NCBI GenBank assembly: GCA_947498595.1
Contig: CANMKX010000007.1
Location: 1 to 64,000 of the forward strand
Source of the DNA: an uncultured Aquimarina sp.
GTDB lineage: Bacteria; Bacteroidota; Bacteroidia; Flavobacteriales; Flavobacteriaceae
Reading direction: 5' to 3'
Length of the DNA stretch: 64,000 bases
Of this stretch, positions 1-64,000 are shown one piece after another. The notes beneath the pieces were generated by a model. That model did no database searches. It saw only the letters and a program-made list of their open reading frames with translations, and was not told the DNA's origin. The translations under genes were made by a program, and so were the position numbers. Position 1 is the stretch's first letter. Each line of letters begins with the position of its first letter.

Positions 1-69
1 CCTGCTATCAAATTTGAAACTACCAAATCAGACCAATTAACACTATTCTTATAAACCCTTAGATCGAAT

Positions 70-1010
70 TCAGGTTATTGTCATTATTTTGGTGTTCTTA
101 TTCTCAATTCTCCAGCCATATCCATAATTAATAACTGTTCCGTTATTTAATCTATAATTAGTAAAGGCTATTTTTTTTGTTTTATTAATCTATTATTGGT
201 TATCGCATTTTGCCATTTTAGCATATCTTCTACTGTAGAAAATAGCGAACCTGCTGCATAAGGTAATGAGTAACTGATATAGTTAGCGTTGATAAATTCT
301 TTTCTTTTATGATATCCATAAGCTTTATTAGGTGTTATTTTTGAATGACTTGCATAACTTGAAGAAGTCATTTCTAAAATGTCAAAAATATGCTCTTGCA
401 TAAAGCTTGCATAACTTTGTCCAGAAACTAATTCAATGATACGGCCTAAAATAACATACCCAGAATTACTGTATTTATAAGCTTCTCCTGGATCAAAATC
501 CATCGGTTGGTTTTTAAAAAAATTAATTAATTCATCAGGTGTTAATTCCTTTTTTGAAATTTCACGTATGGAACTCATACTCGTATAGTTTTTAATTCCT
601 GAAGTATGTGTTAGCAAATGATGTAGTGTTATTTTCTTTTCATGAGTTGGATATGAAGGGATAAATCTAGTAATCTCATCTGCTACATTCAGCTTTCCTT
701 TTTCTTGTAGCATCAAAATTGCAATAGCTGTAAATTATTTTGTCATAGATTCTATCTCAAAAACACTTGTTGTTTTCATAGGACTGTTAAGCTCTAAATT
801 TGCTATCCCAAATGCTTTTTTATAAATACACTCCCATTTTTTGCGACTAAAAAAAACAGTTCCTGATTCTTCTGGCTTGTATTTTGTGATTAGTAAACTA
901 TCAATACTGTTTGAAATACTTTGGGCATACACTACTGTTGAATATTGAATCCATACAAATCCTAGCCCTACTGCTACTATTATTATTTTTAATCTACTAG
1001 TCAGTCTCAT
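70..1010 (-). pseudogene. Decayed class C beta-lactamase-family serine hydrolase
   Basis: The reading starts at 1010 with a hydrophobic signal-like N-terminus and reaches the nucleophile motif SMTK (SxxK). The next codon is TAA where homologues have Gln (SMTKQFTA), so a single C-to-T change explains the stop. The same frame then continues with FTAIAI and LMLQEKGKL, the HHLLTHTSGI block and the YSNSGY block (YxN motif). At about 165-172 an A8 tract shifts the frame. The continuation AFTNYRLNNG...YGYGW is legible in another frame, then meets TGA at 70-72. These are penicillin-binding-protein/beta-lactamase-like hydrolase motifs. With three lesions the gene is very likely dead, unless readthrough rescues it. 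The C-terminal end is not clear. Confidence 0.85.
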
Positions 1011-1104
1011 CCTATGTCTTGTTTTAGTATCTTTCTATCAACTACATAATAAGTATCAAAATAGTTGTTTAGATGTTGTTCACGGGACTTCAATTATAAT
1101 ATAG

Positions 1105-1221
1105 AGGTTACGAATCAAACTGAATATTTATTTCTTGAATAAGCTTATTCAATTTTTCCCAGGTCGTATAGAACGAGACGATTGGAAAGGCCAATCAGAA
1201 AAGTTTAAAAATGAAAATTAA
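1105..1221 (+). pseudogene. Possible relic of a plus-strand gene (C-terminal piece)
   Basis: A 38-codon open stretch ends in TAA at 1219-1221 and is preceded in frame by TAG. Its end reads FFPGRIERDDWKGQSEKFK, which looks like ordinary charged coding sequence rather than random AT-rich DNA. A strong terminator hairpin follows 10 bases later. There is no start codon and I do not recognise the family. The reading as a gene remnant is inference. Confidence 0.3.
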
Positions 1222-1230
1222 TTTATACCA

Positions 1231-1262
1231 AAAAGCGCTTAAAATTGTTTAAGCGCTTTTTT
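1231..1262. terminator. Bidirectional intrinsic terminator
   Basis: A perfect 13-bp stem (AAAAGCGCTTAAA at 1231-1243 with its complement at 1248-1260) and a 4-base loop, with T runs readable on both strands. It ends the minus-strand operon 2560-1288, and would also end the relic at 1105-1221. Confidence 0.85.
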
Positions 1263-1287
1263 TGTATATTGTCTTTCGTTTATATGA

Positions 1288-1785
1288 TTAGTTTCTTGGG
1301 TATAAAAATGATTTTACAACTTCAAAGTCTATCGTATTATCTTCTTTTACATCATACACAATAAAAAGTTCTCCCCAATATGTTCCATCACTAAAATCAG
1401 CAATAATCCATTTATGGTTTAATAATCGAACCTTATTAATTTGCATTTTCCCCTCCATTCCAACAAAAGGAACAATTGGATTATCTTTACTAGCCGTATT
1501 TTGACTTATTATCTGATCACTTATTGTATTTGCTAGTTTTGTTGCATCATACCCTTGATCTTCAAAATAGGCAGCTGCATCTTCATTACTTTCTAATGAA
1601 AAATAGGTTAAATCTAAATTGGCCGATATTATTGAATCATTTTCAATTTCTTTCTTTTCAATTTTATTTTCTAATAAGCTAATTTTCTTATCATATACTT
1701 CTGAAGCTTTTTTTGCATTCATAAACTGAAATAGTATATATAATAATGCAAAAATAAAGAGATACATAAATATCCTACTTTTCAT
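1288..1785 (-). CDS. Single-pass membrane-anchored protein of unknown function
   Basis: The 165-aa product has one N-terminal hydrophobic segment (about residues 5-22). A Lys/Glu-rich stretch follows (about 24-50, e.g. KKISLLENKIEKKEIEND) and is probably a short coiled coil. The C-terminal part is globular, with aromatic-rich beta-type sequence (HKWIIADFSDGTYWGELFIVYDV). That suggests an inner-membrane protein with a periplasmic domain, or a secreted protein with an uncleaved anchor. I see no catalytic motif. The gene starts 13 bp after the stop of the MBL-fold hydrolase gene and shares its terminator, so the two are probably co-transcribed. I do not recognise the family. Confidence 0.75.
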   Translation of the reverse strand: MKSRIFMYLFIFALLYILFQFMNAKKASEVYDKKISLLENKIEKKEIENDSIISANLDLTYFSLESNEDAAAYFEDQGYDATKLANTISDQIISQNTASKDNPIVPFVGMEGKMQINKVRLLNHKWIIADFSDGTYWGELFIVYDVKEDNTIDFEVVKSFLYPRN

Positions 1786-1798
1786 AATCTAATTTGTT

Positions 1799-2560
1799 TT
1801 ATAAGGTGATTTTTAAGTTATCGTATGCTACATGCACATTTTCTGGCAAATTGCGTTCTATCTCTTGATGAAAACCATATACATGACTGATATGTGTTAA
1901 ATATGCTTTTTCTGGATTTACTTTTTCAATAAAAGATAATGCTTCTTCTTCATTAAAATGAGAATGATGTTCCTCTTTTCTTAATGCGTTTACAACAAGA
2001 ATTTCTACCCCTTTAAGCTTTTTGATTTCTTTTTCTTCAATTGTTTTAAAATCTGTTAGATAGGCAAAATTACCAAATCTAAAACCATAAACTTGTAAAT
2101 TACCATGCATTCCGTTTATAGGAATAACATCCAGACTCCCCAACGTCATTGGTTGGTTAGTTAGTAGATTTTCTACTACGCTGGGGGCACCTGGATATTT
2201 ATTTTCTGATACAAATATATATTCAAATCTCTTACGTAGAGATTCCATTACTCTACTATGTGCATAAATAGGAATATCTCCTTGTTTAAAAAAAAACGGT
2301 CTTATATCATCCAATCCCATGGTATGATCTGCATGCTCATGAGTAAATAATATACCATCAATTCTCGTTACTTGATTTACTAGCATTTGCTGCCTAAAAT
2401 CTGGACCACAATCTATTACATATGCTTGATCATTCCAAGATATTAAAATTGAAACTCTCAATCTTTTATCCTTCGGATCTTTACTTAGACAAACTGGATG
2501 ATCACTTCCTATAACAGGAATGCCTTGAGATGTACCAGTACCTAAAAAAGTTATCGTCAT
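1799..2560 (-). CDS. MBL-fold metallo-hydrolase, PhnP-like
   Basis: The 253-aa protein has the metallo-beta-lactamase order of motifs: GTGTSQGIPVIG at the N-terminus, then VIDCGPDFRQQ, then the metal-binding THEHADH (about residues 75-81), and later LTDFKT and a C-terminal THISH. The GTGTSxGIP start is typical of the PhnP / phosphoribosyl cyclic phosphodiesterase branch, whose members cleave cyclic phosphodiesters using two metal ions. No phn genes are nearby, so the true substrate is unknown; cyclic nucleotides or nucleic-acid-derived diesters are possible. It is cytosolic, with no signal peptide. It is the first gene of a two-gene operon with the membrane protein downstream. The fold is clear, the substrate is not. 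Confidence 0.85.
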   Translation of the reverse strand: MTITFLGTGTSQGIPVIGSDHPVCLSKDPKDKRLRVSILISWNDQAYVIDCGPDFRQQMLVNQVTRIDGILFTHEHADHTMGLDDIRPFFFKQGDIPIYAHSRVMESLRKRFEYIFVSENKYPGAPSVVENLLTNQPMTLGSLDVIPINGMHGNLQVYGFRFGNFAYLTDFKTIEEKEIKKLKGVEILVVNALRKEEHHSHFNEEEALSFIEKVNPEKAYLTHISHVYGFHQEIERNLPENVHVAYDNLKITL

Positions 2561-2745
2561 AATGCATTAAATCTATGAAACAAATGTAAATATATTTTCT
2601 TTAGTTAAAAAAATACTTCGATATCAATCACATTTAAAATTCCTAACACTATACAGCTATTTTTACGATGTTCATAATTTTATTTTAGATATATATGCGT
2701 ACCTTTACCGACAGTAAATAGATTAAAGAAAAAGACTTTTTTACT

Positions 2746-4194
2746 ATGCCTATAACCATTATTGGAGATAAAGAGTTTGAATCAGCTCCTTCCATAAAAA
2801 GTAAAGCACTTCGTATCAATTTGAACGAAAATATCTACGGAACTTTTGCCGAGATAGGTGCTGGACAAGAAACTGTACGTAGCTTTTTTAGAGCTGGTGG
2901 TGCTTCTGGAACAATTGCCAAAGCGATGAGTGCTTATGACAAGGATTTTAGTGATGCCATTTATGGAATTGAAGACGATAGACGTTATGTAACCGAAGCT
3001 CGTTTGAAAAAGATGTTAAATTATGAAATACAATTAATAGAAGAGCGTATTTCAAGAAAAAAACATCCTAATAAACTGTTTTTTAGTTATGCTAATACAG
3101 TTGCTACCATAGATTTTGCAAAAAAATACAAAGGACATGGTTGGGTTGGTATCCGTTACCAAACCACTCCTGAAGAGGATTATAATGAAATAATATTACA
3201 CGTTCGCTTTCACGAAACTGATGCTAAATTACAGCAAATGACGTTGGGTACATTAGGTGTAAACTTAATTTACGGTGCTTATTATAAATATGATAATCCA
3301 AAAAAATTACTCCGCTATTTATATGACCACTTAGACAAAGATCAAATAGAAATAGATACTATTAATTTTTCTGGTCCCCGTTTTGAGAAAGTTGATAACC
3401 GCTTGATGAGTTTACAACTTGTTAAAAACGGAATGACTGAGGCTGTAATGTTTGGTCCTGATGGAAATAATGTATTACCTGCTAGAATCTTATACAAAAA
3501 AAATATTCTTGCATTAAGAGGTAGTTTTAGGCCTGTAACGAAAGTAAACATGGATATCTATGAGAAAGCTCTTGATATGTTTGTTCGCGAAAACAAGGTT
3601 GAAAAGGAAAATACGGAGGTGATTTTTGAAATTACGCTGTCTAATTTACGTGCTGAAGGTGAAATTGATGAAGAAGATTTCATGGCACGTGCACAGTTAC
3701 TTTGTTCTCTTGGGCAAACAGTGATGATTTCTAATTTCCAACAATACTATCGTGTTGTTGAATACTTCTCTAATTATACCAAAGCTCGTATGGCATTAGC
3801 CATGGGAGTAAATAATCTAGTAGAAATTTTTGATGAAAAATATTACCGTCATTTAAGTGGTGGGATTTTAGAAGCTTTTGGTAAATTGTTCTTTAAAGAT
3901 CTTAAAGTATACATGTATCCACTTAAAGATCATGCAACTGGCGATCTAACAAATAGTGATAACCTTAAAGTACATCCACGTATGAAAGAATTATATAAGT
4001 TCTTTAAATACAATGGAAAACTTCAAGATATTACAGGATATGATGAAAATATCATGTCTATCTATTCTCGAGAAGTATTGCAGTATATTCAAGAAGGAAA
4101 ACCAGGGTGGGAAGCTCTATTACCTGAAGGTGTAGCTGATATTATTAAAGATAATGAACTTTTTGGGTATAAAGCTCTTGAAGAATCTATATAA
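2746..4194 (+). CDS. Conserved cytosolic protein of unknown function
   Basis: The 482-aa protein has no signal peptide or membrane segment. Notable blocks are FFRAGGASGTIAKAMSAYD near residue 50, SYANTVATIDFAKKYKGHGW near 120, and GTLGVNLIYGAYY near 165. The C-terminal half is rich in basic and aromatic residues (HLSGGILEAFGKLFFKDLK). The sequence has the even composition of a housekeeping enzyme. I cannot assign a fold or activity from motifs. A likely -7 box (TACCTTTA, 2700-2707) sits 38 bp before the start, and a strong terminator follows at 4205, so the gene is probably monocistronic. Database names for such proteins may not be reliable; I give no function. Confidence 0.85.
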   Translation: MPITIIGDKEFESAPSIKSKALRINLNENIYGTFAEIGAGQETVRSFFRAGGASGTIAKAMSAYDKDFSDAIYGIEDDRRYVTEARLKKMLNYEIQLIEERISRKKHPNKLFFSYANTVATIDFAKKYKGHGWVGIRYQTTPEEDYNEIILHVRFHETDAKLQQMTLGTLGVNLIYGAYYKYDNPKKLLRYLYDHLDKDQIEIDTINFSGPRFEKVDNRLMSLQLVKNGMTEAVMFGPDGNNVLPARILYKKNILALRGSFRPVTKVNMDIYEKALDMFVRENKVEKENTEVIFEITLSNLRAEGEIDEEDFMARAQLLCSLGQTVMISNFQQYYRVVEYFSNYTKARMALAMGVNNLVEIFDEKYYRHLSGGILEAFGKLFFKDLKVYMYPLKDHATGDLTNSDNLKVHPRMKELYKFFKYNGKLQDITGYDENIMSIYSREVLQYIQEGKPGWEALLPEGVADIIKDNELFGYKALEESI

Positions 4195-4204
4195 ATTAAA
4201 TACT

Positions 4205-4245
4205 AAAGAAAAAGGCTTCATAATACGAAGTCTTTTTCTTTTTAT
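4205..4245. terminator. Intrinsic terminator between convergent genes
   Basis: A 15-bp stem (4205-4219 with 4227-4241) with one G-U pair and a 7-base loop. It lies between the plus gene ending at 4194 and the minus gene ending at 4259 and has A/T flanks on both sides, so it can serve both. Confidence 0.8.
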
Positions 4246-4258
4246 AAAATCTTAAATA

Positions 4259-4708
4259 TTATAAGATCTGTGCTGCGTGATCTTTTGTTTTTACCTTTGA
4301 AATTACATCACTAATAATTCCTTTTTCATCAATTACAAAAGTTGTACGATGAATTCCGTCATATTCTTTTCCCATAAATTTCTTTGGCCCCCAAACACCA
4401 AATGCATTAATCACATCTTTACTTTCGTCTGCTAATAATGGATACGGCAATTCATGCTTGTTTTTAAAATTTTGTTGTCTTTTAGCACTGTCTGCGCTTA
4501 CTCCTAAAATCTCATATCCTTGAGCTAGAAAAGTTTCATGATTATCTCTAAGATTGCATGCTTCTGCGGTACACCCTGGAGTACTTGCCTTAGGATAAAA
4601 AAACACTACTAGTTTCTTTCCTTCATAATCTTTTAGAGTTATTGTATTTCCTTCTTGGTCTAATGCAGTAAAGTTAGGAGCTGCATCCCCTATATTTAAT
4701 GTTGTCAT
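4259..4708 (-). CDS. bcp: Thioredoxin-dependent thiol peroxidase (Bcp/PrxQ)
   Basis: The 149-aa peroxiredoxin of the Bcp/PrxQ class reduces hydroperoxides with thiol electrons in the cytosol. The active-site block FFYPKASTPGCTAEACNLRD (about residues 36-55) carries the peroxidatic Cys in PxxxTxxC. The second Cys five residues later is the resolving Cys of the alpha-2 PrxQ type. The thioredoxin-like fold is also marked by VSADSAKRQQNFKNKH and the HRTTFVIDEKG strand. The length is normal for the family. The divergent neighbour is nth at 4785, so the two promoters share the short gap. Both genes deal with oxidative damage, but a functional link is inference. Confidence 0.95.
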   Translation of the reverse strand: MTTLNIGDAAPNFTALDQEGNTITLKDYEGKKLVVFFYPKASTPGCTAEACNLRDNHETFLAQGYEILGVSADSAKRQQNFKNKHELPYPLLADESKDVINAFGVWGPKKFMGKEYDGIHRTTFVIDEKGIISDVISKVKTKDHAAQIL

Positions 4709-4784
4709 CTTGTTACTATACTAGTTTTGGTTATTAAATCAACAGCCAAAATCTTTTTTATATTTTAGCATAAAAGTACAAAAA

Positions 4785-5441
4785 ATGAACAAGCAAGAAA
4801 AAGTTGAATTCACTATTAAAACACTTCAAGAATTATATCCAGAAATTCCAGTTCCATTAGATCATAAAGATCCATATACCTTGTTAATAGCAGTCTTAAT
4901 GAGTGCGCAAAGTACTGATGTAAGAGTCAATCAAATTACACCACTGTTATTTGAACGAGCAGATAATCCTTATGATATGATTAAATTATCTATTGATGAA
5001 ATTAGAGATATTATCCGCCCTGTAGGACTAAGTCCTATGAAATCAAAAGGGATACATGGATTGTCGCATATTTTAATAGATAAGCATAATGGTGAAGTTC
5101 CTAAAACATTTGAGGCATTAGAAGAATTACCTGCTGTAGGGCATAAAACTGCTGGAGTTGTACTTTCGCAAGCTTTTGGCATTCCTGCTTTTCCTGTAGA
5201 TACTCATATACAAAGATTAATGCACCGCTGGGGATTTAGTAACGGAAAAAGCATCGCTCAAACAGAAAAAGATGCCAAACGATTATTTCCTAAAGAAATT
5301 TGGAATGACCTCCATTTACAAATAATATGGTATGGTAGAGAATACTCACCTGCTAGAGGATGGGATTTAGATAAAGATATTATTACAAAAACTATAGGTA
5401 GAAAAACAGTCATTAATGAGTACTTAAAAAATAAAAAATAA
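4785..5441 (+). CDS. nth: Endonuclease III-type DNA glycosylase lacking Fe-S cysteines
   Basis: The 218-aa protein has the HhH-GPD fold. The sequence ELPAVGHKTAGVVL (about residues 110-123) contains the helix-hairpin-helix with the catalytic Lys, and PVDTHIQRLMHRWG (about 135-148) contains the catalytic Asp. Both match the K120/D138 pair of E. coli Nth, which removes oxidised pyrimidines and nicks abasic sites. The C-terminal part (WYGREYSPARGWDLDKDI) has no Cys, where classical enzymes carry the C-x6-C-x2-C-x5-C ligands of a [4Fe-4S] cluster. It is therefore a cluster-less version. The catalytic core looks intact, so I expect activity. The gene is followed by a hairpin at 5473. Confidence 0.92.
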   Translation: MNKQEKVEFTIKTLQELYPEIPVPLDHKDPYTLLIAVLMSAQSTDVRVNQITPLLFERADNPYDMIKLSIDEIRDIIRPVGLSPMKSKGIHGLSHILIDKHNGEVPKTFEALEELPAVGHKTAGVVLSQAFGIPAFPVDTHIQRLMHRWGFSNGKSIAQTEKDAKRLFPKEIWNDLHLQIIWYGREYSPARGWDLDKDIITKTIGRKTVINEYLKNKK

Positions 5442-5472
5442 TATTCCACTTACTCTTTTCATCTGATATATA

Positions 5473-5498
5473 GCACTCTAATTGAGTGCTTATTTTTT
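5473..5498 (+). terminator. Intrinsic terminator after nth
   Basis: The 7-bp stem AGCACTC/GAGTGCT with a 5-base loop is followed by TATTTTTT. It lies about 32 bp past the nth stop codon. Confidence 0.65.
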
Positions 5499-5546
5499 AC
5501 ACTACACTTTACCTCACTAAATATCAAAAAGTTTTAATTCCATTAC

Positions 5547-5589
5547 TGATAAAAGTCAGTTTTTATATCGGTATTTTCAGATAGCTTTG
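5547..5589 (+). promoter_or_regulatory. Promoter with FNR-like box (first P-box gene)
   Basis: TGAT-AAAA-GTCA at 5547-5558 is one base off the FNR core TGAT-N4-ATCA. A perfect Bacteroidota -7 box, TAGCTTTG, lies at 5582-5589. The centre of the box is 29.5 bp before the first base of the -7 box, which puts it close to -41.5 if transcription starts about 7 bp after the box. That is class II activator geometry. The same spacing recurs in front of the paralogue at 6556. Confidence 0.55.
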
Positions 5590-5627
5590 TTACAACCTAA
5601 ATTAACAATTATAAAACTCAAATCGTA

Positions 5628-6404
5628 ATGAAAAAAGCTTTCTTCTTAACGCTCCTTTTAGTTAGCTCATTCACTATAAACGCTCAATATAGATCTCTTA
5701 GTGAAGCTATTGATCAAGCCGGAAAACAACGTATGCTTTCTCAACGTATAGCTAAATCTTTTTTAATGATTGCTGCACAAGTCAATGTAGATAAATATCA
5801 AAATGAATTGGATAATAGTATGGCTGAATTCAGTGAAGCTCATCACAAATTGAAAAAATATTTCAGTAGTAATATAGAGGTTAACAATGCTATGAAAAAG
5901 GTTGAACTTATTTGGTTTAACTTTAGAGAAACAGCAAATACACATGAGTATACTAAGATTAAATGCAATCGTGTAATCAACTCATCTTCTTTTTTATTGC
6001 AAGCAACTCAAAATGTAATGAATACTTTATCAAAGAGTTCAAAATCTAAAGTTGAAAAAATCGTAGACAAATCTGGATCATTACGCATGCTTTCTCAAAA
6101 AATTGGAATCTATTATGTAGCTACCTTTTTAGAATTGCAAACTCCTGAAATAAAAAGTCAATTTGATACGGCTATTAAAATTTTGGATACAAGATTAGAC
6201 GATTTAATTAGTGAAAGATCTGTGAATACTAAAGAAATTGCATCTAAATTAAGTAGAGCTGCTCAAGATTGGTCTTTTGCTAAAAAAAGTTTGAAATTAG
6301 AAGGTAATTTAAAACCTGCAACTATTGGTGTAACTCTTAATACATTTATGGATCAAATGAATGACATCACTAGTTTGTATGCAAAAATCCCGAGTCCAAA
6401 ATAA
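5628..6404 (+). CDS. Secreted protein with two PilJ/NIT P-box-like repeats, copy 1
   Basis: The 258-aa product has a cleavable signal peptide ending near NAQ (residue 19). Two copies of the helical P-box motif follow: AGKQRMLSQRIAKSF (about 31-45) and SGSLRMLSQKIGIYY (about 150-164). This Gly-x-x-Arg-Met-Leu-Ser-Gln motif is the hallmark of PilJ-N (PF13675) domains and of the nitrate/nitrite-binding sensor regions of NarX/NarQ. Unlike those sensors, the protein has no transmembrane helix and no HAMP or kinase part, so it is a free periplasmic four-helix-bundle protein. A nitrate-type ligand is inference. It is a tandem paralogue of the next gene (same length), and both have an FNR-like promoter. 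Confidence 0.85.
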   Translation: MKKAFFLTLLLVSSFTINAQYRSLSEAIDQAGKQRMLSQRIAKSFLMIAAQVNVDKYQNELDNSMAEFSEAHHKLKKYFSSNIEVNNAMKKVELIWFNFRETANTHEYTKIKCNRVINSSSFLLQATQNVMNTLSKSSKSKVEKIVDKSGSLRMLSQKIGIYYVATFLELQTPEIKSQFDTAIKILDTRLDDLISERSVNTKEIASKLSRAAQDWSFAKKSLKLEGNLKPATIGVTLNTFMDQMNDITSLYAKIPSPK

Positions 6405-6468
6405 AAATTAACTAATATTAATTAATTATTCCCCTTAGGCTAATAGTAAAATATTTTTTAATAAAAAC

Positions 6469-6511
6469 TGATATTTATCATCTTTCATACTAGTATCTAG
6501 AAGTAAATTTG
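6469..6511 (+). promoter_or_regulatory. Promoter with FNR-type box (second P-box gene)
   Basis: TGATATTTATCA (6469-6480) matches TGAT-N4-ATCA exactly. The -7 box TAAATTTG lies at 6504-6511, and centre-to-box spacing is again 29.5 bp. The coding start is 45 bp after the -7 box. The equal spacing in two otherwise different upstream regions supports a real activator site. Confidence 0.65.
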
Positions 6512-6555
6512 CTGTTGCCTAAAAAAAACATAATTTAACATTAACTCAAATCAAC

Positions 6556-7332
6556 ATGAAGAAAATTATAATTTTAGCATTAATAATTGCTAGCAGTTTT
6601 AGCGTTAACGCTCAATACAAAAATTTAAGTCACGCAGTAAATGCTGCAGGAAAGCAACGTATGTTGTCACAAAAAATTGCAAAAGCATTTCTTATGATTT
6701 CTGCCGATATCGATGCAGATAAATACAAAGCCGAATTAGACCAAAGTATGGCTCAATTTGAAGAATCTCATCAAAATTTAAAACGTTATTTTGAGAAAAA
6801 CACCGAAATTAATCCAGCTATGGAAAAAGTAGAGCGTATTTGGTTTAATTTTAGAGATAAAGTTAGTTCAACAACCTATTCTAAAGCTATTTCTAATAGC
6901 GTATTAAGTTCTTCTTCTTTTCTTTTACTAGCTACTGAGAACATGGTTGCAATTAGTACTAAAGGATCTAAATCTAAAGTTGAAAAAATTATAGATAAAT
7001 CAGGTTCTCTACGTATGTTATCACAACAAATCGGTTTATTTTATGTAGCATCTTACCTTGAATTACCAGCTGATCAAATTCAGATTAAATTTAACGGTGC
7101 GATTAAAACTATGGATAAAAGATTATTAGATTTAATTGGTGAAAAAGTTACTAACACTAATGAAATTACATCTAAGCTTAGAAGAGCTTCACAAAACTGG
7201 TCTTTTGCAAAAAAGAGTTTAAAATTAAATGAAAGTTTAAAGCCAGCTACAGTTGGAGTTACTTTAAATTCTCTAACAAGAGATATGAATGATATCACTT
7301 CTCTTTATGCAGAAGTTCCTGCTCCAAGATAG
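6556..7332 (+). CDS. Secreted protein with two PilJ/NIT P-box-like repeats, copy 2
   Basis: The 258-aa product is a close paralogue of 5628-6404, with the same length, signal peptide (ending NAQ) and C-terminus (LNSLTRDMNDITSLYAEVPAP). The two P-box motifs are AGKQRMLSQKIAKAF (about 31-45) and SGSLRMLSQQIGLFY (about 150-164). Like copy 1 it should be a soluble periplasmic helical bundle without any signalling output domain. It could bind nitrate/nitrite or act as an accessory to a membrane sensor elsewhere; both are inference. The gap between the copies (151 bp) carries its own promoter, so the copies can be regulated separately. A terminator follows at 7366. Confidence 0.85.
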   Translation: MKKIIILALIIASSFSVNAQYKNLSHAVNAAGKQRMLSQKIAKAFLMISADIDADKYKAELDQSMAQFEESHQNLKRYFEKNTEINPAMEKVERIWFNFRDKVSSTTYSKAISNSVLSSSSFLLLATENMVAISTKGSKSKVEKIIDKSGSLRMLSQQIGLFYVASYLELPADQIQIKFNGAIKTMDKRLLDLIGEKVTNTNEITSKLRRASQNWSFAKKSLKLNESLKPATVGVTLNSLTRDMNDITSLYAEVPAPR

Positions 7333-7365
7333 TATATATTATCCCTTTTACATTTACATAAATAA

Positions 7366-7404
7366 AAAAGTAGTATCAGATCTTATCTGGTACTACTTTT
7401 CTTT
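7366..7404 (+). terminator. Intrinsic terminator after the P-box genes
   Basis: A 15-bp stem (7366-7380 with 7386-7400) has one G-U pair and a 5-base loop and is followed by TTTTCTTTT. Confidence 0.8.
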
Positions 7405-7441
7405 TGGAAGGAAGGTTAATTCAAATTAATATTATTACAAT

Positions 7442-7480
7442 AAACAGCGCCCTTACTATATATAATAAGGGCGCTGTTTT
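7442..7480. terminator. Strong terminator of the sigma-factor/small-protein unit
   Basis: A perfect 14-bp GC-rich stem (7442-7455 with 7466-7479) encloses a 10-base loop. On the minus strand it begins one base after the stop codon of the 47-aa gene (7480-7623). Transcription from the sigma-factor side would therefore stop directly after that gene. Confidence 0.85.
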
Positions 7481-7623
7481 TAATTTAGAAGTATTTCAAA
7501 CTTCATTGCTTTATAATCTATAACACTTAAAGCCTTTGAATAATTTAAAAGAAAATCTATTGTCTTCTTTTTAGGTTGAAATTGTTGTTCTTCTGAATAG
7601 GATGAAAAGTAAAAATTTGTCAT
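7480..7623 (-). CDS. Small conserved-looking protein, 47 aa
   Basis: ATG at 7623 to TAA at 7480 gives 47 residues. The start is MTNFYFSSYSEEQQFQPKKK and the end is DYKAMKFEILLN. It is hydrophilic, with no signal or membrane segment. Three things support it as a real gene: its balanced amino-acid make-up, its place 73 bp after the ECF sigma factor stop, and a strong terminator placed exactly at its stop codon. I believe similar short proteins occur next to this sigma factor in other flavobacteria, but cannot check here. Function unknown. It could be a partner or modulator of the sigma factor, which is inference. Confidence 0.7.
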   Translation of the reverse strand: MTNFYFSSYSEEQQFQPKKKTIDFLLNYSKALSVIDYKAMKFEILLN

Positions 7624-7696
7624 ATAATACTTTTAGGTTAACTAACTATTATGTATATAACGGGCAAAAGTCACTTTTATTGTATTATCGTTCTTT

Positions 7697-8281
7697 TTAA
7701 TTTGTTAAAACGATATTATGCTTCTCTATAACTTTACGTAAATTGATTAATGCGTAACGCATTCTCCCTAAAGCAGTATTAATACTTACTCCTGTTTTTT
7801 CTGAAATTTCTTTAAAACTCATATCTCTATACATGCGCATCATTAAAACCTCTTTTTGATCTTCAGGTAACTCATCAATTAGTTTACGAATATCACTTTC
7901 GACTTGATTTTTAATTAATCTATGCTCTGCATTTAAAGATCCATCACTTATAATTGAAAAAATACTAAATTCTCCATTGTCTTCAAACTTTGGCATACGA
8001 TTGTCTTTTCTAAAATGATCTATTACCAAATTGTGAGCAATACGCATAACCCAAGGTAAAAATTTACCTTCTTCATTATAACGCCCTTTTTTAAGGGTAT
8101 TAATTACTTTTATAAAAGTATCTTGAAAAATATCTTCAGAAATATCGCGATCAAACACTTTTGAATAGATAAAACTATAAATACGTTGCTTATGTCTTTC
8201 AATTAATATAGCAAGCGCTTCTTCATTACCTTTAATATAGTCACTTACGAGTACAGCATCAGAGAGAGTAGTGCATTTCAT
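7697..8281 (-). CDS. ECF-type RNA polymerase sigma factor
   Basis: The 194-aa protein has the two ECF domains. Region 2 spans about residues 20-95 (DRDISEDIFQDTFIKVINTL, then GKFLPWVMRIAHNLVIDHFR). Region 4 spans about 130-185 (LPEDQKEVLMMRMYRDMSFKEIS, EKTGVSINTALGRMRYALINLRK), with a helix-turn-helix that reads the -35/-33 element. No anti-sigma gene is adjacent, unlike many ECF systems, so its control is unknown. The small 47-aa gene lies directly downstream and may be co-transcribed. uvrA is divergent at 8520; a shared stress response is possible, but the sequence does not show it. Confidence 0.93.
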   Translation of the reverse strand: MKCTTLSDAVLVSDYIKGNEEALAILIERHKQRIYSFIYSKVFDRDISEDIFQDTFIKVINTLKKGRYNEEGKFLPWVMRIAHNLVIDHFRKDNRMPKFEDNGEFSIFSIISDGSLNAEHRLIKNQVESDIRKLIDELPEDQKEVLMMRMYRDMSFKEISEKTGVSINTALGRMRYALINLRKVIEKHNIVLTN

Positions 8282-8487
8282 ACTATTACTTTTTTAGTTC
8301 TACAATGTAGATTAGGGTTATTTATAATACGTTTAAAAAAGTAATAATATATCTATAGGCGATGCTTTTAAGATTGCGTTAATGAATTGCTAATATAGCA
8401 ACAAAATTGAAAAAACAAGCATGTTTTGTTAATTTTTTTAACTGCAACCTCCTATTTAGAATACTTCAAATACTGCTAATGATTGAT

Positions 8488-8495
8488 TATCTTTG
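8488..8495 (+). promoter_or_regulatory. Likely uvrA -7 promoter box
   Basis: TATCTTTG matches the Bacteroidota consensus TAnnTTTG and lies 25 bp before the uvrA start. No clear TTG at -33 was found. Confidence 0.5.
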
Positions 8496-8519
8496 ACGCT
8501 TTGACGGTAATTCATAAAG

Positions 8520-11303
8520 ATGATTCAAGACATAACAAAAGTAGATCCAAAAGATAATATTATTATTAAAGGTGCTAAGCTTCATAATTTAAAAAATATT
8601 GACACTATCATTCCTCGTAACAAACTTGTAGTAATTACAGGTTTATCCGGTTCTGGTAAATCTAGTTTAGCTTTTGACACTTTATATGCTGAAGGACAAC
8701 GTAGATACGTAGAGAGTTTATCATCTTATGCTCGTCAATTTTTAGGCCGTTTAAACAAGCCTAAAGTCGATTATATAAAAGGTATTGCTCCTGCAATAGC
8801 AATCGAACAAAAAGTAAATTCAACAAATCCAAGGTCTACCGTAGGTACTACAACAGAGATATATGATTATTTAAAATTATTATTTGCGCGGATTGGTAAA
8901 ACATATTCTCCTATATCTAATAACGAAGTAAAAAAAGATACTGTTACAGATGTTGTTGATTTTGTCAACTCATATGACGAAGGTGCTAAATTACTTCTCC
9001 TCTCTCCTATTCATGTAGAAGAAGGTCGAACTATTGAGGAGAAAATAAAAGTTTTACAACAACAAGGATATGCCCGAATTAAACTTAATGATACCGTTCA
9101 TAGAATCGACGATACGTATACAATAGAAAAAAATGCTACTATTCACTTAGTCGTAGATCGTATCATTAAACGCGACAATGAAGATTTTTTCAATCGATTG
9201 GCAGATGCGATTAATACTGCTTTTTATGAAGGGAAAGGTGTTTGTTATATCGAGAGTCTAGCAGATCATTCTATTCGTGAGTTTAGTAATAAATTTGAAT
9301 TAGATGGTATTTCATTCCTGGAGCCAAATATCCATCTTTTTAGCTTTAATAATCCATACGGTGCTTGTCAAAAATGCGAAGGATATGGAGATGTGGTTGG
9401 TATTGATGAAGAACTTGTTATTCCTAATACTTCTATCAGTATTTTTGAAGGAGCTGTTGCTCCATGGAAAGGAGAAAGTATGAGTTGGTATAAAGATCAA
9501 TTAATCAAACATGCCTATAAATTCGATTTTCCTATACACAAACCATATTTTGAACTTTCTGAAGCGCAAAAAAATGTTTTATGGGAAGGAAATGAGTTTT
9601 TTGAAGGAATTAATCAATTCTTTGAAGAATTAGAAGCCAAAGCTTATAAAATTCAAAATCGTGTAATGTTATCTCGTTATAGAGGTAAAACTAAATGTAA
9701 TAGTTGTAAAGGAAAACGATTACGTGTAGAAGCTAATTATGTAAAAATAAACCAAAAAACATTAACCGATCTTGTTGAAAGTCCGTTAAACGAATTGGTT
9801 GATTTTTTTAACTCACTAACTTTAAGTGATCATGATGCTCAAATAGCCAAAAGATTACTCAAAGAAATCAATTCTAGATTACAGTTTTTAAGCAATGTAG
9901 GTTTAGATTATTTAACGCTTAATCGTAAATCTAACACACTCTCTGGAGGAGAATCTCAACGAATTAATTTGGCGACATCTCTAGGCAGTAGTTTAGTTGG
10001 ATCTATGTATATTCTTGACGAACCAAGCATAGGTTTACATCCAAAAGATACCGAAAAATTAATTAAAGTTTTAATCTCTTTAAGAGACTTAGGTAATACC
10101 GTAATTGTAGTAGAACATGATGAAGATATCATGAAAGCTGCTGATGAGATTATTGATATTGGTCCTGAGGCAGGGACTTATGGTGGTGAAGTAGTCGCTA
10201 CAGGTACTTTTAAACAAATTCTTGCTTCTAGTTCGCTTACCGCAAAGTATCTTAATGAAGAAATGAAAATCGAAGTTCCTAAAAAGAGACGAAAGTTTAA
10301 ATATCATATCGATATTATTGGAGCTAGAGAGAATAATTTAAAAAATATTGATGTAACATTACCTCTGGGCGTATTCACGGCAGTTACTGGAGTTTCTGGA
10401 AGTGGAAAAAGTACTTTGATTAAAAAAATAGTATATCCTGCTATGCTAAAAGAAACTGGAGGATACGGTGAAAAAGCTGGTGATTTTACAGCTATTAAAG
10501 GTAATTTTAGCACTGTAAAACATATAGAATTTGTTGATCAAAATCCTATAGGTAGATCTTCTCGATCTAATCCAGTTACTTATATAAAAGCCTATGATGA
10601 TATCCGATCATTATTAGCTTCTCAAAAACTTTCTGGTATCAGAAATTACAAACCAAAACATTTTTCTTTTAATGTTGATGGTGGACGATGCGAAACTTGT
10701 AAAGGCGAAGGTGAAGTTACTATTGAAATGCAATTTATGGCTGATGTACATCTTGAATGTGAAACTTGTAGCGGAAAACGTTTCAAGAAAGATGTGTTAG
10801 AAGTCACTTTTGAAGGCAAAAATATAGATGATATCTTAAAATTGACAATTGACAATGCTATTGACTTTTTTACAGAACATAAACAGCCTAAGATTACCAG
10901 AAAATTACAACCTCTTCAAGATGTAGGGTTAGGGTATGTGCAATTGGGACAAAGTTCTTCTACGCTATCTGGAGGAGAAGCACAACGAATTAAATTAGCT
11001 TCTTTTCTTGTTAAAGGTACTACAAAGGAAAAGGCCTTATTTATTTTTGATGAACCAACAACGGGGCTTCATTTTCACGATATTCAAAAATTATTAAAAT
11101 CATTTAATGAGTTAATCGCAAAAGGGCATTCTATTATCGTTATTGAGCATAATCTAGATCTTGTAAAATGCGCCGATTATATCATTGATTTGGGACAAGA
11201 AGGTGGTAAAAATGGAGGTCAAATTATTGCTTTTGGAACTCCTGAAGAAGTTATTAAGGTAAAAGAATCTTATACGGCAGCATATCTTAAAGATAAATTA
11301 TGA
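8520..11303 (+). CDS. uvrA: Excinuclease ABC subunit UvrA
   Basis: The 927-aa protein is the damage-recognition ATPase of nucleotide excision repair, which loads UvrB on DNA. Two ABC ATPase halves are visible. The first has Walker A GLSGSGKS near residue 40 and signature LSGGESQR near 475; the second has GVSGSGKS near 623 and LSGGEAQR near 817. Zinc modules are seen at CQKCEGYGD (about 283), CNSCKGKR (about 398) and CETCKGEGE...CETCSGKRF (about 723-755). The length is typical. The start is supported by the promoter at 8488 and by homology beginning with IIIKGAKLHNLKNID. Flavobacteria often have two UvrA paralogues; which this is cannot be told here. A peroxiredoxin-like gene follows after 81 bp. 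Confidence 0.97.
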   Translation: MIQDITKVDPKDNIIIKGAKLHNLKNIDTIIPRNKLVVITGLSGSGKSSLAFDTLYAEGQRRYVESLSSYARQFLGRLNKPKVDYIKGIAPAIAIEQKVNSTNPRSTVGTTTEIYDYLKLLFARIGKTYSPISNNEVKKDTVTDVVDFVNSYDEGAKLLLLSPIHVEEGRTIEEKIKVLQQQGYARIKLNDTVHRIDDTYTIEKNATIHLVVDRIIKRDNEDFFNRLADAINTAFYEGKGVCYIESLADHSIREFSNKFELDGISFLEPNIHLFSFNNPYGACQKCEGYGDVVGIDEELVIPNTSISIFEGAVAPWKGESMSWYKDQLIKHAYKFDFPIHKPYFELSEAQKNVLWEGNEFFEGINQFFEELEAKAYKIQNRVMLSRYRGKTKCNSCKGKRLRVEANYVKINQKTLTDLVESPLNELVDFFNSLTLSDHDAQIAKRLLKEINSRLQFLSNVGLDYLTLNRKSNTLSGGESQRINLATSLGSSLVGSMYILDEPSIGLHPKDTEKLIKVLISLRDLGNTVIVVEHDEDIMKAADEIIDIGPEAGTYGGEVVATGTFKQILASSSLTAKYLNEEMKIEVPKKRRKFKYHIDIIGARENNLKNIDVTLPLGVFTAVTGVSGSGKSTLIKKIVYPAMLKETGGYGEKAGDFTAIKGNFSTVKHIEFVDQNPIGRSSRSNPVTYIKAYDDIRSLLASQKLSGIRNYKPKHFSFNVDGGRCETCKGEGEVTIEMQFMADVHLECETCSGKRFKKDVLEVTFEGKNIDDILKLTIDNAIDFFTEHKQPKITRKLQPLQDVGLGYVQLGQSSSTLSGGEAQRIKLASFLVKGTTKEKALFIFDEPTTGLHFHDIQKLLKSFNELIAKGHSIIVIEHNLDLVKCADYIIDLGQEGGKNGGQIIAFGTPEEVIKVKESYTAAYLKDKL

Positions 11304-11384
11304 TTTTAACAAAAATGTAATATTCTTAAGCGTAAGTTATGCTCTCTTTTTCGGCTAAAAGTATTTAATCGTAAAACTATACTC

Positions 11385-12023
11385 ATGTCATTAACTGATG
11401 CTTTAAAAGCACATGCAGATCAGTCTGCTCAAAAAATACCACAATCTCTTCAAACTGTTATGAAAACAGCTACAAAAGAGTTGGATGAAAGTGGTATTCT
11501 TGAGTTAGCATTAAAAACTGGGGATCAAATACCTGAAATTACATTACCTAATAGTATGGGAAATCAAATTTCTATACAAAATATATTAAAAGACAAAAAC
11601 ATCGTATTAACCTTTTACAGAGGTGGTTGGTGTCCTTATTGTAATTTAGAATTAAAAGCTTTACAAGATGCTTTACCACAGCTAAAGTCTTCTAATGCTA
11701 CTCTAGTTGCTATTACACCTGAAACTCCTGACAATTCATTATCTACAGCTGAAAAAAATGCATTAGACTTTGAAATATTAACTGATGCAAATAATACTAT
11801 TGCTAGAGCTTTTGGATTGGTTTTTAAATTGCCAGAAAATCTTGTTTCTGTTTATAAAGATTTTAATATCGATTTGATTAAAAGTAATGGAGATGCTTCT
11901 CAAGAATTGCCTTTAGCCGCAACTTATATTATAGACACTTCTGGTAAAATCATCTATGATTTTGTTAGTGTTGACTATAAACTTAGAGCTGATCCTGCTG
12001 ATATTCTTGCTGTATTACAATAA
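11385..12023 (+). CDS. Peroxiredoxin-like AhpC/TSA family protein
   Basis: The 212-aa protein has a thioredoxin fold with active-site block TFYRGGWCPYCNLELKAL (about residues 75-92). The CPYC pair replaces the usual peroxiredoxin PxxxTxxC. The core continues with VAITPETPDNS, EILTDANNTIARAFGLVF and the C-terminal AATYIIDTSGKIIYDFVS strand. Such proteins are classed as peroxiredoxin-like; reductase or peroxidase activity with a disulfide between the two Cys is plausible. The first 60 residues form a helical extension (SLTDALKAHADQSAQKIPQS). There is no signal peptide, so it is cytosolic. It has its own terminator at 12035. Confidence 0.85.
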   Translation: MSLTDALKAHADQSAQKIPQSLQTVMKTATKELDESGILELALKTGDQIPEITLPNSMGNQISIQNILKDKNIVLTFYRGGWCPYCNLELKALQDALPQLKSSNATLVAITPETPDNSLSTAEKNALDFEILTDANNTIARAFGLVFKLPENLVSVYKDFNIDLIKSNGDASQELPLAATYIIDTSGKIIYDFVSVDYKLRADPADILAVLQ

Positions 12024-12034
12024 TATAATTCAAA

Positions 12035-12072
12035 AAAATTCCCTAAATGAGTATTCATTTAGGGAATTTTAA
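12035..12072. terminator. Intrinsic terminator between convergent genes
   Basis: A perfect 16-bp stem (12035-12050 with 12055-12070) with a 4-base loop. It serves the plus gene ending at 12023 and probably the minus gene ending at 12077. Confidence 0.85.
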
Positions 12073-12076
12073 AACT

Positions 12077-13198
12077 CTAATTAATATTTTTCTTAAAAGT
12101 TCTTCGTTTTTTATGCAATTCGTGATCGTAACCATTCCAAAGTGCTTGAATTGCTTTGTTTTCTTCAAGCTCAGGATTTGTTTCAACAATTTTGATTCCG
12201 TTTCTGAGAAATGTTTCATTCATTTCTTTAAAAATTAAAGCTGTAATTCCCTTATTCTGAAATTTAGGATCAACACCTATTAGATAAAATGCAGCTGTAT
12301 CATTAGTACGCTGCGCTTTTAATAAGTGTAAAAAACCAAATGGGAACATTTTTCCATTCATTTTCTTTAATGCCTTTGAAAAAGATGGCATTACTATAGC
12401 AAAGGCTATTAATTTTCCTTTTTCATCTGCAATACATGTAATATAGTCTGGATTAACATATTGAATATATTTATCCTTATAAGTATTAACCTGGTATTGT
12501 TGAATAGGTACAAATGTTTGCAAGACACTATATGTTTCATTTAGTAATGCAAACATATCGTCAACATAAGGGATTATCTCCTTTGTGTTTTTAAATTTTA
12601 ATACCTTTAAATTATAGCGTTCTTTTATAATTGCAGAAAACTTCAGTACTTTTTCTTTGATAGATTCTGGTGTTTTTATTCGGTATTCTACCCAAGTAGC
12701 AGCCGGTTCAAAGCTTAACGCTTCCATATGTTCTTGGTAATACGGATAATTATACCAAGTAATCATCGTGTTTAGTTCTTCAAAACCTTCTATTAAAAGT
12801 CCTGCTTTATCCATATTTGAAAAACCAACTGGACCTTCAATAAACTCTAATTGATGTTTCTTACCATAGTCTATTACGGTATTTAATAAAGCTTTAGTCA
12901 CTTCAATATCATCAATTGCATCAAACCAACCGAATCTGACTTTAGATTTTTTTTGGTCATTAATTTCTATCCAATTAACGATCGCTGCAATACGCCCAAC
13001 AATTTCTCCATCTTTAAACGCCAAGAAAAAAGCGGCCTCAGCATTTTTGAATACTGGGTTTTTTTTGGGGTTCATAGTATCTAATTCCTCTTTTATGATA
13101 GGAGGAACATAGTACGGACAATCTTTATATAAATGAAAAGGAAATTTAACAAACTTTGTTAAATCTCCCTTAGAAGTAATTTCTTTTATATTAATCAT
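12077..13198 (-). CDS. GNAT-fold N-acetyltransferase-like protein
   Basis: The 373-aa protein has two GNAT-like halves. The first (about residues 1-180) has FFLAFKDGEIVGRIAAIVN, the strand pair before an acetyl-CoA loop. The second (about 195-373) has ITCIADEKGKLIAFAIVMPS and AAFYLIGVDPKFQNKGITALIF, in which QNKG resembles the Q/RxxGxG/A acetyl-CoA-binding loop. Flavobacterial homologues of this length are usually left without a substrate. It is cytosolic. It lies downstream of the barrel gene at 13285 on the same strand, but an 86-bp AT-rich gap makes a separate promoter likely. The substrate is unknown. Confidence 0.75.
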   Translation of the reverse strand: MINIKEITSKGDLTKFVKFPFHLYKDCPYYVPPIIKEELDTMNPKKNPVFKNAEAAFFLAFKDGEIVGRIAAIVNWIEINDQKKSKVRFGWFDAIDDIEVTKALLNTVIDYGKKHQLEFIEGPVGFSNMDKAGLLIEGFEELNTMITWYNYPYYQEHMEALSFEPAATWVEYRIKTPESIKEKVLKFSAIIKERYNLKVLKFKNTKEIIPYVDDMFALLNETYSVLQTFVPIQQYQVNTYKDKYIQYVNPDYITCIADEKGKLIAFAIVMPSFSKALKKMNGKMFPFGFLHLLKAQRTNDTAAFYLIGVDPKFQNKGITALIFKEMNETFLRNGIKIVETNPELEENKAIQALWNGYDHELHKKRRTFKKNIN

Positions 13199-13284
13199 AT
13201 ACTTTAACTAAGTAAGGCAAATATAAAACCCTTTTGTTAATTATTAACTAATAATTGTATATCAATTCTTGATATTTTTAGTAC

Positions 13285-14958
13285 TTATTCATCTTCTTCA
13301 TTTCCATTATCTGCATTTTCTTTTTCTTCCTTTTTACGCTTCTTTTCTTCAGCCTTCTTACGCTTTTCTTCTTCTTTTTTACGCTTCTTTTCTTCTTTAC
13401 GCTTACGCTTTTCTTCAGCTTTCTTACGTTTTTCTTCTTCTTTTTTACGTTTCTTTTCAGCTTTCTCCTGTTCTTTCTCTTCATCTTCTGTCAAAAACTC
13501 TCGATCCAATGCAGCCAATTCTTCGTCAATACTTCTTAATTCTTCATTAACTTCTTCTGACTTCTCTTCTTTTTTTGCAGGAGTATTATTGCTTTTTTGA
13601 TCGTCTTTCTTTTCTCCATTATCTTTTTCTTCTTCCTTCTCTATTTGATCAAGCTCGGCATCAATTTCATCTATTAACTTTTGCTTTCTTTTCTCTTCTT
13701 TCTTTGCTTCTTTTTCTGCCTTTTTAGCATCTTTAGCCTCTTGTTTTAAACGCTTTTTCTCTTCTTTACGGCGCTTTTTCTCTTCTTTTTTAGATAGCTT
13801 TTCGTTTTCTATTCGTTCTCTTTCTAATCTTAACTCAGTACGTTTGGTATCCAAATCGGTATCGATATTAGATCTAAGGCTGTCATTTTCAAACTGATTA
13901 ATAAATTCTCTCTTACCTTTCTTCTCTATTTTTTCTTCCCCATCTTCATTTTCATCATCTTCTTCATCATCATCTCTATTATTTTTTTCTTCTTCGTTTT
14001 CTCCTTCTTCTTTATTTTCTAATTCTTCGTCCTTTTTAATTCCAGATTCTAACCCTTCTTTTTCAATAATTTCATCTTTCTTGTGCCAATCAAATCGATA
14101 GGCTCCTCCAAAACTAACTGTAAACCTAGAAGGTGTATCTTTAAAATTTGTTGCTACATTAACATCTACTTGCAGGTTTTTATTAAACAAATAAGCTCCT
14201 CCAGCTCTTAATATATCATCACTATAAAAATCACTCTTTTGCCCTTGATATTCTGCAAATGCAGCCCATTTTTCATTAAATGTATGCGTTCCAGTAATAA
14301 TCCACCCAAATGTTGGCGCTTCTGTTGTTATTTTATCTATAATTAAATTCGTTACTAATACCCAGTTACCTTTATAAGAGGTTGCCCAATTATTTTGTGC
14401 AGCTATTACTATTTTAGGGCTCACTGTAGCATCATTCTCAAAAGTAAATGGATTGTCTTTTGTAATAATATTAGCTCCTGCAAAAACGGATACTGCAGGT
14501 ATTAATGTTTTCCATTTAAATTTATGCTGTGCTTTCCAACTATTTAAGTTTACTGAATCTTTTTTTGGATTTTTATAAGGATCATAAATTAAATACTTTG
14601 CTCCTAATGTGTTTACTACAAAATTTGATTGTTTGATTTTATCTTCACTCCCACCTCTTGGTATTGTTAATGTTTGGCTTCTAAAACTTCCTGTAAGACT
14701 TACTTCTAATTGCTCAAAAAAAGCACCATATCTCGCTGCATAGTCAAAATCTAGCGCATTTGTTTTGGTATTTAACAGATCATGTTTTTGTTTATCTATA
14801 CCAAATCCTGCTTCAAATTGTAGTACATTATTCCCTACAGAAAACGCTCCTATAGAAGTTCCTGGACGATTGGTATTAATCGTTTCTGTATATTGACCAT
14901 TTGCTGATATATATATTAAAAATATAAACAGATAGTGTAGTAGATACTTAGGATTCAT
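13285..14958 (-). CDS. Outer-membrane beta-barrel protein with giant K/E-rich tail
   Basis: I start at the ATG at 14958, which gives a clean signal peptide (MNPKYLLHYLFIFLIYISANG); an ATG seven codons upstream (14979) is the alternative. About residues 20-290 look like a transporter/MetA-pathway-type barrel: alternating strands, NTNRPGTSIGAFSVGNNVLQFEAGFG at the start, and HTFNEKWAAFAEYQGQ and GGAYLFNKNLQVDVNVATNF near the end. From about residue 293 the protein turns into some 265 residues of Lys, Glu, Asp and Arg. This includes near-identical KRKKEEEKRKKAEEKRK-type repeats and shorter acidic linkers. Such sequence favours coiled coil or a single long alpha helix. The DNA here is a purine/pyrimidine-biased imperfect repeat (about 13320-13470). 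The role of the tail is unknown. Confidence 0.8.
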   Translation of the reverse strand: MNPKYLLHYLFIFLIYISANGQYTETINTNRPGTSIGAFSVGNNVLQFEAGFGIDKQKHDLLNTKTNALDFDYAARYGAFFEQLEVSLTGSFRSQTLTIPRGGSEDKIKQSNFVVNTLGAKYLIYDPYKNPKKDSVNLNSWKAQHKFKWKTLIPAVSVFAGANIITKDNPFTFENDATVSPKIVIAAQNNWATSYKGNWVLVTNLIIDKITTEAPTFGWIITGTHTFNEKWAAFAEYQGQKSDFYSDDILRAGGAYLFNKNLQVDVNVATNFKDTPSRFTVSFGGAYRFDWHKKDEIIEKEGLESGIKKDEELENKEEGENEEEKNNRDDDEEDDENEDGEEKIEKKGKREFINQFENDSLRSNIDTDLDTKRTELRLERERIENEKLSKKEEKKRRKEEKKRLKQEAKDAKKAEKEAKKEEKRKQKLIDEIDAELDQIEKEEEKDNGEKKDDQKSNNTPAKKEEKSEEVNEELRSIDEELAALDREFLTEDEEKEQEKAEKKRKKEEEKRKKAEEKRKRKEEKKRKKEEEKRKKAEEKKRKKEEKENADNGNEEDE

Positions 14959-15057
14959 GGGTACTGTATTTGGTTTCAAATATAGAGGATTTTATTATTT
15001 TTTGACGTTACGATTCTTTAATTATAAACGGAGTTCCTTATTTTTGAAAAAAAAAAC

Positions 15058-15339
15058 ATGCAGTACGCGTCATTTACAGGTGTAGTGAAATTTATTCTAG
15101 TCATTTTATTAATCTATTATGGATTAAAGATTATAACGCGTTTTTTTGGTCCTCTATTGCTCAAATACATAACAAAGAAAGCTGGAGAACGTTTTCAGCA
15201 GCAATTTGGCCAATTTAACCAACAAAAAAACACCTCAAATTCTTCTCAAGAAGAAATTACTATCGAGAAAAAAACGAAATCTACTAGTACTTCAAAAAAT
15301 ACAGTTGGAGAGTACATCGATTACGAAGAAATAGATTAA
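15058..15339 (+). CDS. DUF4834 family small membrane protein
   Basis: The 93-aa protein has one N-terminal hydrophobic helix (about residues 9-30, VVKFILVILLIYYGLKIITRFFGPLLL). An amphipathic stretch (AGERFQQQFGQFNQQ) follows, then a Ser/Thr/Lys-rich linker and the acidic end GEYIDYEEID. This is the pattern of flavobacterial DUF4834 proteins, which have no known function. It is divergent from the barrel gene at 14958. The YfhO-family gene starts 25 bp after its stop codon, so it is likely the first gene of that operon. Confidence 0.8.
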   Translation: MQYASFTGVVKFILVILLIYYGLKIITRFFGPLLLKYITKKAGERFQQQFGQFNQQKNTSNSSQEEITIEKKTKSTSTSKNTVGEYIDYEEID

Positions 15340-15364
15340 TTTGCACAAAACTAATATTGAATAT

Positions 15365-17800
15365 ATGACATTGTCTTTAAAGAAGAGTATTCCTCATATT
15401 CTTGTCTTACTAGGTTTTATTCTAGCATCTTTAGCATATTTTCATCCAGTTTTAAAAGGTGAAAAAATTGCGCAATCTGATATTGTACAATATAGAGGGA
15501 TGGCTAAACAACAAACTGATTTTAGAAATGACATTGGGGAGGATCCATACTGGGTTGACAATGCTTTTGGTGGAATGCCTACATATCAATTAGGAGCTCA
15601 ATACCCTCACAATTATATAAAAAAATTAGATCGTCTCATTCGGTTTTTACCTAGACCTGCAGATTATCTTTTTCTATACTTTATAGGTTTTTATATTTTA
15701 TTATTAGTTCTAAAAGTTGATTATCGCTTAGCTTTTATTGGAAGTTTGGCTTTTGGTTTTTCTACTTATTTTATCATAATATTAGGTGTTGGACATAATG
15801 CAAAAGCGCATGCTATTGGTTATATGCCTTTAGTTTTAAGTGGTATTATACTCACTTTTAGGAAAAAATACATTTGGGGAGGTATTCTTTTTACAATCTC
15901 CATGGCATTAGAAATTGTAGCTAATCATTTTCAGATGACATACTACTTATTACTTTTAGTAATTGTTTTAGGTATTGTATATTTAATTGAAGCATACAAA
16001 AATAAAGAGCTTACAGATTACTTTAAAGCTATCGGTATTATGGTAGTAGGTGTTCTTTTTGCTGTTATGCTTAATGCTACAAATTTATTAGCTACTCAAG
16101 AATATACTAAATATAGTACCAGAGGTGCAACAGAATTATCTATTAAACCAAATGGTTCTCCTAAACTATCCAAAGGTCTCGACTATAATTACATTACAGA
16201 ATATAGCTACGGTATTTTAGAAAGTTTGAATTTATTTATCCCTAGATTTATGGGTGGATCTAGTTCTGAAAAAATTGGAAAAGATTCAAATTTCTATAAA
16301 GGCCTTTTACAAGCAGGTGCTCCTGCAAGAGATGCAGCTTATTATGCTAATGGTGCTCCAACGTACTGGGGTGATCAAACATTTATAGGTGCTCCCGCAT
16401 ATATTGGAGCTATCGTTATTTTTATGTTTGTCCTAGGATTATTTTTGATTAAAGGACGATTGAAATATTGGCTTGTTGGAGGAACAGTACTTACCTTATT
16501 ATTATCATGGGGTAGAAATTTTGAATTTCTAACAACTTTTTTCATTAATTATGTTCCTTTATATAATAAATTCAGAGCTGTTTCATCTATTCAAGTTATT
16601 GTAGAATTATGTCTTCCTATTATTGGTATTGTTGGAATGCATAAGTTATTAAATTCGAACATTGCTAAGGATGAAAAAATAAAGGCATTAAAGTACTCTA
16701 CTGGTATTGTAGCTGGATTGGCTTTACTGTTTTTATTATTTAAAAATACTTTATTTAGTTTCTCTGGTCCTAATGATGCAAGACTTATTGATGCTTTTGG
16801 GGTTAAATTAATGAGAGCTTTAAAAGATGATCGTATTGCAATGTTTACTTCGGATACAATAAGATCTTTACTTTTGGTTCTTTTGGTAGCTGGTGCTTGC
16901 TGGTTCTATTTAAAGGAAAAATTAAAATCGACTTTTCTACTTATAATCTTAGGAGTTTTAATTCTATTTGATTTAGTCGTTGTTGATCGTAAATATGTAA
17001 ATAATGATAATTTCATTTCGGCAAGAGCTTATAAAACTCCATTTCCTGAAAATGCTGCCGATACCGAAATTTTAAAAGATAAAGATCATTATAGAGTTTT
17101 TGATTTAACTGTTGGGCCTTTTAACTCTGGTAGAGCTTCTTATTATCACAATGCATTAGGTGGTTATCATGCTGCTAAACTGGGAAGAATGCAAGATTTG
17201 TATGATTTTTATTTAGGAAAGAATAAGGTAGAGATTCTTAATATGATGAACGCTCGTTATATTATTACTCAAGATGAAGAAGGTGTTTATGCTCAAAAGA
17301 ATCCTTATGCTAATGGTAATGCTTGGTTTGTTCCTACAATAACTTGGGTAGCTACACAAAATGATGAGATTCTTAAATTAAAAGACTTAAAAACAAAAGG
17401 AAATGTTATTATTAATTCTAAATTTAAAAATGAAGTAACTTCTTCTTCTTTTACTGTTGACAGTCTTAGCACTATTACTTTAACAAAACATCTTCCTAAT
17501 CATCTAACTTATAACTCTAAAAACTCTAACGATGGCTTAGCTGTTTTCTCAGAAATATATTATAAAGATGGTTGGCAAGCTTATATTGATAATCAACCTG
17601 TAAATCATATTCAAGTTGATTATCTTTTAAGAGGATTATTAATTCCAGCTGGAGATCATGTAATAGAATTTAAATTTGATCCACAAGTTATTAAAACTGG
17701 TAGCAAAATTACTTTGATAGGTTCTATTCTTTTACTTCTCTTAATTTTTGCAGCATTGTATTTTGAGTTTAAAAAACGTAAAACCACAGACATAAATTAA
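15365..17800 (+). CDS. YfhO family multi-pass membrane protein
   Basis: The product is 811 aa from the ATG at 15365; a TTG start eight codons upstream is possible but less likely. It has about 12 hydrophobic segments in the first 550 residues, e.g. ILVLLGFILASLAYFHPVL, then a soluble C-terminal part and a last helix (SILLLLLIFAALYFEF). Conserved features of YfhO proteins are seen: DIVQYRGMAKQ near residue 40, DPYWVDNAFGGMPTYQ near 60, and FSEIYYKDGWQAYIDNQPV near 735. YfhO proteins are GT-C-like membrane proteins thought to move sugars from lipid carriers onto surface polymers. It sits with a GT4 glycosyltransferase and a flippase. The exact acceptor is unknown. Confidence 0.9.
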   Translation: MTLSLKKSIPHILVLLGFILASLAYFHPVLKGEKIAQSDIVQYRGMAKQQTDFRNDIGEDPYWVDNAFGGMPTYQLGAQYPHNYIKKLDRLIRFLPRPADYLFLYFIGFYILLLVLKVDYRLAFIGSLAFGFSTYFIIILGVGHNAKAHAIGYMPLVLSGIILTFRKKYIWGGILFTISMALEIVANHFQMTYYLLLLVIVLGIVYLIEAYKNKELTDYFKAIGIMVVGVLFAVMLNATNLLATQEYTKYSTRGATELSIKPNGSPKLSKGLDYNYITEYSYGILESLNLFIPRFMGGSSSEKIGKDSNFYKGLLQAGAPARDAAYYANGAPTYWGDQTFIGAPAYIGAIVIFMFVLGLFLIKGRLKYWLVGGTVLTLLLSWGRNFEFLTTFFINYVPLYNKFRAVSSIQVIVELCLPIIGIVGMHKLLNSNIAKDEKIKALKYSTGIVAGLALLFLLFKNTLFSFSGPNDARLIDAFGVKLMRALKDDRIAMFTSDTIRSLLLVLLVAGACWFYLKEKLKSTFLLIILGVLILFDLVVVDRKYVNNDNFISARAYKTPFPENAADTEILKDKDHYRVFDLTVGPFNSGRASYYHNALGGYHAAKLGRMQDLYDFYLGKNKVEILNMMNARYIITQDEEGVYAQKNPYANGNAWFVPTITWVATQNDEILKLKDLKTKGNVIINSKFKNEVTSSSFTVDSLSTITLTKHLPNHLTYNSKNSNDGLAVFSEIYYKDGWQAYIDNQPVNHIQVDYLLRGLLIPAGDHVIEFKFDPQVIKTGSKITLIGSILLLLLIFAALYFEFKKRKTTDIN

Positions 17801-17813
17801 AACCAAAAGGTTA

Positions 17814-19097
17814 GTGAAAAAAGTATTAATTGTAGCATATTATTGGCCTCCAGCTGGAGGTCCAGGTGTACAGCGGTGGCTAAAATTTGTAAAATATCTA
17901 AGGCATTATAATATAGAACCTGTTTTATACGTGCCTGAGAACCCTACATATCCTATTATAGATACTAGTTTCGAAAATGAAATTCCTGATGGAATTACAA
18001 TCTTAAAACAACCTATTTTTGAACCTTATAGGTTCGCGAGTTTTTTTTCAAAAAAAGAGACCAAAACAATAAGTTCTGGTATGATAGCAACCGAGAAAAA
18101 ACAATCTTTAATTCAACGAGTATTACTTTTTATACGCGGTAATTTCTTTATTCCAGATGCACGCGTTTTTTGGGTAAAACCTTCGATTAACTATCTACAA
18201 AAGTATTTAGTAGATCAAAACATTGATACTATTGTAACTACAGGACCACCTCATAGCATGCATTTGATAGGTCTGGGGCTTAAAAAAAAGCTTAATCTTA
18301 CATGGATTACAGATTTTAGAGATCCATGGACTACCATTGGTTATCATGATAAACTTAAATTAGGAAAACGAGCTAGTTTAAAACATCAAAAATTAGAAAA
18401 AGAAGTTTTAGAGAATACAGATCAAATCATTGTTACAAGTTTTACTACTCAAAAAGAATTTAAAGAACTTACTACACAACCTATAACGGTAATTACAAAC
18501 GGTTATGACACCGAAAATATCCAAAATATTGAATTAGATAGCGACTTTACTATTTCGCATATTGGTTCTTTATTATCTGGAAGGAATCCGTTATTATTAT
18601 GGAAGGTTTTTGCTGATTTAATCAAGGAAAACAAAGCTTTTTCAAAAGTTTTTAAACTACAGTTAGTAGGTGCCGTAAGTGATGATGTGTTAAGTACTAT
18701 TCATCAATCTGGTATTCATGAGCATTTAGAATTAATAGGTTATGTCCCTCATAGCAAAGCTATAGAACTACAAAAAAAATCACAGCTGTTATTATTAATT
18801 GAAATAAACCGTGAAGAGACTAAATGTATTATTCCAGGTAAATTATTTGAATACATGGCTTCAAGTCGCCCTATCCTAGCGATTGGCCCTGAAGGAGCTG
18901 ATATTTTTAAAATAATAAAAGATACTAATACCGGAACTTGTCATAGGCATACCGATTACGATTCATTAAAAAAAGTTATTTTAGTTCATTTTGAGAATTA
19001 TCAAAAAAAACAATTACACGTTAACTCTAATAATATTGAACAATATAGTCGAAAAGAATTAACTAAAAAGTTGTCTTCTCTTTTACTTAAAATATAA
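17814..19097 (+). CDS. Family 4 glycosyltransferase
   Basis: The 427-aa protein starts with GTG at 17814, 13 bp after the YfhO stop. GT-B features are present: an N-terminal KVLIVAYYWPPAGGPGVQRWLKFVKYL (GGPG donor/acceptor loop), TDFRDPW near residue 170, TNGYD near 230, HIGSLLSGRNPLLLWKVF as the start of the second Rossmann half, and the C-terminal CIIPGKLFEYMASSRPILAIG with the EYM...E-type donor site. It should transfer a sugar from a nucleotide donor to a lipid-linked or peptidoglycan-independent surface glycan at the inner face of the membrane. The next gene encodes a flippase four bases downstream. Confidence 0.9.
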   Translation: MKKVLIVAYYWPPAGGPGVQRWLKFVKYLRHYNIEPVLYVPENPTYPIIDTSFENEIPDGITILKQPIFEPYRFASFFSKKETKTISSGMIATEKKQSLIQRVLLFIRGNFFIPDARVFWVKPSINYLQKYLVDQNIDTIVTTGPPHSMHLIGLGLKKKLNLTWITDFRDPWTTIGYHDKLKLGKRASLKHQKLEKEVLENTDQIIVTSFTTQKEFKELTTQPITVITNGYDTENIQNIELDSDFTISHIGSLLSGRNPLLLWKVFADLIKENKAFSKVFKLQLVGAVSDDVLSTIHQSGIHEHLELIGYVPHSKAIELQKKSQLLLLIEINREETKCIIPGKLFEYMASSRPILAIGPEGADIFKIIKDTNTGTCHRHTDYDSLKKVILVHFENYQKKQLHVNSNNIEQYSRKELTKKLSSLLLKI

Positions 19098-19101
19098 TGA
19101 T

Positions 19102-20583
19102 ATGGGACGCGTAATTAAACAATCTATCGCTAATATGCTAACTACCTATTTGGGTTTTGGTATTGGCGCTATAAACACCTTGTTTATATATACTCGTTTT
19201 TTATCTAAAGATTATAATGGTCTTATCTCCTTTTTATTATCTACCTCCAATTTAATATGGCCATTAATGGCTTTTGGAATGCATAATACTTTGGTCAAAT
19301 TTTATTCATCATATAGTAATAAAAATGAGCAAGACAAATTTGTAAGTATGCTATTTTTATTTCCGATTTTAGTTTCTATTATATTAGGAACAATCGGCTA
19401 CTTAGGTTATGAATTTATTCTAAGTTATTTTGATAGCGGTAAAGTATCTGACCAAAAACTAATTTCTTCTTATGGTGGTTTGATATATGTTATTGCCTTT
19501 TCTATGACATATTTTGAAATATTTTTCTCTTGGACCAAAGTTCAATTAAAAAGTGTCTTCGGAAACTTCATGAAAGAAGTATTTCAACGTATTGGCGCTT
19601 CAATTTTATTAGTATTTGTATACCTAAAATGGATTGATATTCCTTCATTTATATATGGACTAGTTGGGTTGTATTGTATTAGAGTTATCATATTAGGTAT
19701 TTATGCTTTAAACTTGCAGTCTTTCCAATTTAAGTTTGAGTTTCCTACAAATTATTTAACTGTATTTAAATACTCTTCATTGATTCTTATTGCTGGTTCT
19801 GTAGCTGTTATATTAATTGATCTTGATAAAATCATGATTAAGAAATATTTACCCATTGGAGAGGTTATGGTGTATAGTTTAGGAGTATACATCGCTAGTG
19901 TTATTGCCGTACCATCTAGGGCCATGCATCAAATTACATATCCACTAACTGCAAAATTACTCAATGAAAAAAATAAAATTGATTTGTATAAATTATACAA
20001 GAGCAGTTCTCTAAATTTATTAATAATAAGTGGTTTTGTTTTTATTTTAATTCTCTGTAATGTCAAAGAATTGTATCATTTAATTCCTGATGAATACAGT
20101 TTGTATATAGGTGTTATTTTATTAATTGCAATAGCCAAATTATATGATAATGCTCTAGGGAATACTAATGCTATTTTATACAATTCTGACTATTATAGAA
20201 CTGTACTAATCATGGGCGTTTTTTTAGCTTTATTAGCTTATATTCTAAATCTAATTTTCATTCCTATTTATGGAATTAATGGAGCTGCAATTGCGACTTT
20301 TATAGCTATCTTTTTTTATAATACACTGAAAATTTTATTTGTTAAACTAAAATTTAAAATCCAGCCATTTACTTCAAAAACACTTATCGTTACTTTAGTT
20401 ATATTTCTTTTTATTCTTCTATTTTATTTTTGGGACTTTGATTTAGAGTATTCGATTCTAAATATTGCTTTAAAAAGTATTCTTATAGGTTTCTTATATG
20501 GAGTTGTTATATATTATAGCAAACTATCTAGTGAAATCAATGCTATAGTAAAAAAACTTCCAATTCTTAAAAAAATACTATAA
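19102..20583 (+). CDS. Wzx-like polysaccharide flippase (MOP superfamily)
   Basis: The 493-aa protein has about 14 hydrophobic segments and the typical MATE/MOP start (VIKQSIANMLTTYLGFGIGAINTLFIYTRFL). Later comes IDLDKIMIKKYLPIGEVMVYSLGVYIAS, the pattern of the flippase core, and a C-terminal GINGAAIATFIAIFFYNTLKI. Members move undecaprenyl-linked oligosaccharides across the inner membrane. It is the last gene of the DUF4834-YfhO-GT4 operon, with a hairpin after it at 20586. Together these genes would build and export a small surface glycan. No polymerase or sugar-nucleotide genes are present. Confidence 0.9.
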   Translation: MGRVIKQSIANMLTTYLGFGIGAINTLFIYTRFLSKDYNGLISFLLSTSNLIWPLMAFGMHNTLVKFYSSYSNKNEQDKFVSMLFLFPILVSIILGTIGYLGYEFILSYFDSGKVSDQKLISSYGGLIYVIAFSMTYFEIFFSWTKVQLKSVFGNFMKEVFQRIGASILLVFVYLKWIDIPSFIYGLVGLYCIRVIILGIYALNLQSFQFKFEFPTNYLTVFKYSSLILIAGSVAVILIDLDKIMIKKYLPIGEVMVYSLGVYIASVIAVPSRAMHQITYPLTAKLLNEKNKIDLYKLYKSSSLNLLIISGFVFILILCNVKELYHLIPDEYSLYIGVILLIAIAKLYDNALGNTNAILYNSDYYRTVLIMGVFLALLAYILNLIFIPIYGINGAAIATFIAIFFYNTLKILFVKLKFKIQPFTSKTLIVTLVIFLFILLFYFWDFDLEYSILNIALKSILIGFLYGVVIYYSKLSSEINAIVKKLPILKKIL

Positions 20584-20585
20584 CG

Positions 20586-20629
20586 AGAAAATCCTCAAGG
20601 TGCAAATGCATTCATCTTAAGGATTTTCT
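20586..20629. terminator. Terminator between convergent genes
   Basis: A 14-bp stem (20586-20599 with 20616-20629) with one mismatch and a 16-base loop lies between the flippase and the minus gene ending at 20660. Confidence 0.65.
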
Positions 20630-20659
20630 AAACTAACCAACCAAAAAAATATTTTTATT

Positions 20660-21793
20660 TTAATATCTTGTTCTACTTCTATTTTTTGAATTATTCGTAC
20701 TTACTGCTCTTTTCTGAGTAGTTTTTGCTCTAGATCTACTTTCACTTCTAACATTTGCTGTTCTAGATCTATTTGTTGTACTACTGTTTCTATTAGTATA
20801 ACGATTATTATTACGTGTTGTTACATTATTTCTACTTCTAGAATCATTTTTCTGTACTCTTGTTCTATTATTCGTTCTATTTGTAGTAGTACGCGTTCTT
20901 GTATTTGATTGTCTTGAACGATTGTTATAATTATTAGATCTTGGGTTTTCTACTCTTTCTGTTCTTGATCTATTATTATTTGTAACTCTTGTTCTAGACC
21001 TTGTATTAGTTGTAGTATATCTACTTCTATTTTGATCATTGGTTCTATGTATCGTAGCACGTCTATCTCGCGTTCTATAAGATGTATTTACGACACTATT
21101 AGATCTATTACCATAATGATATGTTCTTACTCGTTGATTTGGTCTATAATAATTACGGCTTCTATAAGGTCTTTTATAATAGCCATCATAATAGCAATCG
21201 TTTCTATAAGTTCTATATGAATATCTATATGGTGAATAATATCTTCTATATGGTCTATTATAAACTACACATCTATATGCAACTGGTGCTGAAAAATACC
21301 TGTGATATGGTCTATATACATAACGACGATTATAATTATTAATATATCCCGTACAGTTTACAAATCCACCGTAATTATTATAATGTACATATAGTCCTCC
21401 TACTCTTGCTACACGTCCATATCTATTGTAACTTACATAAACGTCTCCTGCTTGAACGATTCTACCATAATGATCATAAAATACAGGTGTATTTTCTATT
21501 TGGATTACGGCACCATAATCATCATATTGAACATAGGTATCGTAATTATATCCTGAATTAAAACTTATATTTATTCCTGGAGCATTTACATTGATATCAA
21601 GTGATGGCGCATCATAATAAAAATCAAATTGTCCATCTGCATATATAGAAAATTCTATTCCATTTTCATTAAAAATAAATGATTTCCCATAATTATATGC
21701 TGTAGTTGTTTTAGTCGCAGTTGTATTTATTACTTCTGCACTAGTTATCATTGATAACAATAAAGCTGTAAATAGTAAAACAATTTTTTTCAT
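20660..21793 (-). CDS. Secreted protein with Tyr-rich middle and Arg/Asn/Thr-rich tail
   Basis: The 377-aa product has a signal peptide (MKKIVLLFTALLLSMITSAE). About residues 35-150 contain short repeated units ending in YG with the pattern (Y/H)DxYGRIVxAGDVYVxYNRYGR. The stretch 155-215 is Tyr/Arg-rich (YRPYHRYF, YRRYYSPYRYSYRTYR). The last 165 residues are almost only Arg, Asn, Thr and Ser (e.g. NTRTRTTTNRTNNRTR). The tail is low-complexity, very basic and presumably disordered. The protein may bind nucleic acid, acidic polysaccharide or the cell surface, but that is inference from charge alone. No family recognised. The gene is probably single, between two terminators. Confidence 0.8.
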   Translation of the reverse strand: MKKIVLLFTALLLSMITSAEVINTTATKTTTAYNYGKSFIFNENGIEFSIYADGQFDFYYDAPSLDINVNAPGINISFNSGYNYDTYVQYDDYGAVIQIENTPVFYDHYGRIVQAGDVYVSYNRYGRVARVGGLYVHYNNYGGFVNCTGYINNYNRRYVYRPYHRYFSAPVAYRCVVYNRPYRRYYSPYRYSYRTYRNDCYYDGYYKRPYRSRNYYRPNQRVRTYHYGNRSNSVVNTSYRTRDRRATIHRTNDQNRSRYTTTNTRSRTRVTNNNRSRTERVENPRSNNYNNRSRQSNTRTRTTTNRTNNRTRVQKNDSRSRNNVTTRNNNRYTNRNSSTTNRSRTANVRSESRSRAKTTQKRAVSTNNSKNRSRTRY

Positions 21794-21924
21794 AATCTTC
21801 GATTTTAATAATGAGTAATGTCTTCAAGCATTGGATGATCATTTGCTCACTTGTTTAAAATCAAACAACGTGCCAAAACTAGAAAAGCAACATTACCCAT
21901 TAATTATCAATACTTTAAAACAAA

Positions 21925-21956
21925 AAAAGAGCTCCCTAAAATAGAGGCTCTTTTTA
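21925..21956 (-). terminator. Intrinsic terminator after the endonuclease I gene
   Basis: AAAAAGAGC and GCTCTTTTT form a 9-bp stem with a 14-base loop. On the minus strand it ends in a run of T. It lies 20 bp past the stop at 21977. Confidence 0.7.
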
Positions 21957-21976
21957 TAATAAATAAAATATTTTAC

Positions 21977-23044
21977 TTAGTTTGCTCTCGCAGTCTTAAC
22001 AATTTTAATAGTTTTCATACTATTTTCTGTTTTCATATGAACAAAATATAATCCATCTTGTTTATCTGATAAATCCACTACATCATTAGATGTTGTAGTT
22101 ATAACTTCCTGTCCTGATGTATTGTATACAGTGTATTCAAAAATTCTATTTTCAGGATTGCTAATTTGAACATAATCTGACGTTTGTGTAGGATATAAAT
22201 CTAATTGAGTCAAAGAAAAATCTTCTGTAGACAAAGTATTCCAACGATCTTCTGCACTTGGTCCATTCCATATAATTGTTGCTAAATATGGATTATCAAT
22301 AAATGGATTTCTATTACCTTGAATATTCTCAAGTACAACATTACGATTCAATTCGTATTCAGATACAGGATCTTCTTCATTCCATTCTAAAAAGATATTA
22401 GGCATATCTCCATTAGGTGAATATGTTGTTTCACCTATTCCAATATCTGTAGAAGCACATCTTGAAGGATATCTCAAATACATATACATAATAATTCTTG
22501 CTACATCACCTTTCCATTCATCTCCTGGGTAAAAATTACCATTAGCAGTAATAGTTGCATTTCCAGAACCATCTTCATATGCACGATTACTTCTTGAACT
22601 ATTCATTTGTCCGTCACATGCTCTTAGATTATGTGCATCTGTACCTGCTCCTGGATCACTAGTACTTAAAGGAGGTGTTGCTAATGATTTAGCAAAAACA
22701 TGCTCTCTATTCCATAATCCAACACAAGATGAAGAATGACATGAATCATCCTTACTTCTTACTCTATCATTTTTAGTCACGGCATCACTATCGTCGAATC
22801 CATAAAATAATAAAACATTACTTGCGTTATCTGGATCTAAATCTGATAATTTTAATGCATCCCAAACATCTGTAGAAGATGATGTATAAGGGATCTCGGT
22901 TGTATGCGTATTAATTATTAATGTCGAAATTTGATTTTTCAAATTATCGCCTGTCTGGTTAAAATCAATACTAGAATAATAAGCTGGTATTTGTGCAAAA
23001 GCACAAAATGGTAGTAATAATAAAAATAGTAATTTTCTTTTCAT
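21977..23044 (-). CDS. Secreted endonuclease I family nuclease with T9SS sorting domain
   Basis: The 355-aa product has a signal peptide (MKRKLLFLLLLPFCAFAQ). The nuclease core of the EndA/NucM type follows: LWNREHVFAKSLA (about residues 110-122, with the catalytic His region), TDAHNLRACDGQMNSSRSNR (about 137-156), and GDEWKGDVARIIMYMYLRYP (about 172-191). The last 75 residues (LDLYPTQTSDYVQISNPENR... to YFVHMKTENSMKTIKIVK) form a type A C-terminal sorting domain for type IX secretion. The enzyme is therefore exported and cell-surface bound or released, degrading extracellular DNA/RNA for phosphate or biofilm turnover. The family is clear; the physiological role is inference. A stand-alone gene. 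Confidence 0.93.
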   Translation of the reverse strand: MKRKLLFLLLLPFCAFAQIPAYYSSIDFNQTGDNLKNQISTLIINTHTTEIPYTSSSTDVWDALKLSDLDPDNASNVLLFYGFDDSDAVTKNDRVRSKDDSCHSSSCVGLWNREHVFAKSLATPPLSTSDPGAGTDAHNLRACDGQMNSSRSNRAYEDGSGNATITANGNFYPGDEWKGDVARIIMYMYLRYPSRCASTDIGIGETTYSPNGDMPNIFLEWNEEDPVSEYELNRNVVLENIQGNRNPFIDNPYLATIIWNGPSAEDRWNTLSTEDFSLTQLDLYPTQTSDYVQISNPENRIFEYTVYNTSGQEVITTTSNDVVDLSDKQDGLYFVHMKTENSMKTIKIVKTARAN

Positions 23045-23131
23045 GAGTTTGTGGGTATATTTTTTTTATGCCGGCAAATATCAATATATTTTTAAGAACC
23101 AACATGTTGTATGTGTTAAATTTGACATAAT

Positions 23132-23166
23132 AAAAAAGGAGTTTCATCAAATGAAACTCCTTTTTT
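23132..23166 (-). terminator. Intrinsic terminator after the amidohydrolase gene
   Basis: A perfect 16-bp stem (23132-23147 with 23151-23166) with a 3-base loop lies just past the minus-strand stop at 23188. Confidence 0.85.
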
Positions 23167-23187
23167 CGTATATTAATAGGTTATTTT

Positions 23188-24282
23188 TTATTCTGGAAAT
23201 AAATTTTTATCGATATTAGGTATTATTTTTAGTGCATTTTTATAATATATTTTCTTTAAAACTTCATCACTTAAATCGAGTCCATACATTTTCCAATATG
23301 CATGGTACTTTTTATAATATGGAAAGTATTCATCATTTGATTCTAACACTCTAAAATATGTGTAATATTCTTTAGGTTTCCATGAATCTTTACCAAACAT
23401 AACTCGATCTTGGTATTTTGTTAAAAAAGCTTTAGCGTTTCTTGGCTGTCTTCCCAACTCTGCTATTACAGCTCCTATTTCTGTATACATATTAGGCATT
23501 TCGTCCATGAGTGCTCCTAGTTTCTTTAAATTATTGCCAAACCACCCCAAATGTGCATTGATAAATTTTGTGTTTTTATGTCTTTTAAAAATAGTATGTT
23601 GTTCTGCTATAATTGTTTCCCACGAGCCCGTTATTTCGTTTTCTCTTTTTCTCCTCGGTCTTAATTTTAATTCCAACCATCGTTCGTTTTTATCATCATG
23701 TGCATCCCAAAATGGTTTTGGATCAGCAGCATGAATCAGTACAGGAATTCCAAGTTCTCCACATTTTTCCCAAACTGGACCAATTCGAGGATCACTAATT
23801 TTTATACGATTCCCTTTATTATCTTTAGTATCCATTCCTTGATTCTTGTATATTTTAAGCCCATTAGCCCCCATTGCAACATCTTTTTCTATTTGGGCTA
23901 CTGTTTTTGCTGTCCAACCTTCATCATCGATTCCATTAAGGTCTATATTGGTAAAAACTATAAAACGATTAGGAGCAGTTTTGTTAACATTATTAATAGC
24001 TCCTTTCAAATGCTTTTCTGATCCTCTCCCTCTTCCAGACAGGTTTACCATAACTTTCATATTAAGTTTATCCATTTCGGAAACTAATTCTTTTAAATCT
24101 TGTGAAGGCATCCTATACTGATGATTATGAACATCTATAAAAGGATATTTAGCTTTGGTTATTATTGTTTCTGGAACTACTAATGTTGATGGAGGATTGT
24201 ACTTTTCAAAATCCATTTTCTGACTTACAGAAATTATAGGTATCAAATATGTAAAAAGGACTAATATCTGTTTAATTTTCAT
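23188..24282 (-). CDS. Secreted amidohydrolase family protein
   Basis: I start at the ATG at 24282, which gives 364 aa with a signal peptide (MKIKQILVLFTYLIPIISVS); an ATG 14 codons earlier lacks that pattern. FIDVHNHQYRMP (about residues 46-57) carries the HxH metal site of the first TIM-barrel strand. IPVLIHAADPKPFWD (about 179-193) and TKFINAHLGWFGN (about 239-251) carry the later His ligands, and VMFGKDSWKPKEYY (about 297-310) the C-terminal Asp region. This is the amidohydrolase-2 (ACMSD-like) pattern, so a metal-dependent hydrolase or decarboxylase acting on a cyclic or carboxylated substrate in the periplasm is likely. The substrate is unknown. Stand-alone gene. Confidence 0.85.
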   Translation of the reverse strand: MKIKQILVLFTYLIPIISVSQKMDFEKYNPPSTLVVPETIITKAKYPFIDVHNHQYRMPSQDLKELVSEMDKLNMKVMVNLSGRGRGSEKHLKGAINNVNKTAPNRFIVFTNIDLNGIDDEGWTAKTVAQIEKDVAMGANGLKIYKNQGMDTKDNKGNRIKISDPRIGPVWEKCGELGIPVLIHAADPKPFWDAHDDKNERWLELKLRPRRKRENEITGSWETIIAEQHTIFKRHKNTKFINAHLGWFGNNLKKLGALMDEMPNMYTEIGAVIAELGRQPRNAKAFLTKYQDRVMFGKDSWKPKEYYTYFRVLESNDEYFPYYKKYHAYWKMYGLDLSDEVLKKIYYKNALKIIPNIDKNLFPE

Positions 24283-24604
24283 CTGTTGCTTTTTGAAATT
24301 AAATATAGAATAATCCTTTAGCATCTAATAAATCTTAACATTTATTTGATCTATTATTTTATTCAAAAAAACACTATAAACATCAAAGGCGCAGAGATCG
24401 ATTGTCTCTATGCCTTACAATAATAAAATCATCTATTTTATGAAAATTTACAATGATAGAATTATATCTAAAATATAAAAAAATTATTCTATTTAAATAA
24501 TATTCAATAAACATACCTTTTAATAGAATCTCAAACAAAAAAGGTTCTAAAATCGAGAATTAATCTTGTTTTTAGAACCTTTTCAAATAATCTATAGCTT
24601 ACTA
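24283..24604. other. Gene-free stretch with terminator and small hairpin
   Basis: This 322-bp stretch has no credible coding frame. At 24386-24415 an imperfect hairpin (AAGGC..AGAGA with TCTCT..GCCTT) is present; it is followed by no T run. At 24539-24585 there is the terminator of the ytxJ gene, listed separately. I see nothing else. Confidence 0.6.
24539..24585 (-). terminator. Intrinsic terminator after ytxJ
   Basis: A 14-bp stem (24539-24552 with 24570-24583) with a 17-base loop. The minus strand continues with a T run. Confidence 0.8.
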
Positions 24605-24997
24605 TTACACTAATTGATCTAATACTCTTGGATTAATAGCACCATGTGAAGCATGATGTACTACTTTTCCATTTTTAATAACAATAAATTGTGGTGATTC
24701 ATGAAAAACTTGAAACTTTGCAGAAATCTCGCTTGATATATCTCTATGATTCAAAAGATCTAAATAATATAAATCAACATCATCTCCAGTAACATTAAAA
24801 TTATTTTCAAATTGCTTAATTACCATACGGCTAATTCCACAGCGGGTTGAATGCTTAAATATTGCTTGTGTCTTACCAGAAGAAGCTTTAGCAATATCAT
24901 TTAATTGTTTTACAGAAGTAAGTTCTTGCCATGGCAAAGCTTGTTTCTCTTCTTTTGCTTCTTTATCTGCACCAAAAATTTTATTTAAAATTCCCAT
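24605..24997 (-). CDS. ytxJ: Bacillithiol system redox-active protein YtxJ
   Basis: The 130-aa thioredoxin-like monothiol protein has the active site HSTRCGIS (about residues 49-56), with the single Cys before the usual second Cys position. VDLYYLDLLNHRDIS and ESPQFIVIKNGKVVHHASHGAI follow, containing the cis-Pro strand. Proteins of this type act as bacilliredoxin-like partners that remove bacillithiol from modified proteins in the cytosol. Bacteroidota are known to make bacillithiol, which fits the lineage. No bsh genes are in this window. The gene is monocistronic, with a terminator at 24539. Confidence 0.9.
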   Translation of the reverse strand: MGILNKIFGADKEAKEEKQALPWQELTSVKQLNDIAKASSGKTQAIFKHSTRCGISRMVIKQFENNFNVTGDDVDLYYLDLLNHRDISSEISAKFQVFHESPQFIVIKNGKVVHHASHGAINPRVLDQLV

Positions 24998-25526
24998 AGT
25001 CTCAATATCTTTTATGTACTTAAGTGGTTGTATCGTTTTACTAAAATAATAAACTTATTTTAATCTTCTTTATCTTTCCTTTATTCGTGAATCATTAATT
25101 TATTGACGTCAAACTCCCAATTTTTATTACCAAATGCTCTATACTGCTATTCAGTTTTATTATTCTATCCATATTCAAAACGAACTATATTTTTGTTATC
25201 ACGACGGATTCAATATTCTTTTTTAATTTACAATTCAATTCCTTTTTCTTTCTTCTTCTACAAAAAAATTCGTGCACCTTCTGCTACTTATTTTTTTGTT
25301 TTGCTTGTATCAAATTGAATCATGGAAAAGAAGATTTTACTTGATACAATCTCCTATGCAAATTATAAAGCGTAGTAAGTCGTAAACAAATACAAAAGTT
25401 AACCTTAAAGTTTTGTTAAATACATAAACGCCAAAAAGTCACATTCGAATCTATAAAACACGTCATTTTGACCGTTCCTTTTCATTGGAATAATCCTTGA
25501 CTATATTCTTTCAAAAATCAAAAACT
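24998..25526 (+). promoter_or_regulatory. clpB upstream region
   Basis: This 529-bp stretch has no convincing gene; a 71-codon plus-strand frame at 25103-25318 is Phe/Tyr/Ser-rich and looks spurious. Close to clpB is the inverted repeat GTCATTTTGAC (25462-25472), 55 bp before the start. TTG at 25468-25470 and TAATCCTTG about 20 bases later resemble, imperfectly, a Bacteroidota -33/-7 pair. A heat-stress operator is a reasonable guess for the palindrome, but unproven. Confidence 0.4.
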
Positions 25527-28124
25527 ATGAATTTTAATAATTTCACTATAAAATCTCAAGAAACTATACAAAGAGCTCAACAATTAGCTCAAAGTCATAG
25601 TCATCAGCAAATTGAAAATGAACATGTTTTTAAAGCTATTTGTGAAACAGATAAAAATGTAACTCCATTTCTTCTACAAAAACTGGGAGTAAATATTACC
25701 TTACTAGAACAAATAGTTGATAGCACAATCGAAAGTTTTTCTAAGGTTTCTGGAGGAAATCTTATGATATCTGGAGAAACAAATAAAACACTTAATCAAG
25801 CTGTAATTATAGCAAATAAAATGGGAGACGAATATGTTTCTATTGAACATTTACTTTTAGCTATTTTTGATTCAAAAAGCAAAACCGCACAAATATTAAA
25901 AGATCAAGGAGTTACAGAAAAAAGTTTAAAAGCTGCTATAACCGAATTAAGAAAAGGAGAACGTGTTACCTCTCAAAGTGCTGAAGAAAATTATAACTCA
26001 TTAAATAAATACGCTAAAAATTTAAATCAATTAGCAAAAGATAACAAATTAGACCCTGTAATTGGACGAGACGAAGAAATACGAAGAATTCTTCAAATTT
26101 TGTCTCGCCGAACAAAAAACAATCCTATCCTAGTAGGAGAACCTGGGACTGGAAAAACAGCAATTGCAGAAGGACTTGCTCATCGTATTATAGCTGGTGA
26201 TGTACCAGAAAATCTAAAAGACAAACAAATCTTTGCTCTTGATATGGGTGCATTAATTGCTGGTGCAAAATACAAAGGAGAATTTGAAGAACGTTTAAAA
26301 TCTGTAATCAAAGAAGTAACTACTAGTGAAGGAGACATTGTTCTTTTCATAGACGAAATACATACGTTAGTTGGTGCTGGAGGTGGCGAAGGTGCTATGG
26401 ATGCAGCTAATATCTTAAAACCTGCATTAGCTCGTGGAGAACTAAGAGCTATTGGAGCAACCACATTAGATGAATATCAAAAATATTTTGAAAAAGATAA
26501 AGCCTTAGAACGTAGGTTCCAAAAAGTTATGGTTATGGAACCTGACACAGAAAGTGCTATTTCTATCTTACGTGGAATTAAAGAGAAATACGAAACACAT
26601 CATAAAGTTAGAATCAAAGATGAAGCTATTATCGCTTCTGTAGAACTATCTCAACGTTATATAACAAGTCGTTTTCTTCCAGATAAAGCTATCGATTTAA
26701 TGGACGAGGCTGCTTCTAAATTACGCATGGAAATAAATTCAAAACCTGAAGACTTAGATGTTTTGGATCGAAAAATTATGCAAATCGAAATTGAAATTGA
26801 AGCTATTAAACGTGAAAATGATGAAAATAAATTAAAATTATTATACGCAGAAGTAGCTAATCTAAAAGAAGAACGTAATGAAATTAATGCTAAATGGAAA
26901 AGTGAAAAAGAAGTCGTTGATACGATTCAAAATTTAAAATTAGATATTGAAAATTTTAAAGCTGAAGCTGAACGTGCTGAACGTGACGGAGATTACGGAA
27001 AAGTGGCCGAATTGCGTTATGGTAAAATTAAAGATGCACAAGAACATTTAGAAAATTATCAAAATAACTTAGAAAATCAACAAGAAAACACGCTTATAAA
27101 AGAAGAAGTTACTAGCGAAGATATTGCAGAGGTAGTTGCTAAATGGACTGGTATTCCTGTTACAAAAATGCTACAAAGTGAACGAGAAAAGTTACTAGTT
27201 CTAGAAAATGAACTACACAAACGTGTTGTTGGTCAAGAAGAAGCAATTCAAGCAGTTAGTGATGCTGTAAGGCGTAGCAGAGCTGGACTTCAAGATCAAA
27301 AAAAACCTATAGGATCTTTCTTGTTTCTAGGAACAACTGGAGTAGGAAAAACAGAACTTGCAAAAGCTCTTGCCGAGTATCTCTTTGATGATGAAAATGC
27401 TATGACTCGTATTGATATGAGTGAATATCAAGAACGTCATTCAGTTAGTCGATTAGTTGGTGCACCTCCAGGATATGTAGGTTATGACGAAGGTGGGCAA
27501 TTAACTGAAGCTGTTAGAAGAAAGCCATATTCTGTAATTCTTCTGGATGAAATTGAAAAAGCACATCCCGATACTTTTAATATTTTATTACAAGTTCTGG
27601 ACGAAGGTCGCTTAACAGATAATAAAGGTCGTATTGCTGATTTCAAAAACACAATCATTATCATGACTAGCAATATGGGGAGTGAAATCATTCAAAACAA
27701 ATTTAATACTGTAAAAGATATAGATACAGCTATCGAAAGTGCAAAGGTTGAAGTTTTAGGTTTATTAAAGAAAACAGTTCGACCAGAATTTATCAATCGT
27801 ATTGATGATATCGTATTATTTACTCCTTTATCTGAAAGTAATATCAAAGAGGTTGTAAAACTTCAACTCAAAAATGTTTCTAGAATGCTTGCTAAACAGC
27901 ATATAACTCTAGATGCTACAGAACAGGCTATTGATCATTTAGCTTTAAAAGGATATCAACCAGAATTTGGTGCTAGACCTGTTAAGAGAGTACTGCAAAA
28001 AGAAGTTCTTAATGAACTGTCTAAAGAAATTCTCGCCGGTAAAGTACGTACTGATAGTATCATTCTTTTAGATGAATTTAATGATCAACTTGTTTTTAGG
28101 AATCATGCCGAAGTAACCATTTAA
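25527..28124 (+). CDS. clpB: ATP-dependent disaggregase ClpB
   Basis: The 865-aa AAA+ chaperone works with DnaK to rescue aggregated proteins. I use the ATG at 25527; a TTG ten codons upstream is less likely. The N-domain has [20 protein letters not shown], a Clp_N repeat typical of ClpB. The first AAA domain has Walker A GEPGTGKT near residue 205 and Walker [14 protein letters not shown]. The coiled-coil middle domain spans about 400-525 ([18 protein letters not shown]). The second AAA domain has GTTGVGKT near 602, then [21 protein letters not shown]. The middle domain distinguishes ClpB from ClpA/C. A terminator follows at 28142. Confidence 0.97.
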
Positions 28125-28141
28125 ATTTAAAAACATTCTAC

Positions 28142-28175
28142 AAAAAATGCTCTGATAATTATTAGAGCATTTTTT
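28142..28175 (+). terminator. Intrinsic terminator after clpB
   Basis: AAAAAATGCTCT pairs with AGAGCATTTTTT (12 bp); the stem is extended inward by more A/T and G-U pairs. It lies 17 bp after the clpB stop. Confidence 0.85.
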
Positions 28176-28215
28176 AGTATTTGGATATTCTTCGACTAAA
28201 AACAAAAATGAATTA

Positions 28216-29361
28216 ATGAATAAATATATTATTATACTCATCCTTGTTTTTTACGGTTGTACCACTAAATCATTCTCAGTCAAACCAACTATTGTCTTAA
28301 CTGGTTGTGAAAATGAGTTTTTAAAAGTCATGAAAGATTTTAAAAATAATAGTAACGTCGAAAATCATATTACACTTCCTGATAATACAAATATAATTAT
28401 CGGACAACTTTCAGGAACGAGAGATAACCCTGAATCTCCTCGTTTGTTAATTTATAAATCTTCACCTGATGGTACAATTATTTGGAAAAAAGAAATTAAT
28501 GTATATAATGGTCAAAAAATCCATAGCGGTTTAGATTTAGTCTACAATCCTTTAAAAAAGGAAATTGCAATTTTAGGAGGTAGTCGAAATATATATGGAA
28601 ACTTTAATCTATATTATGCTATTATAAACAGTGACGGACGCATTTTATCACAAAAAATTATTGAAAAGAAAAGACATCTAACAGGTATAAATATAGAATT
28701 CTTAAATAATCAATATAGAATACATGCTAGAAGTCACGAATATTATAAGAGTTATAGTAATTATGAATATTTTGATATAAATGATCATGGAATTCTTCAA
28801 CAAGAAAAACTCTTAAAGATTCCAAATAAATTATATCCCATAAAAAGTATAACAATAAAAGAATATCATTATTTATTATTAAAAGACGATACTAAAATAT
28901 CATTAGCATCAATAAAAAATAATACCATAGAATCAATTAATTTGGTCACATCTGGAAATGCTATTCTTATAAAAAAAACTCATAGTGACCATTTTGCAAT
29001 TATTACAGAAGATCATTATCATTATACAAAAAAAACGTCCCCTTCAAATCATTTATTTATATATAATAAAGAAGGAAATCCTATCATAAAAAATAGTTTT
29101 AACACCAAAGAACTCCAATCAATATCTAATATTATTCCTTACGGTCAAAATTATTTAATCGCAGGTATGCACAATAACAATATTGCTTTAGGAGAATTAA
29201 ATCCATTAGGAAAATTGATTTGGCTAGTTGATGATGGCTATGATTATAAAGAATCTGGTACATCTATTAGCATAAATACATGCAATCAAGTTTTAGTTAT
29301 GGGAAATGGAGAATATTATGGGAATCAAAAAATCTATGCAATGACTAAAACTCTTAAATAA
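28216..29361 (+). CDS. Lipoprotein with beta-propeller-like repeats, unknown function
   Basis: The 381-aa product has a lipoprotein signal peptide: the hydrophobic stretch IIIILILVFYGC ends in a Cys near residue 15, followed by TTK. The mature part shows repeated strand patterns such as GQLSGTRDNPESPRLLIYKSS, DGTIIWKKEINV, EIAILGGSRNIYGNFNLYYAIINSDG, and the C-terminal LVMGNGEYYGNQKIYAMTKTL. This is how WD/PQQ-like propellers of flavobacteria look (a value, then DG-x-I-x-W). It likely sits on the outer-membrane inner leaflet or surface. No catalytic motif; no family named. It ends 37 bp before the TetR gene. Confidence 0.75.
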   Translation: MNKYIIILILVFYGCTTKSFSVKPTIVLTGCENEFLKVMKDFKNNSNVENHITLPDNTNIIIGQLSGTRDNPESPRLLIYKSSPDGTIIWKKEINVYNGQKIHSGLDLVYNPLKKEIAILGGSRNIYGNFNLYYAIINSDGRILSQKIIEKKRHLTGINIEFLNNQYRIHARSHEYYKSYSNYEYFDINDHGILQQEKLLKIPNKLYPIKSITIKEYHYLLLKDDTKISLASIKNNTIESINLVTSGNAILIKKTHSDHFAIITEDHYHYTKKTSPSNHLFIYNKEGNPIIKNSFNTKELQSISNIIPYGQNYLIAGMHNNNIALGELNPLGKLIWLVDDGYDYKESGTSISINTCNQVLVMGNGEYYGNQKIYAMTKTLK

Positions 29362-29392
29362 TATACCAAATGGTATATTATTTATATATTTG
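29356..29392 (+). promoter_or_regulatory. TetR autoregulatory operator and -7 box
   Basis: A perfect inverted repeat with 12-bp arms (29356-29367 and 29372-29383) and centre AAAT has the core TATACC-AAAT-GGTATA. Two bases later the -7 box TATATTTG (29385-29392) begins. The coding start is at 29399, so the transcript would have almost no leader. A repressor bound here would block its own promoter. The same core recurs at 30015-30030. Confidence 0.75.
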
Positions 29393-29398
29393 TAATAA

Positions 29399-29995
29399 AT
29401 GTTAACTAAATCAGAGAAAACAAGCCAATTCATTATCCAAGTAGTTGCTCCAATTTTTAATAAAAATGGATATGCAGCAACTTCTATGAGTGATCTTACA
29501 AAAGCTACTGGTTTAACAAAAGGTGCTATCTATGGTAATTTCAAAAACAAAGAAGAATTAGCATTAGCAGCTTTTAACTTCTCTATTAAATATATTATCA
29601 AAGGCATAGAGAAACACGTAGAGATAACTGATTCTCCATTAGAACGATTATATTTATTAATCGACTTCTATAGGTCGTATTATGATTTCACATTAGCATA
29701 TGGTGGTTGTCCTATTCTTAATGTTGGAATTGATTCTAACCATCAACAAACACCATTATATCTTAGAACTAAGGGAATCATAATCAAATTGAATAAAAGA
29801 CTTATGGAATTAATTGACGCTGGTAAAAAAATGCATGAAATTAAACCTTCAATTTCATCTGAAAAATATGCAACACTAATTTTTTCTATGATTGAAGGTG
29901 CCATTTTTATGAGTTTTACAATGCAAAACAAAAAATACCTTATAGATGTAATGGCGTATATAGATACACTAATTACTAACGAAATAAAATTATAA
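29399..29995 (+). CDS. TetR/AcrR family transcriptional regulator
   Basis: The 198-aa protein has the TetR N-terminal DNA-binding domain (about residues 8-55): IQVVAPIFNKNGYAATSMSDLTKATGLTKGAIYGNFKNKEELALAAF, where TKGAIYGNFKNKE is the recognition region. The C-terminal part (about 60-198) is the helical ligand-binding/dimer domain, containing GGCPILNVGID, typical of the TetR_C group. It likely represses itself and the thioesterase gene through the two TATACC-N4-GGTATA operators on either side of it. The ligand is unknown; an acyl-CoA or an aromatic compound would fit the target gene, but this is inference. Confidence 0.92.
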   Translation: MLTKSEKTSQFIIQVVAPIFNKNGYAATSMSDLTKATGLTKGAIYGNFKNKEELALAAFNFSIKYIIKGIEKHVEITDSPLERLYLLIDFYRSYYDFTLAYGGCPILNVGIDSNHQQTPLYLRTKGIIIKLNKRLMELIDAGKKMHEIKPSISSEKYATLIFSMIEGAIFMSFTMQNKKYLIDVMAYIDTLITNEIKL

Positions 29996-30014
29996 CCTTT
30001 TTTTTAATTTAAAA

Positions 30015-30030
30015 TATACCGATTGGTATA
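30015..30030 (+). promoter_or_regulatory. Second TetR operator, before the thioesterase
   Basis: TATACC-GATT-GGTATA (30015-30030) repeats the core of the site at 29356, with a different centre except for the last T. It ends 9 bp before the thioesterase ATG at 30040. Confidence 0.7.
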
Positions 30031-30039
30031 AAAAATATA

Positions 30040-30525
30040 ATGAAAACAATACCTAAAATACTAGAAAGTAAAAGTAAAATTAGATTTCAAGACTGTGATC
30101 CATTTAATCACTTGAATAACGCCAGTTATATTAATTACTTGATAAATGCTCGAGAAGATCAAGTTGCTGATAATTATGGAGTAGATATCTTTGAGATGAT
30201 CAAAACTGAAGGAAGAGCTTGGGTAGTAGGTAGCAATCAAATTGCCTATTTTAAACCTGCATTAGTTATGGAGACTGTAACCATAGATTCTCAATTACTA
30301 CAATTTAATGAACATAGCTTATTAGTTGAAATCAGAATGTGGAATACAAATAAAACAGAATTGAAAGCTGTGTTATGGAGTAATTTTATTCATTTTGATT
30401 TACAACAAAAAAAACGTTCAAATCATAATAACAATCTAATGTCTCTTTTCAGTGAAGTAGTACTCCCAGTTTCTTCAAAAACCTTTGAAGAGAGAATGTT
30501 ACAATTTAAATTACAAAAAGTGTAA
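30040..30525 (+). CDS. Hotdog-fold acyl-CoA thioesterase
   Basis: The 161-aa protein belongs to the 4HBT/FatB-like hotdog group. RFQDCDPFNHLNNASYINYL (about residues 16-35) contains the Asp-x-x-x-H-x-N active-site region. VVGSNQIAYFKPALVMETVTI and LLVEIRMWNTNKTELKAVLWSNFIHFD form the central sheet. Such enzymes hydrolyse acyl-CoA in the cytosol, and could also act on aromatic or branched acyl-CoA. The operator directly before it suggests control by the adjacent TetR regulator, a common arrangement for acyl-CoA-responsive repressors. The exact chain length is not visible in the sequence. Confidence 0.85.
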   Translation: MKTIPKILESKSKIRFQDCDPFNHLNNASYINYLINAREDQVADNYGVDIFEMIKTEGRAWVVGSNQIAYFKPALVMETVTIDSQLLQFNEHSLLVEIRMWNTNKTELKAVLWSNFIHFDLQQKKRSNHNNNLMSLFSEVVLPVSSKTFEERMLQFKLQKV

Positions 30526-30589
30526 CATTTCTTTTTTTGGAGAGTCATATCAAAAAGGATCATCAATTCATCTTAAAACCTAAACTTTT

Positions 30590-30712
30590 ATGAAACTTCG
30601 AAAAAACAACTATGCTCCTACTAAAAAGAGGACTGCATATGTTTTTTTAGGATTCTTGATGATCGCTATAATTTGTATGACAATTGCTGCATGGCAAATG
30701 GGAATCCTTTAA
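30590..30712 (+). CDS. Small single-pass membrane protein, 40 aa
   Basis: ATG at 30590 to TAA at 30712 encodes 40 residues. The N-terminus is basic (MKLRKNNYAPTKKRT), and one hydrophobic helix follows (YVFLGFLMIAIICMTIAAW). The positive-inside rule puts the N-terminus in the cytosol. It lies 64 bp after the thioesterase and before a 19-bp inverted repeat. The clean topology supports a real gene, but coding support is limited by size. Function unknown. Confidence 0.55.
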   Translation: MKLRKNNYAPTKKRTAYVFLGFLMIAIICMTIAAWQMGIL

Positions 30713-30724
30713 AAACAATGGCTA

Positions 30725-30790
30725 TAGTAGACCAGTAATATGACCGTAAAAAATGAGTATCTTTAGATCGATCATATTACTGATCTACTA
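30725..30790. repeat. Inverted repeat, 19-bp arms
   Basis: The arms at 30725-30743 and 30772-30790 are complementary but for one position and are separated by 28 bases. It begins 12 bp after the 40-aa gene and ends 18 bp before the phytase-like gene. It lacks a T run, so it could be a factor-dependent terminator, an mRNA structure in the leader of 30809, or a protein site. Confidence 0.6.
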
Positions 30791-30808
30791 CATTAAAATA
30801 CTATTTCT

Positions 30809-31921
30809 ATGCAAAAACGCACATTCTATCTTTTTTTGTTTTTCAACTTATTTTTTACATTTATAAACCTCACTGCACAAAAATCATTTAATACAACATA
30901 TCAAATTAAATATCTTGATGAGTTTATCATTTATAATACTGATACTTTTCAGGGGTCAAAAATAGGCGGATTATCCTCTATCGAATATTATAACAATGAA
31001 TATTATTTAGTATGTGATAATACTGGGTACCCTAGATTTTATAAAGCATCTATTACAATAAACAATGATAAAATTGACACTATCTCTATCGATAAGTTAA
31101 TACAATTAAAAGATACTAAAAATCAATTTTTAGCAAATACACAACCCGACTTAGAAGCATTAAGAGTAGTTTCTAATAGCAAAATATTAATTAGTAGTGA
31201 AGGGTCCATACGATTTAATAAAAATCCATCAATTTTTGAAGTTGATCATAATGGAAATTATATTAAATCATACGCAGTACCTAATCATTTTTTAATTGGA
31301 GGTAATAACACCGCTAGAAACAATGGGATTTTTGAAGGCTTATGCATTGATTATCAAAAGCAAGGTTTTTGGGTAGCAACAGAAGTACCGTTAAAAAATG
31401 ATGGAGAAGAACCAACTATAAAAAGTGAAGGTGCTCCTGTTAGGATTACACATTATAATCCTACTACTAATAAAGCTGATTATCAATTTTTATATCCTCT
31501 TGATAAACTTTCTAAAGATCCAAAAGGAAAATTTGGAGTTAATGGAATTACTGGATTAATTCAAATAGCTCCTAAAAAATTTATTATTATTGAACGAGGA
31601 TATTCTAGTGGATATGGAAATCAAGGAAATACTGTACGAATCTATGAAGCCAATATTAATGATGTAACTAATTCATTAAACATTGATAGTATCAAAGAAA
31701 AAAAAGTGCAATTAGCTTCAAAAAAATTACTTTTTGATTTTGAATCTGTTAGAGATTTATTAACTAATAATAGTATCGATAATATTGAAGGTATTACATT
31801 AGGTCCTAAATTAAAAAATGGAAATCAATCTCTTATTTTAGTATCTGATAACAATTTCAGTCCTCCAACAAAACAACTTAATCAATTCATTTTACTTGAA
31901 TTAAAAACAACTATCAATTAA
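30809..31921 (+). CDS. Esterase-like activity of phytase family protein, secreted
   Basis: The 370-aa product has a signal peptide (about residues 1-24, ending LTAQ). It then shows the pattern of the phytase-like/esterase-like family (PF13449): GGLSSIEYYNNEYYLVCDNTG, DLEALRVVSNSKILISSEG, NNGIFEGLCIDYQKQGFWVATE, GVNGITGLIQIAPKKFIIIERGY and a final DNIEGITLGPKLKNGNQSLILVSDNNFS. These are the blades of a beta-propeller with conserved Asp/Glu at turns that can hold Ca2+. Family members are linked to phytate or phosphoester hydrolysis, but activity is seldom tested. The next gene, a histidine phosphatase, follows after 6 bp, so they are one operon. Confidence 0.85.
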   Translation: MQKRTFYLFLFFNLFFTFINLTAQKSFNTTYQIKYLDEFIIYNTDTFQGSKIGGLSSIEYYNNEYYLVCDNTGYPRFYKASITINNDKIDTISIDKLIQLKDTKNQFLANTQPDLEALRVVSNSKILISSEGSIRFNKNPSIFEVDHNGNYIKSYAVPNHFLIGGNNTARNNGIFEGLCIDYQKQGFWVATEVPLKNDGEEPTIKSEGAPVRITHYNPTTNKADYQFLYPLDKLSKDPKGKFGVNGITGLIQIAPKKFIIIERGYSSGYGNQGNTVRIYEANINDVTNSLNIDSIKEKKVQLASKKLLFDFESVRDLLTNNSIDNIEGITLGPKLKNGNQSLILVSDNNFSPPTKQLNQFILLELKTTIN

Positions 31922-31927
31922 TTTTTT

Positions 31928-32437
31928 ATGAAATCCACTTACATTTTAATTCTATTTTTTTTATCTTTTTTATCCCTGCCTACAAATGCATTAGCTCAAC
32001 AAAATAAAACAACTTATATTTTTGTTCGCCATGCAGAAAAAGTAACCTCTGATCCAAAAAATAGAGATCCAAAACTTACTGTTCAAGGTAAAGACAGAGC
32101 TAATCGTCTAGCATATATATTAAAAGACATGCCTGTTGATCAAATATATAGTACGAATTATATACGTACAAAAGAGACTGCTAAACCTACAGCTGTAAGT
32201 AAAAACCTAGAAATATCATTATACGATCCTAGGGATTTATACAATAAAGAATTCATTAAAAAGACTAAAAATCATACTGTTCTAATTGTGGGGCATAGTA
32301 ATACAACTCCTACTTTTGTAAACAAAGTATTGAATACTAAAAAATACAATAGTATAGACGAAAAAGATTATGGTAATTTATTTATAGTAACAATTACAGA
32401 AAATAATCAAACAAATGACATGTTACTTCATTATTAA
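31928..32437 (+). CDS. Secreted histidine phosphatase family protein
   Basis: The 169-aa product has a signal peptide (about residues 1-23, ending in LAQ). The catalytic motif YIFVRHAEK (about 31-39) carries the nucleophile His of RHG/RHA-type phosphatases. IYSTNYIRTKETAKPTA (about 75-92) has the second Arg, and VLIVGHSNTTPTFVN (about 118-132) the second His. It is small, like the SixA-type branch, but secreted, so it likely removes phosphate from small molecules or phosphosugars in the periplasm. It is co-transcribed with the phytase-like protein. A small membrane protein gene overlaps its end. Confidence 0.9.
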   Translation: MKSTYILILFFLSFLSLPTNALAQQNKTTYIFVRHAEKVTSDPKNRDPKLTVQGKDRANRLAYILKDMPVDQIYSTNYIRTKETAKPTAVSKNLEISLYDPRDLYNKEFIKKTKNHTVLIVGHSNTTPTFVNKVLNTKKYNSIDEKDYGNLFIVTITENNQTNDMLLHY

Positions 32438-32625
32438 TTTTTTAGTATTAGTCCCTCCTAATATAACTACCGAAGATTGGATTGCTTTATTTGTGGGAAT
32501 ATTTATTATATTCTTGATAGCTTTTCTAGTTACTAAGTATACAAAATATGGAGGCGGTAGTAATTATGGTATGGGGGGGGAATGGTGATGATAACACTAA
32601 TGATGAATATAAATATTATGAGTAA
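32415..32625 (+). CDS. Small membrane protein gene with G8 tract (frame-shifted end)
   Basis: A frame from ATG 32415, overlapping the phosphatase end by 23 bp, encodes MTCYFIINFLVLVPPNITTE, then a hydrophobic segment (WIALFVGIFIIFLIAFLVT), then KYGGGSNYGMGGEW and TGA at 32586-32588. A run of eight G (32573-32580) lies just before that stop. With seven G the frame would continue as NGDDNTNDEYKYYE and stop at TAA 32623-32625, which looks like a natural hydrophilic C-terminus. The gene is therefore either phase-variable by slippage, recently broken, or miscounted in the assembly. No signal peptide beyond the membrane helix. Function unknown. The feature end is that of the seven-G version. Confidence 0.6.
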
Positions 32626-32631
32626 CGCAAT

Positions 32632-32664
32632 TAGGAAGATCTGTATTACATACAAATCTTCCTA
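32632..32664 (+). terminator. Hairpin after the small membrane protein
   Basis: A stem TAGGAAGAT/ATCTTCCTA (32632-32640 with 32656-32664), with further pairing inside. The T content downstream is moderate (TTAATTATTATATATTTTC). It is placed 6 bp after the longer reading of the preceding gene. Confidence 0.65.
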
Positions 32665-32838
32665 TTAATTATTATATATTTTCTTATCAACTGCAGTAAT
32701 CGTTACACAGCCTAAATCTAATCAGTCTTGATCTTTTTCATCATTCAAAAAGATTACTTTACTTTCATAGTTTTTTCCAACCATTCCTATTTTACACTCT
32801 GCCGGAATATTATCTCTAAATTCTTTTCTAGCTATTTC
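32665..32838 (-). pseudogene. Probable gene remnant, unknown family
   Basis: One minus frame reads EIARKEFRDNIPAECKIGMV, then GKNYESKVIFLNDEKDQD, TGA, then LDLGCVTITAVDKKIYNN and TAA. Composition and alternation are those of real coding DNA, but there is an in-frame TGA in the middle and another stop before the first residue, and no start codon. I do not recognise the family. It lies in the 520-bp space between the small membrane gene and the acyl-CoA ligase. The rest of that space (32839-33148) is very AT-rich and I see only likely promoter DNA of the ligase. Confidence 0.4.
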
Positions 32839-33148
32839 TTAATAACTTATTTGATAATTATTAAAAAATGATATATCCTGTTTTTTTTATCATTTTTAAT
32901 AATATCAATCAAAAAACATAAAAGTCAATTAAAAAAACCATATCCTAATATTGTATCACACTATACAATTAATCCCCAGTAATAATGACATTTACAGATT
33001 GTTACCTAAGTTTTATCTAAAAATCATATGATAAAATGTTAAAAAAAACTCAATATCTTTATCTCTTTTTTCATATATTAGAGTTGTGAATTCTACTATT
33101 TTTCATATTTTGCAATGCTATGCAAGCATAACATACTCAAAGTAGCTT

Positions 33149-34924
33149 ATGATAAACATTAAAAGATTATTTGATTTCCCTTACTATCAATTAGAAAAAT
33201 ATAGCCTAGACGCTGCGCTAGTTACAAAGTATAATGGTGAATGGGTTTCGACATCAACTCAAGAATATATAAATAAAGCGAATCAAATTAGTCGTGGTTT
33301 ATTACGTCTTGGTGTACAACCTAATGATAAAATCGCTATAATTTCAACCAATAATAGAACCGAATGGAATATTGTTGATATTGGAGTTTTACAATTAGGA
33401 GCTCAAAATGTACCCATATACCCTACCATATCTAAAGAAGATTATGAATATGTACTAAATCACTCTGAATCTAGCTATTGCTTTGTTTCTGACATAGAGG
33501 TTTTAGATAAAATAAAAAGTATTCAAGCTAATGTTCCTTCATTAAAAAAGGTTTTTTCTTTTGATGATATAGATAACTGTTCTAGTTGGAAAGAAGTTTT
33601 AAAACTAGGAAAAGAGGATAGTAATCAAACCGAAGTTGAAAACCTTAAAAATAATGTTACTGAGAATGACTTAGCTACTATAATTTATACTTCTGGTACT
33701 ACTGGTAGACCTAAAGGAGTTATGCTTAGTCATAAAAATGTTGTGAGTAATGCTATTAATAGCTCTACTCGTTTTCCTTTTGATGCACATAATCTAAAAG
33801 CTTTAAGCTTTTTACCTGTATGTCATATCTTTGAAAGAATGTTGATGTATTTGTATCAATATAGAGGGATTTCTATTCATTTTGCCGAATCAATTGAAGC
33901 TATTAGTGATAACTTAAAAGAAGTTAATCCACATGTAATGACTGCTGTGCCTCGATTATTAGAAAAGGTATACGATAAAATTATTGCAAAAGGAACAGAT
34001 TTAACTGGTGTCAAGAAAAAATTATTCTTTTGGGCAGTAGATTTAGGCTTACAGTATGAACCTTATGGTGCTAATGGAGCTTGGTATGAATTTAAACTTA
34101 AAATTGCTCGTAAACTTATTTTTAGTAAGTGGCAAGAAGCCCTTGGTGGAGAATTAAAAGTTATAGCATCTGGTAGTGCTGCTTTACAAGCTAGGCTTGC
34201 TAGAGTATTTAATGCCGCTGGCATATCCGTAATGGAAGGTTATGGTTTAACTGAAACCTCTCCTGTTATTTCTGTTAATGATGTTAGAGATAACGGTTTT
34301 AGAATTGGAACAGTGGGACGTTTGATTCCTGAATCTACAGTTAAAATAGCAGAAGATGGTGAAATTTTGGCAAAAGGTCCTAACGTAATGATGGGATACT
34401 ATAAAGATCCAGATAAAACAAATGAAGTTCTAAATAAAGAAGGATATTTCCACACAGGTGATATCGGTGAAATTGATGCTGATGGTTTTTTACGTATTAC
34501 AGATCGTAAAAAAGAAATGTTTAAAACTTCTGGAGGTAAATATGTAGCACCTCAAGTTATAGAAAATACATTAAAGCAATCTAGATTTATCGAACAAATA
34601 ATGGTTATTGGTGAAGGAGAAAAAATGCCAGCAGCCTTTGTTCAACCAAATTTTGAATTTTTACAAGATTGGGCTAAACGTAAAAATTTAAATATTGGTA
34701 ACTCTTTTTATGAAATGATTACAAATCAAATTGTAATAGATCGTTATCAGGAAGAAATCGATAATTTTAATCAAAAATTCGGAAAATGGGAACGCATTAA
34801 ACGATTTGAATTGACTCCAGAAGAATGGAGTATCGATGCTGGACACCTTACTCCTACGATGAAATTAAAAAGAAGAATCATAAAAGACAAATACAAATCT
34901 TTATATTCTAAAATATATGGGTAA
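33149..34924 (+). CDS. Long-chain acyl-CoA synthetase (AMP-forming)
   Basis: The 591-aa ANL-superfamily ligase activates fatty acids with ATP and CoA. The P-loop motif IIYTSGTTGRPKGVMLSHKN lies near residues 177-196. PVCHIFERM near 227, VMEGYGLTETSPVISVN near 363 (the A5 motif), YFHTGDIGEIDADGFLRITDRKKEMFKTSGGKYVAPQ near 430-467 and a C-terminal Lys region near 570 complete the enzyme. It belongs to the long-chain (FadD/ACSL-like) group without a signal peptide. It precedes a MarR-regulated beta-oxidation operon; a terminator and separate promoter lie between, so it is a separate unit. It could also feed acyl groups to other pathways. Confidence 0.93.
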   Translation: MINIKRLFDFPYYQLEKYSLDAALVTKYNGEWVSTSTQEYINKANQISRGLLRLGVQPNDKIAIISTNNRTEWNIVDIGVLQLGAQNVPIYPTISKEDYEYVLNHSESSYCFVSDIEVLDKIKSIQANVPSLKKVFSFDDIDNCSSWKEVLKLGKEDSNQTEVENLKNNVTENDLATIIYTSGTTGRPKGVMLSHKNVVSNAINSSTRFPFDAHNLKALSFLPVCHIFERMLMYLYQYRGISIHFAESIEAISDNLKEVNPHVMTAVPRLLEKVYDKIIAKGTDLTGVKKKLFFWAVDLGLQYEPYGANGAWYEFKLKIARKLIFSKWQEALGGELKVIASGSAALQARLARVFNAAGISVMEGYGLTETSPVISVNDVRDNGFRIGTVGRLIPESTVKIAEDGEILAKGPNVMMGYYKDPDKTNEVLNKEGYFHTGDIGEIDADGFLRITDRKKEMFKTSGGKYVAPQVIENTLKQSRFIEQIMVIGEGEKMPAAFVQPNFEFLQDWAKRKNLNIGNSFYEMITNQIVIDRYQEEIDNFNQKFGKWERIKRFELTPEEWSIDAGHLTPTMKLKRRIIKDKYKSLYSKIYG

Positions 34925-34977
34925 TATATTATTCAATACATTAATAATATATACAACACTTTAACCCACAAAACATT

Positions 34978-35007
34978 AAACTCCTCATTTCTTGAGGAGT
35001 TTTTTTA
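34978..35007 (+). terminator. Intrinsic terminator after the acyl-CoA ligase
   Basis: AAACTCCTCA/TGAGGAGTTT, 10-bp stem (34978-34987 with 34993-35002), 5-base loop, followed by T. Confidence 0.85.
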
Positions 35008-35057
35008 TCAATTCAATCAATTTTGATACATTGTATTGAATTTCTCTCATTTTTAAT

Positions 35058-35098
35058 AAAATTTATTATGCATGCATAATAAATTTTTCTTACCTTTA
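35058..35098 (+). promoter_or_regulatory. MarR operator (30-bp palindrome) and -7 box
   Basis: A perfect 30-bp palindrome at 35058-35087 with centre TTATGCATGCATAA. Directly after it is TACCTTTA (35091-35098), a near-consensus -7 box; the coding start follows at 35117. MarR dimers bind such palindromes, so this is the likely autoregulatory site controlling the whole operon 35117-41145. Confidence 0.7.
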
Positions 35099-35116
35099 CA
35101 CATATAATTAATTTCT

Positions 35117-35575
35117 ATGAGAGAAAAAACAATAGATTACGTTCTACGATCCACTTGGATGTCGGTTGCCAAAATGTATAATGAAGAGGCAGGGAAAATT
35201 GGTAGTACAATGGCTACTGGATTTACTCTAATTAATATAGATCCAGAAAATGGAACGCCTTCTACTTCTTTAGGTCCTAAAATGGGTATGGAAGCTACTA
35301 GTCTTTCTAGAACTCTCAAAACTATGGAAGAAAAAGGACTTATTCATAGAAAAAGAAATCCACAAGACGGCCGTGGAGTTCTAATTCACTTAACTCCTTT
35401 TGGTATTGAAATGCGTGAATTCTCCAAAGAGGTAGTTATTAAATTTGATACTGCTGTAAAAGAAAATATTCCGCAAGAAAAATTAGATACATTTTTAGAA
35501 GTTTTTCAAATCATTAATGATTTAATAGCATCTAAAAAAATATATACTACAAAACAAGAATCGATAACACCTTAA
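35117..35575 (+). CDS. MarR family transcriptional regulator
   Basis: The 152-aa winged-helix protein has GPKMGMEATSLSRTLKTMEEKGLIHRKRNPQDGRGVLIHLTPFG (about residues 52-96). In it, the recognition helix (TSLSRTLKTMEEKGL) is followed by the DxR wing (NPQDGRG). The N- and C-terminal helices form the dimer. It sits first in the operon with fadB-, fadA- and acyl-CoA dehydrogenase-like genes, so an acyl-CoA or fatty acid is the likely ligand; this is inference. It probably represses through the palindrome at 35058. Confidence 0.92.
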   Translation: MREKTIDYVLRSTWMSVAKMYNEEAGKIGSTMATGFTLINIDPENGTPSTSLGPKMGMEATSLSRTLKTMEEKGLIHRKRNPQDGRGVLIHLTPFGIEMREFSKEVVIKFDTAVKENIPQEKLDTFLEVFQIINDLIASKKIYTTKQESITP

Positions 35576-35591
35576 AACAACTAGCATTATA

Positions 35592-37997
35592 ATGAAAAGA
35601 ATCATTAAAAAGGTTGCTGTCATTGGCTCAGGAATTATGGGATCTGGCATCGCTTGTCATTTTGCCAATATCGGAGTCGAAGTACTACTTTTAGACATCG
35701 TACCTAGAGAACTTAATGACAAAGAAAAAAGCAAAGGGCTTACTTTAGATAATAAAATCGTACGTAATCGTATTGTAAACGATTCACTTAAAGCGGCTTT
35801 AAAATCTAAGCCTTCACCTATTTATAGTCAACAATTTGCAAATAGAATCTCTATAGGAAACTTAGAAGATGATATTGCAAAAATTGCAGACGCAGACTGG
35901 ATTATTGAAGTTGTTGTAGAGCGTTTAGATATTAAAAAGCAAGTTTTTGAAAACTTAGAAAAATATCGTAAACCTGGAACTCTAATTACATCCAATACTT
36001 CTGGTATTCCTATCAAGTTCATGAACGAAGGACGTAGCGAAGATTTTCAAAAGCATTTCTGCGGAACGCATTTCTTCAATCCTGCACGTTATTTAAAGTT
36101 GTTTGAAATTATACCAGGACCTGATACTTCTAAAGAAGTTCTAAATTTCTTGAATGAATATGGGGAAAAATTCCTAGGTAAAACGTCTGTTGTTGCTAAA
36201 GATACACCTGCATTTATCGGAAATCGTATTGGTATTTTTAGTATCATGAGTTTGTTCCATATGGTTAAAGAGATGGGACTTACCATTGAAGAAGTTGACA
36301 AATTAACAGGGCCTGTTATTGGTAGACCTAAATCTGCAACCTTCCGTACAGTTGATGTTGTTGGTCTAGACACTTTAGTACATGTTGCAAATGGATTACA
36401 TGACAATTGTCCTAAAGATGAACGTCATGAATTATTTGAACTTCCTGATTTTATCCAAAAAATGATGGATAATAAATGGTTAGGAAGTAAGACAAAACAA
36501 GGTTTTTACAAGAAAACTGTTAGTGCTGAAGGTAAAAAAGAAATCTTATCTCTGGATTTAGATACTTTAGAATATAGATCTAAAAAACGTGCTTCATTTG
36601 CGACTCTAGAAATGACAAAAACTATTGATAAAGTAGTAGATCGTTTCAAAGTCCTAGTTGCTGGTAAAGATAAAGCTGGAGAATTCTATCGTAAAAACAT
36701 GGCTGCATTATTTGCATATGTTTCTAATAGAATCCCTGAAATAACAGACGAACTATATAAAATTGATGATGCAATGAAAGCAGGATTTGGTTGGGAACAT
36801 GGTCCTTTCCAAATTTGGGATGCTATAGGTGTTGAAGATGGTATAAAAATGATGCAAGCCGAAGGATATGAACCTGCTGCTTGGGTACATGATATGATTG
36901 CAGCTGGTAGTACTTCTTTTTATACTATAAAAGATGGTGCTACATATGTATATGACATTCCTAAGAAATCTCAAGAGAAAAAACCTGGTCAAGATGCATT
37001 CATTATTCTAGATAATATTAGAGAATCATCTGCTGTTTTCAAAAATAGTGGTGTTGTAGTAGAAGATCTTGGTGACGGAATTTTAAATCTAGAATTCCAA
37101 AGTAAAATGAATTCTATAGGTGGTGATGTTCTTGCTGGCTTAAATAAAGCTATTGATATTGCCGAAAAAGATTTCCAAGGACTTGTTGTAGGTAATCAAG
37201 GTGCTAATTTTTCTGTTGGAGCCAACATTGCTATGATCTTTATGATGGCAGTAGAGCAAGAATATGATGAATTAAATATGGCTATTAAATATTTCCAAGA
37301 TAGTTGTATGCGTCTTCGTTATTCGTCAATCCCAACTATTGTTGCTCCTCATGGTATGACTCTTGGTGGTGGTTGCGAAATGACATTACACGCTGATAAA
37401 GTAGTTGCAGCAGCAGAAAGTTATATTGGTTTAGTAGAATTTGGTGTTGGAGTTATCCCTGGTGGTGGTGGTTCTAAAGAAATGGCACTAAGAGCTGCTG
37501 ATACTTTTCAAAAAAATGATGTAGAATTGAATCGTTTACAAGAGCATTTCCTAACAATTGGTATGGCTAAAGTATCAACTTCGGCTTACGAAGCTTACGA
37601 TACCAATATCTTACAAAAAGGAAAAGATTTAGTTGTTGTTAATAGAGATCGTCAAATAGCTACAGCAAAAGCTTATGCTAAATTAATGGCAGAATCTGGA
37701 TATACACAACCTGTAAAACGTAATGATATAAAAGTGCTTGGAAAACAAGCTTTAGGAATGTTCTTAGTAGGAACAGATTCTATGGAAGCCGGTAAATTCA
37801 TTTCTGAGCATGATAAAAAGATTGCTAATAAATTAGCATACGTAATGGCTGGAGGAGATTTATCTGAAGCTACTATGGTATCTGAGCAATATTTACTAGA
37901 CCTAGAACGTGAAGCTTTCTTATCTCTTACAACAGAACGCAAAACGTTAGAGCGTATTGAACACATGTTGAAAAAAGGTAAACCGTTAAGAAATTAG
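35592..37997 (+). CDS. 3-hydroxyacyl-CoA dehydrogenase / enoyl-CoA hydratase fusion
   Basis: The 801-aa bifunctional beta-oxidation enzyme has its dehydrogenase part first. VAVIGSGIMGSGIACHFAN (about residues 8-26) is the NAD-binding site, and FCGTHFFNPARYLKLFEII (about 155-173) carries the catalytic His. The C-terminal part (from about 480) is the crotonase fold: GLVVGNQGANFSVGANIAMI near 535 and VAPHGMTLGGGCEMTLHAD near 580 with the oxyanion-hole Gly residues. In FadB the order is the other way round (hydratase first). The gene follows the MarR gene after 16 bp. The enzyme hydrates trans-2-enoyl-CoA and oxidises the product in the cytosol. Confidence 0.93.
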   Translation: MKRIIKKVAVIGSGIMGSGIACHFANIGVEVLLLDIVPRELNDKEKSKGLTLDNKIVRNRIVNDSLKAALKSKPSPIYSQQFANRISIGNLEDDIAKIADADWIIEVVVERLDIKKQVFENLEKYRKPGTLITSNTSGIPIKFMNEGRSEDFQKHFCGTHFFNPARYLKLFEIIPGPDTSKEVLNFLNEYGEKFLGKTSVVAKDTPAFIGNRIGIFSIMSLFHMVKEMGLTIEEVDKLTGPVIGRPKSATFRTVDVVGLDTLVHVANGLHDNCPKDERHELFELPDFIQKMMDNKWLGSKTKQGFYKKTVSAEGKKEILSLDLDTLEYRSKKRASFATLEMTKTIDKVVDRFKVLVAGKDKAGEFYRKNMAALFAYVSNRIPEITDELYKIDDAMKAGFGWEHGPFQIWDAIGVEDGIKMMQAEGYEPAAWVHDMIAAGSTSFYTIKDGATYVYDIPKKSQEKKPGQDAFIILDNIRESSAVFKNSGVVVEDLGDGILNLEFQSKMNSIGGDVLAGLNKAIDIAEKDFQGLVVGNQGANFSVGANIAMIFMMAVEQEYDELNMAIKYFQDSCMRLRYSSIPTIVAPHGMTLGGGCEMTLHADKVVAAAESYIGLVEFGVGVIPGGGGSKEMALRAADTFQKNDVELNRLQEHFLTIGMAKVSTSAYEAYDTNILQKGKDLVVVNRDRQIATAKAYAKLMAESGYTQPVKRNDIKVLGKQALGMFLVGTDSMEAGKFISEHDKKIANKLAYVMAGGDLSEATMVSEQYLLDLEREAFLSLTTERKTLERIEHMLKKGKPLRN

Positions 37998-38066
37998 AAA
38001 ACTGACGTAAGAGAATTTTAGAGTATAAAATTATACCTTAAAGAGACTCTTCTTAAAAGAAAAAAA

Positions 38067-39257
38067 ATGAAAACAGCATATATAGTAAAAGCATACAGAA
38101 CAGCCGTAGGGAAAGCACCTCGCGGAGTGTTCAGATTTAAAAGACCTGACGAACTTGCTGCCGAAACTATCGAGCATATGATGAAAGAGCTTCCTAATTT
38201 GGATAAAGCTCGAATTGATGATGTTATTGTAGGAAACGCAATGCCTGAAGCTGAACAAGGATTAAATGTTGCTCGTTTAATCTCTTTAATGGGATTAAAA
38301 GTAGAAGATGTTCCTGGAGTTACAGTTAATCGTTATTGTGCTTCTGGTATCGAAACAATAGGAATGGCTACTGCCAAAATTCAAGCAGGAATGGCAGATT
38401 GTATTATCGCAGGAGGTGCAGAAAGCATGTCTTACATTCCAATGGGAGGATATAAACCTACTCCTGATTATTCTGTTGTAGCAAATGGTAATGAAGATTA
38501 TTATTGGGGAATGGGATTAACAGCTGAGGCTGTAGCTGAGCAGTTCAAAGTATCTCGTGAAGATCAAGATGAATTTGCTTATAATTCGCATGTAAAAGCA
38601 TTAAAAGCACAGGCAGAAAATCGTTTTCAAGATCAAATTGTTCCTATTAACATAGAACAAGTTTATATTGATGAAAATGGTAAAAAAGCAACTAAAAACT
38701 ACACTGTTACTAAAGATGAAGGTCCTAGAGCAGGTACTAGTACTCAAGTATTAAACAAACTAAGACCTGTATTTGCTGCTGGTGGAAGCGTAACGGCTGG
38801 TAACTCATCTCAAATGAGTGATGGTGCTGCATTTGTTATGGTCATGAGCGAAGAAATGGTAAAAGAATTAAACCTTGAACCTGTTGCTCGTATGGTAAAT
38901 TATGCTGCTGCTGGTGTAGAACCTCGTATTATGGGAATTGGTCCTGTAAAAGCTATTCCAAAAGTTTTAAAACAAGCTGGTCTAAAACAAGAAGATATTG
39001 AGCTTATTGAATTGAATGAAGCTTTCGCTTCTCAATCTTTAGCAGTAATGCGCGAATTAGATTTAAATCAAGATATCGTAAACGTTAATGGTGGTGCAAT
39101 TGCACTAGGGCATCCTCTAGGATGTACTGGAGCTAAATTATCTGTACAATTATTCGACGAAATGCGCAAACGTGATATGACCGGTAAATATGGTATGGTT
39201 ACTATGTGTGTTGGTACAGGTCAAGGTGCCGCAGGTATTTACGAATTTTTAAAATAG
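38067..39257 (+). CDS. Acetyl-CoA C-acyltransferase (thiolase, FadA-like)
   Basis: The 396-aa thiolase cleaves 3-ketoacyl-CoA with CoA. The nucleophile Cys is in [10 protein letters not shown] (about residue 90). The second conserved block [16 protein letters not shown] (about 342-357) has the catalytic His, and [14 protein letters not shown] (about 380-393) has the second Cys. N-terminal [16 protein letters not shown] is typical of the FadA/trifunctional branch. It lies 69 bp after the dehydrogenase/hydratase gene with no terminator, so it is in the same operon and forms the last step of beta-oxidation. Confidence 0.95.
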
Positions 39258-39336
39258 TCAAGTAATAAGTAATTAGATATTAGTATTGAGTTATTTACTT
39301 AATACATCCTACTATCTATATTAAAATCTAAATAAA

Positions 39337-41145
39337 ATGGAAACAATAAATAAAGACATTATAAGAGGTGGGCAATTTCTAGTTAAAGAAACTGCTTGTG
39401 AAGATATTTTCACACCCGAAGACTTCAGTGAAGAACAAAAAATGATGAAAGATTCTGTAAAAGAATTTGTTGATCGCGAAGTATGGCCTAATAAAGAACG
39501 TTTTGAAAAGAAAGATTATGCTCTTACTGAAGAAGTAATGCGTAAAGCTGGTGAATTAGGTTTTTTAGGTGTTTCTGTTCCTGAAGAATATGATGGATTA
39601 GGAATGGGCTTTGTTTCAACAATGCTTACATGTGACTATATTTCTGGAGCAACTGGATCTGTTGCAACTGCATTTGGTGCTCATACAGGAATTGGAACGA
39701 TGCCTATTACTCTATATGGTACAGAAGAGCAAAAGAAAAAATATGTCCCAAAATTAGCTACTGGTGAGTGGTTTGGATCGTATTGCTTAACAGAACCTGG
39801 TGCAGGGTCTGATGCTAATTCAGGTAAAACTAAAGCTGTTTTATCAGAAGATGGAACTCATTACTTGATTTCTGGGCAAAAAATGTGGATTTCAAATGCA
39901 GGGTTTTGTAATTTGATGATTGTATTTGCTCGTATCGAAGATGATAAAAATATTACTGGATTCATTGTTGAATATGATGCTGCTAATGCTAACGGAATTA
40001 CTCTTGGTGAAGAAGAACATAAATTAGGAATCCACTCATCCTCTACTCGTCAAGTATTCTTTAGTGATACTAAAGTACCTGTAGAAAACATGTTATCCGA
40101 AAGAGGTAACGGTTTCAAAATAGCAATGAACGCGTTAAACGTAGGACGTATTAAATTAGCTGCTGCTTGTTTAGATGCTCAACGTCGTGTAATTGGTGAA
40201 GCAACAAAATATGCAAACGAGCGTATTCAGTTTAAAACTCCAATTATGAATTTTGGAGCTATTAAAGGTAAGATTGCTGAAATGGCTACAGCTGCATATG
40301 CTGGAGAATCTGCTTCTTATAGAGCTGCAAAAAATATTGAAGATAGAATTTCAATCCGTCAAGCGGAAGGAAACACTCATCAAGAGGCTGAATTAAAAGG
40401 AGTTGAAGAATTTGCTATAGAATGTTCTATTCTTAAAGTTGCAGTATCTGAAGACGTACAAACTTGTACTGATGAAGGTATCCAAATTTTTGGAGGGATG
40501 GGATTCTCTGCAGATACTCCTATGGAATCTGCTTGGAGGGATGCTCGTATCTCTCGTATTTACGAAGGAACTAATGAGATCAATCGTATGTTGGCTGTTG
40601 GTATGCTTGTTAAAAAAGCTATGAAAGGTCATGTTGATTTATTAGGCCCTGCAATGGCTGTTGCTGATGAACTAACAGGTATTCCTTCTTTTGATACTCC
40701 TGATTACTCTGTATTATTCTCTGAAGAAAAAGAGATTCTTAAAAAACTTAAAAAAGTTTTCTTAATGGTCGCAGGAGCTGCTGTTCAAAAATTTGGTCCT
40801 CAACTAGAAGAACACCAACAGTTATTAATGGCTGCTTCAGATATTTTAATTGAAATCTATATGGCTGAATCTACTATTTTACGTACTGAGAAAAATGCTA
40901 AACGTTTTGGTGAAGAAAGTCAAGAAACTCAAATAGCGATGGCTCAATTATATTTATACAATGCAGTAGATATAATAATCAGAAAAGGAAAAGAAGGTAT
41001 TGTTTCTTTTGCTGAAGGTGATGAGCAGCGTATGATGTTAATGGGACTTAAACGTTTTACTAAATATGCAAATCAACCTAATGTTGTTGCTTTAAGAACT
41101 AAAATCGCTGATAAAGTAGCCGCAGAAAATGGTTATAACTTTTAA
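39337..41145 (+). CDS. Acyl-CoA dehydrogenase with extended C-terminus
   Basis: The 602-aa FAD enzyme introduces the 2,3 double bond in acyl-CoA. WFGSYCLTEPGAGSDANSGKT (about residues 146-166) is the first FAD signature, and IQIFGGMGFSADTPMESAWRDARISRIYEGTNEINR (about 382-417) the second, with the Glu of IYEGTNEI in the catalytic-base region. The core is about 420 residues; the remaining 180 form an extra helical domain, as in the VLCAD-like class. It is the last gene of the MarR operon and ends at a strong terminator. Electron acceptor genes (ETF) are not in the window. Confidence 0.94.
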   Translation: METINKDIIRGGQFLVKETACEDIFTPEDFSEEQKMMKDSVKEFVDREVWPNKERFEKKDYALTEEVMRKAGELGFLGVSVPEEYDGLGMGFVSTMLTCDYISGATGSVATAFGAHTGIGTMPITLYGTEEQKKKYVPKLATGEWFGSYCLTEPGAGSDANSGKTKAVLSEDGTHYLISGQKMWISNAGFCNLMIVFARIEDDKNITGFIVEYDAANANGITLGEEEHKLGIHSSSTRQVFFSDTKVPVENMLSERGNGFKIAMNALNVGRIKLAAACLDAQRRVIGEATKYANERIQFKTPIMNFGAIKGKIAEMATAAYAGESASYRAAKNIEDRISIRQAEGNTHQEAELKGVEEFAIECSILKVAVSEDVQTCTDEGIQIFGGMGFSADTPMESAWRDARISRIYEGTNEINRMLAVGMLVKKAMKGHVDLLGPAMAVADELTGIPSFDTPDYSVLFSEEKEILKKLKKVFLMVAGAAVQKFGPQLEEHQQLLMAASDILIEIYMAESTILRTEKNAKRFGEESQETQIAMAQLYLYNAVDIIIRKGKEGIVSFAEGDEQRMMLMGLKRFTKYANQPNVVALRTKIADKVAAENGYNF

Positions 41146-41211
41146 TTTCTTAATAAGAGAGAAATTTGCCTTTCCTAGGGCATTATCTAGGAAGTTGTTT
41201 AATTTTGATTT

Positions 41212-41243
41212 AAAAAACCATCTTTTTATAAGATGGTTTTTTT
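41212..41243 (+). terminator. Intrinsic terminator of the beta-oxidation operon
   Basis: A perfect 13-bp stem (41212-41224 with 41230-41242), AAAAAACCATCTT/AAGATGGTTTTTT, with a 5-base loop. Confidence 0.85.
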
Positions 41244-41305
41244 ATATTATGATTTGGTATATGTCATTTACTAAAATTCATATTTCATACTACAAATACA
41301 TTCAA

Positions 41306-41692
41306 TTATCCTATTGGTTTTAAATATCCTAAAATCAGCATAACTGCAATATATATAACAGGTACAATTCCCATACAAATCCAGATAATATCCTTTTTCC
41401 AATTAGATTTTAAAGCAAAAAAGAATAATGCTGAAATAACTAAAGATCCTATAATTGATAATATTATGAACATATGAGCAACCCATCTTCCATAAGTATA
41501 TATCCATTGATATTTATCTATAGTTATAAATTTCTCTGTCAATAATCCTATTAATATACCATAGATAAAAAACTCCAGAATCAAGAATGCTAATTTTTTA
41601 GGTCTACTTAATTCTTCAAATTTTTTTCGTAATTCCTTAATTTTTTCTAATAATTTCAAAACACTATCATTAATCAAAATTATATCATACAA
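41306..41692 (-). CDS. Small multi-pass membrane protein, unknown function
   Basis: The 128-aa product has an N-terminal amphipathic Lys/Glu stretch (KLLEKIKELRKKFEELSRPKK). Three hydrophobic segments follow: LAFLILEFFIYGILIGLL (about residues 34-51), MFIILSIIGSLVISALFFFAL (about 74-94) and IIWICMGIVPVIYIAVMLILGYL (about 102-124). The pattern is that of a small inner-membrane protein. It has no neighbours on the same strand within 250 bp. I do not recognise the family. The 269 bp between it and the porin hold no obvious gene. Confidence 0.6.
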   Translation of the reverse strand: MYDIILINDSVLKLLEKIKELRKKFEELSRPKKLAFLILEFFIYGILIGLLTEKFITIDKYQWIYTYGRWVAHMFIILSIIGSLVISALFFFALKSNWKKDIIWICMGIVPVIYIAVMLILGYLKPIG

Positions 41693-41961
41693 ATAGTAAT
41701 CGTATTCATACCAAAACTGTAAAAATGTAATAGTATAAATCGATTATTTGACTGATATAAAATGTATTCCGCTTCAAAAGTATCATTTTTTTAGATATCA
41801 TTAACATTTACACCCTTTTTATTGCAGTGGTATAAATGTTAATAATATCGTTATGCTTATTTTTTAATACTTAAGACTATGTCCGTTTTTTATACTTTTT
41901 ATTTAGAAGTGCTATTATTTTTTATATAGTTTCACAAAATTTTCCTTTTTTCACATCAATT

Positions 41962-43182
41962 TTATATACTGATATTCAAATCTATACGAAAACGATTTCC
42001 TTTTCTTAAAAAATCTGGATTTGCTCCATCATATCCTTTTATTTCTTCAACTAAAAATAATCTTGTTTGAGCTTTTAAATACTTATTAATTTGATAACCG
42101 GCTTTAAACTCAGGCCCTTTTATATTGGTAGATGCCCATCTTGTATAATCATATTGTGCAAAAAAGTCTAATGCGGCATATTTTTCCATATACAAATACG
42201 TAGCTCCTAAATACCAGTCTCCTTTATTCTCTAATTTCCCTATTTGAGCAGTAATAACATATCCTTTATTTTGATCTGTAAAATCTGGTGTTGAATTAAC
42301 ATCTTGATTCCCATCAATATTGGCTACACCATTATTATCTAAGATTTGATGAGAAAAAGGGTTTCTTTTATAATTTTTAAAATTATAGTAAAAATCTCCT
42401 CTAAATGATAAATTATGTAATTTCTTAAACGTAATTCCAATTCCATTTGATAAAATACGATATTCGCTAGCTAAGTCTCCTTCATGATATACTGGAGCTT
42501 GGTTCCCTGAAGGATCTGCAGCAAAATTCACATATCTATTTGGTAAATGATCTGCTAACAATAATCCTACTGCATAATCGATATTAAATCCTTTTTCCTT
42601 TTTAGTTTCGATTTTTATTTCTCCTCCATACAATTTCCCTTGTCTACTAAAATCTGTATTATCTCTATGCCCTTCATTAAAATATGCTAGTTGAGGTTGT
42701 ATATTTAATGAAGATGTTTCAATAGCAGTTCCTGCTGAAATACCATCGTGCGTTGGTACGTCAAATAGAGCTCCTTTTTGATGTGTCCAAATAGCACTTT
42801 GTCTACCTACTCTAACCCAGCTATTCTTGTATTTATATTCTAAGTTTAATTTATCTAGGATTATATTAAACCTTTCTTCTGTATTTTGTCCGAAAGTAAT
42901 CCATTCAAACTGTGTTTGACCTGTACGCAATCTTCCGTTAAATTGAATTCGCTCACTTATTTTCGCTGATAGATTAAGGTATAAATTATATCGATTACGA
43001 TGTCTATCGTCTAATTCTCCATTTATTGTCTCTTGATTAAAATCAGCTTCATACAATCGTATTGTAGCTTTTCCACTTAATTTAATTCTTTGTTTGACTT
43101 CTTCAAGTAAGTTTTGTGCATTAAGAGTATTTATATTCCAAATACTCATTAGTAAAATTATGTATATATATTTCTTTTTCAT
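41962..43182 (-). CDS. Outer-membrane porin, alginate-export-like
   Basis: The 406-aa product has a signal peptide (MKKKYIYIILLMSIWNINTLNA, then QN). The body is a string of amphipathic strands with aromatic ends: RYNLYLNLSAKISERIQFNGRLRTGQ, LEYKYKNSWVRVGRQSAIW and KGDWYLGATYLYMEKYAAL, finishing with FRIDLNISI as a last strand. This fits the alginate-export/putative-porin group of Bacteroidota barrels, which pass small anionic molecules or organic acids. The substrate is not visible. An FNR-like box lies 133 bp upstream of the start (43315-43326), suggesting control by oxygen or nitrogen oxides. Confidence 0.75.
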   Translation of the reverse strand: MKKKYIYIILLMSIWNINTLNAQNLLEEVKQRIKLSGKATIRLYEADFNQETINGELDDRHRNRYNLYLNLSAKISERIQFNGRLRTGQTQFEWITFGQNTEERFNIILDKLNLEYKYKNSWVRVGRQSAIWTHQKGALFDVPTHDGISAGTAIETSSLNIQPQLAYFNEGHRDNTDFSRQGKLYGGEIKIETKKEKGFNIDYAVGLLLADHLPNRYVNFAADPSGNQAPVYHEGDLASEYRILSNGIGITFKKLHNLSFRGDFYYNFKNYKRNPFSHQILDNNGVANIDGNQDVNSTPDFTDQNKGYVITAQIGKLENKGDWYLGATYLYMEKYAALDFFAQYDYTRWASTNIKGPEFKAGYQINKYLKAQTRLFLVEEIKGYDGANPDFLRKGNRFRIDLNISI

Positions 43183-43745
43183 TTTATTTTCTAATAGAAT
43201 TGATATAATTCGCTATAATATTGATCGTTATTTTTGGACATAGAAAGTCTTAACAGTTATTTTGAAATTTTATCAAGCAAACTTCAAAACCTGTTATTAT
43301 TCTAGTTTATTATATGATATTTATCGTGTTTAAAGTGGAGGTATGTAATAATTCATAGTGTGATTGTAGGTTATGTGTTTGGATAGCATCTTATTGTTGT
43401 AATCTTAAATTTAGTTATTTATTTTACTCTGCAATCACTTTTTTTTTAATGATGACTTATATCACATTACCTAGAATATCATTCTTTTATTTTCTTGTAT
43501 TTCTATTCTATTACAAATCAATAATTAACTCAATGTGTTTATCAATTTAGCAGTAAATTTCATTAACATAAAATTCACTATAATTAACTCTTTGTTAAGA
43601 TTTTACATTTCTTAACGTCATTGCATTTCTTTTACACTTATTATCAGATATTTATAAAAAAAATACATTCTTTTTAAATAATCTTAGATTTTAGCTCATA
43701 ATTCTTTTCTATATTTAATAAGAACTTAATACTTTTCATTGCCCC
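43183..43745. promoter_or_regulatory. Intergenic space with FNR-like box before the porin
   Basis: This 563-bp AT-rich stretch holds no credible gene. TGAT-ATTT-ATCG at 43315-43326 is one base from TGAT-N4-ATCA and shares the wider form TATGATATTTATCrTGTT with the site at 56567. On the minus strand AGGTTTTG lies 28.5 bp from its centre, a weak -7 box at nearly the spacing seen in the P-box promoters. Nothing else was found. Confidence 0.5.
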
Positions 43746-44474
43746 ATGAAAAACATTTATATATATCTTCTTATTATATTTTTATCATTCACTCAATGTA
43801 ACACCAAAATCCCCTCAAATGAAATAGCTTCATTACCTCCTCCAAAAATTACTCCTAAAGTGTTTGAAAGTATCAAAGCTTTAACAACTCCTACATTAGA
43901 TGGTATTTCTAATGATAAAATATGGGAACATATTAAATGGCAACCTATAGATCAATTTTGGAAAGGATCTAAAAACTCAATTATAGATTTTTCGGGAGAT
44001 TTTAAACTTAGTTGGACACCAGAAGGTCTTTATTTTTTAATACGAATTAAAGATGATGTTTTTTCTAATTCAATTGAGCATAATTTAAAGAAAGATCAAA
44101 TTTTACTAACAGTGCATGCAAGTCCTACTATTAAAAACTCTCCAACGTTAAAATATTATCTTGATCTTGACAAAGGCTATAAAGCCGTTTCTATGAATCC
44201 AAGTTCAGTTATTGCTAATGAACATATGGCTATACAGCGTTACGAAACTACAGATTACTCGTATTGGGAGTGTAAATTGGTTACTTTTGATACTCCATTA
44301 ACTCCTAATAAAATACAAGAGGCTATGCTTTTACATCCTGGTATTACTCTTGATTTTTCTGTTAGTTATATTGATTATGATCCGTTATTAAAAGTTAAAA
44401 AACATATTGGATCTACAAAAGACTCTGTAACACTTGCTACGTATATTTTAAAAGAATCACCTTTTGAAGACTAA
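43746..44474 (+). CDS. Lipoprotein with CBM9-like (DOMON-type) domain
   Basis: The 242-aa product has a lipoprotein signal (IIFLSFTQC, Cys near residue 19). It then has a family 9 carbohydrate-binding-like sandwich: PTLDGISNDKIWEHIKWQPIDQFW, DFSGDFKLSWTPEGLYFLIRIKDDVF and YWECKLVTFDTPLTPNKIQ. These are the conserved LDG...W, DL..YF.I.V.D and E..I strands. Such domains bind sugars or, in other members, haem. The last 11 bases overlap the MFS gene, so the two are translationally coupled and probably form one functional unit with the carrier. Confidence 0.8.
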   Translation: MKNIYIYLLIIFLSFTQCNTKIPSNEIASLPPPKITPKVFESIKALTTPTLDGISNDKIWEHIKWQPIDQFWKGSKNSIIDFSGDFKLSWTPEGLYFLIRIKDDVFSNSIEHNLKKDQILLTVHASPTIKNSPTLKYYLDLDKGYKAVSMNPSSVIANEHMAIQRYETTDYSYWECKLVTFDTPLTPNKIQEAMLLHPGITLDFSVSYIDYDPLLKVKKHIGSTKDSVTLATYILKESPFED

Positions 44475-45636
44475 ACAGTATATTCTCCCAATCATCATTA
44501 TAGCACAATTTTTTTGTACCTCATTATGGTTTGCTGGAAATGCCATTTTGGATGATTTAGTAATATCAATTGGTATCCCTCCTTCTATGATTGCTAGTAT
44601 ATTATCAGCAGTTCAATTAGGGTTTATTATTGGTACTCTTGTATTTGCAATATTTACAATTACAGATCGCTTTTCTCCTTCTTATGTTTTTTTTATTTGC
44701 GCAATGTTAGGTAGTTTTTGTAATCTATCAATTGTATTATTTGACGTTACTACTATCAGTCTATTATTTTTACGTTTTTCAACGGGGTTCTTTTTAGCAG
44801 GAATTTATCCAGTAGGTATGAAAATTGCGGCTGATTATTATAAAGAAGGCTTAGGAAAAGCTCTTGGATATCTCGTTGGTGCATTGGTTTTGGGAACCGC
44901 TTTTCCTCATTTACTTAAAGTTATTTCATTTAGTGGTAACTACACTCTTGTTATATACTGTACTTCATTACTGGCCTTAATCGGTGGACTTCTTATACTA
45001 TTGGGTGTACCTAATGGTCCGTATAGAACTCGAACTACATCATTACAATTAAACGCTGTTTTCACGTTATTTCAAAACATTAAATTCAGAAAAGCTTCAT
45101 TTGGTTATTTTGGGCATATGTGGGAATTATACACCTTCTGGGGTTTTCTTCCATTACTATTAAAACTATATGCTACAAAACAAAACCTTGTATTAAATAT
45201 TTCTCTATGGTCATTTTATTGTATCGCAATTGGTAGCATATCGTGTATTATTGGTGGTTACTTAGCTATTAGGTATCATAGTAAAAAAGTAGCTTTGTAT
45301 TCTTTAATTATTTCTGGAATTTGTTGTTTGATTTCTCCTTTATTATTTCATACTCCTTTTCCTTTATTTATCAGCATTTTATTAGTTTGGGGAATGGCTG
45401 TAATATCTGATTCTCCTCAATTTTCAACTTTGGTTGCACAAGCTGCCCCGCCTTCATTAAAGGGCACTGGATTAACTATCGTTAACTCTATTGGTTTTAG
45501 TTTAACAATAATAAGTATTCAAATTTTACAATACCTATCTACTATTATTTCTGATAATTTTATTTTTCTATTTCTTGCTTTAGGCCCTCTTTTTGGTATT
45601 TATCATTTTTTATATTCAAGAAAAAAAACCGTATAA
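44464..45636 (+). CDS. Major facilitator superfamily transporter
   Basis: The 390-aa protein has about 12 hydrophobic segments. I use the TTG at 44464, overlapping the previous gene by 11 bp, because the first helix (YILPIIIIAQFFCTSLWFAGNAIL) starts directly after it and the next ATG would cut into it. The loop between helices 2 and 3 has ITDRFSPSYVF; RFSTGFFLAGIYPVGMKIAADYYKEGLGKALG carries the charged motif after helix 4-5. The substrate is unknown; lipoprotein coupling and the downstream acyl cassette make a metabolite or polymer precursor possible. The next gene (ACP) begins 119 bp downstream after a small palindrome. Confidence 0.85.
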   Translation: MKTKQYILPIIIIAQFFCTSLWFAGNAILDDLVISIGIPPSMIASILSAVQLGFIIGTLVFAIFTITDRFSPSYVFFICAMLGSFCNLSIVLFDVTTISLLFLRFSTGFFLAGIYPVGMKIAADYYKEGLGKALGYLVGALVLGTAFPHLLKVISFSGNYTLVIYCTSLLALIGGLLILLGVPNGPYRTRTTSLQLNAVFTLFQNIKFRKASFGYFGHMWELYTFWGFLPLLLKLYATKQNLVLNISLWSFYCIAIGSISCIIGGYLAIRYHSKKVALYSLIISGICCLISPLLFHTPFPLFISILLVWGMAVISDSPQFSTLVAQAAPPSLKGTGLTIVNSIGFSLTIISIQILQYLSTIISDNFIFLFLALGPLFGIYHFLYSRKKTV

Positions 45637-45679
45637 ATACTTGTTTTTTTTTCATATTATTCGTCTTAAAATTGCATCA

Positions 45680-45699
45680 AATTAGTAATTTTACTAATT
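45680..45699. promoter_or_regulatory. Palindrome before the acyl carrier cassette
   Basis: AATTAGTA-ATTT-TACTAATT (45680-45699) has 8-bp arms and a 4-base centre and is followed by CATTTTT. It is 57 bp before the ACP start. It may be an operator of the ACP-P450-MBOAT-SGNH cassette or a weak terminator for the MFS gene. Confidence 0.4.
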
Positions 45700-45755
45700 C
45701 ATTTTTCCCATAAAAAACACCATTCATTACATATAATCCAAAATAATACTACCCT

Positions 45756-45989
45756 ATGAATATCCAATTATGGCTGCAAGAAAAAATAGCTGAAGAAACT
45801 GACTTACCTATTAATGAAATTCTATTTGACGTTGAATTTACTGATTTTAATATGGATTCTTTAGCCATATTAACTATCACTTTTGATTTAGAATCAATTT
45901 TAAACATAGAAGAAATTGACCCTTCAATTTTCACTGAGTATAATACTATTAATAAACTTACTACATGGATCGAAAATCATCAAAAATAA
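45756..45989 (+). CDS. Acyl carrier protein (dedicated)
   Basis: The 77-aa protein is an acidic four-helix carrier. The phosphopantetheine Ser is in [17 protein letters not shown] (the DSL motif, Ser near residue 34). It is not the fatty-acid AcpP, whose motif is normally GADSLD with a different helix II. The acidic C-terminal half ([19 protein letters not shown]) is typical of specialised carriers such as DltC or PKS/NRPS carriers. Its end overlaps the P450 start by 25 bp, a strong hint that the P450 acts on a substrate bound to this carrier. The loading enzyme is not in the cassette. Confidence 0.88.
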
Positions 45990-47188
45990 TTTGGAACCCA
46001 TTTACCAAAGGATATTTTCAAAATCCATATGAGCATCTAAAAGATTGTAGAGAGCAAAATCCTATACACATAGGATCACATAATGCTTGGATGTTTTTTA
46101 GACATGACGATATAAGTCGTATACTACGCTCTAATGAGTATTCTGTATCTGATTTAAGTAAATATTTTGAGGAAAAAGAATCTTATATCTTTAATAATTC
46201 TAATGCTTGTCCATATCTAGCTTCAGGAACAAAAAAATGGCCTATGTATCTTAATGGTAGTGATCATAAAAATGTACGTGCTATTATGGGAAAATCTTTT
46301 AAAGAATTTGATTTACCTTCGATTCTTACAAGCGCTATCGATTCTTTACATCAATCTTATCAAAAAGATTCTGATTTAGACCTTGTAGATTACTGTGCCC
46401 TATTTATATATTTTGTAACAAAACAATTTTTAAATTTTGATGATGACATTTCCTTAAAAAGGATAAAAAAATATTCTAATCTACTAGCAATTAGTCAGGA
46501 TATTTATATTCCAAAACAAATTTATCAAAAAATAAATTCTGAACTTATTTGGGGAAAAGGTATTTTCTCTAATTCTTCATATAAAAATAATATCATAAAA
46601 ATTTCTAATGAATTAAATTTAGATTATTCAGAAGATGATATTGATTCTATTACAGCCATCTCTCTTATGGCTTCTTTTGAAACTTCAAAAGATAGTTTAT
46701 CTGTTGCATTATTAGAAATCATGAAGCATCCTGAATTGATTGACTACGTTCTAGAATGTGATACTAAATCTTTAAATATTTTAATAGAAGAACTTTTTAG
46801 GTTTTCATCACCTTTACAATACACAGTAAGGATTAATAATAAAGATTTAAATATAGACAATATCAATATTCCAAAAAACTCTAAGTTATACTTATCCATT
46901 GCTAGTGCTAATAGAGATCCTAATGCTTTTAGTGATCCTGATAAAATTATTATTGATCGTAAGCCTAATGATCATTTAGCTTTTGGAGGTGGAGCACATT
47001 TCTGTTTAGGAGCTCAAATTGCACGACAAGAAATGCGATATTGTTTAAAACCAATGATTCAATTTTTAAAAAATTATAAAATAGATACTTCTAAAGAGCT
47101 TAAATGGTCTAGACAAATATTTATGAGGACTATCAAATCTATCCCTTTAACTTCTTCTGCAAAAAAATTAGTTTCCATTAATGGCTAG
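45965..47188 (+). CDS. Cytochrome P450
   Basis: The 407-aa soluble bacterial P450 starts with [20 protein letters not shown], the usual start. The I-helix region is [11 protein letters not shown] (Glu-Thr near residue 238, the acid-alcohol pair), and the K-helix ExxR is EELFR (near 274). The haem loop is [18 protein letters not shown] (Cys near 347). All key residues are present, so an active monooxygenase is expected. It needs ferredoxin and reductase from elsewhere. It overlaps the ACP by 25 bp and the MBOAT gene by 8 bp. ACP-linked P450s (BioI-type) oxidise acyl chains, and PCP-linked ones oxidise amino acids. Here the substrate is inferred to be carrier-bound, not proven. Confidence 0.92.
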
Positions 47189-48557
47189 TATCAATCTATT
47201 ATTAATTATAACTTACATAGTTTTATCTATAGTATTGGTATATGTGCTTCCTAAAAAAAGAAAATGGTATGCCCTATTATGTACTAGCATATTTTTCTAT
47301 TATGTTCTTGTAGGAAGTAAAATTCTATTCTTAATTCTATTTTCATTAATCATTTATAAAGCTGGTTTTTTTATTCATAAAAAAAGATTTAGAGTTACTT
47401 TTATTATCATAGGAATACTTTTGCCTTTAATTGTATCTAAATTTTTAATTTCTAATTCTCATTTTGAAAATTACTCGTCTAAGCATATTACGTTTACAAG
47501 CTGGTCCACTATTTTACAAATCATAGGTATCTCTTATATTACTTTTAATGCTATTAGTTATTTAATTGATATCAAGAAAAAATTCATCAAACCAGAAGGT
47601 AATTTTTTCTTTTTGTTATTATACCTAATTTATTTTCCAGCAATTTTCTCTGGCCCTTTACATCGTTTTAAATATTTAACTTCTCAATTTAAAAACATCA
47701 CTATAACAAGTGACTCTTTATCAAGTGGTTTGCGCTTAATTTTATGGGGTTTATTTAAAAATATGGTAATCGCTCAAAGAATATTCTCAATATTTGTAAC
47801 ACTTAAATCCAGCGATATTAGTGGTGCATATTACCTCTTATTAGGTTTACTCTTTTTTTTATACCTCTATTGTAATTTTAGTTCGTTTATTGATTTTTTT
47901 CAAGGAGTATCACAAATTTTCAATATTAAATTGAAAAATAATTTTAGAAATAGGATTTATGTTTCTGCTTCAAGACAAGAATTTTGGAAAGGTTGGCATA
48001 TAACTCTTAACGAATGGTTTAGAGATTATTTTTTCTTTATGCTCGCTAAAAAGGATAAGAAAAGAAAATACACTGATTATATTCTTCTTCTCACTTTTTT
48101 ATTAATTGCATTATGGCATGAAATTTCAATTACTTTATTGATTTGGGGATTATGTAATGCTTCATGGATAATTTTAGAAAAAAAGGTCGATTTTCAAAAA
48201 TTCGCATATCCAAAATTAAGAAAACTAGGTGGTGTGTTTTATCATTTATTTTTCTCTAGTTTACTTGCCTTGATTTTCATTTCTAATGATTTTCACTCCT
48301 TATTTTTAAAAATATTCTTTACTCCTTCTACTTTTCCTATTGAATCAATGGCTAATCATACGAACAATATTGTCATTATCATGTTTTCTTTTTTAATTAT
48401 GGATTACCATTTTAAAAAAGCAAAAAAAGAACGATTCGATGATTATATAGGCTCGAAAAAAACATTTAACAGGTGGTTTATATACTTCAAATTAACTTTG
48501 ATTATTCTCATTTTTGGAGCTACTGGTGGAATTGATAATTACTATATACTTTTCTAA
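47181..48557 (+). CDS. MBOAT family O-acyltransferase (AlgI/DltB-like)
   Basis: The 458-aa protein has about 11 hydrophobic segments. It has the landmarks of the AlgI/DltB branch: [22 protein letters not shown] (about residues 152-173), [24 protein letters not shown] (about 259-282) with the WHITL His, and [20 protein letters not shown] (about 310-329) with the catalytic His of the WHE/WHG motif. These enzymes take acyl groups from a cytosolic carrier and pass them to an extracytoplasmic acceptor through a membrane funnel. The AlgI family uses acetyl groups and DltB uses D-Ala-DltC; here the adjacent ACP and P450 suggest an oxidised acyl-ACP donor. The SGNH partner gene follows after 13 bp. 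Confidence 0.92.
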
Positions 48558-48570
48558 AAATAATAGATTC

Positions 48571-49506
48571 ATGTATTTAAAAAAAACTTCCTTTAAATTA
48601 TTCTTAATAGTATCTGTTTTTTCAGTTCTCATTTTTTTTATCAAAAAAAGCAATAAACCTCAACCCTATTTTATAAAAGCTAATAAAAGTATTTTAGAAA
48701 AACATTCTAGTACTTCTTATTATTTTATTGGCTCAAGTAGAGTGCAAAAAAGTGTTGATCCAAATAATATTAAATCAACCTTAGGTACACAAAACATATT
48801 TAATATAGGTATTAGCGGTGCTACTTTTCTCGAAAATACCATTCTTGCTGATTATATTATAAAAACTCCTAATAGAAAAGTTTTATTTATAGAATTGAGC
48901 CCAATATTATCTTCTTTTTCAAAAACATCTATACAGTTTTATGACACTAATAATATGACTCCATTTAAAACTTTAAATTTATTAACCAATTCGCTTTCTT
49001 TATCTAAAAGATTAAATTTCAATTTTAATATTTACAATAGTTATTTATTCTCGAAAATAGCGATTCGAGAAGATATAAAGAATTTAATCAACCCTCAATT
49101 AGATATTGATAATCGAATTTTAATGGGATATTCTCCCGTGATTAAAAATGATACAAAATCCTTATCATCATTTCTTACTTATCAAGAAATGATGGTAACC
49201 GATTATAGTTCGGTTAACTTTAAAAATCATTATGGTTACATAGATCACTTGATAAATTTATCTAAAAAACACAATACTAAAATCGTTTTTTTCTTACCAC
49301 TTACATATAGATCTCAAAAAGAAAAAAATATCGTAATCCCATTATTCCGATCATTACCTAAAAACATGAAATTGGAATATTCTAAAAAGTTTCTTGATAG
49401 TATGCGCAATCCTAAATACTTATCTGATATTAATCATTTTAATGAAGCAGGTGCGCAACAATATTCCTCATTACTATTTCCATTACTAAAAGACTTTTTA
49501 TATTAA
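48571..49506 (+). CDS. SGNH/GDSL-fold membrane protein (DltD/AlgX-like partner)
   Basis: The product is 311 aa from ATG 48571; an earlier in-frame ATG overlaps the MBOAT gene and would hide the anchor. The N-terminal helix (KLFLIVSVFSVLIFFI) is followed by a large soluble part, topology as in DltD. YYFIGSSRVQKSVDP (about residues 50-64) matches the nucleophile block (Ser in GSSR). FNIGISGATFLENTILADYI (about 76-95) holds the second block (conserved Gly), and LSDINHFNEAGAQQYSSLL (about 284-302) the Asp/His pair DxxH. MBOAT proteins of this branch work with such SGNH partners (AlgX/J, PatB, DltD). A role as final acyl acceptor-transferase is inference. Confidence 0.82.
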   Translation: MYLKKTSFKLFLIVSVFSVLIFFIKKSNKPQPYFIKANKSILEKHSSTSYYFIGSSRVQKSVDPNNIKSTLGTQNIFNIGISGATFLENTILADYIIKTPNRKVLFIELSPILSSFSKTSIQFYDTNNMTPFKTLNLLTNSLSLSKRLNFNFNIYNSYLFSKIAIREDIKNLINPQLDIDNRILMGYSPVIKNDTKSLSSFLTYQEMMVTDYSSVNFKNHYGYIDHLINLSKKHNTKIVFFLPLTYRSQKEKNIVIPLFRSLPKNMKLEYSKKFLDSMRNPKYLSDINHFNEAGAQQYSSLLFPLLKDFLY

Positions 49507-49554
49507 TTTAAATCTATTTATTACTTTATATGACAACTATTTTTAGCTTAATTC

Positions 49555-52500
49555 TTAACTATGATCACTTATTGTATCTTCGATATAACCATCTCTAGAT
49601 TTAATAAATTCAATAAATTTATTATAAATTAAATTTTTAGAAAGTAACGAATCATTTCCTATTAAAAAAAGTTGTTCTTTTGCTCTTGTTAAGGCCACAT
49701 TTAACTTTCTATCAACTGTTTCTTCATCATTCATGTTAATGATACCATCTAACTGAAAAGGATTATTTATGCTAAATGAGACTATAATAACATCTCGTTG
49801 ACTTCCTTGATATCTTTCAACTGTATCAACTGTTATATTTTCATGATTCGGGATTTTTTCTTCTTCTAATTTTTGTTTTATTAATGCTATTTGATTTCTA
49901 AAAGGTGCAATCACTCCTATTGTTTTGGCGGTATCATAAGGTTTATTATTAACATCATATAATTTTTTAATTCTACTAATAATTTCAACCACTTTCTTTG
50001 CCTCAAAATCATTGCATTTGTTAAAATAATCTTTTTTTGAACTACTATGTACACTCGAAAAGAAAGCTATTCTTTTCTTTGCTAATATCTGCGTTAATGT
50101 ATTTTGACTTTTTGATATAAAATTTAACGGAATATCCTGTCGTTTTAATTTCTTTTGATCTTCTGGTTTTAAATTAGGTCTATCAAATGCTTGTTTAAGC
50201 TTTGAATCATAAAAAGTATGATTTGGAAATAAAGCAATTTCCTTATGCATTCTTCCTTGATATGTTAATTCATCAAATGCGAATTCTAATGTATTATTTT
50301 CACAGAATTTATATAACCGTTCAAAAAGTGAATTTTTACGACTCTGTAGACCTATATTCTTTAATACTTCACTTTTTGTTTTAGAACTCTCTTTACTCTG
50401 TAAAACAATAGCTGGTAATTGTTTATGATCTCCGATCAGAATAAATTTCTCACATTTCTGCAAAAGTCCTATTATTTGAGGTTCTAATATTTGCGAAGCT
50501 TCATCTACAATTACCGTATCAAATTTCTTTAATTTAAAAAGCTCCATTTTACTTGCCATAGAAGCGACTGTGGAAACATAAATTCTATGTTTTTGTAAAA
50601 TTTCCTTCAAATCTTTTCTTGTGGCAGTATTTTTACTAATATTCGAAAGTAAATTATGCTTGTGCTGTTGAGAACAGGATAACTCATTTCCAATTCGTAT
50701 AAAATTACGGTCAGATCTTCCTCTATTTACGTTACTATCATTGACATCATCAAAATTTATTATTGCATTATTTACAGTTTCACATATTTCATCTACTGCT
50801 CTATTAGTATATGCTAATAACAAAATATTAGTCTCGTCTTTTTTATATAATTCACTTACTAATTCTCTTAATATTATAGATGTTTTACCTGTGCCTGGTG
50901 GTCCGTTTAAAAGGAAATAGTTTTTTGCTGACAAGGCTTTATTAAGTATCCTATTTTGTTCATCAGAAAAGTCTCTATTATCATAGGCTACAGAATTTCC
51001 TTTGACTGGTTTTGCTGTCGTTAAAATTAATTCTCTTCTCTTTTTTTTGGAAGAAGATATAAATGTATATAGGTTTTTATACATAGCTCTGAAAGAACTA
51101 TCCATAGAATCTTTCTCTAATGCCCATTTATCAAAACCTTCAAAATATTTAGTATTACTTTGCTGATATCTAAAGCTTAAAATCACTTCTTTTTTTGAAA
51201 GCTTCTTTATATTACACTTAAAAATTTGATTCGTTGTTACTAAGTCATCATCGTTATTTCTAGGGTACAAAATACAGGTATCCCCTTTTCTAAAGTTTAC
51301 AAACTCATTTTCCTTATTTTTTCTGGAAAGCGTAATTTCTTTTTCTTCTTTATCTATTAGGTTTTTAGAAATTTCAAGGTCATATAATATTTCAAACTTC
51401 TCTTTCTTTTCTATAAAAGAATTCAACCAAAGATTCGCTAGTCCATTTCCTTGATGATTTGGATTATCAGAATCTCCAATTTTTGTTAGGTATTGTTCTT
51501 TAGCAATAAAACTCACGAATGAATAGAAATAATGTTCTTCTATCTCGCTCATTCCAGTTATAGGTTTCATTACCTTCTTTATTTGAGGTTCTAAATATTT
51601 TTCTCTAAAATTCTTAGTAACATTAGCACTATTGATTAAACTATTTGGTGTAATTTTATTTATAATTTCTTTTGTTATAGCAATGTCATCAAGCGTTAAA
51701 TAATATTCGTTAGTAATAATACTATTTCTTATATTAAAAACACTTTGGATTTGTGCAAGTGATGGTTTGTTATATCGTAAATTGTGATCTGATACTTTTG
51801 AGTATAGTATATACCCATCTATCTTGGTGCTTATTTTATGAAAATCTATTTTCTGTAATAAAGCAATTAACTGATAGTAAAGATATAACTGAGCTCTATG
51901 ATTTGGTTTTATACTCGTACCATCATCTGGGAAAGGAGCTCCTCCAGATTTTAATTCTATAATTTTTTGATGTTTATTTGTACTCGACAATTCTAAAATA
52001 TCAAGTCTTCCTTGAATACCGTATAACTCACATAAAAAAGAAGGCTCAAGAAGCGCATTCTCTATTGATATATCATTTTTTATAAAATCATTTGTAATAA
52101 CTTTTTTGATATTTTCAAATTGCAATTCTGCATTTACAATATATTCCTTAAACTTTTCAGTAGTTTTTAAATCCTCACAAATTGTATATTCAAAAGGGTA
52201 GGTTTGGAAATCTTTTTTTATAATATTTTTAAAAGAAATTACTTCATTTTCGTTCTCTGCTAATAATTCATCTACAACTAGATTCGCAAAGTTCCCTAAC
52301 CTAATGTGTTTAGAGTTTGGAACTTCTTCAAACTTTGATTTCATATAGAAAAGTTCTGTTTTTCCATAATCTTGAAAACACTCTGCTATAGATGAAACAT
52401 CAACTAAATAATCAGGTTCTAGTATAATAAATTTTGGAAAATATTCATTGAATTCATCAATCTCTATATTAACCAAATATAATTGAGCTCCTTTCCAAAA

Positions 52501-53040
52501 ATCTTTAACATCAAGATGTTCTTCAAAGTAATCAAATTTTACAGTGATGTATTCATCTGCTTGATTTTTATCCTCAATACATATTAATTTGTCATTATGA
52601 ATACTTACAATTTCTGCTCGTAGCCTCTCTATTCTTCTTTTTTTAGAATTTTCTTTTTTAGCTTGGTATTCTATAAGAGGATAAATTTGTATTAATTCCT
52701 TAGGAACTGCAACACCAAAAGCTTCTGCTATAAAATCACTAAGATATTTAAAGTGCGTTTCATACTCATTCTGACTAGGTATATAAGATTCTTTTAATAC
52801 TTTATTTGATGTAATTCGTACTCCATGAATTCTTTTTGATAAAGATTGTTTTTCGCAAACAAATGACAATCGCGAAAACAAATTAGAAAATTGTAAAGAT
52901 TCTTCTCTTGTTATTTTTTTTGTAATTCTATCTAATAAAATTCTGAATCTCCTATATTTATCTTTAATAGTATGATCACTTTTATAGACTTTAAGTAACT
53001 CTTCAAAATATGTTATAACTATATTATTTTCTATTGTCAT
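49555..53040 (-). CDS. Dna2-like protein: PD-(D/E)XK nuclease fused to SF1 helicase
   Basis: The 1161-aa protein has three parts. The N-terminus (about residues 1-300) has no known motif. The nuclease part (about 330-400) shows GIQGRLDILEL, then KIIELKSGG and later HRAQLYLYYQL; this is the D...ExK...QxxxY order of RecB/Cas4-type nucleases, but without the cysteines of an Fe-S cluster. The helicase part (about 690-1161) has Walker A GPPGTGKTS near 707, Walker B VIVDEASQI near 845, GDHKQLPAIV near 866, YQGSQRDVIIVSFS near 1090 and the final VALTRAKEQLFLIGN. Its SF1B/UPF1-like helicase motifs are complete. It could act in replication or recombination repair, or in phage defence. It stands alone, convergent with the SGNH gene. 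Confidence 0.85.
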   Translation of the reverse strand: MTIENNIVITYFEELLKVYKSDHTIKDKYRRFRILLDRITKKITREESLQFSNLFSRLSFVCEKQSLSKRIHGVRITSNKVLKESYIPSQNEYETHFKYLSDFIAEAFGVAVPKELIQIYPLIEYQAKKENSKKRRIERLRAEIVSIHNDKLICIEDKNQADEYITVKFDYFEEHLDVKDFWKGAQLYLVNIEIDEFNEYFPKFIILEPDYLVDVSSIAECFQDYGKTELFYMKSKFEEVPNSKHIRLGNFANLVVDELLAENENEVISFKNIIKKDFQTYPFEYTICEDLKTTEKFKEYIVNAELQFENIKKVITNDFIKNDISIENALLEPSFLCELYGIQGRLDILELSSTNKHQKIIELKSGGAPFPDDGTSIKPNHRAQLYLYYQLIALLQKIDFHKISTKIDGYILYSKVSDHNLRYNKPSLAQIQSVFNIRNSIITNEYYLTLDDIAITKEIINKITPNSLINSANVTKNFREKYLEPQIKKVMKPITGMSEIEEHYFYSFVSFIAKEQYLTKIGDSDNPNHQGNGLANLWLNSFIEKKEKFEILYDLEISKNLIDKEEKEITLSRKNKENEFVNFRKGDTCILYPRNNDDDLVTTNQIFKCNIKKLSKKEVILSFRYQQSNTKYFEGFDKWALEKDSMDSSFRAMYKNLYTFISSSKKKRRELILTTAKPVKGNSVAYDNRDFSDEQNRILNKALSAKNYFLLNGPPGTGKTSIILRELVSELYKKDETNILLLAYTNRAVDEICETVNNAIINFDDVNDSNVNRGRSDRNFIRIGNELSCSQQHKHNLLSNISKNTATRKDLKEILQKHRIYVSTVASMASKMELFKLKKFDTVIVDEASQILEPQIIGLLQKCEKFILIGDHKQLPAIVLQSKESSKTKSEVLKNIGLQSRKNSLFERLYKFCENNTLEFAFDELTYQGRMHKEIALFPNHTFYDSKLKQAFDRPNLKPEDQKKLKRQDIPLNFISKSQNTLTQILAKKRIAFFSSVHSSSKKDYFNKCNDFEAKKVVEIISRIKKLYDVNNKPYDTAKTIGVIAPFRNQIALIKQKLEEEKIPNHENITVDTVERYQGSQRDVIIVSFSINNPFQLDGIINMNDEETVDRKLNVALTRAKEQLFLIGNDSLLSKNLIYNKFIEFIKSRDGYIEDTISDHS

Positions 53041-53270
53041 TCTTATCTATATGGTATTTGTATAACCATTTCTTTTACTAGTTTAATTAAACATAAAGAA
53101 ATGTATTCTTTACGTAAATCCTCTAATCAATTGATTAAAAATTTAATCTTATTATACGGACTTCAATAAACAGAAATGTATTCAAAAATCATATATCTTT
53201 TTAAATAAAAAAACCATGAAAGCATGCAGTATACTTTCATGGAATAACTATATAATAAAATCTCAACTTT
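53041..53270 (-). terminator. Terminator at 53207-53242 and gene-free flank
   Basis: CCATGAAAG/CTTTCATGG, a 9-bp stem at 53214-53222 and 53234-53242, is followed on the minus strand by seven T. It ends the flavoenzyme operon (stop at 53271). The remaining bases up to 53041 are AT-rich and probably contain the promoter of the nuclease-helicase gene. Confidence 0.7.
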
Positions 53271-54512
53271 TTATACAGTTTCTATTTCGTACCCAGTAAC
53301 TAATTGATTTTTAAATCTACTTAATAAAAATGGTGTAATATCTATTTCTGGAGGTCTATCGTAGATGATATCGTTAATCATTCTAGATGTTATAGCAGAT
53401 GTTAAAATTCCTGTTCTAAAATGTCCACAAGCATTAATATATCCTTCTAATCCTTCTACTTTTCCTAAAATTGGTACTTCGTCTGGTGTTCCTGGTCGCA
53501 AACCTGACCATGTACGTTTGCAATTCATACCTTTAAGAATAGGAAAAGCTTTTGTTGCTCCCCTTGCTAATCCTTGCAATTCTTTGAAGGTATTGGTTGT
53601 GTCGAATCCTTTATTTTCGGTTGTGCTTCCTATTAGTATTTCTCCATTATCTTTTTGGGCAATATAGCAATCACTTGTACTAAAACACGAGTTCATTATT
53701 TTTGGCATTTTTTCAGATAATAATATCTGTCCTTTTACAGGTGTCACAGGTATTTTAACACCTACCATCTTGCCTATTTCTGGTGCCCAAGCTCCTGCAG
53801 CATTAATTACTTTATCGCATGATATATACGTATCTGTAGTTTTTACTCCAACAACTTTATTGCCTACAACTTCTATATCTATTACTTCTCCATGAACTAC
53901 TTCTACTCCTTGAACTCTAGATGCATTTCTAAATGCGTTCATTAATAAATAAGGGTTTACTTGATCATCTTTCAAGAAAGTTAATGCTCCAATAGCATTT
54001 TTGTTAGCATAGGGCTCATCGGCTATTAATTGTTGTTGATCCATCCATGCCATTTGATCTTTTAAATGAGGAATTGATTGATAGATGTTTTGTGCATAAG
54101 CCATATCATCATCATCGTACATTAGAAATTTAAGACCTGTTTTTTCTAATTTAAAATCAACCCCTCCAATATCTTTTAATTCTCTCCAGAGGTTCGGAAA
54201 AAGTTCATTACTCTTTAGACAAAAATCGAAGAAAAAAGGAGGTAGTTGATGAGGTCTTTCTATCTCAATACCTCCGCCATTTGCTTCTTGTTTACGTTTT
54301 GATAATGTTTTAAAGAAAATCACTCCACATCCTAGTCCTACAGATTCTCCAATTGCCCATAATCCTCCCGCTGAAGCTTGCGTTGCATTGCCTGGTTTTT
54401 TAGTATCTACTAATATAACTGATAGATCAGAATTTTTACTCAACTCATACGCTATACTTGTACCTATTACTCCACCTCCTATTACTATTATATCTGCTGA
54501 TTTGTTTTTCAT
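53271..54512 (-). CDS. FAD-dependent amino-/imino-acid oxidase subunit (HcnC/DAO-like)
   Basis: The 413-aa protein has an N-terminal dinucleotide fold ADIIVIGGGVIGTSIAYELSK (about residues 5-25). It has the DAO family pattern: GNATQASAGGLWAIGES (about 41-57), INAAGAWAPEIGKMVG (about 238-253), PVTPVKGQILLSE, and the C-terminal YINACGHFRTGILTSAITSRM (about 366-386), which contacts FAD. It matches HcnC, D-hydroxyproline dehydrogenase beta and the small subunit of opine oxidase, all with about 410-420 residues. It is the third gene of a three-gene operon; the preceding gene ends 2 bp upstream. It should oxidise an amino or imino acid and pass electrons to the other subunits. The substrate is unknown. 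Confidence 0.88.
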   Translation of the reverse strand: MKNKSADIIVIGGGVIGTSIAYELSKNSDLSVILVDTKKPGNATQASAGGLWAIGESVGLGCGVIFFKTLSKRKQEANGGGIEIERPHQLPPFFFDFCLKSNELFPNLWRELKDIGGVDFKLEKTGLKFLMYDDDDMAYAQNIYQSIPHLKDQMAWMDQQQLIADEPYANKNAIGALTFLKDDQVNPYLLMNAFRNASRVQGVEVVHGEVIDIEVVGNKVVGVKTTDTYISCDKVINAAGAWAPEIGKMVGVKIPVTPVKGQILLSEKMPKIMNSCFSTSDCYIAQKDNGEILIGSTTENKGFDTTNTFKELQGLARGATKAFPILKGMNCKRTWSGLRPGTPDEVPILGKVEGLEGYINACGHFRTGILTSAITSRMINDIIYDRPPEIDITPFLLSRFKNQLVTGYEIETV

Positions 54513-54514
54513 AA

Positions 54515-55942
54515 TTACTCGTTTTCAATTATTGATTCAAATGGAATTGCTGCCATAGGAAATCTTGGCTTTAATCCTTGAATGTTTTCTGGAAGTTTAT
54601 CTAATTTCTCTGCTAAATATTCTTTACAAAAATTACCACATATTTTACCTTGACAATCTCCCATTCCTACTCTAGTATTAATCTTTAAAGAAGGTAAATC
54701 TTTTACGCCATCAGAAATTGCTTTATCTATCTCGTTTCGCTTAACATTCTCGCATCGACAAATAATAGTATCTGCATTAGGTAAAGCCATTAACCCTTTT
54801 TTTAAACCTGAATAATCTTCAAAAGTATGTTGAAATTTCTTTAATCTATGTATCTCTTTATATATCGGACTTGCTATTTTCTCTGCTTCTTTCTCGCTAA
54901 TTTCTTTTATATCTATAAGGTACCCAAGTGCCGCTAATTTTCCTTCTAATACAGCAACATCTGCCCCGTAAATCCCACTATTATCTCCTGCTGTGTATAT
55001 AGATTCTATATTAGTTCGTTGCCATTTATCTAATTTAGGAAAAACACCTCCAGCACTCTTTTCATAGGTATGTTCGCAAGTAAGCATTTCTGTTAATTGT
55101 ACTCTAGGAATGTACCCATATCCTATCCCTGCACAATCAACTTGAATTTTAAAAGCTTTCTCTTTTATAGGAAACCAATCATCTGTATAGGGCGCTATGG
55201 TCAATTCTTCTACACGTTCATCTCCAGCTGCCGAAACAATACCATATCCTTGATAAAAAGGTATTTTATGTTTTTTTAAGTAACGCATATATTCAATCCC
55301 TTCTTGTAACAATTTTTTATTTGCCAAAAGGTTTAAAGCGTTTTTTGCTATCTCTTTTTTCTTTCCAGATTCTACAACAGCAACAACCTCAACACCTCCC
55401 ATATGAAGTTGTTTAGCTGCTACCAATAATAGTGGTCCAGTACCTATAAGTGCAACTTTATTACCTGGCTTAACACTCCCACACTTTACTTGTAACTGGA
55501 TACCTCCTACACTCATTATTCCTGGCAATGTCCATCCAGGAAATGGTTGTGCTCGTTCATAACATCCTGCACAAATAATCAATGCTTCGTTTGAGATTGT
55601 TCTAAACTTTCCTCTTTGTAAAACTCCTAGCTCTCCAGTTAAAGAAAAATCTCCTAGTACTTCACTTTCCAGTTCTAACCTTACATTGGCTTTATGTTTT
55701 TCAAATTCTTCAAATAATGCTATTGCTTTTTTATATGTTTTTTCATTTCTATATAAACTAGTATTCAGTCCTTTTTCTGGTTGTTTATAGATAGCTCCTC
55801 CTATTTTTGGGTTTTCATCTATTATCGTTGATCTAACACCGTACTTAGATAATTGAATCGCAGCTGATAGTCCCGCTGGTCCTGCTCCTATTATTGTAAC
55901 TTCTTTGTGTGATTTCATAAGGTTAGCTTCTTTATTTTTCAA
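54515..55942 (-). CDS. NAD(P)/FAD oxidoreductase with BFD-like [2Fe-2S] domain (HcnB-like)
   Basis: The 475-aa protein starts with the Rossmann motif EVTIIGAGPAGLSAAIQLSK (about residues 13-32). LIICAGCYERAQPFPGWTLPGI (about 125-146) and VALIGTGPLLLVAAKQL (about 168-184) form the second nucleotide site. SIYTAGDNSGIYGADVAVLEGKLA is the C-terminal flavin contact. From about 385 an iron-sulfur binding BFD-like segment has IICRCENVKRNEIDKAI and VGMGDCQGKICGNFC, with four or more Cys. This is the HcnB / D-hydroxyproline dehydrogenase alpha type. It overlaps the small 2Fe-2S gene by 11 bp and ends 2 bp before the DAO gene. It likely relays electrons to the respiratory chain. Confidence 0.88.
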   Translation of the reverse strand: MKNKEANLMKSHKEVTIIGAGPAGLSAAIQLSKYGVRSTIIDENPKIGGAIYKQPEKGLNTSLYRNEKTYKKAIALFEEFEKHKANVRLELESEVLGDFSLTGELGVLQRGKFRTISNEALIICAGCYERAQPFPGWTLPGIMSVGGIQLQVKCGSVKPGNKVALIGTGPLLLVAAKQLHMGGVEVVAVVESGKKKEIAKNALNLLANKKLLQEGIEYMRYLKKHKIPFYQGYGIVSAAGDERVEELTIAPYTDDWFPIKEKAFKIQVDCAGIGYGYIPRVQLTEMLTCEHTYEKSAGGVFPKLDKWQRTNIESIYTAGDNSGIYGADVAVLEGKLAALGYLIDIKEISEKEAEKIASPIYKEIHRLKKFQHTFEDYSGLKKGLMALPNADTIICRCENVKRNEIDKAISDGVKDLPSLKINTRVGMGDCQGKICGNFCKEYLAEKLDKLPENIQGLKPRFPMAAIPFESIIENE

Positions 55943-56249
55943 CTAGATATTCGTTTACAATATCTTTTGTATTTGATTGAGTTTTTATGCTCATTCCGTC
56001 ATAAACTGTCGTTTTACAAGCTCTACGCTTAAACCCATCCACTACAACACTACAACAAAAACAAACTCCCATTCCACAATAAGCTCCAGTTTTTATATTA
56101 TGATCATTTTTAGAAATATCTACTTTTCCATAAGCTAATAATGTACTTAATATCGTTTCTCCTTTATGGGCAATTTTCTTTTCATCATTAATTATAATAT
56201 TTAATTCTTCTGTTGATGGTTTACTAATATCATAGCCTCTATTCATCAT
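55932..56249 (-). CDS. [2Fe-2S] ferredoxin-like subunit (HcnA-like)
   Basis: The 105-aa protein has the plant-type ferredoxin cluster motif GAYCGMGVCFCCSVVVDG (about residues 53-70) and a further Cys in KRRACKT (about 73-79). The extra Cys (FCC) makes it less regular than usual. It is the same length as HcnA (104-105 aa) and the gamma subunit of D-hydroxyproline dehydrogenase. It begins the operon; its end overlaps the next gene by 11 bp. FNR-type boxes lie upstream (56567 and 56591). The exact substrate of the complex cannot be read from this subunit. Confidence 0.88.
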   Translation of the reverse strand: MMNRGYDISKPSTEELNIIINDEKKIAHKGETILSTLLAYGKVDISKNDHNIKTGAYCGMGVCFCCSVVVDGFKRRACKTTVYDGMSIKTQSNTKDIVNEYLVEK

Positions 56250-56858
56250 TTATATATTTTTTAGTTATTCAATTTTTTATTATCAAAATCATACTGTTTA
56301 AATAATCATAGCTCTGAATGTGTTAAATTTTGGCAATAGAAATCCTACTACATCAAATTCTATTTTTTTTGATATATTATTTATAATGTATGTTAGTATG
56401 CTTATAAGATGCTTAATATTAGGGTAATCAACTAATCATAAACAGCTGATTAAAAAAGCATTATCTACTTTTAATTTATATATTTTTTTTATCTATATAA
56501 ATTCCTTTTCATCTCAGTATTAAAATTAATTATTATTCAGTAGCAAAACTGACATTTTTATTTTTATGATATTTATCATGTTCATAAATCTTGATAAATC
56601 AAAAACTAAGTAACTTATTTACAGATATATAAACAAGAAACTATATTTAAAAAACATTATAACTATAATTTATATTAACTTATAATTAACATTTATTTTA
56701 ATACTCATTTCATTCAAAATACCATAAATCATTCGTTTGAATACGGCTAACCTGTAACCAAAATGACGTGATTTTTCTATTTTAATAAAAAACACGTCAT
56801 TTTAGTCTCTCTTTTCTTTTACATATATTTATCAGAATCTCAAAAAGACTATTTCACT
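56250..56858. promoter_or_regulatory. Divergent regulatory space with FNR-type boxes and hairpin
   Basis: This 609-bp AT-rich space holds no gene. TGATATTTATCA at 56567-56578 is an exact TGAT-N4-ATCA box, and TTGATAAATCAA at 56591-56602 is a related half-site pair with a 2-base centre. CAGTTTTG (minus strand, 56544-56551) is a fair -7 box. At 56760-56803 an imperfect hairpin of 17 bp with one mismatch and a 10-base loop carries GTCATTTT in both arms; its right arm shares the 13-mer AACACGTCATTTT with the clpB upstream region (25457-25469). Confidence 0.55.
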
Positions 56859-58040
56859 ATGCATAAATTCTTTATTTTCTCATTTATTTACTGTTTTTCG
56901 GTTATAGGTTATACGCAATCTGATACTGAAGTGCATCTTTTCGATATTAATCAAAATGGTAATATTTTAGAACTAACAAATCACTTAAACATATCTAATA
57001 GCAAAGGATATGACAATCAACCATCTTTTTGGAATGATACTACCATTTTGTTTGCTGCTACTCGTAACAATCAAACAGATATAAAATTATACGACAGTAA
57101 TACTAAACAATCCAAATGGTTAAATTCATCTCCTCTTGGTAGTGAATATTCTCCTACTAGAATTCCTGGTCAAAAAAATATTTCGTCAATTAGATTGGAT
57201 AAAGATGGTAAGCAATTATTATATAAATATGATTATAAAAAAGGAACATCTACTCCTATTATAAAAGATCTAGTTATTGGATATCACTCTTGGTTTTCAA
57301 AAGATTTAATAGTCTCGTTTGTATTAGGGGATGAATCTTCATTAGTCGTTTCTAATTTGAAGGATAATTCTAATACAACTGTTACTAAAAATATTGGTCG
57401 CTCCTTACACAAAATTCCTAACTCTAATCTCATCAGTTACATTAGTAAAGAAAAAAAACAATGGGAGATTAGATCTTTAAATCCAGTTACATTAGCAACA
57501 AAATTAATCACATATACTATCCCTAATGTTGAAGATATGTGTTGGACTCCCAAAGGAACCATTCTAATGGCAAATGGACAAGTAATTCTAGAATATGATC
57601 CAAAGACGAATACTAGTTGGGAAGTTTTTGCACATATCATTGATAAAAACATTCATAGTATTAGTCGATTGGCAATGAATTCTGCTGGTTCAAAATTAGC
57701 TTTAGTTGCTGAAGTTTCGCCCGAAATTATTGTACAAAAACAATTAGATGCTTACAACGCTAGAGATATAGATGCGTTTATTAATACTTATGCAAAAGAT
57801 ATCAAAATATATGAATATCCTAACGCTCTTATTTTTGATGGTATCGAAAGTGTTAAAACCTCTTATACCTCATTTTTTAAAAATACAACGGATCTACATT
57901 CAGAAGTAAAAAACCGTATCATACAAGGCAATAAAGTTATTGATGAAGAGATAGTTACTAGCAATGGGCAATTATTTGGTGCCACTGCTATTTATGAAGT
58001 GAAAAACGGAAAAATAACAAAAGTTACTTTTATTCGTTAA
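56859..58040 (+). CDS. Secreted TolB-like propeller fused to SnoaL/NTF2-like domain
   Basis: The 393-aa product has a signal peptide (about residues 1-19, ending YTQ). Residues about 25-285 show TolB/WD40-like repeats (e.g. GYDNQPSFWNDTTILFAATRNNQTDIKLYD, PTRIPGQKNISSIRLDKDGKQLLYKYD, MCWTPKGTILMANGQVILEYD). From about 286 a NTF2/SnoaL-like fold follows: EIIVQKQLDAYNARDIDAFINTYAKDIKIYEYPNALIFDGIES, ending with GATAIYEVKNGKITKVTFIR. The first domain usually binds proteins or peptides and the second small ligands. The fusion is uncommon as far as I can judge, but I cannot check how widespread it is. Probably a stand-alone gene. Confidence 0.8.
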   Translation: MHKFFIFSFIYCFSVIGYTQSDTEVHLFDINQNGNILELTNHLNISNSKGYDNQPSFWNDTTILFAATRNNQTDIKLYDSNTKQSKWLNSSPLGSEYSPTRIPGQKNISSIRLDKDGKQLLYKYDYKKGTSTPIIKDLVIGYHSWFSKDLIVSFVLGDESSLVVSNLKDNSNTTVTKNIGRSLHKIPNSNLISYISKEKKQWEIRSLNPVTLATKLITYTIPNVEDMCWTPKGTILMANGQVILEYDPKTNTSWEVFAHIIDKNIHSISRLAMNSAGSKLALVAEVSPEIIVQKQLDAYNARDIDAFINTYAKDIKIYEYPNALIFDGIESVKTSYTSFFKNTTDLHSEVKNRIIQGNKVIDEEIVTSNGQLFGATAIYEVKNGKITKVTFIR

Positions 58041-58051
58041 TCATTTTTTTC

Positions 58052-58169
58052 AAAGAGCACATAAAGCATTTACGATATCTTCTATTATAAATTTATATGA
58101 ATTCTAGCCACTGATTTCACGTTATATTTTTAATAAGATGTAATGATACTTTATGCTTTAGTGCTCTTT
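58052..58169. repeat. Long inverted repeat between convergent genes
   Basis: AAAGAGCACATAAAGCAT (58052-58069) is complementary to 58153-58169 but for a one-base bulge. The 83 bases between include further partial pairing (CATTTACGATATCTT with AAGATGTAATG). It lies between the TolB-like gene (ends 58040) and the CBS gene (ends 58192). The simple explanation is a bidirectional terminator with a large loop; a structured RNA or a mobile-element relic is possible. Confidence 0.55.
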
Positions 58170-58191
58170 TCTCTATGAACCTATTTTATTT

Positions 58192-58611
58192 TTAATATTG
58201 TTCTAATAAATATTTCATCAAATCTGTTGTAGTAACAATTCCTACTAATTCTTTATTCTCTACAACTGGCAATGCATGAAACTCTTGTTTTATTAAAATT
58301 TCTGCTACTTCTTTTATTGTTGTTGTCGGAGATACAGTCATAGGTGTTTTTGCCATTACTTGTGCAATACTAAACATATTATAAACTACTGTTTCTACAT
58401 CTTCATCTTGCTCATCTATTGCATCTGCAAAACTAATTCGTAGTAAATCTGTATAACTAAGAATACCAACTATAGTATTGCTATTAACCACAGGAATATG
58501 TCTAATTTTAAACTTTTTAAATAAATTTTCAGCTTTATCTAGGCTATCAGTAAGGTTTAATAAAATTAAATCTGAAGTCATTATTTGTGAAACTGGAACT
58601 CTTTTTTTCAT
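58192..58611 (-). CDS. Two-CBS-domain protein
   Basis: The 139-aa protein is one CBS pair (Bateman module): VSQIMTSDLILLNLTDSLDKAENLFKKFKIRHIPVVNSNTIVGILSYTDLL (about residues 6-56), then VMAKTPMTVSPTTTIKEVAEILIKQEFHALPVVENKELVGIVTTTDLMKYLL (about 83-136). Stand-alone CBS proteins bind adenine nucleotides and tune partner enzymes or transporters. No partner is next to it. The acidic insert between the repeats (DEQDEDVET) is ordinary for this group. Monocistronic. Confidence 0.92.
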   Translation of the reverse strand: MKKRVPVSQIMTSDLILLNLTDSLDKAENLFKKFKIRHIPVVNSNTIVGILSYTDLLRISFADAIDEQDEDVETVVYNMFSIAQVMAKTPMTVSPTTTIKEVAEILIKQEFHALPVVENKELVGIVTTTDLMKYLLEQY

Positions 58612-58735
58612 GATTTTTGGTTTTTATTTCTAGTATAAAGGTACATGCATTCTTCAAGCTAAAGAGTGACAAAAATCATTTGATAAATCATATTTTTTAT
58701 CGAAATTTTAGTAACGTATGTCTTGTAAAAACTTC

Positions 58736-60121
58736 TTAATTTTTATTACTTTTTTTTCTGTAACCAATCGTAATAATATTTTCTGCTGGCTTAAAACGTG
58801 GCGAAAAATTTAGCCGTTGATAAGTGCTTTCTTTAGTTGTTCTAATATCCCATTCCCATATATACATTCCTGCAAACCATTTTTCATTCCATAATACTTC
58901 AAAAATTGCTTGATAAGCATTTGACTGTGTTTTTGTAGAAATAGCATCAAACATAGAATCCGAAAAATCATTCCATTCCCAAGGTTTAATAGTAGCATTA
59001 GATGCACTACGATATCCAATTTCTGTAAATAAAATAGGTTTATGGACTACATTAGAAATAGTCTTTAATTTTTCTATATGTGGTTTCCATCCTACCTTTA
59101 TTTGTTCAACAGTAGCGTTTTCATAGGTTGTTAACGGAAAATATCCTTGAATTCCTATATAATCCATTTCATTCCAAAAAGGAAAAACATCTTGTTCTCC
59201 ATCCCAATTTGCAGCATAGGTCAATTCTCCCTTATATATTTCTTTTATTTTATGAATTAGTTTATTCCACCGTTCTGGTTGATTAAGTATAGATGTTTTT
59301 AATTCTGTCCCTATACAAAATAAATCTACTTTCATCATAGCGGCTAACCTTGCATAATGTAGCATATTAATTTCATAAGAATCAAACCATGTATCCCAAG
59401 CCAATTTTGATGATTGTTTTATATTAGATCTCCATCCATCGCTCATCCATAAATGAGGTTTTAAATGTGTTTTTATTTTCTTCTCTTGTAATTGACGAAT
59501 TACTTTGATAAATACACTATCTCTAGCAGACCATTGTTGGTAATCATCTCTCGTATTAATTACTGTTGTTTCTTCATTTTCTTGATATAAAAACGGTACT
59601 AAAGCTACCCATTCTGTATTGGTTTTAAGAAGCTCATTAATCGCTTTTTCATTAGTAGCATTTCTCCATCCAAAGACAGTTATTCCTCTATGTTTTTTGT
59701 CTATAAGATATGATTCATTAGAAACATCACTAGTATTCTCTACCGTTGTATTCCATTCATAAGTATAATTTTCTTGATTATTATAATATAAGACCGACTT
59801 GTAACTTATTAATAATACACTAATGGGAAGTAAAACAGTAATCAATAATCGTAAAAACATTTTTTTTATCCCTTTACTTTTATATAGTTTGTAGAAAAAT
59901 CGTATCAATAGAACAACTCCATAAAGAATTAAAAATAAAATATGAAAAGCATAATAAAATAATTTGAATGTAAGTATTTGTTGTACTCTTTCATAAATTC
60001 CTAAAAAAGTCATTCCTTTACTATATTGGGTGCTAAAAAAAAATACAATCACTAATAATACTAAAGAGAAGTATGTTTTTAAGAAAATTAAGGCCTCTTT
60101 TTTTAAATTAATATTTTTCAA
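58736..60121 (-). CDS. Membrane-anchored GH113-like glycoside hydrolase
   Basis: The 461-aa protein has three hydrophobic segments in the first 110 residues (FLKTYFSLVLLVIVFFF, YYAFHILFLILYGVVLLI, LRLLITVLLPISVLLISY). A TIM-barrel domain of the GH113 type follows (about residues 145-455). HRGITVFGWRNATNEKAI starts it. THLKPHLWMSDGWRS and DLFCIGTELKTS carry the acid/base Glu (about 272), and PILFTEIGYRSASNA carries the nucleophile Glu (about 363). YIWEWDIRTT closes the barrel. GH113 members cleave beta-mannan, but this one is fused to a membrane part, so it may act at the outer face of the inner membrane on a glycan of the cell's own. Substrate not known. Confidence 0.85.
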   Translation of the reverse strand: MKNINLKKEALIFLKTYFSLVLLVIVFFFSTQYSKGMTFLGIYERVQQILTFKLFYYAFHILFLILYGVVLLIRFFYKLYKSKGIKKMFLRLLITVLLPISVLLISYKSVLYYNNQENYTYEWNTTVENTSDVSNESYLIDKKHRGITVFGWRNATNEKAINELLKTNTEWVALVPFLYQENEETTVINTRDDYQQWSARDSVFIKVIRQLQEKKIKTHLKPHLWMSDGWRSNIKQSSKLAWDTWFDSYEINMLHYARLAAMMKVDLFCIGTELKTSILNQPERWNKLIHKIKEIYKGELTYAANWDGEQDVFPFWNEMDYIGIQGYFPLTTYENATVEQIKVGWKPHIEKLKTISNVVHKPILFTEIGYRSASNATIKPWEWNDFSDSMFDAISTKTQSNAYQAIFEVLWNEKWFAGMYIWEWDIRTTKESTYQRLNFSPRFKPAENIITIGYRKKSNKN

Positions 60122-60399
60122 TTCTTCTTTTTTATTTTATTATAAATATTACTTCAAAACAATAATGTAGTTTTCACTTTATACTCTTAAAAATTGCTTT
60201 CTATTTTCTTTGTGAGCTTAAGTTTATCTTCAATATTACTTAAATAATATCTGTTTATATGCTACTAAACATACTATTCTTTTTCTTAATAAATTCTTAA
60301 AAACAACACGTTTTGAATAGATTAACATTTATAAACTACCTTTTTCAGTAACTTCCCACCATAAACTACTAATCTAATAGGGAAATAATCTTAATTATT

Positions 60400-61737
60400 A
60401 TGCAAAAAAGAATCACGTTCATTCTATTTCTATGTACTGTCTCACTTTTTTCTCAAACCGATCAACGCATATACGATATCATTGAAGCAGTATCAGAACA
60501 ACGAATTGAAAAAGACATCCGTAAACTGGTAAGTTTTGGTACACGTAATACTTTTAGTGATACTGTGTCAGCAACAAGAGGTATTGGAGCAGCTAGAAGA
60601 TGGATTAAATCTGAATTTGAATCCATTTCTAAAAAATGTAATAATTGTATCGATGTATTTTATCAAAAAGATTTAGTTACAACAGATATGGGAACCCGAG
60701 TTCCTAAAGATGCTTATGTTGTTAATGTAGTAGCCATCCAGAGAGGTACAAAATATCCCAATAGATATGTTATCATGAGCGGAGATATTGATTCTAGAGC
60801 ATCCGATACTATGGATTTTACAACAGATGCTCCTGGAGCAAATGATAATGCTAGCGGAATGGCTGGTACAATTGAAGCGGCAAGAGTTTTGTCTAATTAC
60901 TCTTTTGAAAGTAGTATCATTTATGTAGGTCTTTCTGGAGAAGAGCAAGGTTTGTTTGGTGGTGCCGGATTAGCTCAATATGCAAAAGATCATAATTGGG
61001 ATATCATTGGTATTTTGAATAATGATATGATCGGAAATATAAAAGGTGTTGATGGTGTGATCGACAATCGTAGTTTCCGAATTTTTTCTGAACCTACAAA
61101 TTTAAAAGATACAGAACGTACAGTACGCTTACGTCGTTTTTATGGTGGTGAAGTAGACGGAATATCAAGGCAATTAGCTCGCTACATACATAAAAATGTA
61201 AAAACATACATGCCCGAAATGAATCCTATGATGATTTATCGTTTGGATCGTTTTGGTCGAGGTGGACATCATCGTCCTTTTAACGATATGGGATATGCGG
61301 GTATACGTATTATGGAAGCTCATGAAAATTACACACAACAACACCAAAATATCCGTGAAGAAAAAGGTATAAAATACGGAGATGTTATCGAACATGTTAA
61401 TTTTCCATATGCAGCTAAGTTAACTGCTGTAAATGCTATTAATTTAGCTAGTTTAGCTTGGGCTCCCCCTGTACCTACTGATGTAAAAATTGGTGGAATT
61501 GTAGAACCATCGGTAAAATTTAAATGGAAAAAAGTAAATGATCCTTCAATCATAGGATATAAAATTTATTGGAGAGATACAACTTCTCCTACTTGGGATC
61601 ACAGTCGTTTTGTAGGTAATGTTGATCAGTTTTTATTAAAAGGAATTGTCATTGATAATTATTTTTTCGGAATTGTTTCTGTTAATAAAGATGGTTATGA
61701 GAGTACTGTTGTTTTTCCATCAGAAACTTTTAGGTAA
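60400..61737 (+). CDS. Secreted M28-family metallopeptidase with fibronectin-like C-terminus
   Basis: The 445-aa product has a signal peptide (about residues 1-18). The M28 core is visible: YVIMSGDIDSRASD (about 125-138, with Asp in the place of the first zinc His of the usual GHxDS), GANDNASGMAGTIEA (about 148-162, bridging Asp), YVGLSGEEQGLFGG (about 175-188, catalytic and ligand Glu), NNDMIGN (about 207-213) and MEAHENYTQQH (final His). About residues 350-445 form a fibronectin type III-like domain (PPVPTDVKIGGIVEPSVKFKWKKVNDPSIIGYKIYW). It likely trims peptides in the periplasm or outside the cell. The His-to-Asp change at the metal site is the odd point. Confidence 0.85.
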   Translation: MQKRITFILFLCTVSLFSQTDQRIYDIIEAVSEQRIEKDIRKLVSFGTRNTFSDTVSATRGIGAARRWIKSEFESISKKCNNCIDVFYQKDLVTTDMGTRVPKDAYVVNVVAIQRGTKYPNRYVIMSGDIDSRASDTMDFTTDAPGANDNASGMAGTIEAARVLSNYSFESSIIYVGLSGEEQGLFGGAGLAQYAKDHNWDIIGILNNDMIGNIKGVDGVIDNRSFRIFSEPTNLKDTERTVRLRRFYGGEVDGISRQLARYIHKNVKTYMPEMNPMMIYRLDRFGRGGHHRPFNDMGYAGIRIMEAHENYTQQHQNIREEKGIKYGDVIEHVNFPYAAKLTAVNAINLASLAWAPPVPTDVKIGGIVEPSVKFKWKKVNDPSIIGYKIYWRDTTSPTWDHSRFVGNVDQFLLKGIVIDNYFFGIVSVNKDGYESTVVFPSETFR

Positions 61738-61805
61738 TTTTTTATTCTAAATACTTATGATTTAATTATACTAACGACTATATCATAATGAACTAACCTA
61801 TATCT

Positions 61806-62588
61806 ATGAAAAAAATAGCCATTTTATTAGTAGCTCTCAGCATTTTAAGCTGTAATCGCTCAGCAAATTTAGAAGCCAAAAGAGAAATCGATAAAAATCA
61901 AGTAGTAGTTTTGGGAGCCATACACAGTGGTCATCTTACTGATTCGGTGTATAATACGGCCTATCTAAAAAAACTTATTAAAGAAATAAAACCACACATA
62001 ATATTAACCGAAATTCCGCCAGATCGATTTGAAGCTGCGATTACAGGATTTAAAAAAGATGACAGTATATCTGAACCTAGAGTGATGCGCTTTCCTGAGT
62101 ATACTGACGTAGTTTTTCCTTTATCCAAAGAAATGAACTTTGAAATTATTCCTACCGCTGGCTGGACACGTCCTATGGCTTTGGAAAGACAACAAAAACT
62201 AAGAGCTATAAGTAAAGATTCTACGCGTATAGAAGATTGGAAGGCATACCTTGCTGCTAACAAAAAATCTGATTCCTTATATAAAGCTACGGGAAAAATC
62301 AATGACCCTTATTTTATACATACCAACACTTATGATTCTATTCAAGATATCTCGTTACAAGTTTATAATAAACTTTTCAATGTAGAATTAGGTCTTGGAG
62401 GCTGGGATAATATTAACATTGCTCATTATTGGAATATCGAAAAAGCATTAGAAAAACATCGATACCAACGAAAACGTGTATTGATTATTTATGGAGCTGG
62501 ACATAAAGGTTGGTTTTTAAGAGAATTACAAAAAAGAGATGACATTAGATTGCTTGAAATGAAACCATTTCTTGATGCAATACAGTAA
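61806..62588 (+). CDS. Lipoprotein of the TraB/ChaN-like superfamily
   Basis: The 260-aa product has a lipoprotein signal (ALSILSC, Cys at about residue 16). VVVLGAIHSGHLTDSVYNTAYLKKLIKEIKPHIILTEIPP (about 33-72) has the GAxH...H and E of the Tiki/TraB/EreA/ChaN fold. RVLIIYGAGHKGWFLRELQ (about 225-243) has the second GxGH motif. Residues of this kind bind a metal or haem and, in some members, perform hydrolysis (EreA). The name stays open. It lies 68 bp after the M28 gene and 11 bp before the arginase-family gene, so the three may be one operon. Confidence 0.75.
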   Translation: MKKIAILLVALSILSCNRSANLEAKREIDKNQVVVLGAIHSGHLTDSVYNTAYLKKLIKEIKPHIILTEIPPDRFEAAITGFKKDDSISEPRVMRFPEYTDVVFPLSKEMNFEIIPTAGWTRPMALERQQKLRAISKDSTRIEDWKAYLAANKKSDSLYKATGKINDPYFIHTNTYDSIQDISLQVYNKLFNVELGLGGWDNINIAHYWNIEKALEKHRYQRKRVLIIYGAGHKGWFLRELQKRDDIRLLEMKPFLDAIQ

Positions 62589-62599
62589 TTATTAGTCCT

Positions 62600-63394
62600 A
62601 TGAAAATATATTTTCCTCAATGGCAAGGTTCCGGTACTGGAATAAATATAAAAGCTGGTGCTGAAACAGTATTGGAATATGCAAATAACAACAATTTTGT
62701 TAAAATTCCATTATCCGAAAAAGAAACAAATCAATTATATAACATTAATTTTTATGATGCTATTATTGAACAGTTACAAGATTTTAAAAATACTTTGATA
62801 ACTACTACTCCAGAAACAATTCAGACAATTGGTGGAGATTGTGGATTAGAAATTGTTCCTGTTTCGTATCTCAATAAGTTATATCCTAATATGGGTGTTA
62901 TATGGTTTGATGCCCATGCAGATATCAACCGTCCTTGTGATTCTTCTAGTTGTAATTTTCATGGTATGCCATTGCGAACTCTTTTAGGTGAAGGTGAAAC
63001 TAAAATGAATTCACTATTATTTTCTACGATTACCGCTTCTCAAATACATTATGTTGGTTTACGTAGTATCGACACTACAGAACAAATACGTATTGATAAA
63101 GATAAAATTTATGCTCCTAAGAAATTAAATATTGAAGATTTAGTACAAACTCTAAAGGCAAAAGGAATTACTCATTTATATTTACATTTTGATTTTGATT
63201 GCTTAGAGCCTACTGATTATGACTTAACATATTATCAAGTACCTAATGGGGTTTCTATTAAAGAAGCTGAAATGTGTATTAAAACATTGCAAAACGAATT
63301 TTCTATTGTAGGTAGTAGTGCGCTAGAATCGATTACTACGGATATTAACTTGTTAACACCCATTAAAAAAATATTAAAGCTTCTCTTAGCTTAA
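62600..63394 (+). CDS. Arginase-family (ureohydrolase) protein with GGDC motif
   Basis: The 264-aa protein has the ureohydrolase blocks TIGGDCGLEIVP (about residues 76-87), GVIWFDAHADINRP (about 98-111), NFHGMPLRTLLGE (about 118-130) and LHFDFDCLEPTDYD (about 197-210). The Mn ligands of arginase/agmatinase are the His of GGDH, the DAHxD Asp/His residues and the Asp pair of DxD. Here the first His is replaced by Cys, while the others are kept. The enzyme may still bind metal through Cys and hydrolyse a guanidino or formimino compound; or activity may have changed. It follows the TraB-like gene after 11 bp and ends at a strong terminator. Confidence 0.88.
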   Translation: MKIYFPQWQGSGTGINIKAGAETVLEYANNNNFVKIPLSEKETNQLYNINFYDAIIEQLQDFKNTLITTTPETIQTIGGDCGLEIVPVSYLNKLYPNMGVIWFDAHADINRPCDSSSCNFHGMPLRTLLGEGETKMNSLLFSTITASQIHYVGLRSIDTTEQIRIDKDKIYAPKKLNIEDLVQTLKAKGITHLYLHFDFDCLEPTDYDLTYYQVPNGVSIKEAEMCIKTLQNEFSIVGSSALESITTDINLLTPIKKILKLLLA

Positions 63395-63402
63395 TAACTC
63401 AG

Positions 63403-63437
63403 CATACTTCCTTTGATAAAGAGGAAGTATGTCATTT
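63403..63437 (+). terminator. Intrinsic terminator after the arginase-family gene
   Basis: CATACTTCCT/AGGAAGTATG, a perfect 10-bp stem (63403-63412 with 63422-63431), 9-base loop, then TCATTTTTATTTT. Confidence 0.85.
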
Positions 63438-63823
63438 TTATTTTAACATACTCCTAACGGTTTTTCATGTTAATCATGAGAAGTGTTTTCGTCTAATATC
63501 AGCACTAACTAAATAAAACCGATATGTTACATCACACAAACACTTCTATTTCAGTATACCTGTACATTACTTTTTATTAAGTTGATACTATTCTTATCAA
63601 ATACATATTGAAATGACCTAATAGGTTTGTTTCTATTTGATATTAATCTTCGGTATTAAAAACACAAAACACCTATAGGAATAGAATTTCTAAATAGAGG
63701 AAATCATTGCGCAAGATTTCTTCACATATATTCCTTGTTTTATCAAAAATTATTTATTCACACATATAACATTTCTAAAAACCAGCTTTTTAGATTTCGT
63801 TGTATGCACCCCAAAAAAAGAAA
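63438..63823. other. Gene-free stretch before the last gene
   Basis: This 386-bp AT-rich stretch has no credible gene. A 10-bp inverted repeat (AGAAGTGTTT at 63479-63488 with AAACACTTCT at 63538-63547) is the only structure I noticed. It probably carries the promoter of the lipoprotein gene at 63824; no clear -7 box was identified. Confidence 0.5.
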
Positions 63824-64000
63824 ATGAAAAAGTTAATTATAGCACTAACCATGCTTTCGATAGTTTCTTGTAAAGAAACGAATCAGAAAAAAGATCTTTC
63901 ACAAACTGATCAAAAATACTCCTTCGATATTAAATCACTAACTGATGCAGATTATCCTGATAATCCTGATATCGGTTATATGGCTTCAGATTACAACTAC
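63824..64000 (+). CDS. Lipoprotein, 5' part only (window ends)
   Basis: The ATG at 63824 starts a lipoprotein signal peptide (MKKLIIALTMLSIVSC, Cys at residue 16) followed by a hydrophilic stretch (KETNQKKDLSQTDQKYSFD) and DADYPDNPDIGYMASDYNY at the window edge. Only 59 residues are visible, so the family cannot be named. Gene start is preceded by GAAA. Confidence 0.7.
   Translation, partial: MKKLIIALTMLSIVSCKETNQKKDLSQTDQKYSFDIKSLTDADYPDNPDIGYMASDYNY

Follow-up and report, generated by a model that had tools for sequence, protein, structure and literature searches.

A four-gene row in Aquimarina, with counterparts in other Bacteroidota, probably encodes a Dlt-like export cassette, in which a fatty acyl chain would be oxidized by a cytochrome P450 while held on a carrier protein and would then be passed by an MBOAT and an SGNH protein to an acceptor in the envelope. 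The row was found within the window, by which we mean the whole 64,000-nucleotide stretch of DNA from an uncultured Aquimarina sp. that was analyzed. It spans 45756..49506 and encodes, all on the forward strand, an acyl carrier protein (ACP), a P450, an MBOAT, and an SGNH protein. The ACP and P450 genes overlap by 25 bp (45965..45989, +), the P450 and MBOAT genes overlap by 8 bp, and 13 bp separate the MBOAT and SGNH genes, which agrees in every coordinate with the tight packing on one strand that a first-pass annotation of this DNA had described. The complete row occurs in this gene order at 21 loci (window included) from at least six Bacteroidota genera, which we refer to as the core form, and a related form, type II, occurs at 14 loci, for a total of 35 cassettes examined.

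Two genes on the same strand lie 5' of the row and encode a CBM9-like lipoprotein and an MFS transporter (43746-45636). They were considered as cassette members and left out of the unit, because phmmer searches with both recovered them at 0 of the 11 loci of the SGNH-alignment scan described below and because a gap of 119 bp separates them from the row. On the 3' side, the row faces a convergent helicase gene (49555-53040, -). This gene encodes an SF1 protein of 1161 aa, which weakly matches a Dna2-type nuclease in Pfam and has a top PADLOC match (1.3e-64, residues 571-1145) to MkoA, which we take to be the Mokosh defense helicase. Three tightly packed genes at 53271-56249 (-) encode a DAO protein (FAD-dependent oxidoreductase), a pyridine nucleotide-disulfide oxidoreductase, and a 2Fe-2S protein, an arrangement that is presumably like that of HcnABC or amino-acid dehydrogenases. 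A promoter and terminator scan yielded nothing that exceeded shuffled sequences; no acceptor gene was recognized adjoining the row, and no redox partner gene lies within it.

The core row recurs with different flanks

Of the cassette proteins, SGNH is the most specific, and a search with it gave 23 matches at E <= 0.001, counting that of the window itself. When a genome collection of 84,980 species was scanned with an alignment of these proteins, using a single peptide pattern, 11 loci were recovered, nine of which have all four genes in the order seen in the window: five from Aquimarina and one each from Chryseosolibacter indicus, Flavobacterium laiguense, Mucilaginibacter sp. Bleaf8, and a Chitinophagaceae genome. 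Of the other two, one is cut inside the P450 gene by a contig end (L027) and one is a plain MBOAT-SGNH pair from Deltaproteobacteria (L029). Among 188 genomes comprising the window's own and its relatives, seven (own included) encode a P450 at >=59% identity and all seven carry the row; eight others have only P450s at 25-31% identity.

A class-wide survey with an MBOAT profile (E <= 1e-60) over 396 genomes gave eight matches, which comprise the window, two complete rows (L038 and L039), one locus whose P450 and ACP are hidden by a contig end (L040), one locus of the FAAL form described below (L041), and three plain MBOATs. Two smaller orders gave matches in 1/22 and 2/64 genomes, all of them already found, and a further order gave matches in 26/390 genomes, consisting of eight core rows, 13 type II rows, and five plain MBOATs. 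The row is thus kept far outside close relatives, which bears out the conservation on which the first-pass annotation had made its reading depend. The flanks vary between genera, as judged from open reading frames read by eye, and the recurrence of the row with differing flanks rules out that the four genes are chance neighbors. Divergence of all four proteins is correlated (Spearman 0.76-0.89 over 210 pairs of the 21 loci), for which shared descent alone suffices, and, as a proxy for linkage only, 43 of 66 P450 contigs of at least 5 kb recur in size among the 120 listed MBOATs. A separate locus (L044, 3662-13468) holds four MBOAT genes inside 10 kb, with SGNH matches directly behind two of the four.

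A dedicated carrier adjoins a complete P450

The row contains a carrier with a phosphopantetheine serine: the first gene (45756..45989, +) encodes a stand-alone ACP of 77 aa with a net charge of -13 and a PP-binding match (3.2e-9), and its attachment site, Ser35 (45858-45860, +), is kept in 35/35 cassettes. The NCBIfam matches of this protein include the AcpP model (9.3e-6) and Pks13 (1.2e-4), with no DltC model among those at E <= 0.1. Type II ACPs are similar to the ACP at the N-terminus of Pks13 (1.6e-12 for L041 and 5.1e-6 for L084), a part of Pks13 that is loaded by a FAAL, and the ACP of core locus L077 has no model match at 1e-5. The window ACP is identical at 16/75 positions to the AcpP-like protein of its own genome, which was named by reading its sequence, versus 51/76 positions to another cassette ACP, which argues against the housekeeping AcpP identity that the first-pass annotation had singled out for checking. 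In the ACP tree, NRPS carriers branch apart, and the forks among the other ACPs are not settled.

The second gene (45965..47188, +) encodes a P450 of 407 aa (p450 match, 1.6e-23). The heme ligand Cys347, the I-helix pair Glu239-Thr240, and the ExxR residues Glu276 and Arg279 are each present in 35/35 cassettes, which supports the earlier description of a complete P450 and leads us to expect that the protein is a monooxygenase. A P450 profile search, run within a word pre-filter of 6201 candidates, returned 106 proteins at E <= 1e-40, for which every organism named belongs to Bacteroidota. The weakest of these matches scored 1.2e-110, far inside the limit, and the edge of the family therefore looks sharp.

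Among solved structures, the closest in a profile comparison is PksS (1.3e-42), followed by BioI, or CYP107H1 (1.3e-38). Excerpts of PMC10741444 and PMC7645780 describe BioI as cleaving ACP-linked fatty acids, in agreement with the first-pass annotation, which had cited BioI as a P450 that works on acyl-ACP. This second-nearest match raises the idea that the cassette P450 cuts acyl-ACP in the BioI manner, and that a short dicarboxyl or aldehyde chain is then exported. We regard that idea as improbable, because PksS is nearer, because a reaction cannot be assigned from likeness at this level, and because 23 of the 28 mapped BioI ligand-contact positions carry another residue in the window P450 (the contact table lists 31 positions, of which three are unaligned, and one table residue is off the numbering). 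These positions are more often invariant in ten core P450s than alignment columns in general (15/28 versus 98/398, P 0.0006), which any pocket would show. BioI serves pimelate formation, whereas the cassette P450 stands beside an ACP of its own and an export pair.

In place of oxidation on the carrier, the P450 might act on the acceptor or on the finished lipid, with the ACP, MBOAT, and SGNH proteins transferring an ordinary acyl group. A P450 of a type II locus (L084) has one match only among plasmid records, and this relative sits in an aromatic-degradation cluster, as would suit such a role. However, ACP and P450 genes are neighbors on one strand in 35/35 cassettes, and 19 of the 21 core loci show an overlap of 22-28 bp between them (18 of the 20 outside the window, the remaining two overlapping by 1 bp). 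AMP-ligase, carrier, and P450 also co-occur elsewhere: a search of 72,556 plasmid records with the window P450 gave only two P450s at E <= 1e-30, both from Nostoc (L117 and L119), and each is immediately preceded by an AMP-binding gene and followed by PKS/NRPS genes. The AMP-binding protein tested, that of L117, resembles FAALs and has a carrier domain fused to it. Action on the acceptor or a finished lipid is therefore unlikely, and we favor oxidation of the carrier-bound chain. Plasmid carriage was also considered and rejected, since the best plasmid matches of the window P450 are only 25% identical.

The MBOAT carries a C-terminal tyrosine tail and is followed by an SGNH protein

The third gene (47181..48557, +) encodes a DltB-like MBOAT of 458 aa, assigned by family and fold match, with the active His313 and with His273 at the second active position. 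His313 is conserved in 44/44 proteins (35 from cassettes and nine plain MBOATs). DltB is the nearest solved fold, and the curated DltB model LTA_dltB scores 120 bits, under its cut-off of 375, which suggests that the window MBOAT works like DltB while not being a DltB member by that model. The predicted MBOAT structure has low confidence and is weak around the active site. According to an excerpt of PMC11035591, DltB has a carrier as its donor.

The MBOAT ends in the tail NYYILF (48537..48554, +), in which Tyr455 is a putative acyl-shuttle tyrosine on the grounds of a conserved Y..F pattern and the precedent of the PatA/DltX acyl shuttle (PMC12148441, seen in excerpt). The Y..F pattern is found at the C-terminus in 21/21 core, 14/14 type II, and 9/9 plain MBOATs and in 118/120 of the homologs listed. 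Relative to the shuttle motif FXYXXF, the Tyr and last Phe are present in 21/21 core proteins, and the first Phe is present in 14/14 type II and 0/21 core proteins; the first tail residue across the 21 core MBOATs is Asn (Ala in L082). The tail says nothing for a carrier, because plain MBOATs without a carrier have it too.

The fourth gene (48571..49506, +) encodes a protein of 311 aa with residues Ser56, Asp286, and His289. Its predicted fold (pLDDT 88.2) places it in the SGNH family by fold comparison, and Pfam and NCBIfam searches gave no DltD family match. Ser56 and His289 are present in 35/35 cassettes and Asp286 in 31/35 (17/21 core). The predicted structure features an N-terminal helix at residues 2-27, which by inference would be a membrane anchor. 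Both this helix and the C-terminal Tyr tail, as found in MBOAT-SGNH export pairs, argue against a role confined to lipid making within the membrane, in which a membrane lipid acylated by the MBOAT would be edited by the SGNH protein acting as an esterase, with no export. We hold that scheme to be a poor prospect beside export of the chain.

Type II loci place a FAAL-like ligase beside the carrier

In the 14 type II loci, ACP, P450, and MBOAT genes stand in a row, and the SGNH gene follows in 13/14; the exception, L041, has a weak SGNH match on the opposite strand. A FAAL-like gene, defined by likeness to the L084 ligase (phmmer, E <= 1e-20), adjoins the ACP gene in 13/14 loci (all but L086). 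In L096, two overlapping open reading frames take the place of a single FAAL-like gene (11040-12679, -). For the ligases of L041, L083, L084, and L087, the best NCBIfam matches, all of which fall below the model cut-offs, are a PKS/NRPS model with a matching N-terminal part, followed by fatty-acid-AMP ligases. DltA models score far below the fatty-acid-AMP ligase models on the type II ligases tested, and the best solved matches of the L041 ligase include FadD32, FadD23, and other FAAL structures. The type II ligase gene points to a fatty-acid load on the carrier.

The first-pass annotation had stated that DltA is absent, which is accurate for the genes beside the window row; in 13/14 type II loci, however, a FAAL-like ligase fills the DltA place. 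No adenylating enzyme or FAAL adjoins the core row at any of the 21 core loci, and one of them (L082) has a weak 72-bit FAAL match ~4.6 kb away. A FAAL query found no match in the window's own genome, although another search gave 17 AMP-binding matches there, and the result says little on absence. At two core loci, an AMP-ligase gene lies just 3' of the SGNH gene on the same strand (L075, 4974-6680; L076, 9791-11416), and the protein of L076 passes the long-chain-fatty-acid-CoA ligase cut-off (552 versus 476 bits).

Core P450s form one clade (99/99), as do core MBOATs (100/100), against the rows included. The MBOATs of two type II loci (L041 and L083) group with plain ones in the MBOAT tree, and core and type II forms therefore need not share one origin. 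The P450 and MBOAT trees do not show type II as sister to the core clades; the association is either old with exchanges or arose more than once, and either history would favor a working link between the genes. A sodium:solute symporter gene adjoins the SGNH gene in type II loci: it is Pfam-supported in L091 (10416-11810), and, judged by first residues, 11 of the 12 type II loci in genus code g341 have it, L086 being the exception.

A model for export of an oxidized acyl chain

We infer each chemical step of the cassette, as well as which oxidation takes place, what accepts the chain, and how the core ACP is loaded, and the order of steps follows the precedents of Dlt, PatA/PatB, and BioI. The holo-ACP would receive a fatty acyl chain, from the FAAL in type II and from fatty acid synthase or a ligase encoded elsewhere in the core form. 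The P450, whose gene overlaps that of the ACP, would oxidize the chain while it is bound to the carrier. At the cytoplasmic face, the MBOAT would take the chain from the ACP via His313 and set it, on the periplasmic side, on Tyr455 in the tail at its own C-terminus, from which the membrane-anchored SGNH protein may pick it up on Ser56 and deliver it to an envelope glycan or lipid. The first-pass interpretation is supported in its gene set, conservation, and carrier distinct from AcpP, while P450 oxidation on the carrier and the final acceptor are parts that the model proposes.

Like the Dlt system (DltA, DltB, DltC, DltD, and DltX), the cassette combines a carrier donor, a DltB-like MBOAT, an SGNH protein with a putative membrane anchor, and a putative Tyr shuttle. 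It differs in having no DltA (a FAAL-like gene in type II) and an added P450, in a shuttle tail fused to the MBOAT rather than a separate DltX, and in its Gram-negative Bacteroidota hosts. The MBOAT-SGNH O-acetyltransferases (PatA/PatB, AlgI type) share an MBOAT with a C-terminal Tyr tail and an SGNH partner. They use acyl-CoA without a carrier, as described in an excerpt of PMC12148441, whereas the cassette has a carrier and a P450, and its core tail starts with Asn rather than Phe. The Nostoc plasmid FAAL-ACP-P450 starter units (L117, with the same gene order in L119) share a ligase, carrier, and P450 in a row; there the chain passes to PKS/NRPS, whereas in the cassette it is proposed to pass to the MBOAT-SGNH pair, and the core form has no adjoining FAAL. 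Among the openly licensed papers listed in literature searches, no title or abstract opening describes the ACP-P450-MBOAT-SGNH set, consistent with the statement of the first-pass annotation that it knew of no named system with it. The parts are of known kinds, and their combination appears new.

There is perhaps an even chance that the cassette represents a class of export machine, in which a P450-oxidized fatty chain on a dedicated carrier crosses the inner membrane to the cell surface through a DltB-like MBOAT that contains its own tyrosine shuttle. The cassette is a recurrent candidate that has a carrier, a fatty-acid type ligase (in type II), and a P450, the last of which would act between loading and export. 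If the model is correct, lipopeptide-type starter chemistry would be joined to envelope acylation, and P450 chemistry would be wired directly to it as a source of oxidized acyl groups on Bacteroidota surfaces. As a four-gene unit, the cassette can be tested in laboratory strains.

Genomic site and origin of the window copy

In the P450 tree, the window copy joins those of Mucilaginibacter and the Chitinophagaceae genome (96/92), and by plain identity all four window proteins are nearest to those of other Aquimarina; the MBOAT and SGNH trees do not settle the placement. The P450 tree and a differing genomic site speak for a possible horizontal transfer of the window copy, and plain identity speaks against it. 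In six other Aquimarina genomes, the row sits between the mutL side and a gene that we take to be WbqC-like. The corresponding stretch of the window's genome is collinear (18 open reading frames match those of L019) and contains no cassette, which is located on another contig. The cassette is therefore gained, lost, or moved as one unit.
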